This document shows, one piece after another, positions 1 through 64,000 of a stretch of DNA of 64,000 bases. Each line of letters begins with the position of its first letter. Position 1 is the first letter of the stretch. The stretch is from contig NC_133237.1 in the NCBI RefSeq assembly GCF_040436345.1, positions 24,371,749-24,435,748 of the forward strand. The letters run 5' to 3'. The DNA comes from Pagrus major. Its lineage: Eukaryota; Chordata; Actinopteri; Spariformes; Sparidae. The translations under genes and the position numbers were made by a program. The notes under the pieces were generated by a model. That model was given only the letters and a program-made list of their open reading frames with translations, made no database searches and was not told where the DNA came from.

Positions 1-439
1 CCAGACTCCACCCTGAATGTTATCTGAGCTACACTTTAACTAAACCTACAGCAAGACACCAGGAAGTGTAGGACAAGTGTGTTTATTCAAAAGATTTACA
101 GTTCAAACCAGCCATGAGATTTACGAACATCCTGTGACACAACAGTATCAAAGTAGAGAACAAGTCAAGTTTGTGTTTCAGCACATTGAATGTATAAAAT
201 ATGAACAGAGAATCTCGGTCTGTGTACAGGACAGCCATTATCTTCTTACGTCACGCCCGGGGTGGGAAGCTCAAATGCTGTTAAAGAGGATTTAATGTCG
301 TACTGCTGTGCTCCCGGTTGCAATTAAGTCATATAAATGTAAAGTATCTGACCAATCATTGTCTTTTCACAGCCTCCTGGTTGATCAGCAGCTGACAAGA
401 CAACAGATAGTGACATCCAGAGGAACATCAGGCAACACA
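1..439. other. Intergenic, no gene recognised
   Basis: The only open frame (77-295) begins at GTG, resembles no family I know and has no splice context. I see no repeat structure before about position 440. Confidence 0.5.
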
Positions 440-966
440 AACTAAATATTTTTGACAAGACGATGAGACAATTTCAAGCCATGTTTGTGGAAAGAAAACC
501 AAATATTTTGGACGAAACATTGGGACACTTTCCAGCCGTGTTTGTGGTAACAAGAACATGAGATGTTGGGACAATTTGCAGCTGTGTTAATGGCAAGAAA
601 ACCAATTTTTTTTTTTGACGAGATGTCTGGACACTTTCCAGACAAGTTTGTGGTTCCAAATTAGATATTTTTGAGGAGACATTGGGACAATTTCCAGCCG
701 AGTTTGTGGTAACAAACCAAATATTTTTGAAGAGACATTAGCACAATTTCCAGCCATGTATGTGGTAACAGAACTAGATACTTTTGACGGGACGTCAGGA
801 TAATTTCCAGCTGTGGCGACGGAACCAGGTAAACATGATCGTTTTCTAACCCTAACCGAGTGATTTTTGTGCCTACACCTAACCAAACTATCACAAATGA
901 CCTGAACCTAAAGAAAAATTTCAACATATCTGTGGTTTGCAGAAATGTACATCGCCAACATTTATT
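440..966 (-). mobile_element. Miniature transposable element with internal minisatellite (family R1, copy 1)
   Basis: Positions 445-800 hold about seven diverged units of 50-60 bp, each with the pattern 'gacattgggacaatttccag' followed by 'ttgtggtaacaa'. Read on the minus strand, the right part (820-966) carries a leader with GGTTAGG, GGCACAAAAA and AACGATCATG, and an end 'TAAATGTTGGCGATGTAC' then 'TTTCTGCAAACCAC'. The same leader and end occur at 15480-16190 and 36943-37572. The left end of this copy is unclear. The several minus-strand ORFs here are the minisatellite read in different frames, not genes. Confidence 0.7.
961..966 (-). terminator. Candidate poly(A) signal of the GIMAP-like gene
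   Basis: On the minus strand AATAAA lies 57 bases after the stop codon. It falls inside the terminal repeat of the neighbouring R1 element, so the gene may use a signal supplied by the element. No transcript evidence. Confidence 0.35.
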
Positions 967-1022
967 TTAGTAGTCAGCTTGTTGTATTGCTGAAAAACAG
1001 GTCAAAGGTCAGTACGTCGCTG

Positions 1023-2937
1023 TCACTGACGCGGACCTGCAAAGAAGCGATTGATGAAGATCGAGTTAAAGTTGAGTCTGGCAGGAGGAGCCGTTCTGTC
1101 CTCCATGTGCTTTATCGCTACCTGGGCTGTTCCTCCTGCTGATCCACCTACAGCTCCGCCTATGATCCCATACAGAACCATCCCACCTGGACCCTCTATA
1201 GCCCCAAACAGCGCACCCACGACAGCTCCCACAACAAACCCCGTCCCCAGTCCTCTGGCCAGGGAAGTCCTGACCCATCCATTGTCCATCTCCGCCTTGG
1301 CTCTGATCTCTGCTCCGACGCTGGTGGTGTAGGCGTCCTGCTGCTGATACAACTCCTCCGCTATGTACTGCTTCTCCATCTCAGTCCAGGCCTTCTTTAT
1401 CTCTGCTGCCCTCTGCTTCCTCAGCCTCTTCTCCTCCTTCTTCACGCAGTCCTCGGCCTTCTGGAAAGTTCTGCTGGAGAAGAAGCCCCCTCCTAAGGAG
1501 GCTGTCATCCTCTCTATCTTCTGCAGCAGCTCTCGGTCCCGGCTGCGATCTCTCCAGTTCTTGCTGAAAACGTGAAAGCGCCCGCCGTACTTCTCGATCA
1601 GTTCTCTCAGGTGCCAGTCGGTCTTCTGCACCCTGTTTTCCAGCGTCGCTGCCTCCACGTTTCCTTCATAGGCCAGGAGGATGATGCAGTGCCTCAGACA
1701 GTGTCTTCCAAAGCGTTCCCTCATCAGTTTCGGGGCTCTCATTTCATTCGGGGAGATGGTCTCCATGTCGAAGGCAATAAGGAAGGCGTGGGGACCAGGA
1801 ATACATAAGCACTTCTGCCTCCTCAGCTCCATCTTCCTCTTGGGCCGAGAAATATCCTTGTCGTAGATGTTCGGGCCGTTGATCACAGCCACTCGTCTGC
1901 CAGCCAGCTCTCCGGTGTTCTTCCTGCTGTCAGAGATGCTGCTGATGTCTTTAGAGAACACCTCCCTCCCCAGTATGGCATTTGTTAGGAGGAACTGTGT
2001 AGGTCCATTGCTGCCGACCACCATGAGCCTTAATTCTGTGGGAGATCCTGTGAAACAAGGAGGTGCAGTTGAATTTGAGAAAGAAAGCAACACCATGTAA
2101 ATCTGAAGAGACAGAAGGAATTTTAATTGTGTTGAGAGGGCCGGTGTAAACCTTTGTTAATCAATTTAAACAGGACAATACAAGTAAACACTTAATCTGA
2201 TCCGTTCTCTCTGGTTGAAATAAATGTATTTTTTCTGCGCATGTTTGCCTCAGGTGGGAGTAACAGTAAGTCACGTGAACACGTTTGTGGAAGGGACAGA
2301 ACCCTTTGTGTTGATGCAGCATTGGTCGTCAGTTTTTACTCAAAATATCTATAAATATTTCAGATAATTTCTTTTTTTTCTGACAAAGCACTTTTTGTAT
2401 AAGAAAAAAGTTATTTGCTTTTATTTTAATTAGCACTTTCTCTTGTAGCTTTACCAAGACTACAAGCACAACAGCACTGTGACTTTGCTAAATGCTAATG
2501 TTTGCATGCTAATGTGCTCACAATGAAAATGATAACAGTCATAGTTTAGCATGCTAACCTTAAAAGCACACAACTCAAAGTTCAGCTGAGGCTGATGGGA
2601 CGGCCACTAGTTTTGCAGCTTTTTGATCATAAACCATAGTTTCTGACAAATGAACATTTTGGCGTCGGTGAGAAGTTCAGTGATGACTGAATAGATTATA
2701 TTACATGGACATTTTACTCAAAAACACAAATATTAAGATCATGATGGTGATAAAGAGAATTAACAAGGTCAGCAGGGTTAACAAATCAGTTATTATCTGT
2801 GACCCTGTGGTGGTGCACTGACAAAACAATTGATCCAGAGTAAAAGTACATTTAAAGCAGTTGTTTCTGTGTCATGTCTTTATATACTGTAGATACAGTG
2901 TGAAATCAGTGCTCTTACCTTTCTTCCTCTTCTCCAT
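1023..2937 (-). CDS. GIMAP/AIG1-family protein with degraded GTP-binding motifs
   Basis: Two coding exons are visible: 2919-2937 (ATG plus five codons, donor GTAAGAG) and 1023-2047 (acceptor after a pyrimidine tract ending CACAG). They join in phase to give 347 residues starting MEKRKKGSPTELRL. The ATG at 2096 is intronic. The fold signature is that of GIMAP (AIG1) GTPases, which act at intracellular membranes in lymphoid cells: 'LRLMVVG..G', 'NAILGREVFS', 'PGPHAFLIAFDM' and 'HVFSKN'. The P-loop is broken. Residues 18-25 read GSNGPTQF where the family has GxxGxGKS, so the catalytic Lys and Ser are Gln and Phe. The G3 box DTPG is replaced by NGPN. A charged coiled-coil-like stretch is followed by a glycine-zipper hydrophobic segment (about residues 272-312), a likely membrane anchor. 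Family assignment is firm; nucleotide binding is doubtful. Immune role is inferred from the family only. Confidence 0.82.
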
Positions 2938-4258
2938 CAGGCAGATCTACAGCTCAGATTCCCTGTTTTGTTTCGGATGATCACAAAGTTCTCCGGCTTC
3001 ACCCTCAACTGAACTCATCACCATTACTGCTGTGTGTATTCAACGACAACACATGGCCATCCCCTCTTCTCTCTCTCTCTGTCTCACCCGCCCGCTCGCT
3101 CGCTCTGACTGCTGATTAGATAATTGGTTAGCAGGTTTAATATTAAGTGGAAAATGTCCTCAGGGCTGGAAGCTGGCAGCGAGCACAGTCACATTTATTG
3201 ACATTTACAGTGAAATACCTTAATTACTTCATAAACGACTGTGTTTTGTATGTTCATTTCTGTATTCACACATAGAAACACATCATGTTACACAACAGTC
3301 ACCATCACAACAACCTCTCCAGTCTTATTCAGTGCTGGTCAGAGGTTATTATATGAATATGACAACATTAACTGGAGGGTTGTTTGTCCGCTAACAGAGC
3401 CGAAATGGTTCTTACATCAAAACGAGAAAGAGGTTTAATGAACAGTGACCCTGAAGAGTAAATGCTTTAATAAACAAACAGTGATGTGTTTCAGTTCCTC
3501 TGTTTTAAAGGTGACGACCCGACAAGGTTATGTCACAGCCAGCTCACCAGACTGTTTATTTCCCCGTGATGAGGGAAATCAATAGCTCATTAAATTAGTT
3601 TGATCCTGTGTGGGTGGAGCACAAAATTATCATCCAAATACAGACTGATGTCTTCATGTTCTGTCACTGCAACAACAAATGACGGTGTTTACAAGGACCT
3701 GCCGATAATTTATCAGCCTGTAGTCTTCTCATTAAGCACCAAACAAAACAAATACTGTCCACTTGGATTTATAATACAGTTGGTCTGATAAACATTAGGA
3801 GTTCAACACAGCAGCAGACGCAAAAAAAGGCAGAACTCTTATCACGGTCTTATCATACCATGTACATTTGGTTATCTATGGTATTTAATTCTACTGTGTA
3901 AGTGTTGTTTGTTTAATCAAGTTTAAATCAAGTTTCATTTCTGTCAGGACAGAATATTTTTTTAAAATAATAAAGCATTTGTTTACTCAAAAATCCCACT
4001 AAAGTTACTTTTGATACTTAAGTACACTTAATATTAGATACAAGAGACTTTAACTTTAACACAGTATCTTTACTTTTATTCAACTATGACTTTTGGGTAC
4101 TTTTTCAACACTTGTTTATTTAAATCATGGGACTTAATAAAGTCAGCAATTTGTTTATGCATTTAATGATACAAGTGTCTTCGTGAATTTAAGCCATTAA
4201 CCACGACTCTGTGATGTTTACATCAGAAGTTATAAAGGATTATGTCATATCATATATC

Positions 4259-4294
<36 letters not shown>

Positions 4295-4400
4295 CTCTAA
4301 AGATATCTTATAAAATATAAAATCATACAAAATGAACTGATGGTGAAGAAAAGACCTTTACACACTGGTGAAACAGCGCCCCTCTGCGGTCAAACCTGAC
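2938..4400. other. Intergenic between the GIMAP-like gene and rsad1
   Basis: This presumably holds the promoter and 5' leader of the GIMAP-like gene (2938-3100, no clear TATA). Positions 3990-4115 are a decayed copy of the fish 'acttaagtacattta' repeat. No coding exon was recognised; ORFs at 3241 and 3600 look like chance. Confidence 0.5.
4261..4294. repeat. (ATT)n microsatellite
   Basis: About eleven TTA units in a row. Confidence 0.95.
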
Positions 4401-4444
4401 AACACACGCAACCGACGTCACATTTATGGATTTCCTGTTTCGCG

Positions 4445-4452
4445 TGACGTCA
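4445..4452 (+). promoter_or_regulatory. CRE palindrome in the rsad1 promoter
   Basis: A perfect TGACGTCA lies 263 bp before the rsad1 ATG in GC-richer DNA. It is a consensus CREB/ATF site; function is inferred from position. Confidence 0.5.
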
Positions 4453-4714
4453 CAGCAACCAGGAAGCGACCTACAGCGACGTAAACAGACAGAAAAAGGC
4501 CTTATTATTGACTTTTTACTTTATTATATCGCCTTCATACACTCACGCTTTACATTACTGTGTAGGTATGTTGCCATAGAAACCATGACACAGTATTTTT
4601 TTAATGTTTATAATGCAGTCGGACGCGCGTGGCTGCTCTGATGGGACCATGTGTGCCAGTGAAGGTCGATCCAGGAGTCAGACTCACAGTTAAAATCTGT
4701 CACAGCATCGAGAG

Positions 4715-7700
4715 ATGATCGCGCACGCGCTGCACGCGCTCAGACGGGCCCTGTCTCCCGGCCCGCGCCGCTTCTCTCACGTTTCCGGCGCAGGACTGAT
4801 CGAAGATGGATCGTCTGACTCTGCTCAGCTCACCGAGCACGCGTCTCTCTACGTGCACGTGAGCAGGCTTTGGTCAATTGTACTGATTGGGATGTGTCCA
4901 TGCAGAGATGGACGCGTGCACACAATTGCAGATGCGAGAGCTGTGTCATGTCTGGAGAGTTTGCACAAATTCTGTCAAAGTGACCTTCCTCCTCTTCCTC
5001 CTCCTCCTCCTCCCCCTCTTCCTCCTCCTCCTCCTCCTCTAGTGGCCCTACTGCCTCAGAAGATGCTCCTACTGCAACTTCAACAAGTACATATCCAGAG
5101 AGAACAATGACCTCATCATGACTGAGTGCCTTCAGAGGGAGACGGACACCCTGCTGCAGCTCAGTCAGGTGTCCTGGTAGGCTGATCTGTTCAAACCTCC
5201 ATCCTCTCCCCCACCTTTACTTCTGACTTCTCCACACAGTGTTATCCAAGTCTGTGTCTTTACATCATCACTTAAAACTTTCTTTTTATTATTATTACAG
5301 TGTTACATCAGTGTTTTTCGGTGGAGGGACTCCGAGCCTGGCTCACCCTTCGACCATCGCTGCCGTCCTGGAGACTGTTGCCAGGCGGGTGAGTCTCTCA
5401 GATGAGGCCGAGGTCACGCTGGAGGTCAACCCTACTCCTGTGGGAAAGTCCAGGTTAGAGGAGTACTGCCGTGCCGGGGTGAACCGTTTCTCCATCGGGG
5501 TCCAGGTGAATGTAAAATCTATAAAATACTTTTTTGGATAATTTCGCTGTATTAATGCATATTACAGACAGACAGCTCCAACTGTTGCACATATTATGAA
5601 CCATTAAAAACCCATTACACTATTTTTTTTTCACCCCACTGTCATTACAGCGTGAAATCATTCATCCCATGTTATCAGACTTTCATTCTGTGGTCCTGGA
5701 TGAGTTTTTGTCATTTTCTACTTGTATTTTTGGCTCATAGGCCAAATACATGCTATTTCCCTTGTGTCCTATTGGGGGCTTTGCCTCATAATAAAACTTA
5801 ACCCTCATGTAACTGATAAAAGACCACATTTAGTGCCCAAAACTGCCATAAAAATACCATAAATTAAATTAAAAACAGTTGCATCCTGTAAACAAGCTGG
5901 TATTTAAAGGGTTAAAATCCTGAAAATGAATGAATATTTGGTATTTATTATCAGGACTGATGATGGTTGAAAAATGAAACCTAGTGAAAGTTTAAATTAA
6001 TATAAATATATCATATTTTATGGCAGATTTTGACATGTAATTTTTTTTTTTCATCCTTTAGTCTTTGCAGGACGAGGACTTAAAGCTCCTGGGCAGAGAC
6101 CACAGCTCCCATCAGGCGCTGCAGACCATCGAAGAGGCCAGGAGGCTGTGCCCCGGGAGGGTGTCGGTGGACGTGATGTTCGGACGTCCCAAACAGAGCG
6201 TTGAATCCTGGGAGAACGAGCTGTCCGAGCTGTTGAAGGTGTGCGACGACCACGTATCTCTGTACCAGCTGACGCTGGAGCGAGGCACGCAGCTGTTCAA
6301 ACAGGTTCAGGGAGGAGAAGTGACCGTGCCTGCTGAAGACGTGACAGCAGAGATGTACCAGTGTGTCAGGAGGACGCTCCACCAGCACCACTTCCTGCAG
6401 TACGAGGTGTCTAACTTTGCAAGACATGTGAGTCTTTTTTCTTCCAGGAGCCACTTTTCTATCATTGAGTTAACTGACGACACCTGATCAAATGACATAT
6501 TTTAAGGATATTTCATATTATAATCATCAAAAAACAACAACAGTGCAGAACAGCTGATAAAACATCTGATTCAGATGAATTTTAAGCAGATTATTTGCTG
6601 GGAATTTTGCATCAGAGATACATTTTCCTATTTTTTACTTTTTACTTTTTATACAAATCTCTGTCTTTTTTTTGTATATTTAAAACTTTTAACAATCAAA
6701 CATACTTCATAGGTTTCTCTTATGACCTGGTAAGTATTTTGCTGCTAATCTCTGTGGATGTTCCCTTGTAGATGCTCCTGAAGTTCACAAATCTCTCGCT
6801 ATTTAAAGATATTTGCTACTTGTGCAACAGTAAATCTCTCAGTTACTGTTGTTGGGTGTACAGAAAGCTGCTGGGCCTCGTTTCTAATAAATAAACGATG
6901 TGGTATTGGATTAGTGCATCGACTCGTGTACTCACAGATACCTGATCCAGCATTTTTTAGGCAGTAAGGGAATCATTTCCGACGCTGGTTTTGTTTTCAG
7001 AACGAGCAAATTATAGAGCGACCGTTTCGAGAGAGATTGCAAAAGATTGTTTCAGCTGTTTGTGATTCTGCGACATCTGACCGTTACTCAGCTTTCCTGT
7101 TGTTTGTTTTCGATGAAATGTCTTCACAAACAGTCCCTCAACGAGGCAGATGTCTGCTCTGTTTAGCCCCGTATGGCCTTCATGACACTTCAGTTAGAAA
7201 ATAGTCACGACGACACAATAATGCTCCACTTTGTTTTGCAGAACGCGGTGAGTCATCACAATATGAGCTACTGGAGGGGACGACAGTACATCGGCGTCGG
7301 CCCAGGTGACCTATTATCTAGATTGCGAGCGGTGATTGATGAATTATAACATATTGCAGAGAGAAGCTGAACATTTCTATGTGTGGCAGGAGCACATGGT
7401 CGGTTTGTCCCTCTGGGGGAGGGAGGTGTCGCTCGGGAGGCCAGGACCCAGACCCTGGAGCCTGACGTGTGGATCCGTGAAGTCCAGCAGAGGGGACATG
7501 GGACACGGAGGCGGATTCGGCTCGGCCATCTTGAACTGTGAGAGGCTGCACTCACAGGGTTGATAATGAGTGTAAATATAGAGATGACACAAGGGGGCAG
7601 CTGCCTTTACCACATTTTCTGAGCCCATGTGAGATGTATCAGTGAGAAACACAGTGTTAGAGGTCGCTGCACATGTGCTCGTTCTTTCAGACATTCTGTC

Positions 7701-8738
7701 CTTGTGAATCTATTATCAGCCTCGTCCATTAACTCGCTCCATCACGTCCTTGTCAGCATCAAACTCTGAGAATTGTGTTATAAAAGATGTTTGTCGGCAG
7801 ATTGGAGGAGGTGTTGGTGATGGGGATGAGAATGACCAAGGGCATTAATCACAAGGTGAGCGCTTTATACCCATTCTGCTCAGCACACTTGTGTAATCTT
7901 CAGGTGATGCTCAATAGAAATGAGATAATGTTTGTTTGTGGGTGTGTATTCTGCAGCATTGGCAGATGTTCAGCCCTCAACTGGGCCTCCACGAAGTGTT
8001 CGGTACGTCGACCGAGGTCAGAGAGTTTCTACAGAGCGGACGTCTCGTTCTGGATGACAGGTGACTCATGTGACGATCGTTTGACAGTGTCTGAATGCAG
8101 AAGTTTGACATTTTCACTGCTGAGAAAGAGATTATTTACAAGTGTCAGGAAACAAAAGGCAAAGATTCATGAACAACTGACTGCAGAAAGTTGATGTGGA
8201 GCACCAAAATAAGGTGGGAACAATCATAAATACATCCACTCTGTGCATAGAGAACAATATAACAGTGATGCATTAAAATTCTCAGTTATTCACATGTTAC
8301 GTCAGTCGTTTGCTATTTTTATGAGCTGGAATCAACAGAAAATGGGGGGAAAATGCCTGTTATAACTTCACAGAGACCAAAGTGATGTATTCAGTAGCTT
8401 GTTTCACCTGAACATTCAATTAACGTTAATAAAGGACAAAGAAAAGCATCAGATCCTCACATTAGAGAAGCAGGAACCAGGAAACGTTTGTTGTTTTTGT
8501 TTCAAATATCAATTAATCTATTATCAAAATAATAGCAGATTAAGTTTCTTAATCTGTGGTCTGTTGTTTTTTTCTTCCTCTTCTTATCAGAGGTCTGCGC
8601 TGCTCCTGGGATGGACTGGCCGTACTGGACAGCATGCTGCCGGCTCTACTGGTGGAGCTGGAGAGAGAAATCGGTCAGAGGCTCCAGAGGGACGAACAGA
8701 CTGATGGACACATGAAGAAGAGCTCCAACCCACGATGA
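4715..8738 (+). CDS. rsad1: Radical S-adenosylmethionine domain-containing protein 1 (HemW-like)
   Basis: Nine coding exons join in phase: 4715-4858, 5043-5176, 5301-5505, 6062-6427, 7242-7305, 7390-7537, 7801-7855, 7957-8060 and 8591-8738 (455 residues; the human protein is of similar length). Exon 1 encodes an Arg-rich, acid-poor N-terminus suited to mitochondrial import. Exon 2 has the radical-SAM cluster motif CLRRCSYC (CxxxCxxC) followed by N-F, as in HemW rather than HemN. Exon 3 has the SAM-binding GGGTPS and 'EVNP'. Later exons carry '[18 protein letters not shown]' and the HemW C-terminal domain ('[10 protein letters not shown]', '[13 protein letters not shown]'). The family binds haem and is thought to act in haem delivery in mitochondria; it is not a proven coproporphyrinogen oxidase. 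Exon 2 ends at the TG|GTAGGC donor, not at the earlier CAG|GTGTCC, because only the former keeps frame with exon 3. I see no disruption. Confidence 0.95.
4986..5040 (+). repeat. Expanded (CCT)n tract forming the rsad1 intron-1 acceptor
   Basis: An almost pure CCT/CTT tract runs directly into the CTCTAG acceptor of rsad1 exon 2, so a length-variable microsatellite serves as the polypyrimidine tract. Confidence 0.85.
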
Positions 8739-8974
8739 CAGGAAGGTGAACGGAGATGATAACGTCAGAGGAAGTTTGTATGTGACGAACAGGACGTTAA
8801 ACACAAAGTGACCATAAACAGTCTCTTATCTTGTCCCAGTTATAGGGACATGAAACAGACTCTGTATTACACTGTGAGAAGTGTCATCAGTCTGGTCTGG
8901 ATGAGACATTAGATGTTAATATATTTTTAAAAGCCGCCAGGTGCCGTCATGTAATTATTGCTGAATCATTTCTC

Positions 8975-8980
8975 ATTAAA
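8975..8980 (+). terminator. Candidate rsad1 poly(A) signal
   Basis: ATTAAA lies 237 bases after the rsad1 stop codon, followed by a T-rich stretch. Confidence 0.4.
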
Positions 8981-9070
8981 GAGTCACTGCAGTTTTTCCT
9001 CCTGCTTCCTATTTCTACATAATGTAGTTTCTAAGTGACTGAAAACTTTAAACCTTCAGCGACCAGGTTA

Positions 9071-9492
9071 ATTTGGATTGGAGATGCACGATGTGGATTT
9101 TTTCAGCTGATACGATAACCGATTATTAACTGACTGTCGTGGCCGATAGCGATAATAGAAACCAACATTTTAATGCTTTTGTTGTGCACACCTGAGTGCA
9201 AGAAAGGCTACGATGTCGTGAGCAAAGATGGGTTACTTGATATTTCATAGCTGTCATAAGATTTAATGGTTAAACTTGAAGACTTTTGTGTTTTGTTGTT
9301 CTTCTTCTCTGTGTTTATTGGCTGCTCACAAAACAACCTTAAAGGTGCATACCACCACTTCTACACTACTCGTGTAGATGCTGCACAGTTCAGTCAACAA
9401 AAGCAGCTATAATTTACATTATCTGCCGATAACCGATAATGTATATTTTCCATTGCTGGGCCGATAATATATCGTGCATCCCTAGTTTGGAT
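9071..9492. mobile_element. hAT-type miniature element
   Basis: A 406-bp element (9079-9484) is bounded by inverted ends GAGATGCACGAT and ATCGTGCATCCC. Flanking 8-bp direct repeats are ATTTGGAT and GTTTGGAT (7 of 8 match), the target duplication size of hAT transposons. Subterminal 'cgataaccgat' motifs are also inverted. There is no coding content. Confidence 0.85.
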
Positions 9493-9884
9493 CCCAACTT
9501 ATTGAAATAAAACAAACTAACCGATTGAGGCACAACAGATCAGTGACTCCTGTGTTCAGCGAGGTAAAATGACTGTTTTTGTCAGTGGAGTCTGGTGACT
9601 TTGAACAGAGCGATTTAACTGCTTTTTCTGGTTAAACGTAATTATTCTCTCCCAGTTTGCAGGAAATAATCTGAATTGTTGTGAATGCCTTCTCAGTGTG
9701 TGTGTGTATTAAGAAAACATGGGGATTTTTCTGCTCTTGTAAATAGGTGAATGTAACACCATGTTTCAAACAGACGCCATTTCAGCAAGACAAGCCTCGC
9801 AGACAGCAGTTATTAAAATCTCAGACTTAATTAAATGTGACCCTCTGCAGTAGCTGCGTGACCTTTTCATTATCTCACATTCAT

Positions 9885-10019
9885 AGAGAAAATACTCTAG
9901 TAGCGCTTTGTTTTACACGTCTTAACTACTAATTATTTCTTCTAATGTGGTGCTAATTACAGAGAAAATACTCTGGTAGCGCTTAGTTTTACACGTCTTA
10001 ACTACTAATTATTTCTTCT
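9885..10019. repeat. Direct duplication of a 59-bp unit
   Basis: Units 9885-9943 and 9961-10019 are nearly identical (AGAGAAAATACTCT...TTCTTCT), separated by 17 bp. They contain no gene. Confidence 0.9.
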
Positions 10020-10149
10020 TCACACTCTACAGACCAGAATAATAGATCTCACAGGGCAGGTTGTGATGAACATTTGTACGTACGTCCTGTCCACTGAGGA
10101 CTGTTACGTCTGACTGACTGATGCCGTCAAATCAGAAATGCACATATGA

Positions 10150-12545
10150 ATGAAGCATCGCTCTGGAGTATTTACTAGTGACAGAACAGGTGGTTCCTGT
10201 CTCATTATGGATAAACAGATGAATGAACTGATGGTCCGTTCAGATCGCTGCCCAATTCCCCGTCGTCATGGAGACGGGAGGTGTGAAGTGTGAGCTCTAA
10301 TTAACTGCCTTCGTTCTCTTCTCTCATGATACAGTAATTCATTTGTTCGGTCTGTTTCTTTCACTGTGTGTGTTCATATAAGCACCACACAGTGTCTCCT
10401 ACACGCCTACACAGCTTTTACATTTAGGATTTTATTGATGTGTGAACATTACCAGCATACACAACCCCCCATTTATTTTACAGCAGCGATCACGATGTGC
10501 TCGTCATAGTAAAGCTGGAGAAACAGCTCACTCCGATGAGTCGCCCGCTGCACCGACAGCGTCAGCACCTGCGATCTGATTTCATTTCCCTCTCTATAAA
10601 GACATCAGCAGAAGGGCATAAGTCATTTTCTTGCATCAATTTGCTTTAATAAATCTGGTGTCTGAGAGAGGGGGGGGGGGGGGTTTGGAGAGAGAAGCTG
10701 AAGGACATGAAGGAAACATGTCTGGTTTTAAAGCACTGAACTGAACTTTTGACTGCAATCTGGTCTGATTTACATCATTTAAGCAGGAGACGAACGATTA
10801 ATTGATTGGTTGTTAACTATTAACTTCAACTAGTTTGATAAGCAACAGTGTTTAAGTACTTGAGATCAGTGTTGTTTCATCTCGGACAAAAAGGACTGCA
10901 GGGATATCACTGTATTACATAATTGTTTGATACCTTCTGTACTAAACGACGGTTTCTATGAGACAAGAGTCACGTAGAAAAACCTGAAGCTTGTACCAAA
11001 AACTGTATTGTGTAAGGAGGATGGTCTAAAAGTACACATATACAGTACACATACACAATACCGATACGCAATATCAGAAATATCAGAAAACATAAACAGA
11101 TATCGACACGGATATGTCTGTGATAGGCCAATATCAGGCTCTGATGTAAACAGCAATAAAAGAAGTGACTGATGATGGATTGTCTTTGTCTTCTGTGGGT
11201 GTTTCCACGTGTGTGTGGATCTTTCATGTGAGCCTATGTTTTGTAGGTTTTTATTATGTGTCATGCTGTTGTAGGAGTCGCTCTGGTCTTGGTCATGACT
11301 CGGTCTCGGTTTAGGAGTTCTTGACTACAACACCCTATAATCAGGAGAAACCCATGTTGAGTCATTTTTAAGAGAAGAAAAAGTGGAAACTGATTCCAGC
11401 TTCTATCTTTGGGCTGTGGACAAAACAAAACATTCGAGGACGTCATCTCGGGCCTTTTTCTGACATTTTATAGACCAAACAACTAGTCAGTTAATCAAGA
11501 AGACGATTGACCGTGAAAATACTTGTTAGTTGCTGAAGTCGCTGTAGTTTTTTGGGGTACAGTGTGCTTGTCATGGTGCTGTCCGGCATACTTGAAGCTC
11601 AAAATGGAAATGTTGAATGTTTGAATAAGTTTTAATTGAACTGTAAACTGGTTCTGTATTATTTGAGCTGCAATTTAAAACATTCATAACTCTAATTTGA
11701 ATTACTGAGTGAACAACTCTAACTTACTGTTTTGAGTTTGGGAAACTTACAATGTTTAGTCGGCATGAGTCCAACTTTAACGTAAAGTAAATTGTCAGAA
11801 CACAATTTAATTAGATGGCAAAACTGTTTCAAAACATATCATTTTGAGTTAGTATCTAACTCAACTCTAACTTTCAAAGAAGAATATTAAATTATTAGTT
11901 GGGGTCAAAACACAAAGATTTAATGCAGTAAGTTGCCTTGAAATTTTAAGTTTTCTCAACTTTTTCAATTTTACAGTGTGCAACTTCTTTATGGGGAAGA
12001 ATAGTCATGTAGAAGTACACAAAAGTCATACTTGAGTAAAAGTAAAGATATTGTGTTAAAATATTACTTTGGTAAAAGTGAAAGTCATTCATATGAATAA
12101 TACTTAAATAAAAGTATTAAAGAGTCTATTAATAAATCTAATGAGTGTTTTTCTATCTGATTAATTTAAAAATCAACCACTTTGTCTGTGATGCATCAAG
12201 TAATCTGCTAAGTAACTAAAGTCATCACAGAAATGTAATGGAGTAGAAGTATAAATCAGCAGAAAATAGCACTGATCAATTAAAATACAAGTACTTCAGC
12301 ACAGTACTCGAGTACATGTACTTGATTACATTCATCTGCATCAGTAAAATCTGATGTTATAAGAGTGAAGGTTGAGCTTCTGAAAGCTGAAGGACGGACG
12401 GGAAATAACTTGAATCAGCTGGTCTGAGGAGCTGGAACAGACTGAATAACTGTCCTCCATCGACCCAAGGCCACCCTGAATGGACAGCTCACACCTTCCT
12501 GGAGACCTGAGTGGGCTGGAGAGAGTTTATATACAGAGGATATAA
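10150..12545. repeat. Duplicated non-coding block, copy A (interrupted)
   Basis: 10150-10790 and 12360-12545 align collinearly with 14610-15315 (copy B). Shared landmarks include 'gtctcattatggataaa', 'cgatcacgatgtg' (A) with 'tgatcacgatgtg' (B), 'cattttcttgcat' with 'attttcttgcat', 'agctgaaggac' and 'cttcctggagacctga'. A G14 homopolymer sits at 10670-10683. The two parts of copy A are split by about 1.6 kb of repeat-like DNA. The copies lie on either side of the RASD-family gene in the same orientation. Confidence 0.8.
10791..12359. other. Repeat-derived insertion inside duplicated block A
   Basis: 10795-10860 and 11460-11535 resemble ends of the fish 'gattaatcgattaat' hAT-like element. 11990-12340 is a copy of the 'acttgagtaaaagtaaagata' repeat. 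No gene recognised; the minus ORF 10956-11264 has no family features. Confidence 0.6.
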
Positions 12546-13131
12546 ATAGATCTTCTTCTCAGCAGCAGCAGAGAGCTGAGTGTCTAACGTGGACTCTCTC
12601 CATGGTGCTGATTTCATTCAGCTCAATATCCCCCCTCTCACCTCCTCTCACCTCTTTAATAAACAATACTCTGCCTCTTTTGTTTCCTCTCAATGCCCTG
12701 ATGACACACGAGTGTAGACTGTCGCTGCTGCTGATGAAGCAGCCTCTTGGCACACCTCGGGCCCTTCGAGCCTTTCACTCCTCGCCGTGGGAGGACCGGA
12801 GATGTGAACAATCTCAACAAGTGTCTGACAACATGAGGAGACGTTTAAGGTCTCTGACTGACTCATCTCTTCCCACGTCATCACGTTTTGCATCACAATG
12901 AACTGACATGAATCTGTTTCTTATGAATACATTGAAAAGAGCAGATGAAGAAGTGAGAATTATAAATATATTTTTTATTAGAGGCATGATATAATAATAA
13001 TACAGGTACATACAAAAAAAGCAGAGTATGAACGCACTGGTCCAGCCAGGTGCTTACATGAGAGTATAACTCCTTACATAATACGACATTGCAGCATACT
13101 ACTACAATTGGTTTGTGAGAAGGCTGGAGAT
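12546..13131. other. Downstream flank of the RASD-family gene
   Basis: This is probably the 3' UTR and downstream DNA of the minus-strand gene. 12590-12900 is relatively GC-rich with open frames on both strands, but they match nothing I know. Confidence 0.4.
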
Positions 13132-14286
13132 TCATTGAATCTGACACCTCTCGGGTTTGTGTTGCTTGCTGGATCTCAGCACCAGCTGCAGGTCGCTGGT
13201 GAAGCTCGGCCGACGCGCCAGAGGGTCTGTGGCGGCGCAGGGCGCGCCGAGCCCCCGCGTCCGCCTCGCTCCCCTGCCCCGCTGGCCGATGCACATGGAC
13301 TGGTAGGTGAGGATGGAGACGAGCTGGTGCCGGGACGGGCTGGTCTCAACAGGCAGTCCCCCAAGAGTGGCGAGGGCCCTGAACGCAGCTTCCAGCCCGG
13401 TGCCGTCTTTGGCCGACGTTTCGAAGAAGGAGACGTCCTCACCGAGGCTCTCCGTCACCTCCGCGCGGCTCACGGCTCCCGGCGCCTCCAGGTCCGCTTT
13501 GTTCCCGCAGATCACAGCCGGTACTCTCGCGGGATGTTTCAATTTGAGTAGCTGTGCTTTGGCAGCTTTGATCTCGTTGAGCAGCGCGCAGACTTCATCG
13601 AAAGAGTTTCTGTCATCCAGACTGAAGACGAGCAGGAAGGTGTCACCTGGAGGAAAGAAAACATGAACATTTAATATAAAAGTCGAGTTTAAAGACACAA
13701 ATCTCACAATCTAGAGATTATTATACACATTTATGTCCAGAATCGTACAGTTTGTCTCACCTGTCAGGATGGATAACCTCCGTTTCGCGGGGAAGTTCCT
13801 CTCACTCGCTGCGTCCAGCAGATCCACCTGATAAGCTTCTCGTCCGATGTGGAACAGCTTCCTGTGAAAGTCCTCAGCTGTGGGCTCGTAGTTCTCTTCA
13901 AATTCGTTCCCCAAGAACCTCCTCAGGATGTTGGTTTTACCCACTTTGGGAGCACCGAGCACAACCACTCTGTGACAGTTCTTGGGCTTGGCCAGTCCCA
14001 GCTCCAGCAGGTCCACGGACCGCTTCGGGAGCCGATCAGTCGACCGCTGCCTGTTCCCAGAACTCGAGGATCTACTCGCAGCCGCTCTCTTCTCGTGCTG
14101 CCTCCAGCTCTCCCTCACGGTCTTGATGATGCCCATGCCTGTCTTGGATATGCTTGAGACTTTGGGGTGCTGTGTGGCCGGAGAGCTCTGGAGAGCTGGG
14201 TGCGTAATGCGTGACTGCCCGGTGAGAGAGTTGAACATGTCCAGGATGCCATCAACGGGAAGGTAGAACTTCTCAGTTGTGTTCAT
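13132..14286 (-). CDS. RASD-family (Dexras1/Rhes-like) small GTPase with long N-terminus
   Basis: Two exons, 13761-14286 and 13132-13646, join in phase at ACA-G|GT to give 346 residues. The G domain follows RASD1/RASD2: 'KNCHRVVVLGAPKVGKT' (P-loop 111-118), 'EPTAEDFHRK' (switch I), 'RRLSILTGDTFLLVFSLD', NKAD (G4) and ETSAK (G5). The RASD cationic tail has 'ARRPSFTSDLQLV', and the CaaX box is CQIQ for prenylation. RASD proteins are membrane-bound, inducible Ras relatives that modulate G-protein and cAMP signalling. Two oddities: about 100 residues precede the G domain (about 30 in RASD1), and the G3 box DxxG reads DAAS (158-161), which predicts altered GTP hydrolysis. An internal start at Met51 is possible. 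The intron position after LTG supports the family. I cannot assign which RASD paralogue it is. Confidence 0.88.
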
Positions 14287-14382
14287 CTCCGTGTTCTGTC
14301 AGAGACACCGAGAGGCGATCAGAAATCTTACCGACCCAGCTGCTTCTCCATGTGTGCGCCGAACCAGAGCCGAGCGCGCTCT

Positions 14383-14450
14383 CTTATACACCCACAGCGC
14401 CTGCGTCACCGGCTCAACCCGACTCACCCAGAGAAGACACTCCTTTTATA
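14383..14450 (-). promoter_or_regulatory. Two TATA-like boxes upstream of the RASD-family gene
   Basis: On the minus strand TATAAGAG (near 14383-14390) and TATAAAAGG (14442-14450) lie 100-165 bp before the ATG in GC-rich DNA. A TATA promoter would fit the inducible nature of RASD genes; which box is used is unknown. Confidence 0.5.
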
Positions 14451-14609
14451 GAAGCATAAAGCAAAACCCAAAAAAAGCACACAACAATCTCCGGTTTGAA
14501 GTCGCTACCCTGTGCAGAAAAATGAGTTCTGGAGAGGAGTTTGTAGCTTTAGGAACCAAAATGATCCAAATCAGACTGAAGATTTAAAACATCCTGATGT
14601 GTTGAAACC

Positions 14610-15315
14610 TGATTAAATGCTCTGGTCTATTTTTAGCACCTCACAAACAGGTGTTTCTGTCTCATTATGGATAAATGGATGAATGGACTGATACATAATT
14701 GCACAAATCCCTGTAGTCATGGACACTGGAGGTCTGGGCACTAATTAACCGTGTTCATCCTCTTCTCTCAGTGCTGCTCGGTGCATTTCAATCTATTTTT
14801 ATGGTCTCATAACCACCACACGGTGTTTTCCTGTGCGCCTGCACAAGTCTGACATAACTGTGCATTTGGGAATTTTAGCTGTTCATCAGCAGCAGGACTC
14901 TGAACGCAACCCCCATTGCTTTCTGCAGCTGATCACGATGTGTTGGTCAGAGTAGAAGCTGCAGAGACAGCTCACTCTCTGCTGATGAGTCGTCAGCATC
15001 TGCACTGGTTTTATTAAAGACATCAATATCAGGGCACAAATTATTTTCTTGCATTCGTTTAAATCTTAGTTGAGAGTGAAGGTTTGGGAGGAGAACAGAG
15101 TGAAAGCTGAAGGACAGGAGGGAAATATCCTGTCTTCAACTGAACATTTCATCAGCAATCTGTCAGTACATGCAGGAGTCAAGTCACGTTGAATAACTGC
15201 AGCTTCTTTTCCATCAAATCATCCTTTTCACAAACCAAGGGCGCCTCTGAATGGAGAGCCCACATAACACATTTTCTTCCTGGAGACCTGAAGAATGGGT
15301 TAGTTATATAAAAAA
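14610..15315. repeat. Duplicated non-coding block, copy B
   Basis: Uninterrupted counterpart of 10150-10790 plus 12360-12545, beginning about 330 bp upstream of the RASD-family start codon. Its place fits distal promoter or enhancer DNA. No ORF of note. Confidence 0.8.
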
Positions 15316-15479
15316 AAGGAGAGACTTGATTGCCACAGAGCGTTTAACCTCAATCCAACGAGTGCAGTTCAGTGAATATCATCAGAAAACCATGTTTTGA
15401 TGGAAACGATAATGGAGGTACATTTTCTTTGTACTGAAACGTGTGCTGTTCTGATGGAAGACCTTCATTGTTGACCTGG

Positions 15480-16190
15480 TTTTCACACAACCCACTTGAA
15501 TAACAGTTGGCAAAGTTTCTGCAATCATCTTCAAGATGTGTTTAAACTTGACATTTCTTTATGAAATGAACGATGTGCTTATGGTCTGCTTGGGTTTAGG
15601 CACAAAAACACACAGGATTAGGAAAAGATGGTGTTTTGGCTTACCTGGTAGGCCTGCTGTCGCCACAAACACGGCAGGAAAACGTCCTGATGACACGTCA
15701 AAAATACCTCGCTTTCAGCTGCAAATGATCCTGAAGTTTTGTCAAAAATACTCAGTTTTCAGCTGAAAATGGTCCCGACATCTAAACAAAAAAGCCCTGT
15801 TTCCGGAGGTAAATGTTCCCAACATCTCATCAAAACGACTGTTTTCTTCTGCAAAAGGTCCCAATGCCTCGTCAAAAAACACCCAGTTTAAAGCTGCAGA
15901 TGGTCCTGACATCTCATCAAAAATATCCTTTTTTCAGCTGCAAATGGTCCCAATGTCTCAAAAAGAAAAACAAAAAAAAACAACCTGGTTTAAGGCTACA
16001 AATGGTCCCAACATCTAGTTAAAAACATCCGGTGGATTCGTGCTTACAATTGTTGAAACCTTGTATTGAACAGCGGTCTTAGCTGTCACACCACCACCTC
16101 CCGCTTCAGACGTGACAGTCAGCTCAAATACTTGTAATCTGAACATGACATGATTCTATGATTGTAGAAATGTTGATGTGACACACATGA
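15480..16190 (+). mobile_element. R1 element, copy 2
   Basis: Starts 'cagttggcaaagtttctgca', followed by the family leader ('gggtttaggcacaaaaacac', 'aggattaggaaaagatgg') and then about seven diverged units with 'caaatggtcccaac' and 'tcatcaaaa' (15690-16030). The right end near 16155-16180 is a degenerate inverted match ('gattgtagaaatgttgatg'). Non-coding. Confidence 0.65.
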
Positions 16191-16939
16191 AACACGACTT
16201 AACAGTTTGCAGAAACAGCACCGAGGACAAAACACCTGAAGTAGTGTAGATGACAAACAATAAGACAAGGAGTGGTTAACTGTGCCTCCTAGAGACAGAG
16301 TATCCTGTAAACACAATGTTTTGTCATTGTGGGTCATGGCAGCTTACACTGCATCTCTGAGGATATGTTTGTGCGACATGGATTTTCAGTCAGGAGATTG
16401 CATAGAGCACGATATTGTTTGTACTACTTAATACTGTAATGTTGTGTTTGGGGTCCCAGAAGTCCGTTTCTATTGTTGGAGTTTGTTCACAGCAGGATTT
16501 AGACCTCTCTTGAGAGTAAATCTCAAGTATAAGTAATATCACAGTTGTACATTGAGTTATACTTAAAGAATAACTCCAATTTTACACATTTAAGATGTCT
16601 TGAGATGTTTAAAAGTACTAAACTACTAAAAGGGGAAGTAGTATAATACAGCAGGCTATAAATAAGAGCAGGGCCACATGAGGCTGCACAACCTATATTA
16701 ACAAAAAATTACTTTTCTTGTGCATCTTTAGTGCATCTTATACCGTTTTTAATGTGCACATTTAACTTATCTTACCTTTTATTTACCGACATCATTCTAA
16801 TGATCTGTATTAATGTAGCATTTGAAGCCCCTTTCCAAAACTCAATTGTACGGTTGACAAACTGATGATAAAACCAAAAAGGAATTTCTAAGAACTTTAT
16901 TTTTTTTCCAGATTTTCAATACTTCTTATTTGTGGCTTT
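16191..16939. other. Intergenic, no gene recognised
   Basis: AT-rich DNA with some 'agtataagta'-like repeat remnants (16510-16630). The minus ORF 16119-16337 has no recognisable features. Confidence 0.5.
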
Positions 16940-16989
16940 TATTTTGAATGCATCAGTATTTATGGTCCTCGCTGAGTGCCGCCATCTTG

Positions 16990-17690
16990 ATGCAGCTGCG
17001 TGTCTGGTGGAGGTTTGTTGTGTATTGAGGATGCAGTGGGGCAGAGCTACACACAGTGGAGTGAGAGATGGTCCCAAATGGAAGAGGAAAGTTTACTTCT
17101 ACAAGAGGAAGAGGAGGCCAGGATCTCTGCTCTGGGGGATGATGAGGAGCAGAAGAGTCTGAGTAAAGACACAGCAGCTCTTTTAGACACAGTCAGAGCC
17201 ACAGAGGAGGAGCTGAGAGCTGAAGACGTCTCATTCCTGCAGAACTACACGGCTGCAATGAAGAGAGTCCAGCAGCGCCCCCTGCTGGACGATCCACAGC
17301 TGCCCTCAGGAGCTCTGATAGACATGGCCAAACACCTGGGCAACCTGACCCTTCAACATCTGGAACAAGGAGAAGGACATGGTGTCCTACACTCCTTTGA
17401 TTCTGGATCCGAACTCTGCTCATCCAGAACTCCTCCTGTCTGAAGATCTGACCAGCGTGAGCCACGGAGAGAGACAGAAGCTTCCGGATAATCCAGAGAG
17501 GCTCGACTGCTATCGTTTTGTCCTCGGCTCTGAGGGCTTTGACTCAGGAACTCACAGCTGGTCCAGTCTGGGTTGTCAGTGTGGCAGCAGAGTCTGCTGA
17601 GAGAAAGGGAGATATAGGCTTACAGTCCAGATTATCGGGAATAGGGCTCTATCAAGGTGAATGCACAACATGCTCTGTCATTCTCTGATC
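16990..17690 (+). pseudogene. Decayed TRIM-family (B30.2/PRY-SPRY) gene fragment
   Basis: The fragment retains the coiled-coil end of fish TRIM E3 ligases ('[17 protein letters not shown]', '[20 protein letters not shown]', '[15 protein letters not shown]', 'AKHLGNLT'). It then shifts by one base near 17360 into the PRY segment ('[20 protein letters not shown]', '[20 protein letters not shown]', '[13 protein letters not shown]'). The SPRY part has lost the usual DVEVGD stretch after HSW. It continues out of frame as [14 protein letters not shown], then decays. RING and B-box exons are not seen. Frameshift plus truncation indicate a pseudogene, although an unseen intron at the shift cannot be fully excluded. 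Confidence 0.82.
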
Positions 17691-18084
17691 CTGATAATAC
17701 ATACACATCTTCACACACACCTTCACTGAGAAGTTGTTTCCGGTCATTAGCACAGGAAACAACCTCCCCCTGAAGATATTACCGTTTGTCTGTGATGATA
17801 ATTGTGTTGATGATGAGGATTGTGGTGAACTTTTCTTGGTAACTTTTCTATGTATAAGCAATGTGTTTAAACTCCCACTGAAGATGTCATCAGTTAATGT
17901 CGCTGCAACGGTGAAACAAGTAAGTTAAAGTTCAACCAAAAAGGAAAATTCAGTCTTTATCTACTCACCCCCATGCTGACTGAAAGTCAGGTGAAGTTTC
18001 GTAGTCCACAAAACATTTCTGGAGCTTCAAAGCAAGACAGTGTTGCAGCAATCTCCTAAAAAACTGAAGTAAAAAAAAACAACA
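17691..18084. other. Intergenic, repeat remnants
   Basis: 17700-17900 contains an imperfect inverted stretch around 'tttccggtcattagcacagg'. 17940-18080 looks like dispersed fish repeat ('actcacccccatgctgac'). No gene recognised. Confidence 0.4.
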
Positions 18085-18480
18085 GATAATAATCTAAGCC
18101 TCCAGAAGCCCAGAGATACAAAATTGATTTGAAAAGAAATTATTCACAATCTTTTTCAAGCCAAAATCCTCACTGTAGCTGCTAAGCTAAAAGCGTCGGG
18201 TCTGAAGTGAGCACACAAGCTCGACTTTAAATCGACGGTGTAAATAAGGTCTTTTCAAATCAATTTGGGATCTCTGGGCTTTGGGAGACTTAGATTACGC
18301 CGGACGAGCTGTACAGAGCCATTATATGTTGAGGTTTTTCTTTTTACTTTTTAAAACAAGTCCCCATCGACTTCAGCTGTTTAGGAGAACGCTGCACCAG
18401 AAATGTCAACGGTCTCCAATGTGGGCAGCAGCAGGCTGGTTCAGTCCGGAGATTCTGTCCTCCACCTGGTGTTACTAAAG
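18085..18480. mobile_element. Foldback miniature element (family R2, copy 1)
   Basis: Arms of about 38 bp ('gcccagagatacaaaattga' with 'tcaatttgggatctctgggc') at 18105-18145 and 18250-18288 are inverted. 'cctcactgtagctg' lies between them and 'gacttagattacgccggac' follows. The element recurs in the opposite orientation at 40620-40990. Confidence 0.7.
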
Positions 18481-19195
18481 TGAGAAGACAACACACAAGA
18501 CAATAAGAGATCCATTGTGCTTGTACCCAGTGGTGTAACTGAGTACTTCCTCAAGTACTGTACTTCAATCCAAATCTGAGATATACCTGCACTTTGTGAA
18601 ACTTCTCCTTCTGAAGATAAATAAACTATTTCATATCCCTGTTGGATCACACTTTCACTGTTTTTCTGACTTTTTACAGATACATGGCTCTTCACAGTAC
18701 AGCCATACTACACACTTATGATGCTCTTATATTAAATGATGCACTGCTGTAGATGTAGCAGCCAACAGTAGATAACGTAGTTAAAATGAGCTCAACCTTA
18801 AACATCTACAGCAGGAAATGACAGATACACATGATCCCAGCAATAATATTAACTGCAACATCTCCTTGGCCTTTATTGGTTGTATTCAGCCGGGAGCGGT
18901 GGATTCTTGCAAATCAAATTACAGCCACTGGGTGGGCCCACAGACAGTGGATTTTTACACAGCTGACCTGTACTATCATATTCTACTGTCAAATCATAGT
19001 GACAATTTTAGCAAATATAACCCAAAAAAAAGTTACAGACTATAGCTTTAAGTTGGGTTTTGAATGCCAAAACTTTAGCTTGTAGTGGAGTTTGTTCACA
19101 CAGTTTAGTATAAGTACTTTCACTTAATCAAAGAATGTGAATATAGATCAATATTCAGTATAATTTACCATTCTGACAGTTTTAATACTCACTAG
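18481..19195. repeat. Dispersed fish repeats
   Basis: 18525-18620 is a short copy of the 'gagtacttcctcaagtactg' repeat. 18870-19060 matches the style of another fish repeat ('gccgggagcggtggattctt' to 'gttacagactatagctttaa'). No coding signal. Confidence 0.5.
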
Positions 19196-19323
19196 TTGTT
19201 GTTTGTCCTGCACAGTGAACGCGGCACAGTGTTAGCATCTCCAGTCGAGCCATCCTGCTAACGTTAGCTGGGCTGACGCTGTTAGCGCGGCTAGTGCTAA
19301 CACAAGCAGCGCCCGCTTCTTAC

Positions 19324-19376
19324 TGCTGTTCGGGAATGTTGTCATCATAAGTGGCCGCCGTGAAAAAGTTATTCAT
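19324..19376 (-). CDS. Candidate first coding exon, gene unknown
   Basis: An ATG in promoter-like DNA opens 17 codons (MNNFFTAATYDDNIPEQ) ending at a consensus donor CA|GTAAGA. No downstream exon was found within the window by eye, because repeats occupy 17.7-19.2 kb. I do not recognise the peptide. Confidence 0.3.
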
Positions 19377-19769
19377 CTTCGGTGGTTTTGCCACAAACTT
19401 TCCATTTTCCTCCCGCTTCCTCCGTCTCCCTGCACCTCTTACTTAATTTTCGCGCGGTTTGTTTTGCTAGTTTTATTGAATAATTTCTGCACATGCGCAG
19501 TAAGATGGGATAGTCCAATGTGGTGGAGACTGAAGGGGGGGATCCTGATATTATGATGTCATTCTAGCGCGGATTTAAAAAACCAAAACGTAATTAATTA
19601 GCGAAAAGTCAAAGACGAAGGCAATGAACTTTGCCTAATAGTCATAATTATATATTTATTATGTCTTAATGTTGTCAATAATCAGTAAGCTATGGCTGCT
19701 AGGTAACAGTCACTCAGGTGCTGTCGTAAAGTAAGCCCCGCCCACAGGCTCAGTGGCGACAGCAGGCTG

Positions 19770-19821
19770 TTCGCGCCAAAATTCCAATCTCAGGGTATAC
19801 GGCAGACAATTTGGCGCCAAA
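19770..19821 (+). promoter_or_regulatory. Paired E2F sites in a promoter-like segment
   Basis: TTCGCGCCAAAA (19770-19781) and the perfect palindrome TTTGGCGCCAAA (19810-19821) start 40 bp apart, in a CpG-containing segment just upstream of a candidate exon ending CTGAG|GTGAGTA at 19883. Such pairs mark cell-cycle gene promoters. Confidence 0.6.
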
Positions 19822-21848
19822 AACGTAAACACATAATGGTCGCTGACCCGGCGGATCAAGCAACGCCTGTCTGAGGACCTGAGGTGAGTAAACGTCGCTG
19901 TGTTAATGTGTTTTATTTGTACAGTTACCTGCTCAGGAAAGTTGAATGTATTTCTGTGTGGGAGTTGAAGTGATTGTAACTTTGATTGACTTGAATCCAG
20001 TCCTGAAGGCTTAGAGCAGTCATTTGTACACCCCTCGCAAGTAACAAGTACCGGTGACATGAAGCTAACATTAGCTTTTACTGCCAGTTAGCTTGCACTA
20101 ATTGTCTTAATACCTGAGCTAAACCCGGTGAGTTGAACATTTTACAGTATTTGTTGTGCTTCCGCCTCCTGTGACCACAGGACACAGCACAAGTCAGTGA
20201 TAAACACTGTTTTTTTCAGTACACCGAACCTCCATTGTGATTTTGATGTTTTTTTTCTGCCGTGTTTATTACATGAATTACGCCACATTAAATTCAATTT
20301 GGGTCACTATTCCGAATCAGTCGCTCGTTTTGGTAAAGTCGGCCTGAAACCTGGTGAAAGTTGAATGTAAAGGTCGAAGTCGAGGGATGGAGTTGTTATC
20401 ATCGCTGTTAGCTAGCTGACTTTAAAGTTGTTGCAGTTTCACTGTGGGGTCTGGTAAACCCGTAACCAGCTGCTTTTGATGATTAGTAAGGACACATGAA
20501 CCGGGTGTTGACGGTATAAAGGGCTATTTTGAGTTATTTCCCCGTCCTATTTCTACAGACAGGTTTGCTTGTTAGCTAAATAGTCCGTTGAGCTGTGTGT
20601 GTGTGTCCGTGTGTAGCCGTGACCTTGCTGTATAACATATTAATGACACCATCTTAGCCCTGATTATCTATGAATTGAAAAACGTGGACAATTCAGGTTA
20701 CTCCTATTTTGCTCATGTTAACTGCTGTATTAAAACTATGATGCAGGTATTACCTACTTAAAATGGCTGCTACACTAGATGTTTTTGGATGATTATTGCT
20801 GTTGCGTTAATGTGTATGTGTCATTTTACTGCTGTAGATGTTTAATGTTGAGCTAATATTAACTCTTTTATAAACTGTTGACTAGTTTAATCTACAGCAG
20901 TGCATCATATTGTATGAGATCATGTGTTTGTAGGTCACTGAGAGAGACACATCTGTAAAAAGTCAGAAATACAGCCTGTTTTCAGGGTTTTGATCATGCA
21001 CTCTCCAGCTAATCCGAGAGGGTTTTTAAATACTTTATTTAGCTTACGTGGAGTTTCACTGGACAGGAAGGGGAGGAAAAACTGTAATCCTACAAAATAA
21101 GCTGTCCCTGTAATAATTATTACAAATGTCAGTGACAACATCTGTAGTCTCATTGAGCCACTTGTTAGCAACCACTGTTTTTAAAGCACGTAAGCGATTC
21201 AAAATAAACTGTGGGACATTTAATGATGTATTTTATGTCGTAGAACAAAATGGGTAAATATCTTAAGCCTGTGGTAACCACAGACCTTATTTCAGGCATG
21301 TAACCTGGAAGAAAATTCAAAAACCTCATCGACTTTGAGACGAGGGAACCAAATGTGTAAAGTCACCAAGAAGACAGGTGTAATGTCATTTTGAGAAGTT
21401 TTTACACGCAATATGCAGCTTTGTTGTAGTCTGCTCAGAACGGTTTCTGTGTGTTTGTCTCAGATGAGTTCAGACAGAAGTTCTGCTTTATTGTGTTTTT
21501 AAGTCACTGCACTGGCTTTCAGTGGATAGGAAGCATATACTTTAAAATCTTATTACTTGTCTATAAAGCAGTAAATGTTCTTCAGGCCTGAATACATCTC
21601 TGATTGATGTATTTCTGTGTCTCTAGAGACATGTAGTTGTGATGTTATATTAAAGTGCTTTCTTCTCTCCCTCTGTGAACAGTGGGACTTGTCTGCTGTG
21701 ATCCTGTGAGCCCTGGCATGATGACTTTAGTGTTCAGAACTGCACAGAAAGCCGGTGAAGAAGCAGCTTCAAGTGGAACGAACTCTGACCTGTGTGGCAA
21801 ACAGACCGGGAGAGGAGGGATATGAGGTCTCACAGACACCAAAGAAAG
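19822..21848 (+). other. Candidate spliced transcript, gene unknown
   Basis: A first exon ending at 19883 (GTGAGT donor) and a second exon at 21683-21848 (acceptor CTGTGAACAG, donor GTAAGTG) have good splice sites. The second exon holds only a 35-codon ATG frame (from 21718). The frame open to its 3' end lacks an ATG. It may be a 5' UTR or non-coding transcript of a gene whose other exons I cannot find. The intervening DNA shows no other feature. Confidence 0.3.
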
Positions 21849-22358
21849 GTAAGTGCCTGCAGTGGATCCCACTGGTCGAGGATGTGGATGTGGAAGTGGC
21901 AAAAGGCAGAGCAAGCAAGATTTGTCAGTTGCTGTTAATAAACACACAAGGATCAGGAAGTGATTCTGGAGGATAGTTGATTGAGTCTCATTCACAGGTT
22001 GTTGAATACTGACAGTTCTGGTTGGCAGACTCTGCTGTGTCACTGTTGAGACACCCAGACTGATACAGTAGTTTATGTTGGGCAAGATGAGACAATTTTA
22101 TTTGTGTAGCACATTTCATACATACAAAGGCAATTAAGTATCTTTTACAGCGGTGTTTCCCAAACTATTTTAAAATGACAACCCGACCTGACGAGAAAGA
22201 ATTTGTGCATAAATTAATGTTCTCGACCATTTTTAGTCATTTCCGCATCAAATTATATTATCTTGAATAGGTAAACCAGCCATTCCAAAGAGATCGTATC
22301 ATAAATCACGTATTTTTGTAAACATATACTGATCAATGTATTGTTATATTGTTAGAGT

Positions 22359-23065
22359 ACATTAAAACCACTAACAGGTGAAGTGAGCATTGATCATTTC
22401 GTTGCAATCAAATGTTCTGCTGGGAAACCTTGAGTCCTGGCATTTATGTGGATGCCTCTTTGACAAGCACCACCCACCCAAACACTGTTGCAGACCAAGC
22501 ACACCCCTTCATGGCAGTGACACACCCCGATGGCAGTACCCTCCCCAGCAGGACAGTGCGTCTGCAAGACTGCAGACTTGGTCAGGAATAGTCAGAGGAC
22601 CATGACAAAGAGCTCAAGGCATCAAACTGGCCTCCAAATTCCCCAGATCTCAATCCAATTTAGCATCCGTGTGATGTGCCAGAGCCAAGTCCCATCCATG
22701 TTGGGGCCCCCGTGGATCGTTCTTGGCTCAGTACATCCATTGGATGCTCAATCGGATTGAGATCTGGGGAATTTGGAGGCCAGTTTGACGCCTTGAGCTC
22801 TTTGTCATGGTCCTCTGACCATTCCTGACCAAGTCTGCAGTGTTGCAGACGCACTGTCCTGCTGGGGGGGGTACTGCCATCGGGGTGTGTCACTGCTATG
22901 AAGGGGTGTACTTGGTCTTCAACTGTGTGTGGGTGAGTGGCGCATGTCAAAGAGGCATCCACATGAATGCTAGGACTCAAGGTTTCCCAGCAGAATGTGG
23001 CATTGTAACAAGATGATCAATGTTATTTACTTACATGTCAGTGGTTTTAATGTTACGGCTGGTAC
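22359..23065. mobile_element. Inverted pair of Tc1-like transposon remnants (foldback)
   Basis: Ends are 'attaaaaccact' and 'agtggttttaat'. The left arm (22359-22706, plus) and right arm (22706-23065, minus) are the same sequence in opposite orientation with almost no loop (centre near GGGGCCCCC). Each arm encodes the C-terminal part of an IS630-Tc1-mariner transposase: the minus ORF 22660-22980 has 'WPPNSPDLNPIEH', the region of the last catalytic acid. The plus arm has the same segment with stops. No intact transposase. Confidence 0.85.
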
Positions 23066-24118
23066 ATACATGTTACATACTCATTACTACATAGATCAAA
23101 TAAAAGCATTCAGGTGTTGTTAACAGCCGTATTATTGTGCAGCTTTTGTGGCTGGCAATAGCTCTTTACTGTTTTGGTGGACAGCCTCAACAACCACTTC
23201 AGCTTATTGTCTCTTTTGAGAACCATGATTTTCCCATATGCCCGCAGAAACAAGATTGTTTCTCCTTGATGGAGAGCGCTTGTTAGTTTGTTGTCCTTCT
23301 GAGTGTGTTGAAGGATTGTTTTCAATTGTTGTACATTATCCTCATCATTCTTATCTGTTGAAGGCCTCGTGGTAGGGAGCATCTCAGGATAACGATGTTA
23401 GCCCGGCAAGCTACGACAACCAGCTCACCGCTGTAGAGTTCTAGGCGCAAAAGTTCAGTCACAGCAATCCAGATATTAGTGGTCTGCTGGGCAAACCTGG
23501 TGTTATTGGTAGTTACTGGCTAATTTGACCGGAGTTCTGTTGTCTTGCATGGCAAATGTCCTTGCGCTGTCCTTTACGCTGTAAGCTGTGGCCACACAGG
23601 CAATGGCAGAAGCAGGAGCTTTGATCAGCTGACTGGTATTGGTAATAGCGTATCCTATGAGCCCTTGTGCGTTCCCGCCAGCATACAGAGTCTCTGGTTA
23701 CAGAGGCCTTGTTGGTAGAAGCGTGCCTGAAGTGTGCGTGTTTAGTTCAGGCCGAAGTGGACGCACGTTGGCCTGGCTAGGGACAAGCTCAGGGCCACGG
23801 TAGAAGCTAGCCTGACGCCAGCAGTTGGTTCACTGTCCTCACCTGTCGCTAGTGTTGGTTCACCAGCGAGCCCAGTAACAAGGTAGTGTGGACGCCTTTG
23901 CCTTAAAGATAATGTTGAAGCTCTGTAGTAAAAAAGAAATGATCATATTGCAGGAATTCATTTGCTTTGCAGCTGTATGCAACTTTGATTAAAACACAGC
24001 ATCCTGCTTGATAACACAAAGATCATTACAAAGCGGTAACGTGAGCCTTGGCCTCACTGCCCAGCAGGCCACTAATAACGATCATATACCTTCTCTGACA
24101 TGCGATTGTGCTGTGGTG
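23066..24118. other. Intergenic, no gene recognised
   Basis: 23390-23900 has higher GC and might be an old retroelement piece, but I see no coding motif on either strand. The minus ORF 23110-23382 (90 codons) is basic and of unknown kind. Confidence 0.4.
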
Positions 24119-24500
24119 ATATTTTTGGTTTAGGAGCAGTTTTTGTGGTCATACTCATGGTAGAAGTGCAGCGAACTCTGAGCTTAAAAACACCAGCAGA
24201 ACTGACCAGAGACGTGTTAATTTGTGGTGGGTCAGGCGCGTGTGATCTGACAGGTCAGAGCAGACTTATGTTGCATGGACGCCTGGTCAGATCGGCATCT
24301 GGAGAATTTGGAGGCCAAGTTGACAGGTTTCTCTTCAGTGGTTGCTGGTTAATTTTTGTTTAGAAGCAATTCCTATTGTCATATTCATGGTAGAAGTGCA
24401 GGCAACTGAGAGCTAAAAACACCAGTAGAAGTCACCGGAGACGTGTTAATATGTGGTTGCTCAGGCCTATGTTAACTGACCAATCAGAGCAGACTTAGGA
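24119..24500. repeat. Tandem duplication, period about 230 bp
   Basis: Units 24119-24268 and 24350-24500 share 'catggtagaagtgcag', 'aaaaacaccag' and 'gagacgtgttaat', and both end near 'cagagcagactta'. Non-coding. Confidence 0.8.
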
Positions 24501-24967
24501 CCCACCTCAAAACCCAAACCCACAGGATTTAAAGGACAGTTTTAACAGCTACAGGATAAATATAGATATTTAAGAATATGTCAAATAAATATAAAAAATA
24601 AAAATCTGACATATAAAAAAAAGATAAAAAATATATGAATATAAAAACATTTCCTAACTGTCAACAACTCAACCCTCCATGAATCCTGCTAGTAGCCTGG
24701 AAAGTGAGAATAATAGTGGGGTGTACCTGTGGCAGGCAGGGGGCGGTATTTGATGACCTGAGAATGAGACTCAAAAATCAGCTATCTTTCAACAGCTTTA
24801 GTTTAACAGAATGCCTACATTACAGTGTTGCTTTGTCCTCATTAATGCATGCACGCTGGCCTTCCTCGCCTTTGTTTCTCTTTCCTTTCTGTTTTCACTT
24901 TCCCATTAACATTGTCTGCTTTCTTTGTTAACAGGAACTCATATGAGGTTGTCCAATCAGAGGTTGT

Positions 24968-26250
24968 AATCAAAACACAATAATACAACAACCTTGAAAT
25001 ACAATAATACAACAAACCCGAAAAACAATAATACAACCCAAAATACAATAAAACAAAAACTCAAAACAAAATAAAACAAAAACTCAAAACACAATAATAC
25101 AACAAACTCAAAACACAATAATACAACAACCTTGAAATACAATAATACAACAAACCCGAAAAACAATAATACAACCCAAAACAAAATAAAACAAAAACTC
25201 AAAACAAAATAAAACAAAAACTCAAAACAAAATAAAACAAAAACTCAAAACAAAATAAAACAAAAACTCAAAACAAAATAAAACAAAAACCTTGAAAAAC
25301 AATAATACAACAAACCCGAAAAACAATAATACAACCCGAAAAACAATAACACAACCCGAAAAACAATAATACAACCCGAAAAACAATAATACAAAAACTC
25401 AAAACAAAATGAAACAAAAACTCAAAACAAAATGAAACAAAAACTCAAAACAAAATGAAACAAAAACTCAAAACAAAATGAAACAAAAACTCAAAACAAA
25501 ATGAAACAAAAACTCAAAACAAAATGAAACAAAAACTCAAAACAAAATGAAACAAAAACTCAAAACAAAATGAAACAAAAACTCAAAACACAATAATACA
25601 ACAAACTTGAAATACAATAATACAACAAACTTGAAATACAATAATACAACAAACTTGAAATACAATAATACAACAAACTTGAAATACAATAATACAACAA
25701 ACCTGAAATACAATAATACAACAAACTCGAAATACAATAATACAAAAAACCCAAAAAACCTCAAAACACAATAATACAACAAACTTGAAATACAATGATA
25801 CAACAAACCTGAAATACAATCATACAACCCGAAATACAATAATGCAACAAACTCGAAATACAATAATGCAACAAACTCGAAATACAATAATGCAACAAAC
25901 TCGAAATACAATAATGCAACAAACTCGAAATACAATAATGCAACAAACTCGAAATACAATAATGCAACAAACCCGAAATACAATAATATAACAAACTCGA
26001 AATACAATAATACAACAAACCCGAAATGCAATAATACAACAAACTCAAAACACAATAAAACAACAAACTCAAAACAAAATAAAACCAAAACAAACTCAAA
26101 ACACAATAATGCAACAAACGAGAAATCCAATAACGCAACAAATCCAAAATACAATAATGCAACAAACTAGAAATCCAATAACGCAACAAATCCAAAATAC
26201 AATAATGCAACAAACTAGATATCCAATAACGCAACAAACCCAAAATACAA
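24968..26250. repeat. Minisatellite array A (22-24 bp units, almost no G)
   Basis: Sub-blocks include 'aaaactcaaaacaaaatgaa' units of 22 bp (25388-25580), 'caataatacaacaaacttga' units of 24 bp (25590-25740) and 'caataatgcaacaaactcga' units of 24 bp (25838-25990). The plus strand is A/C-rich. Minus-strand ORFs up to 205 codons arise because the units lack stops in that direction; they are not genes. Confidence 0.95.
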
Positions 26251-27838
26251 TACCGCAAGAAGTCCAATCATACAATAGATCCCGTATCCAATTATGCAAT
26301 AGATCCCGTATCCAATTATGCAATAGATCCCGTATCCAATTATGCAATAGATCCCGTATCCAATTATGCAATAGATCCCATATCCAATTATGCAATAGAG
26401 CCCATATCCAATTATGCAATAGATTCCAAGTCCCAATAGATCCCATATCCAATTATGCAATGGATTCCAAGTCCCAATAGATCCCATATCCAATTATGCA
26501 ACGGATCCCTAGTCCCAATAGCTCCCATATCCAATTATGCAATGGATCCCGAGTCCCAATAGCTCCCATATCCAATTATGCAATGGATCCCGAGTACCAA
26601 TAGCTCCCATATCCAATTATGCAATGGATCCCGAGTCCCAATAGCTCGCATATCCAATTATGCAATGGATCCCTAGTCCCAATAGCTCGCATATCCAATT
26701 ATGCAATGGATCCCGAGTCCCAATAGCTCCCATATCCAATTATGCAATGGATCCCGAGTCCCAATAGCTCCCATATCCAATTATGCAATGGATCCCGAGT
26801 CCCAATAGCTCCCATTTCCAATTATGCAATGGATCCCGAGTCCCAATAGCTCCCATATCCAATTATGCAATGGATCCCGAGTCCCAATAGCTCGCATATC
26901 CAATTATGCAATGGATCCCGAGTCCCAATAGCTCGCATATCCAATTATGCAATGGATCCCTAGTCCCAATAGCTCGCATATCCAATTATGCAATGGATCC
27001 CGAGTCCCAATAGCTCGCATATCCAATTATGCAATGGATCCCGAGTCCCAATAGCTCGCATATCCAATTATGCAATGGATCCCGAGTCCCAATAGCTCCC
27101 ATATCCAATTATGCAATGGATCCCGAGTCCCAATAGCTCGCATATCCAATTATGCAATAGATCCCGAGTCCCAATAGCTCGCATATCCAATTATGCAATG
27201 GATCCCTAGTCCCAATAGCTCGCATATCCAATTATGCAATGGATCCCGAGTCCCAATAGCTCCCATATCCAATTATGCAATGGATCCCGAGTCCCAATAG
27301 CTCCCATATCCAATTATGCAATGGATCCCGAGTCCCAATAGCTCCCATTTCCAATTATGCAATGGATCCCGAGTCCCAATAGCTCGCATATCCAATTATG
27401 CAATGGATCCCGAGTCCCAATAGCTCGCATATCCAATTATGCAATGGATCCCGAGTCCCAATAGCTCGCATATCCAATTATGCAATGGATCCCTAGTCCC
27501 AATAGCTCGCATATCCAATTATGCAATGGATCCCTAGTCCCAATAGCTCGCATATCCAATTATGCAATGGATCCCGAGTCCCAATAGCTCGCATATCCAA
27601 TTATGCAATGGATCCCGAGTCCCAATAGCTCGCATATCCAATTATGCAATGGATCCCGAGTCCCAATAGCTCCCATATCCAATTATGCAATGGATCCCGA
27701 GTCCCAATAGCTCGCATATCCAATTATGCAATAGATCCCGAGTCCCAATAGCTCCCATATCCAATTATGCAGTCGATACCATATCCAATCATACTATATA
27801 TCCCAAGTCCCAATAGATCCCATATCCAATCATACAGT
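26251..27838. repeat. Minisatellite array B (24-bp then 41-bp units)
   Basis: 26270-26420 repeats a 24-bp unit (CCAATTATGCAATAGATCCC + GTAT). 26430-27770 repeats a 41-bp unit that keeps CCAATTATGCAATGGATCCC and adds GAGTCCCAATAGCTC plus GCATAT. Copies differ mainly at GAG/TAG and CGC/CCC positions. About 33 copies of the long unit are seen. Confidence 0.95.
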
Positions 27839-29156
27839 AGATCTACTGTATGGAATCCAACAAATCCAATACTTAATGGAATCCAAACAAATCCAATACG
27901 TAATGGAATCCAAGATGTAATGAAATCCAATACTTACTGAAATCCAAACAAATCCAATACTTACTGAAATCCAGACAAATCCAATACTTACTGAAATCCA
28001 GACAAATCCAATACTTACTGAAATCCAATCAAATCCAATACTTAATGGAATCCAAACAAATCCAATACTTAATGGAATCCATACAAATCCAATACTTAAT
28101 GGAAATCTAGACAAATCCAATACTTAATGGAATCCAAACAAATCCAATACTTAATGGAATCCAAACAAATCCAATACTTAATGGAATCCAAACAAATCCA
28201 ATACTTAATGGAATCCAAACAAATCCAATACTTAATGGAATCCAATACTTAATGGAATCCAAACAAAGCCAATACTTAATGGAATCCAAACAAATCCAAT
28301 ACTTAATGGAATCCAAACAAATCCAATACTTAATGGAATCCAATCAAATCCAATACTTAATGGAATCCAATCAAATCCAATACTTAATGGAATCCAAACA
28401 AATCCAATACTTAATGGAATCCAATCAAATCCAATACTTAATGGAATCCAATCAAATCCAATACTTAATGGAATCCAATCAAATCCAATACTTAATGGAA
28501 TCCAAACAAATCCAATACTTAATGGAATCCAATCAAATCCAATACTTAATGGAATCCAATCAAATCCAATACTTAATGGAATCCAAACAAATCCAATACT
28601 TAATGGAATCCAATCAAATCCAATACTTAATGGAATCCAAACAAATCCAATACTTAATGAAACCCAAACAAATCCAATACTTAAAGAAATCCAAACAAGT
28701 CCAATACTTAGTTGGAATCCAAACAAATCCAATACTTGATGAAATCCAAACAAATCCAATACTTAAAGGAATCCAAACAAATCCAATACTTAAAGGAAAT
28801 CCAATCAAATCCAATACTTAATGGAATCAAACAAATCCAATACTTAATGGAATCAAACAAATCCAATACTTAAAGGAAATCCAATCAAATCCAATACTTA
28901 ATGGAATCAAACAAATCCAATACTTAATGGAATCAAACAAATCCAATACTTAATGGAATCAAACAAGTCCAATACTTAAAGAAACCCAAACAAGTCCAAT
29001 ACTTAAAGAAACCCAAACAAGTCCAATACTTAAAGAAACCCAAACAAGTCCAATACTTAAAGAAACCCAAACAAGTCCAATACTTAAAGAAACCCAAACA
29101 AGTCCAATACTTAAAGAAACCCAAACAAGTCCAATACTTAAAGGAATCCAATCAAA
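27839..29156. repeat. Minisatellite array C (27-bp units)
   Basis: Unit AATCCAATACTTAATGGAAT + CCAAACA, with a terminal sub-block (28965-29130) of AGTCCAATACTTAAAGAAAC + CCAAACA. The period is a multiple of three, so repeat-encoded ORFs run long (189 codons plus, 175 codons minus). This is a repeat effect. Confidence 0.95.
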
Positions 29157-30075
29157 TAGGCGGAACAAATCAGGAGGCAGGACTGAACGGGGCGGCTAGG
29201 CGGAACAAATCAGGAGACAGGACGGAACGGGACGGCTAGGCGTGGGACCGGGCGGCAAGACGGAACACCTCGGGAGGCGAGGCGGGACGGGGCGGCAAGG
29301 CGGAACACCTCGGGAGGCGTGGCGGGACGGGGCGGCAAGGCGGAACACCTCGGGAGGCGAGGCGGGACGGGGCTGCAAGGCGGAACACCTCGGGAGGCGA
29401 GGCGGGACGGGGCGGCAAAGCGGGACACCTCGGGAGGCGAGGCGGGACGGGGCGGCAAAGCGGGACACCTCGGGAGGCGGGACGGGACAGGAAGGCAGAG
29501 CATCTCGGGAGGCGAGGCGGAACGGGGCGACAAGGTGGAACACCTGGGGAGGCAGTGCGGCAAAGCAGAACCCCTTGGGAGGCGGGGCGGCAAGGCGGAA
29601 CACCTCGGGAGGCGAGGCGGAACGGCAAGGCGGAACGGCAAGGCGGAACACCTCGGGAGGCGAGACGGGGCGGGGCGGCAAGGCGGAACACCTCGGGAGG
29701 CGAGACGGGGCGGGGCGGCAAGGCGGAACACCTCGGGAGGCGAGGCGGAACGGCAAGGCGGAACACCTCGGGAGGCGAGACGGGGCGGGGCCGCAAGGCG
29801 GAACACCTCGGGAGGCGGGGCGGGGCCGCAAGGCGGAACACCTCGGGAGGCGAGGCGGGACGGGGCGGCAAGGCGGAACACCTCGGTAGGCGAGGCGGGG
29901 CGGGACGGCAAGGCGGAACACCTCGGGAGGCGAGGCGGGACGGGGCGGCAAGGCGGAACACCTCGGTAGGCGAGGCGGGGCGGGACGGAAAGGCGGAACA
30001 CCTCGGGAGGCGAGGCGGGACGGGGCGGCAAGGCGGAACACCTCGGTAGGCGAGACGGGGCGGGACGCCAAGGGG
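29157..30075. repeat. Minisatellite array D (40-bp, G-rich units)
   Basis: Unit GGCGGAACACCTCGGGAGGC + GAGGCGGGACGGGGCGGCAA, about 23 copies, with the first two copies (29158-29237) more AT-rich ('aacaaatcaggag'). Both strands are open in several frames (up to 304 codons), since 40 bp steps through all three frames without a stop. The G-rich plus strand is G-quadruplex-prone. Confidence 0.95.
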
Positions 30076-30090
30076 CGGGAGATAATTTAT

Positions 30091-30175
30091 TACAGATTAC
30101 ATGCAGTTTCCTCTGGAGCCACAAAAGACTTTAAACTACTTTTTTCACACATGCAGTCAGACTCCACCCTTCATT
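30091..30175. repeat. Dispersed fish repeat (family R4), copy 1
   Basis: 'cagattacatgcagtttcct', 'ctggagccacaaaa' and 'cacatgcagt' recur at 56333-56410, placing the right edge of the minisatellite chain in or beside a dispersed element. Confidence 0.7.
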
Positions 30176-32035
30176 TATTGCAGCTAATGTCAACAAAACA
30201 GGTTAATGGTTAATGCTTCACAGCTACTGTTGTCACCTTGATGAAGGTCTCAGTCTCTCCTCTTAGTCACAGTGACGGCATCATACAGAGCTAACGGCTG
30301 TCATTCACTGATTCATTCTCTGCTGACATGAATAAATATAGAAATCACTTTCACTTAACTATCTTAAGGTTTGGTTTATATTTACGGGAATGATCGGAGC
30401 ACATCATCAGCCCATTGACTCACACGCTGCAGAGTCATCTTAGATATCACATGATTGCAGACATAAACGCGGCACCTGTCTGATCTCAGAGCCAGGTTCA
30501 CACATCACTTCATTACAGAGTTTGAATTAAAGCTTTAGAAATAAAAATCAGTCATGTCGTCCCCTTAAATGCTGCTTTATGTTACTACTTTACTGCTGGT
30601 TCATAAAGCACTGAGTGGTTTGAGGCCAAAATAACATTTCTGATCTGTTCTGAACCATCCAGATCATCTGAGGCAGGTCTGCTTCCTGTCCCCACAGTCT
30701 AAACTTAACATGGAGTGAAGTGTTTCAGTTTTTATGCACCACATATCTGAAGCAAACTTTTCTGTTTGCCGCTGCTTTCTACTCTACAAAACTGGGATTA
30801 TCTTTTTATCATTTTTGCACTGTGATGTAACTTCAATGTCATTTTTATTCCCGTTTAATATGCCTCTACTTTAGCTCATCTTCTCTCATATTTTATTTTG
30901 TTTCTTTTCTAAATGCCTCGTATATCCTGTACAAAGCTCCTTAAAATAAAACATTTTTTTAGGGTTGTGTCCGCTGAAGATATCTTTGTTGATGAACACA
31001 TCAGTAACAGACCTAAAACATCACACTGTCAGCAGAGGAGTGTGAGAACTGGAGATTTTAAATGGCTGATAAACCTCCTCCAGCAGACCCTGGGGCAAAA
31101 ATGTGTCACTGGACCTCTCTGACCTCCATGATACATGGCACGTCATCATTTCACCCTGGCACAGAGAAACCTACTCTGACGTTGAAGTGTTAAAATTGAT
31201 TAATCAATTAGTTGATAGACAACAAATAAACTGGCACCGATTTTGATAATTGACATTGAAGAATTGGTGACACTCATATGTGAATAATCAGTAGTTTTAT
31301 GATAATAAACTCAAAAATCTGTTATATTTTCTTTTTTTGATTGTTGGTCAGCCAAAACAAGACATTAAAAAAAATGTCAAACCATAATTGTAAGGTGTCA
31401 TTCCCTTCCCATAAATGGAACATTTTCTATGTGTTAATTACCGAATACACTGACAAACTTAAGCAAATTGATAAAACACTTTACAACACTACATAAACTT
31501 AATAATTAAGGTCTTGACTACTAGATAACTAGATACTGGTGAGACAAAGATGGAGGACTCGTTAATACTTTTTACGCTGCGCTTAGAACAAGATTGTGGT
31601 GAATCAAAATATGTAGTAGCAACTGATAAGTGGGCTTTTGTGGACCTCCTGGACAGTACCGGCCTTGGTAATGAATAACTTTACATCACAGAGATTCCTC
31701 ACAAATCCACTAGAGGGCAGCAGAGAGAGACACATGAAGTTTGACAGTGAAGTTTTTAAAAACAAGTGGACAGAAACGTGATCAGTGATCTCACACACAT
31801 TCAACTTGTTTTACATTGACTTTAAATGTGACACACACACCCCCACACACACACACAGTGCTGTGATGTCACTGCTGTGGTGTTATTTATCAGCCTCTCT
31901 CTCTCTCTGTCTCCTCCCCCTCGCCCGCCCTCATGTCCCCCCTGCACTGACCTCATCAGGCCTTTGTTGGGAAACAAAGAATGTTCAGGCATCTGTTTTC
32001 AGGAGAAATAAAGACAGAGAGGAGGAGGAGGGCCG
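30176..32035. other. Intergenic, no gene recognised
   Basis: 31185-31400 is a remnant of the fish 'ttaatcaattagttgatag' hAT-like repeat. 31830-31860 is a short CA-rich stretch. ORFs are short and without family features. Confidence 0.5.
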
Positions 32036-32045
32036 GCCAGCAGGA

Positions 32046-32131
<86 letters not shown>

Positions 32132-32141
32132 TCCTGCTGGC
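32036..32141. repeat. Palindromic AT-rich repeat, (AT)40 core
   Basis: GCCAGCAGGAGGC (32036-32048), then 80 bp of alternating AT, then the exact inverse GCCTCCTGCTGGC (32129-32141). The whole 106 bp is a perfect palindrome. Confidence 0.97.
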
Positions 32142-33059
32142 ATATATCAAGTCTGATATGAGATTAAACAGGGAGCTGCAACAAGTTGACTGGAAGAGAA
32201 AAAGTTCTGTGAAATAGCTCCACTGTGCTTGTTGTACTTGTGTGATTTCTGCACACTTTTTCCCCTTTATCGTCTGCTGCAGGAGTCATGCTTTTGTTGT
32301 TTCAAGGTGGAGCTGGTATTTCCTGTATATCCTGCTCAGTCAACCAGCCACAAGACCCACAGCTTTCTCCAGCGTCTCCTTTCAGTTAGCTAATCATTTT
32401 TCAACCCTGTGTCATGACACGATCCCCTCCGCCCGTTCAGATACAAGACCTGTAGCTGAACAATTGATTGAATCCGAGCCAACGTAAATACAGAACAGAG
32501 GAGATTTTTTTGGGGGCCTTGTATATAATGCACAAGGACGTGATTCAGACAACAGCCCATTAGTGCTGATAAATAAGTAAGGAGCAGAGATGCAGTGATG
32601 AAGCTGCTGAAGAGGAAGTGCAGCTCGTTGTTGAATCCCTGTGGGAGAACACAGTCACTCACGCTGCCAGGAAGTGTTACAGCACGGCTCTATGGGAAAT
32701 AGAAAGGATCGCTTTACGTTTCTTATTTTTACCCTTCTCACTGCAATATCTCTTTATATCTCTGCCTGTAGGCTGTGTGTAGTGTCTCTAATAAAACTTT
32801 ACGATAACCATCATTAATAAACAGTACATTTATAGTTAATTAAACTTTAGTTCACAGTTATTTCACTGTTAACAATCAATGAAATTAAGCAATTGTTTGC
32901 AACTTCAGATGTTGTTAAACTATAAATCTAAATATATATAGTGTATTGAGATATAGCCTAAAAATATTGTGATATTATTTTGAGCCCATTTCTGGCAGCT
33001 AACAAAAACAGAGATGAGAACTAAGCTCGATGAGAAAGAAATGACCGTGGTAAGTTATA
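32142..33059. other. Intergenic, no gene recognised
   Basis: Upstream of epn3. The minus ORF 32390-32662 and plus ORF 32242-32487 overlap antisense and match nothing I know. Confidence 0.4.
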
Positions 33060-33640
33060 ATTATGAGACAAAAAAGTCAAATTATTAAATAAAAAGTCAG
33101 AATTATTTGACTTTTAACTCATAATTATGACTTTTTATTTCATAAAATTGACTTTCTATCCTAAAATCTCTATTTTATATCCCATCATTATGACCGTTTC
33201 TCATGATTTTGACTTTCTGTCCCATGATTTTGCCTTTAAATTCATAATTTTGACTTTCTATTCCATCATTATGCCCTTTCTCATAACTTTGGCTTCCTGA
33301 CTCACAATTAAGACTTTTTATTTCATAATATTGACTTTCTATCCTAAAATTTCTACATTATATCCCATAATTTTGTCTTTTAACTCATAATTTTGACTTT
33401 CTGTCCCAAAATTTTGACTTTTAACTCACAATTATACCTTTTTATCTCAACGTTTTGGCTTTTTATCTCATAATTATGACTTTCTATCCCAAAAGTTAAA
33501 CTTTCTGCCCTATAATTTTGACTTTAAACTCAAAATTATGACTTTTTTCCTCATACTTTTGGCTTTTTATCTAATAAGTTTGACTTTTTATCTCACATTT
33601 GAATTGTTTCCCTCATAATTTCGACTTTCCATGTGAATAA
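33060..33640. repeat. Degenerate 'cataattttgactttctatc' tandem repeat
   Basis: About two dozen diverged units of roughly 22-26 bp with TTTTGACTTT and CATAATTATGACTTT cores. Non-coding, strongly AT-rich. Confidence 0.85.
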
Positions 33641-33949
33641 TTTATTAATGAATTGGTCTTTTATACCTGTACAAGTATAATATGATAGTTCAGTCTCACC
33701 TGCTTCACAGCTGCTCTCCAGCAGCAGCAGCAGCAGCAATTAAAGGGTTAATAAAGTCTGACTCTGCATGCACCGAGCAGCCCTCCCTCCCTCCCTCCCT
33801 CTCCATCCATTTTTACTGTGTGTGTGTGTCTGTGTGTGAGTGTGTGAGTGTGTGTGAGTCTTTTTAGGGGGGCCTGTGCCATCTGCAAGCCCAGAGGATT
33901 TGTGATCTGCACACACACCAGTAAAGTTTCATAACCGATCCCAGCGCTG

Positions 33950-34149
33950 CGCTTTCAGTTTGGGACTCGCTGTGGGCGCACACGGCTCCGCGCTGCGCTG
34001 GATGCTTCCTGCCGAGCTTTAAACATCTTTTTCCGGACTCTTCTTTCTCTCGGAGAGCCCGTGCGGGATATGTCGAGAGGCGGAGGCGTTTCTTCCTCCA
34101 CCCGAAGCCTCCCGGAGTTGGGACCCCGCTGACGCGCTATGACATGACG
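33950..34149 (+). other. Candidate 5' non-coding exon of epn3
   Basis: A GC-rich, CpG-containing block with a (CAG)n and (TG)n upstream ends at CATGACG|GTAAGAG. The next good acceptor on the plus strand in register with a gene is at 37800 before the epn3 ATG. Assignment as the epn3 leader is inference. Confidence 0.45.
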
Positions 34150-37100
34150 GTAAGAGAGGGGAGGCGGACGCGGCGGATCGTTTCGGGATCCAGCGTTTTT
34201 TTGGAGCTTGAATCTGTCGAGGTTTTTCCAACTTTTTCTGGTTAAAGTCGAGGAAACATAGCTGAGTCACGGTCTCTCACTTCACCTACCCGACCGTCCC
34301 GTTTGACGCAACGTGTATGATAATGGCCCCTGCTCGTCCTGCGCCGGGACGAAACAAAAAAGGGCAGATAAGTTGGAAGTGGGACGTTGTTTCATCCAGC
34401 TGTTGTGTGTTTCTCCACACATCTGTAAGGGCATAACAAAAACACACCTGGGAAATCAGTGTGTAGCCTTCATTGGGCCTGATCTGGGAGCAGCTTAGAC
34501 TTTGCTTCCTATATAGATAAGAGGAGGGAGGACACTTTACACTAGATTATCAGATGAATTGAGGAAATATGAGTGAATGTGAGGACTTCGGCTCAACATG
34601 TCAAGGTCATGAGTTTTATTCAAGCTGTGTGAGAAATCTGACAGAAAGTGTGTGTGTGTGTGTGTGTGTCATGGTGCTGCTGCCTCCCCACACTCAGTCT
34701 GACTGATGTGAGACTGATTAGTTTCTCACAATATCAATTAATTTTCATTATGAGTGTGAGTGCAGCAGTAATGGAGTAATTGGATTATAACTATATGATC
34801 TGTAATCTGTCATTAAAACCCATCTCCACTACTTTTCCTCCACAGGAGGAGCAGGAAGGAAGGAACAGGTTTTATGGGAATGAATGATGTGGTCACCTGA
34901 CCCACAGCATTTTGTCTCTTACGACCACTTAACAATCTATTTACAGCACAGGAAGCTTCTCGTATATGATGTTATGACATCGCAGGCCAATTTAGTGCCG
35001 TCACCTTTTATTCATAGTGTGAGATGGTCAGATTACTCCAGGCACACCTTTTATTTGGGAGCCCCCCTATAATTACTTTATTAGTAGGTATATATTTTAG
35101 TTAATCCAGTTATGGTAAGTCTTTTTCAGAAAAATATAGCTAACGTTGTGTATATTTAAAAATAAATGAATATATAAACATTCAAATCAAGTTCTATTAT
35201 AGGTTTTTGTAATTTAATGTCGAATATGTATGTGAATCAGTACGTTAAACATTATTTAAAGTAGGCAGCGCTTTCCTCTTCTGTCCGGGCCCCCTAGTGG
35301 CGATAAGTCCCCCGAGGCAAGAGCCGAGAATGTCAGTGCCCAGTGTTGCAAAAACAAACATCGGCAATAACCGTGATATTTAAAAATGAAACACTGATAT
35401 CGTGTTAATAATGAAAGTTAGCTTGCCGGTGAGGATATTTTTTGGATTCCATAAAAGATTCATTTGACCGTAGCATTAATTTATCACAAAACTATTGTTA
35501 TCATGAATTATTTAGGCCACAATAATCGTCCAGTGAAAATCTGATATTGTGACAGCCCTGACTCATTGCCTGCTAAAGGTTTTTAAAGACTTTTACAAGG
35601 TTTCCCACGAGTCCTTGAAAATCCTTGAAAGTTTTTGAATCTGAGGGGGGAAATCAAGGCCAATTTGTAATTGAGTTTCTACGGTTTGTCCAAGAATATA
35701 ATTAAAAATAATATTTTTTATAGTCTCATTCCCAGGTTGTCTAATACTGGAGAGCTGGGTTGGTACGGTGGCCCTTAGGGTCAAAACACAACAACTTGTC
35801 AGAAAAAACACAATATTTCATGAGGGGAAAAAAGTAGGCCACCGTAGTCCACCAACCCAAAACGTTCTGTGTCTTAAACTTTGCATTGCTGGGTCCTTGA
35901 ATTAGGGGGAACTGGGCCTGGAAAGGTCTTGAAGCTGATGTTTAAGAGGGTGCGGGAACCCAGGTTTAAACTAAAATGTTCCTGTCAAAAAAATGAAATA
36001 TTAAACACATCGCAATGTGAATTTTTCATCAATTATGAAGCTGTAGACATACCAGCCCTTTGAAAGCTCTCATGTCAAGCCTCTTTTTTTAATATTTTGG
36101 ATTTGCTTACTCATGACAGCACTTGACTCTTGATCATTGGTGCTTATGCATCTCAGTTCTTAGTTAAATAGGTAACAGGCAGACTGTAAAGTTATCACTG
36201 AGTCACTGCTCTGACAGTGAGGACACACAGACTAACGTTCAGGACAAAGTGATAGCCTAGATACTGTACGGTGAAACTGTCTTGAATATTAAAAGTGAAA
36301 TGTAACAGCAAGCTATTAGTGATTCAGCTGGACTGCGGTGTGTGTGTGTCAGTGCCGGGGTTTGGCTGTTTTGTGGGTCTTCGAATGCTTTGAAGGCCCG
36401 CTGCTGCTGCGGTGATGTAATCAGGTCAGAAAAACAGGAGAGGTGGAGCCCCTCCCTGCTGTCTGATAACTGTGCGAGGTAAAACACAGATTGTACTGCC
36501 TGGGTCTGGAGGTAACGTTTGCGTTACAGGGAAGGAAAAATTATTATTAATACCAAACTGAATTTAGGAAATATAGTTATAAAGCTGCTCATTGTTTACT
36601 TAAGAAGGATCTGTTGAAGTTGTCTCAGGGAAAACTGAGCCCAGGTGTTGTGTTTCACATCACGATGAGGGGCATCGAGAGCTGCTGAGTTGTTGCTCGT
36701 TTCATCCGAACACAATTACTGCAAGGAAAAATGTGTGAGCTGCAGTGGTGGAAGAAGTAGGTCCTGCATCCTGTAATCACTGATGGATTAATAAAAGTAA
36801 AAGTGGGGCTTGTTCTTCACTTTATATTCTGCAGGGTAGCCTGTGAGTTTATTCCCAAACTGAAAAGTAACAAGTTTTAAGTCTTGAAATAAATGTAGTG
36901 GAATAAAAAGTACAATATCCCTTTACAACCCTATTGCAAGAATAAATGTTGGGAATGTACTGTGTGTTTCTGCAAACCACAGCAAGTTCAAGTTTTTTTA
37001 AAGCTCAATTTTCATTTTTTTGTTTTGACAACACTGTGCTTATTGTCTGGTTAGGTTGAGGCAAAAGAACCACTTGGTAAGGGTTAAGAAAAGATCATGT

Positions 37101-37800
37101 CTCATCGAAAATATCCAGTTTGGTGCCTAAAAAATGGCTGGAAAATGTCCCAGTGTCTTGTCAGAAATATCTGGTTTCGTCACCACAAACATGGCTGGAA
37201 ATGTCACGACGTCTTGTTACCAAAAAAGGCAGTTTTGTTGGTGGAAATGTGGTTGGAAATGTCCCGACATCTTGTCAAAAATATCCAGTTTTGTCGCCAC
37301 AAACATGGCTAAAAATGTCATGACGTCTTGTTAAATACACACAGTTTTGTTGGCAGAAATACGGCTGGAAATGTCCTGACGTCTTGCGAGAACTATCCAG
37401 ACGAATCACACTTACAAATGTGGAAACGCAGTCTCAAACAGTGGTCACTGGCTTGGCAGTGTCAACCTCCTGACACAAAAGTCGGCTCATATGCACGTGA
37501 TGTAACATGAATTGTACATATGTCGATGTGGTATGTATCCGTGGTTTCCAGAAACGTGTTGCCAACATCTTATACTGACGACTGGGTTAACCTCTTAATG
37601 GTGGTAGGGTAGAAGCAGAAAGCTGCAGAAGTCCTCAATGTCTTCAAAACTACTAAAGGACAGAGTTGAGTTAATGCATTTGATGCTGTTAGTATGTAAT
37701 TATCCTGGGAAAAGTTCTCTTCATTAATATTTAACCTAAGAATTTTTAAATGAACTCTAAATGATCTTTCTTTACATCTAATTTGTGCTTTCCTTCCCAG
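34150..37800. other. Probable epn3 intron 1, repeat content only
   Basis: Contains (TG)n at 34649-34669, a hAT-like remnant at 35340-35565 ending 'tgtgacagccct', a fragment of the 'aagtaaaagtgg' repeat at 36745-36910, and R1 copy 3 (listed separately). No coding exon was seen. Confidence 0.5.
36943..37572 (+). mobile_element. R1 element, copy 3 (both ends visible)
   Basis: Left end TAAATGTTGGGAATGTACTG then TTTCTGCAAACCAC. The right end, read inverted, is TAAGATGTTGGCAACACG then TTTCTGGAAACCAC, so terminal inverted repeats of 30-38 bp bound a 630-bp element. Inside are the leader ('ggttaggttgaggcaaaaga', 'gggttaagaaaagatcatg') and about five units of some 55 bp with 'tggctggaaatgtc' and 'cgtcttgt' (37090-37390). 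Confidence 0.8.
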
Positions 37801-37939
37801 CAGGAACAAACTTGTGGACGTCACTGAAGTTGCCAGCTGAACTGACCTCTAACCATCCACCTTGCCTGAGGCGACGCAGTGGGCTGGCCCGCTGTTAGAC
37901 TTTAGCCTTTTTCGCCACCTGTGAAACACAACTGCCATC

Positions 37940-40900
37940 ATGCAGACGTCATCGCTCCGCCGGCAGATGAAAAACATGGTCAACAACTACACAGAGGCCG
38001 AGATCAAGGTCCGAGAGGCCACCTCCAACGACCCCTGGGGTCCTCCCAGCTCGCTCATGTCAGAAATCGCAGACCTGACCTTCAACGTGGTGGCCTTCAC
38101 CGAGGTCATGGGGATGATCTGGAAGCGGCTCAACGACCACGGTAAAAACTGGCGACATGTTTATAAAGCTCTGACCCTGATGGACTACCTGATCAAAACG
38201 GGCTCTGAGCGCGTGGCCCAGGAGTGCCGGGAGAACATTTACAGCGTCCAGACACTGAGAGACTTCCAGTACATAGACCGAGACGGGCGCGACCAGGGCG
38301 TGAACGTCCGGGAGAAGGCCAAGCACCTGGTGGCTCTGCTGAGGGACGAGGAGAAGCTGAAGAAGGAGAGGAGCCAGGCTCTGAAGACCAAGACGCGCAT
38401 GGCGGGGGTCACCAGCGGCTTAGGCTCTGGATCCATACCTCCTCCATACCCGGGTCGTCGCAGCAGCCAGCCCAGCCGAGGCAATGTAGATGAGTACGGT
38501 GTCTGCAGAGGCTCACCATCCTCCCATTACTGTGAGTAGCAAGTCCCTCAGAGTACACAATGTAACTAAATACATTTACTCAAGAACAACGTAAGTACAA
38601 TTTTGAGGTTTTACTTGACACTTCCACTCTACTGCATTTTGGAGACAAATATTTCAGTTTTTGACCGATACATTTATGTGACGAGTGCGGTGCATCACTA
38701 CTTTCCGAGCCAGACCACAACAACTAATGTGAGAGGCATCCTGGAGCAGCTGACCGTAAACATTCTAGCCCTTGATGCTAATGTCAGCCAGCATGCTACT
38801 GTTGACAGAAACTTAATATCTTACCACCAGTTCCTGCCGAAGAAAAGAAAACCTGTGTTGACTTCATCTCCCCACTCATCGAGACTCGTTTAACCTTCTG
38901 AAACCTTCCTTCCTAAAGTGGTTGCACCACACTAATCGCCATTTTGTCTTCTAGCCCTTGAGGCTAATGTTAGCTAGCATACAACTGTTGACATAAGCTT
39001 AAAGTCACCTCCACTTCTCGCTGAAGAGTAGAAAACCTGTGTTGACCGCGTCTCTTCACTCATCCAGACTGTTTCAACAGGCGAATCTCTTAATTTTGTT
39101 TACGTCTCCGTCCCCATGAGAATGCGTCATGTGTCTAAATTGCATCAAATTCAACACTGCACTTCCTCTGGTCCTCAGCAACAAACCTGCCAAGTGTGAA
39201 GTAGATCAGATAAACAGTTCTGCAGACAGAGATTCTTGCTTTATAGTTAGATTGATAAATTCAATTTTATCTGCAATTGGATAAAAAAAAAAACAGAGTG
39301 ATATCTCAACATGATAGTCTCTAAGTATGACTTCTGGGTACTTTTTACAACAATGCTCACCTGAATGACACCTGAATATTTTACTTGCCGTGTGACATGT
39401 CATCTGTCAGGAATGTACACCCGACAGGTCACGAGGTCACTTTGTCATGAGTTCAATTGAGATGTGATCTTTAAGTAACAGAATAACCACATTCCTTAAC
39501 TTGTCAGTTTATCAATCAACCTCAGATTTTCCATTTGATGACAGAAAAGAGAAAAAGAGGCTGTCCGTTAAATATCTCTACACTCCGCTCAAGCTTTTGA
39601 GACATCAGTCACTTCTTATCTGTGATTTATCATTGAAGCTGAAGCTATTTTAACACCAAAAGCACATTCCAACATTTAAAAACCCTTGTAAGAATCAATA
39701 AATCGCTCGGGTCTTTTTGGTCCTCTGGTGTTTCAGTAGAAAGTGTTTCAGTTTTGCTCTCCGCTGACGGTCGGACATCTGCATTCCTTTCATTCTGCTG
39801 TTGACAGTCACGTCAGCTAAACTGGATTTACAAAAGAGAGGAGGCCCTGTTTGCGCTTGTCTCAATCTAACGTGAAACCACAGCTGGTTGCCATGTTTAC
39901 TTGTGGTGGTACGATGTGTTACGCTCCCGCAGAGATGTTGGTTTGGTGGCCAGATGATATAATACCCCAGTGATCCCTCTGTGAGTGTGGAGGGGTTAGG
40001 AACTGTGATGTCAGCTCAAAGCATCAAGTAGATGTATGTGGTGCAACTACAGCTGCTGTGTACCATATACTTTGGTATTCATGTGGTCCGTGTGGTGTTT
40101 ATTTAAAGGTATTAGTCAGTAGCAGCGCTGTGGCTTCTTTAAGGCTCCAGCCACTCTGCTATACTTTGATGTCTGAGGTCTGTTTATCATGGCGTTAACA
40201 GAGACAAGCCCTCAGGTGGTATCTGACTGTTTTACGACCACTCCGTCCACAAAAGGCCGTTTTTCTCAAATAAATTTTCCACTTGATTCTCTTCCCTTGC
40301 ATACTTCTCTGGGCCGGAGCGTGTGCCAGTGGAAACGTGGCAGAAAGAGATGCTACAATGGGAGCATGGTTTGTAATACGCAGGCAAGAGATATACATCC
40401 GATAACACCGCAGATTATTAAAGTTTAAAGCTGCTGCCCGAGGCGCTGATGCTGGATAACAATTTCACACTCTGAATATCAGCAAATAATTAAAATCACT
40501 TGGTGGTTATCGAGAAAACCCTAGATGACAAAAGAGGTGTGCTGCAGCTTTAAAATACTTGAAATATGTGTGTAACTGCAGTAATTGCATTTGTTTTTGC
40601 AACACTGCACAACAGCAGACTGTCTCCGTCTGCCCAGGGTGGTTTTTAAAGTCCCCCTCCAGTCAAAAATGTGTTTTGTTTTTGTTCCTACAAAGCAGAG
40701 TCCAACACTAGTTTGGAAGACAAGTCCTAGTCCAATATTCAACTTACACAAGTATGATGTGGACACTTGATGCCTAACCCTAACCCTCCATACAGCTTGT
40801 CCGGCGTAATCTAAGTCTTTCGAAAACCCCTGAGATCCCAAATTAATTTGAAAAGACGTTATTTAACCAACTTTTTAAGCAGAATCCTTACTGTAGCTGT

Positions 40901-43900
40901 TTAATTAAAGCGATAGCGAACATCCTATCTGAAGTTGGTCCTGAGCTTGACTGCGTGTCAAGAGTTTAATAATAATAATGTAAATAAACCACTTAGGATG
41001 GAGCCATTAGATTTTTTTCGTTTGTTTATTTGGTTGTTTTATTTCCGTTTATATAATCCATTGGCATAGATTGGCAAGATAATTTAACTTTTTTTGTGGA
41101 AACAAAATCAGACCAAAGAGTATTTTACATTCTCCAAACATGTCTGGAGGAGATCTTGGTGGTCTCTCTGAGATTCCAGGACACCGGCACATGGTTGGTG
41201 TGTTTTGGAGAAGGCGTGGGTGGGGGTCAGGAGGTTGGCAGCAGCTAATTGCCGGCAAACATTCCAGCTCAGGCGGGGCATATTGAGAGGCAGCACAGTG
41301 GAAATGATCGGTTTCTGAGACCTGACATCGCCAACGTGTGGCCTGCTGCCCTCTTTTAGCCCCGTGACCGACAGCCTGGCACCCAGACTGGTAGACCGCC
41401 AGCTCCCTCCCATCCCCATCCCCCTCCCTCAAACCTGGACCTGAGTCCTGGAACCCACCCAGACGATTCGGGGTAATAAGGTGGGCCCCTCTCCAGCCCG
41501 TCCATTCCTCTACCCCTCCACCACCCTAACTCTCCACACAGGCGCACCATTGTTCTCAGTGCAGGCAGAATTAGGCAGACCGTGGCAAGCGATGCCAGCA
41601 AAGGCCCGAAACAACGGGCCATGGAAAAAAAATTTACATGCACAAACAGTGCCAGCTTGTTTCTGACCTTAAATATCAGTGTTTCTTTCTTTGTTTTCCA
41701 TCTTATTCCCATCTGTTAATGGTTCTGTCTTAACACCCAATCCCCCTTTCTTCTTCCTTCCCTGTAGCCTCCTCTTCCTCTCCTCGAGTCGCTCCAGACC
41801 TGGAGCAAGCTCGGCCCACAACCAGTGGAGAAGAGGAGCTGCAGCTGCAGCTGGCCTTGGCTATGAGCCGAGAGGAAAGTGAAAAGGTACGTCTCATTGA
41901 GATAACACACACACACATACACACGCTGAGCACACACAAACCTCTCATCTTACAGCACATACTCCTGACAGAAAGAGGCTTCTTAGCAGCGCTGCTGCTG
42001 ACATGTTATGTTTGTAACGCTGTCGTAAAACATTTAACGGCTCCCACACACTGCATGGTGGTGAAGCACTCCCACTGTCCGTCTCTACTGGGCCACCATT
42101 TCCCAGAACCTTTAGCTGAAAGCGATAGCATCAACTCTGTCTGTGATGTGGTCAGTAATGGCACTTTGACCAATCAGTGTCAACGAGGAGCTTTCTCACT
42201 GACGAGCGAGTGAAAGAGTGAGAAGCCAGACAGGATGTGCACATTGATCCGCTCCTGAGCATCGCACAGCCCGCCCCCAGTCTCCGTGGCAAGGGCAGCT
42301 GTTGCCCTCTGTGACTCCTGTCAGCTACTGTGGGAATATATTAATGCACAGCAGTTTCCACTTGTGTAATGAAACCCATCAGCTGTGATTTTAATGATCA
42401 AACTGAGATCCAAATATTAGATGTCCTCTCTCCTAAATCATCTTAAATCGTTATATTTCACAAATCAAGCGTGCTTTTACCTTCTAATCCTTCCTGCTTG
42501 ACCCTAGCCGCCTCCTACAGTGGACATTGATGAACAGACCCAGCTCCAGATCGCTATGACTCTCAGCAAGGAGGAGGCCATGAAGGTACAAGTATGCTGG
42601 GACCAGGGATGAGCCTTCCTTTGCATTCCTTCGCCCTATAACACCTCTCTTCACTGAAACCAACCTCACGGCTCAGTCTGGAAACAGCTGCATGCACTGT
42701 ACTACTCACTCTCCTCACCCCTGAACAGCAAAAGGACATGCAACGTTCTCCAGTGACTAATCCAACGAGGCTTCATCCTTCTGTTCCACTAACAACCAGA
42801 TCTCTCCTCTTAGTCCTGTAGAATGAGATGTCACACTCGGACCTCTTCTGGTGTGGTGTCAGGGAAGAGTGTGACCCCTTCACTCTGCCCGGGAAAACCT
42901 GTAGAGTTGCATGCACTGTACTGTGACGATGTCCAAACACTATTTCCACCTTTGTTGACCAAATACTGACCGCATTTTCCTCCCCTGTCAACACCATCAC
43001 AGCCAGCCCAACCTGCACCTCCCGCAGTGGAATTGGATGAAGAAAGCCAGCTGCAGTTAGCCTTGAGCCTAAGCAAGGAGGAGCACCAACAGGTAGGTAC
43101 ATTTTGTAACTTTTGCTCTGCGTTATTATTGATCCCACTGCTTTCCTCGCAAGATCGGCCCTACTCCACCTCTGATTGGTTGCCTTTTTGGTTGCATTAT
43201 CTACGCTTGACTCAAACTGTTCACTCATCATGTCTGTTTTTGTTGCCGTTCTGAAATGGCGGCTTAAGAGTTGTTGTTTCCCTGGTAAACACTATGACCT
43301 CTGTGGCCTCTTGCCTGGTCTGCCGCTGCTCCTCAACCTCCTGAGCCATTCTTCACTCTGTCTCTGGGCTAGACAGAGCTGGCAGGCCGGGTGTCTACAC
43401 CGCTGGCAGGCCGGGTGTCTACACCGCTGGCAGCCACTGGTATGCTCTGTGGACACCCGGACTGTCTGCTCTGCCTAACTAGCCCAGAGACACTACCTGT
43501 TTCTTCTTCGTGTGAATTTAAAAACAGAAAAACAGCTTCTCTGGCATGCCAGCGATCATGTTTCTATCGATCCATTAACAAATTAACTTCCTTGCATTTA
43601 AACACCAAGGCCGTACGCCTGTAATTAACAGACACCAAACAAAACTGTGTGGAAACGAGGCGTCATTCCTATCACCTTGTTGCATTATATCTGGCAACCT
43701 TTTTACCCCACCTCTCTCTTCCTGTCTCGCTCTGTCTTTGTCTTTTTCTATGTCATGGCACCATTAACACTGTAGCACAATAGAGGTGCTCTGTTAGAGA
43801 CCACAGTGATGCTCTGCTCTCTCCTCTCTTTGACCAGAGAATTTTCTGGTTTGTATCCATTGCTCACATCTATGTTGGCCTAGGAAAAAAAAAAAAATAC

Positions 43901-44748
43901 AAGCAGGCTTTTGTGCTTGTGTGCGGTCGCTGAGTCATAAATATTGAATGATGTGACAATATGTGAAATTTGCCGGAAGCTGTCATGCCCAAAAGGCGTC
44001 CATGTGTCTGTATCCGTTACCAGGAGCAGCTCAGCCGCCAAGGAGACGAGTCGATGCTCCAGAAAGCTCTGGAGGAGAGCAAACGTGAGATGGAGACTAA
44101 AGGCGGGGTATGAAATATTGGGGTATGGAATATCTCAATGGGGGGGTGATGAAATATAACCGTACATTGTAGTTTACATGCTTCGAGAACATGACCAGAC
44201 AAAAATCAACCATAAAGCCTTATGATAATGATGAATGTAGGATTATTGAACTGACAGATTTTTTTCCGTTTATGTGGTCAGACCGCCTTCATGGACCTAG
44301 TAGATGTTTTCGCGGTGCCCTCAGATCTGCCTCCTAGTAACCCCCGATGGAATAATGCCCCACAGGCAGCTGCTCGCCTGGGGGGCACAGACCCCTGGGA
44401 CTCCCTGGGTGAGCCTTGAGTTAGCTTAGCATGACCAAAGCAGGAGTGTTGTAGAAAATTACAGTCAGAAAAGCATCATGCTACGATAAACTTACAGCCT
44501 CTTTCTCTAAATTCACCTCTCTGTTACTAAAGAAGGCAGCACCGCTTCGGGAGCAGATCCTGCCTGGATGGCACCGCCAACCTCGAACAGCCCCCCTCCA
44601 CCATGGGAGCCCCCATCGGACCCCTGGGATGGTCCGCAGAACAACATCCCAAGCCTCAACGCCACAGGCCGAGAATGGGCCTTCCCTGCCAACACAGGCG
44701 AGTCTGTGTGTGCATACATGCACTCATATAGCTCAGCTGACGGTAGTT

Positions 44749-44796
<48 letters not shown>

Positions 44797-46193
44797 TCGC
44801 TAACTGGTTGAACAAGCACTTGATTATAGTTTAAAACAATTTTTTTACGTCCTGACAGACATGTAACTTGATATAAACGTTTAATATCTTTTGTTTTTTT
44901 GGTAGAATTCAATACCTTAGATAAGGAAATGTACACCGTATGATAGCAGTCATCAATCAAACCATTGAATACCTTGAAAACGATATACCGCTGCAACCCT
45001 ATATGCATGTATATCAAAGTGTGCATAAAGAAGACCATAATTAATTCAAGGCAATTAGTAACGGTGGTGTAATTGAGAATTAAAAAGCATCTGAGTTATA
45101 GTGATAGGTCGAGTGAAGCAGCATGTCCAGGCCCAAAAAACATATTAAAGATAAATATCTCACAATAACTAAATTAAATTGTGTTCTGGCGTGTTTACAG
45201 CCGCCTCAGGAGTTGATCCGTTCTCAGTCCCATCAGAAAGAACAGCACCCAAGGCACCTTCTCCTCGAGCTGGAAGCCCCTCAGGTAAACAACACATTGT
45301 TTTCACTGTCTCCACTGTAGTTCTGTGAATCCCACACACTTGAAACGTCAGAGTTTGCTGTTTTTACACTGTTAGATGGGGATCTGTTTGACGAGGCCAT
45401 GGATGGAGGTCAGGTGAATTTAAATGGGCGAGCAGAGGGCAGCCCTGAGCTGTTTGACCTGTCACGTCTCGGAGAAAGCCTGGCTGCCCCCAGCCCTCGT
45501 AAATGCCGGACACCTGAGACCTTCCTGGACCCCACAGCGGCTTCGCTGGTAAACCTGGACACCCTGATCCCAGTGAATCCTCAAGCCAAGACCACCAACC
45601 CCTTTCTATCAGGTATTAACTGTATTTTATGGCTCTTCATGCAACGATCATTTTCCTTTTACATGGAAAGACCAGGAAAATGTGTAAATGACTGTACAGC
45701 AGTGTACTTATGGCACTGCAGCTCATTTTGCACCGTCAGCCAGCCTTTAAATCTCTGTTTTGGCATTCTTGAAAGCACCAGTGGTGACTAAATGCTCACA
45801 GTTATTGATATATTAGCTGCCTATTAATTTATTAGGTGCTCAGATCTGTTTTAAATATCCCGCTAAAGCAAACCTAATTGTTTTTCTGTGTCTTTCTGTT
45901 CAGTCCTGAGTGCTCCTTCAGCCACCAATCCATTCCAAACTGAGACGCCCAAACTAACTCTGAACCAACTAGGCGCCACCTCTTCGGCCTCCCACGCCAC
46001 GTCTCTTCCATACAGTGCCTCCTTGCCCCTGCCTATGAGCCACCAGCCTGCCAGCCTCCCTTCATCGCTCACTCACCCCACCCAGCCCAGGCTGGACCTG
46101 CCAGGGAACCTCCCCGAGCCCTTGTTGCCCTTCTCTTCAGTCAGCGCTGACGGATCGCAGGCTGCACAGAGCAGTCAGAACCCTTTCTTATGA
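37940..46193 (+). CDS. epn3: Epsin-3, endocytic clathrin adaptor
   Basis: Ten coding exons join in phase: 37940-38531, 41768-41886, 42508-42585, 43003-43092, 44024-44107, 44282-44408, 44533-44697, 45201-45284, 45376-45612 and 45904-46193 (621 residues). Exon 1 encodes the whole ENTH domain (about residues 1-150; 'NYTEAEIKVREATSNDPWG', 'YIDRDGRDQGVNVREKAK'), which binds PtdIns(4,5)P2 and bends membrane. Three separate exons each carry one ubiquitin-interacting motif (LQLQLALAMSREE, LQIAMTLSKEE, LQLALSLSKEE), and a fourth UIM-like helix is in 44024-44107. Then come DPW and DPF motifs for AP-2 and three NPF motifs for EH-domain proteins, the last at the C-terminus (QNPFL). The C-terminal 'CRTPETFLDP', 'SLVNLDTL' and 'YSASLPLP' match epsin-3 rather than epsin-1, as does the rsad1 neighbour. 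The exon ending at 44697 uses a GC donor. Confidence 0.95.
38545..39350. repeat. 'acttaagta' fish repeat with internal 190-bp tandem duplication
   Basis: Repeat ends lie at 38550-38640 and 39290-39350 ('tatgacttctgggtactttt'). Between them, 38758-38893 and 38948-39075 are diverged direct copies ('ttctagcccttgatgctaat' / 'ttctagcccttgaggctaat', 'aaaacctgtgttgac'). Intronic in epn3. Confidence 0.7.
40620..40990. mobile_element. R2 element, copy 2 (inverted relative to copy 1)
   Basis: 'ttgtccggcgtaatctaagt', 'gagatcccaaattaatttga' and 'ccttactgtagctg' are the reverse of the copy at 18085-18480. A telomere-like CCTAACCCTAACCC sits at 40774-40787. Intronic in epn3. Confidence 0.7.
43356..43493. 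repeat. 24-bp direct repeat inside an imperfect hairpin
   Basis: Two exact copies of GCTGGCAGGCCGGGTGTCTA + CACC (43378-43401, 43402-43425) are flanked by inverted arms GTCTCTGGGCTAG (43360-43372) and CTAGCCCAGAGAC (43479-43491). A second inverted match is CCGGGTGTC with GACACCCGG. In an epn3 intron. Confidence 0.85.
44747..44798. repeat. (TTTC)13 microsatellite
   Basis: Thirteen TTTC units lie 50 bp after the GC-donor exon of epn3. Confidence 0.95.
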
Positions 46194-47194
46194 GGACCAA
46201 CAGAAACTGGAGAAAATATCTTAGAATAAAGGAGAATGCCTTTAGGTTACGGCTCTTGAAATATAACTCTAACCGCAGACTGGACTGCAGCCCAAAGGAC
46301 CTGTATGAAACCCTATTCTTAGTTGTTTTTATATTGTGGTATAATACAGTAACCCTTAGATTGATGCAAGCTGGTTCTGCTCTTCACTTCGACTATCTCT
46401 CTTGCTCCTCTCGCCACGAATGCAGTAACACCTTTATATCAGCAACTATTACTGTCATGTTAAACTTCTCCAAGGCCACAGCTTATTGCAACTTGACTTC
46501 AGCTCATACAAACGCACACAAAAGCACAGTTTGATAATATTTTTGTCACTTCTCTTCGCCATAATTACCAGGCAAAACGTATTACAGCTTTTCAAGTAGT
46601 CAACAAGTCTCCTGCTCACTCAGCTGTTTTGTCTGATTGGCTCAGTGAGCTCTGCTGCTGTCATAAACTCTGGCTCCAGAAAATATGGATTTCTTACAAG
46701 GAGTTGGAGGCCTGTCAAGTTCTGGAAAAAGTTGCTGCATCAACATGGTTGTGGGGTTTCTGTTGGACCGGACCTGATGACAAACATCGCTGTACACATG
46801 ATTTTACTGTAGTGAAATTAATTCCTGGGGTTAACTGAATGAAATCATAGTTTGGGATGACTGTACAGTAAGTGCTTCTGGATTTACTATAAGCAAAGCA
46901 ACATTAGAACATGTATGACTCATGAGTTTTATTCATTGCTTGTGAACCACTGACTCTCATCAAATATAAGGGTATAATAATTACAACACTGCTTCATTCT
47001 TCACTTGGGTTTGTTCTTCTGTATTTCCTCCTTTCCAAATACATTTAATATGAAATCATCACAACTCAGGCACACACCCAGTTACAGTTACACGGTTCGT
47101 TGTGCACTTTATGCCCCCTTCTGGTAATAATTAGTTATTACTATGCAGCATCAATTCTATTAATCACTCTGACAGGCCAATCTCTTCTTACCAG
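46194..47194. other. epn3 3' UTR and intergenic DNA
   Basis: AATAAA at 46225-46230 is an early candidate poly(A) signal; more distal ends are possible. No further gene was seen. Confidence 0.5.
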
Positions 47195-47462
47195 GGCTGC
47201 AACTAATTATCAATTAATCTGCAGATTATTTTCTAGATTAATCGGTTAATCATTTCAGTCTATAAAATGTCAGAAAATAGTGAAAATGTATCTCAAAGTC
47301 CAAGGAAATGTCTTTAAATTTCTTGTTTGTCAGTTTGCAACCCAAAGACATTCAGTTTAATATCATATAAAGCAGGAAACCTCCATATTTAAGGGGCTGA
47401 AAATAGGATTTTCTGCCATTTTTGCATGAAAGACTACTTTATCTATTAATCGCTTCTCTCTT
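47195..47462. mobile_element. Fish hAT-like repeat fragment
   Basis: Begins 'agggctgcaactaattatca' with alternating TTAATC motifs, then 'ataaaatgtcagaaaatagt', the usual layout of a very common teleost miniature element. Its right end is truncated by the next insertion. Confidence 0.7.
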
Positions 47463-47758
47463 TATCAACCAGTGTTGTCAAAAATCTCAAAATATTGAAC
47501 CATATCGATTCTGAATAGTTTGAACGATTTCAATACTCATTTTTTCTCAGTAGCAGCTACGTTTCTTCGCTCTCCTCCACTGTGGTGCCCACATCGTCCA
47601 ACCTCTTCCGGAAGAAAATTAACTTATCTTTTAATAAAAATCAAAACTTTTATGCTCTCAGATGTGTCAATTTTTCCCCCTGATATCGAGAATTGATATT
47701 CTTTCAAGGTACGGTGTCGAAGTTAGAAATTCCAGCATTATGACAACACTTATCAACT
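47463..47758. mobile_element. hAT-type miniature element with 8-bp target duplication
   Basis: Inverted ends AGTGTTGTCA (from 47471) and TGACAACACT (to 47750) bound 280 bp. Flanking TATCAACC and TATCAACT match at 7 of 8 positions. Non-coding. Confidence 0.85.
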
Positions 47759-48193
47759 ACTACATCTACTTCTTACAGTAAACTAGTTAGTAAAACTGAA
47801 GTGCAAGAGCTTATTTTATTTCAGAATAATCCGTCTGAAAGAGTAAAAATGAACAGGATAAAATAATTGTTAACTGCAGGTAATACATATTGTAGTGTTG
47901 ATTTAACAAATGTTGTTCCACCCTGCCATGATACATATATCTCTTTTCCCAGTCGCCCTTATGAACAGTCACTGTATGTATACGATACCAAAGACACAGC
48001 ATTGACATTTTTATCTTGGCACGTTTTGCCGTTTTCTCAGTGAGTCCAACAGTAAATACGTCATCAAATCCTCTTTATGTTGTATAAACGGTCTTCACAC
48101 ACGGAGGATACTGACATCTGTTGTCTCAAGGCTTCAAGTCATCATTTGAAGTCCTATGAGAGCAGCAACACCTCATAAAGAAGTATAGATAGT
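47759..48193. other. arl16 3' UTR and downstream DNA
   Basis: On the minus strand this follows the arl16 stop codon. No other gene was seen. Confidence 0.4.
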
Positions 48194-49878
48194 TCACTTG
48201 ACTGTGATGGACTCCAGCCAGCTCAGCACCTCCTGAAGTCCCTCTCCAGAGTGGGCGCTGAGTTCCAGTGTTGTGATTGGCTGAGTGGCAGATGCAATGA
48301 TGTCATCCATTCTGAACAGCGACTTTATCTCTATAAGACTCATAGTGCAAGGCATGTCCCTGGAGAAGGGCGACAAGAAAAGCTAAAATTAGAAAATGCA
48401 CGATGACGTGAATACATTTTGTGTTCAACCTGCTGATACCGACTCATGAAGGGTTTAATATGCATGTTAAAGAGTGTCACCTCTTGTTGAAGAGAATAAG
48501 CACGGAGACGCTGTGCAGAGGCTCAGCAGAGAGTACTGACAGCAGCTGGATACAGGAGGAGGACACCTGAGCAATGTTGGCTGAGTCCACCATAAACTGT
48601 GAAACAACACACAGAAAGAAACATTCAGTCAAATAATTTCAATTTATTTATCTCAGTCAAATGTTAAATACGTGCTGTATGCACACAAAGAACATACAAT
48701 GACAGAAGAGCAGTCTTTGAAGTATTTCGGCCATATAGGGCCCATGCAGCCTCCCAGCTCTCTTAATGTCAACTTCTTCCTCCTCTTCAACGTCAGGTCT
48801 GTCAGGTTGGTTCCTACCTGTTGAGGTTTAAGGAGATCAGAGGCATTACATAGATTACACTTCTGTCTCAGCAGAAATGAGTCTGCAAACTTATCACAAC
48901 CACCTTTCAAGATTACTCACTGTAGGAAGAGTAGAAGGAGGTGGCCCCAGTTCACCTGACCCGTGCAAATTGAGCTGTAAATGAAATCTGTTAAAGGAAA
49001 TATCCACAGGAACCAGTGCTGTAGCATTTATCAGTTTCAAAGGCAAAATGTGAGTTTCAAGACACACATTTGATAAGATTTTGCCCCGGGAATCCCCATC
49101 TGGTAAGGTGTTTGCCCTTTAGATGTTTCATTACAGAAAGTGTATGCAACCCATGAACAAAATACTCACACATTCTGTTACTGAATGGAATTATTGTAAA
49201 GTTAACTAGTCCCCATTTTGTTGGGGACCCCGCCGGAGCCCTCTCTGGGACCCCTGAGGGTCCCCACTATGGTAACCACTGATTAAACTGTTGATACAGT
49301 GCCTGAAAAAAGTATGTCATTTAAAATTAATTTAAAACACAATGTGAAATAGCATTTTAGTTTATTTTATCTGACTAATTTTAAGCTTTGTACTCAAACT
49401 GCTGCAAAATTACGTGAACATATCGACCAATATCGGTGATGAAAGGCCATATGTAACACTAACTAAGCTAGTATGTAAGCAATATATATATCAGAGGTGT
49501 AAAGACTACTGGAATACCCTACCCAGGTAGAAGTAACTTTAACGTTACTGTTACTGCATTGTACTCAAATACTTGCGTAAAAATGACAGTAAAAAGTAGC
49601 TTACTCTCAATAAAAGTTACTTTTCGTCCCGTTAATTTTGATAATCAATACATTTTGCCATTTTGCCTAAGCTAACGGTTACTACCAGCTTAGTAGACGT
49701 TGTTGGGCTAAATTAGCCAGCTAGCTGTCAGTTTACAGCAGTGTAACGTTACTTTTTCTAGTTCTAGTTTAAATTATCCCGCTGCGCGTATAAAAAGGAT
49801 ATTTTGTAGACGTTTCAGCAGCAACGTTTTTCCGACGCCGGTCGCTCCAAGAAGCAAACAAACGTCATTGCTGCTCAT
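48194..49878 (-). CDS. arl16: ADP-ribosylation factor-like protein 16
   Basis: Five exons: 49803-49878, 48921-48976, 48698-48817, 48481-48596 and 48194-48359, joining in phase to 177 residues. The P-loop is GATGVGKT (11-18). The ARL16 signatures follow: 'PPPSTLPTVGTNLTDL', then 'LRELGGCMGPIW', where the usual WDxGGQ switch II is RELGG as in human ARL16. G4 is FNKRD, and the C-terminus ends '...EGLQEVLSWLES'. ARL16 is an atypical ARF-family GTPase linked to antiviral RIG-I regulation and to traffic of ciliary cargo. It is shorter than human at the N-terminus because translation starts at the ATG nearest the P-loop. Intron 1 has no usable GT donor before an in-frame stop. Frame is restored only with an AT-AC intron (separate entry). 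The gene is head-to-head with fn3krp. Confidence 0.92.
48977..49802 (-). other. U12-type AT-AC intron of arl16
   Basis: On the minus strand exon 1 ends CTACAAA and the intron begins ATATCCTTTTT, the U12 AT-AC donor consensus. It ends TTTCCTTTAACAGATTTCAT + TTAC, with a U12-like branch site followed about 14 nt later by AC. Splicing there gives CAA-AAG-CTC in frame. The more 3' CAG acceptor would need a phase-0 GT donor, which is absent. A fragment of the 'agtaacttt' fish repeat (49495-49640) and a GGGGACCC/GGGTCCCC hairpin (49223-49270) lie inside. Confidence 0.8.
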
Positions 49879-50233
49879 TTCGGGTTTGCAGCAGCAGCAG
49901 CAGCATAGCGACGCCAGTCGTAGCATGTAAGCTAGCTAAAGTGGAGTCACTTGGCACCATGGTGACGCTCACGTGACTGCGTTCCATCGCTGTGATAGGA
50001 CGAAGTAGACATCAATCATTTGAGTCTCGTTTCTGATTGGTTGCCACTCCTCTCGGATGCATATACCGGAAGAAAACAAGCTCGCCATCCCCCGAGCGAG
50101 AGTCCTCATTGGTTCACACCACGGAAACGGCCAGAAACGCCCCCCTGAAGCCCTGACACTGCAGTTGCATTGACTGCGTTGTTGTTATTATCGTCCATGT
50201 AACTGTACCAGAACTAGTTTGTGCGATATAAAC
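49879..50233. promoter_or_regulatory. Bidirectional promoter between arl16 and fn3krp
   Basis: Only 355 bp separate the two divergent start codons. The segment has two ATTGG (inverted CCAAT) boxes near 50036 and 50108, an ETS-like ACCGGAAG near 50065, a CACGTGA E-box (49970-49976), and no TATA box near either start. Confidence 0.75.
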
Positions 50234-51793
50234 ATGGAAGCCAAGCTAAAGAAAGAGTTGGGGACAGCGATGCTGAAGCCAACTGGTCACTCGGGAGGTG
50301 GATGCATCAGCGAGGGACAAAGTTATGACACTGACAGTGGGAGAGTGTTTGTGAAGATAAACCACAAGAGCGAGGTATTTAATTATCATTATAGTGTATA
50401 TTATTGTATGCAAATATATTATATAAGAACACATATTGTTATGACGTGCTAATAGTAAAGGATTTGATCAAGCTGCTGCAGCCAAACAGCCACTGTGAAC
50501 TTTGTGCATGCAAACTAGTGTGGATCTGTGCTAAGTGCAAACTCAAATCCTTTGTTGTGTTGGCTTTATTCAGGCCAAATTGATGTTTGATGGGGAAATG
50601 GCCAGCCTGGAAGCCATTTTAAAGACAGAAACTGTGAAAGTCCCCAAACCTGTGAAGGTGATAGAGCTGGACAGAGGAGGATGTGTGTTTGTGATGGAGC
50701 ATCTGGACATGAGAGGTCTCAGCAAGTAAGAGCTGTCGTACAAGTTATCAGCATCAGTACCACTGTATGCAGGTTAGAGTAGAAGGCAGCAAAAACATAA
50801 TTGATTCTGTGTTTTTTAATGATTTTTCTAATGTTTAGGTACTCGAAGCACCTTGGAGAGCAGCTGGCAGATCTGCATCTGCACAACAAGAGACAAATGG
50901 AGAAATTGAATAAAGAGCAGCAGACAGTCGGTAATAACGAAACATCTTCCAATACTACACTGAATAGCAGTTACATCTCAAGTTAATTCCTGATTAGTTA
51001 AGATTTACTAACTTATTGGACTGAACACAGGAAAAGGAGCCGGGCAGTCTGAGGTGCCTGTTGTTGAAAAATTTGGCTTCAGTGTAACTACATGCTGTGG
51101 ATATCTACCACAGGTAAAAAGAAAAAAATAATCCATAAAATGTAGTACATTTGTAGCATGTGTCTTTGTGATGTTATAGTAATCCTGCGAGATATCACTG
51201 TTGTTCTCTTTTTCTTTATTTATCTTCTCAGGAGAACGAGTGGCGGGATGACTGGGTGGCATTTTACTCCCAGCAGAGGCTGCAGCACCAGCTCAACATG
51301 GTGGAGAAATCTCACGGAGACAGGGAGGCCAGAGAGCTGTGGGCCAAGCTACAGGTGCACCCTCCCTTCATCCCCATCAGAAACAAAGCGTGACAGATCT
51401 GTATGATTTGTCTAAAAAATCTGGCTGTGCAACTTTTGTGTCTGTCATTCACAGCTCAAGATCCCTCAGTTTTTCACAGATGTGGAGGTCGTCCCCGCTC
51501 TCCTCCATGGAGACTTATGGGGAGGAAACGTAGCAGAGTGTGCAGAAGGCCCAGTCATCTTTGACCCAGCCTCCTTCTATGGCCATTCAGAGTTCGAGCT
51601 GGGTATTGCGGGGATGTTCGGTGGCTTCAGCAGCTCTTTTTACTCCGCCTACCATGAAAAGATTCCTAAAGCGCCAGGCTTCGCAAAGAGAAACCAGCTC
51701 TACCAACTTTTTCACTATCTGAATCACTGGAACCACTTTGGTGGCGGCTACAGAGGCTCTTCAATAAGGATCATGAAGGACCTGCTGAAATAA
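50234..51793 (+). CDS. fn3krp: Fructosamine-3-kinase-related protein (ketosamine-3-kinase)
   Basis: Six exons, 50234-50374, 50574-50725, 50839-50930, 51031-51113, 51232-51354 and 51455-51793, join in phase to 309 residues, the length I recall for the human protein. The enzyme phosphorylates ribulosamines and psicosamines on glycated proteins so that the sugar falls off (protein deglycation, cytosol). Visible motifs are the P-loop GHSGGGCIS with Cys24 (the redox-switch cysteine of the family), Lys41 in VFVKIN for ATP, 'VMEHLDM' (hinge), the catalytic HGDLWGGN and the metal-binding [11 protein letters not shown]. '[20 protein letters not shown]' and the C-terminal '[14 protein letters not shown]' agree with FN3KRP rather than FN3K. 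No second tandem copy is seen, in contrast to mammals, where FN3K lies beside FN3KRP. Confidence 0.96.
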
Positions 51794-52789
51794 CTGAAGT
51801 CACATACATTCATAGAAAAGCTCCACAGTCTTAAACTAATGCAAAGTATTATGCATATATTGACTGATGCTAGTTTGACCAAATACAGTGTGGCTAGCTG
51901 TTGAAGAGACTAAAACAACAACATAACAAGCTAATTCTGCCCTGCCTGCTCCACCTAAACCAGTCTGTAGTAACTACATTGTGTGTAGGTTGCCTACAAC
52001 TAAACATAAACTAGACCAAAATAACTCAGCTCTGCACCTTCTTGGTTTTTATTTAAACATTTCCTGCAATTGGAAGAGGATATTATAAGTATTCTTCACC
52101 GGGCACGCTTGACAGTAAGAAGAAGTTTTTAGTTGGTCCAAAACTGAGTTTTTTGCGATGCTGCACACCTGTTTTTAGTTTTAAATCTGTTTTCATTGGC
52201 CACTTTTGACCGCCAGCTGACTGAATTATATTGCCGTGCTGTGATTTCATTGAATTCCAGTGATAGCAGGATTGTTTATCTACATCATAATAGCCGAGCT
52301 GTTGATGTGATGTACCTTCTAACACACTACATGCACCTTCAAAAATGTTGTTGCACAGGAATGACTGATTATTGTGGAAACTTTCAATTCACTGCTTAAC
52401 CAACAATAAAACATCTTGTGGTGATGCAAAGTGTTTGTCCCACCCTGCTGACTTTGTTGTCTGTCTGTCTGGTATGAAAACAGAAGTGAATCAGAATGTA
52501 AAACCTTCATCATCTTAAAGCACTAATGACCCCTCTTACTGACTGTTTGACAACCTGCCACCAGCTTCTTCTCCCAGGTAACATAAACATACATATATAA
52601 ACCTAGTCATCTGATTCATTTTTATAGCTACTATGCTATATATGTATGATTATGTTTACCTGTATATAATTAATGCTAAATAGCTATGTTATATGCAATT
52701 TATTAGACCATACACTGATCTTTTCTTCCTCTTTCTATGAGGTTTTGATGCACCCATAGACATTAGATTTTGGCAGTTTTTATTCTCTG
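51794..52789. other. fn3krp 3' UTR and intergenic DNA
   Basis: AATAAA at 52405-52410 is the best poly(A) signal. No gene recognised; ORFs at 52083 (minus) and 52196 (plus) overlap antisense and are short. Confidence 0.5.
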
Positions 52790-53215
52790 TCCACAGTGAT
52801 GGGATGTATCTAAGTATATTTACACAAGTACTGTACTTAAGTGGAATTTGGAGGTACTAAGACTTGCATATTTGCATTTTCTGCTTCCCTCTTCTACTCC
52901 ACTACATCTTAGCAGCATATATCGTATTTTTCCTTTCATTACATTTGTTTATAATCTTAAGTTACTAGTTGTTCTGTTGATTTCATGTTACATCAGAGCC
53001 AAACTATAATTTATTTTTTATTATTATAATTTTAGTAGTGTATTTTTACATAGTGTATGTACTTTTGATACTTAAGTACATTTAATATCAGATACTTTAA
53101 AACTAACATAAGTCCTGTTGGTGTGGGTGACTTTCACTTAGTTTCACCGAAGTAATATTTTAACACTTTAATCAAGTGTGACTTCTGGGTACTTTTTACA
53201 AAATGCTGGTCCTGA
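52790..53215. repeat. Fish 'acttaagta' repeat (family R3), long copy
   Basis: Runs from 'gatgggatgtatctaagtat' through 'tactccactacatct' and 'tttgatacttaagtacattt' to 'gacttctgggtactttttac'. Partial copies of the family occur at 3990-4115, 11990-12340, 18525-18620, 36745-36910, 38545-39350 and 49495-49640. Confidence 0.7.
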
Positions 53216-53685
53216 TGAAATAAGATTTATAACTTATATTATTAAACTATTAGTATTAAACCACTAATTCACAGCATGAATGCTTTTATTGTCCAAATCC
53301 AAGGGAACAGATTAATAGCTTCGCTTCTTGGGTGACTTGCAATACGTATGAACCTTCTCTCTCGCCGTAGTAGGGCGGGTCGTTAGCACAGGAGCTAAAC
53401 AAACTTGTGCGGGAGCATCATAACAGAGACAGCTAGCCCCGGTTTCGTTTAATTGCAATTAATTTCAGCTCGTGAACTGTCATATTTTACACTTTCAAGC
53501 CAAAAATCCGTGTCGTAGCTGTAACTTTTAATATACCCTCAAGCTAATTTTCCACCCACAGCCGCTCCCTTTTCATGGCATAAATGCTAATTTGTAGCTA
53601 GCTAAGTGGTTTATAATTTCTATCAACGCACGCTAACGTTAGCATCTGTAGCAGAGACACTGCTGGTGGGTGAAAGTGTGGCAGA
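53216..53685 (+). promoter_or_regulatory. tbcd promoter region
   Basis: GC content and CpG count rise from 53340. There is no TATA. GCTAACGTTAGC (53631-53642) is a perfect palindrome 44 bp before the ATG. Promoter role is inferred from position. Confidence 0.45.
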
Positions 53686-63498
<9,813 letters not shown>

Positions 63499-63926
63499 TT
63501 ACGCTTTCTGAAAGAAGAATACAGCACATTGCAATTAGGTTTTCTTGGGGAATGTGACTCTAAAGCACACAAGAGAGACGCATGAATCATTGCAGACTCT
63601 CACTGAGGTGACTGTCGAGTAATGTGGCTCATAGAGTGGTTTGACTGGTTCTGGTGGAGACTATCTCTCATTGGAAGGTTTTTCTCTCTTCAACTGCTCA
63701 GGCAGACAAATCTCAAGCTGCACAAAACACTGCACCCTCGGGCTAATGTATTTCTCCAACTGTTTCTCCGCACTTGGTTGGACACCAAACAGAAATTATT
63801 AATATGTAAAACTTTCCACTGTATGCAAAAACGAACCCACGCTTGCACAGGTGCATTCGAGTCCTAGTGTGGTTTCAGTTGATTGACAGCTGCCCTGAAA
63901 TGCCTCGACTGGGCCGGGATCCTTAC

Positions 63927-64000
63927 CTGTCGATCTGTTCTGATATCGCTCCACTCATCTTTGCTATAAAGTTAGAGAAGGCTCTAGGTTGGCAGGTGTC
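63927..64000 (-). other. Probable 5' non-coding exon of znf750 (partial)
   Basis: On the minus strand a consensus donor ACAG|GTAAGG at 63927/63926 pairs with the acceptor TTCTTCTTTCAG near 63508, 20-odd bases before the znf750 ATG. The exon extends toward or past the window end. Confidence 0.5.

Follow-up and report, generated by a model that had tools for sequence, protein, structure and literature searches.

Nature of the gene and its exons

An arl16-like gene of Pagrus major raises the question of whether its first intron, which follows the exon encoding the P-loop, is an ordinary GT-AG intron or an AT-AC intron spliced by the minor spliceosome. Within the window (the whole 64,000-nucleotide stretch of DNA analyzed), the gene comprises five coding exons on the minus strand (49878-48194; 76, 56, 120, 116, and 166 nt), which on joining give one open frame encoding a complete 177-aa Arf-family protein and a stop codon. 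The exons, and the predicted elements of intron 1, are as follows:

49803-49878, minus strand: coding exon 1, 76 nt; P-loop GATGVGKT, ends CAA-A in phase 1 (Arf-family match of the spliced protein)
48977-49802, minus strand: intron 1, 826 nt, AT...AC, phase 1, predicted U12-type (donor, branch site, and frame)
49794-49802, minus strand: predicted U12 A-type 5' splice site ATATCCTTT (9/9 consensus match)
48990-49000, minus strand: predicted branch-point element TTTCCTTTAAC, with its branch A (48991) 14 nt from the intron end
48977-48978, minus strand: terminal AC, predicted 3' splice site (letters and frame)
48921-48976, minus strand: exon 2, 56 nt; starts AG-CTC, followed by a U2-type donor, gtgagt
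48698-48817, minus strand: exon 3, 120 nt (spliced frame)
48481-48596, minus strand: exon 4, 116 nt (spliced frame)
48194-48359, minus strand: exon 5 with stop codon, 166 nt (spliced frame)

The spliced protein contains an Arf GTPase domain (Pfam PF00025, E 3.7e-24, residues 7-172), carries the P-loop GATGVGKT in its translation, and matches ARL1 and ARF1 chains in the PDB. Its assignment to ARL16 is based on the residues RELGGCMGPIW, which we take to be those of the human protein, rather than on tree placement. A second basis for the name is the MCLLLG start, as read from a human primer (PMC13216214). An in-frame upstream ATG at 49926 (49878-49926, minus strand) would add MLRLASLCCCCCCKPE, that is, six cysteines from a TGC repeat; of the Arl13 and Arl16 sequences analyzed in PMC8358228, about half are predicted to have N-terminal S-palmitoylated cysteines.

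Donor, frame, and ends of intron 1

On the minus strand, ATATCCTTTTT begins at 49802 and adjoins the last base of exon 1, which bears out the earlier note in its placement of a U12 AT-AC donor directly after the last plausible exon-1 codon. Its first nine letters match at 9/9 positions the string that we take to be the U12 A-type donor consensus. At the other end, the intron closes with TTTCCTTTAACAGATTTCATTTAC at 48977, after which exon 2 opens with AG-CTC. The intron had been described as spanning 48976-49803; the sites are correct, and the bounds need adjustment to 48977-49802, both 48976 and 49803 being exon bases.

Splicing from AT to AC produces the junction CAA-A/AG-CTC and keeps the complete reading frame; if intron 1 is retained, a stop follows after 34 aa, just past the P-loop. 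The junction is located in a 9-residue insertion relative to ARL1, and thus Arf homology settles the frame downstream of the junction, not the junction residues. The claim that such splicing restores the "exact ARL16 frame" therefore holds for the frame, which is open across CAA-A/AG-CTC, and not for the residues. From these letters, it is highly probable that arl16 intron 1 is a U12-type AT-AC intron, with its site use and spliceosome class both predicted. This reading alone among those tested unites a strong donor, a U12-like branch distance, and an Arf-family frame.

Branch site and acceptor region

The 8-mer CCTTTAAC matches the branch consensus TCCTTRAC at 6/8 positions, and the surrounding element contains one extra T. 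The predicted branch A (48991) lies 14 nt from the terminal AC, in agreement with the distance of about 14 nt reported previously, and slightly beyond the optimum of 11-13 nt cited for branch-to-end distance (PMC3584512). U12-type AT-AC introns have no distinct polypyrimidine tract at the 3' splice site. By an approximate matrix, the acceptor scores are -1.8 for the AC end and -0.2 for the AG, vs. 1.3, 5.6, and 8.9 in introns 2-4; the stretch is still T-rich.

Alternative junctions

The enumeration of junctions covered donors at codon 16 or later and introns of at least 60 nt. In 39 donor/acceptor pairs (AT-AC 18, GC-AG 9, AT-AG 7, GT-AG 5), the frame that opens at the ATG (49878) stays open through exon 2; AT pairs were detailed only where the donor has at least 7 matches (8 of 25). 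The donor at 49802 has eight in-frame ends, for which the best branch 8-mers 6-25 nt away match at 4 to 6 of 8 positions. A 6/8 match occurs at two of these ends, AC 48977 (14-15 nt) and AG 48956 (22 nt), so that 48977 is the only one of the eight with a 6/8 branch 8-mer nearer than 22 nt.

The same U12-type donor could instead use the AG at 48976-48975, giving an AT-AG intron whose 3' end is an alternative or a noisy one. This AG is just two bases past the AC and would share its branch element with the AC, the distance then being 16 nt; however, phase-1 exon 1 then meets phase-0 exon 2, the frame shifts, and the product ends as MSSND...RLQTQFARVR. The AT-AG combination is, moreover, disfavored (PMC3584512). 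We rejected this end and consider it highly unlikely.

Ordinary U2-type splicing, in which a weak GT or GC donor in exon 1 is joined to an AG, has in-frame pairs available: 14 of the 39 are GT-AG or GC-AG, of which 12 keep the exon-2 peptide GELGPPP (donor scores -3.2 to -12.7) and two drop it. The earlier note denies exon 1 any in-phase GT donor ahead of a stop. This is too strong a statement, given that five GTs precede the stop, counting exon 1 together with its read-on (49863, 49859, 49836, 49825, and 49811; donor scores -0.4 to -4.3) and that 5/39 in-frame pairs are GT-AG. The best pairs are GT 49825 to AG 48988 and GC 49782 to AG 48975, but their donors score -3.2 and -3.7, respectively, vs. 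6.6, 3.0, and 6.1 for introns 2-4; all of these scores come from the same approximate splice-site matrices, which penalize GC donors by construction, so that the score of the GC site is understated. Furthermore, the GT 49825 pair loses LLLKRLQ after GKT, and the GC 49782 pair gains NILFIRA. Given the weak donors and the residues lost or added, we rejected the GT-AG and GC-AG options for intron 1 as extremely improbable. Equally improbable is a main first exon other than the P-loop stretch, for although the AG at 48975 could accept a phase-0 exon, it is the stretch GATGVGKTLLLKRLQ that completes the Arf domain.

Chance expectation and duplex energies

Shuffling the 91-nt exon-1/stop region by dinucleotides 20,000 times yields a perfect RTATCCTTT in 6 cases, making the 9-mer unlikely at this location; among 20,000 shuffles of the 61-nt region at the acceptor, 1,164 contain a branch site with AC. 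Across the window, RTATCCTTT is found twice vs. 1.21 times expected, and thus the 9-mer alone proves nothing; 8-mer matches with at most one mismatch number 83 vs. 98 expected. Composites of donor, branch site, and end (AC being demanded for A donors, AG for G donors) number 14 in the real window (nine from the donor at 49802 and five from 15923, plus strand), vs. an average of 5.34 and a maximum of 21 in 100 shuffled windows. Significance from motifs only was therefore rejected, since both the 9-mer and the composite of donor, branch, and AC are expected by chance in 64 kb. The weight of the case for a U12-type intron lies in position and frame; the motif alone is not enough.

Duplex energies, computed with snRNA pieces, are lower for the intron-1 donor than for that of intron 2 (U11, -6.7 vs. 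-3.1; U6atac, -7.1 vs. -2.3). For the branch element, a crude test with U12 letters gives -6.7, the consensus reaching -8.3 and a control taken from the end of intron 2 reaching -7.1. Because the control scores better, this test fails to single out the branch element, and the duplex energies were set aside as evidence.

Human ARL16 and minor introns in general

In the excerpts of PMC13216214, human ARL16 is handled as a minor-intron gene that shows intron retention in ZCRB1-heterozygous HEK293 cells, such that its splicing alters on partial loss of a minor-spliceosome protein. RT-PCR of the entire coding sequence served to check the retention events, and exon-skipping and mutually-exclusive-exon events are likewise given for ARL16 (PMC13216214). 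These excerpts treat ARL16 at the level of the gene, leaving the position, class, and terminal dinucleotides of the retained intron unstated. By domain and N-terminus, the human and fish genes are probably the same, and both are minor-intron genes, the fish intron being predicted. Intron 1 of fish arl16 most likely corresponds to the known minor intron of human ARL16. Among the matches listed, no second paper joins ARL16 with U12 and intron, and the main text of PMC9501576 has no word starting with "arl". A human ARL16 splicing variant at a predicted splice site (PMC9714508) and a change of ARL16 isoform upon SF3B4 knockdown (PMC12140307) have no bearing on intron class.

U12 A-type AT-AC introns commonly have the donor ATATCCTTT, a TCCTTAAC-like branch site near the end, an AC end, and phase 1; against this pattern, arl16 intron 1 differs by the extra T of its branch element and is otherwise in no way notable. 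Minor introns are biased against phase 0, and zebrafish conserves 91% of those of human (PMC10639083). A-type minor introns need CENATAC and are spliced with lower efficiency (PMC8280824). AT-AC introns had been called a very small class; the class is real, and its rarity was somewhat overdrawn, as they make up 24% of minor introns (PMC8280824), or about 26% of those in human (PMC10639083). Because the human gene is already known to have a minor intron, arl16 intron 1 can be viewed as an ordinary conserved feature: fish arl16 would be expected to have a conserved minor intron, which is not new in kind.

Proposed splicing and its consequences

From established pathway knowledge, U11 and then U6atac would read ATATCCTTT, U12 would pair with TTTCCTTTAAC with the branch A bulged, and the U11/U12/U4atac/U6atac minor spliceosome would join CAA-A to AG-CTC. 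Retention would truncate the product to 34 aa; production of functional arl16 mRNA should therefore require the minor spliceosome. We infer this dependence for the fish gene, and it fits the retention of human ARL16 in ZCRB1-heterozygous cells described in PMC13216214. It is very unlikely that the adjoining AC and AG ends form a switch, by which AC would yield the full GTPase and AG a truncated product, with the dose of arl16 following minor-spliceosome activity.

The locus adds a well-formed, predicted AT-AC intron to a gene for a cilium-associated GTPase, the human copy of which already has a link to minor-spliceosome loss. A gene caller restricted to GT-AG introns would probably miss the P-loop exon of arl16 or annotate it in distorted form.

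Other features in the window

A blastn search at E 1e-3 finds no relative of intron 1 elsewhere in the window, and Rfam returns nothing at gathering scores for the whole window. In viral contigs, 21 stretches fit a search pattern, none of which was confirmed as a relative. Within the intron, a G/C-rich stretch (49209-49274) has inverted-looking ends, GTCCCC...GGGGACCC; a 22-nt probe of this stretch finds no second copy in the window with up to three mismatches. Repetitive stretches at 25537-30130 contain long open frames on both strands.

Eight stretches were submitted to Pfam; three have no match and five do, namely a fructosamine kinase and the following:

37925-38539, plus strand: ENTH-domain coding stretch
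62251-63498, minus strand: zf-C2H2_7 coding stretch
13711-14298, minus strand: Ras-family coding stretch
1023-2156, minus strand: AIG1-family coding stretch

The fructosamine-kinase gene (50234-51793, plus strand; PF03881, E 4.6e-41 on the last exon scanned, with the start read by eye) has its start on the opposite strand, some 350 bases away from that of arl16. This head-to-head arrangement suggests a promoter region common to the two genes.
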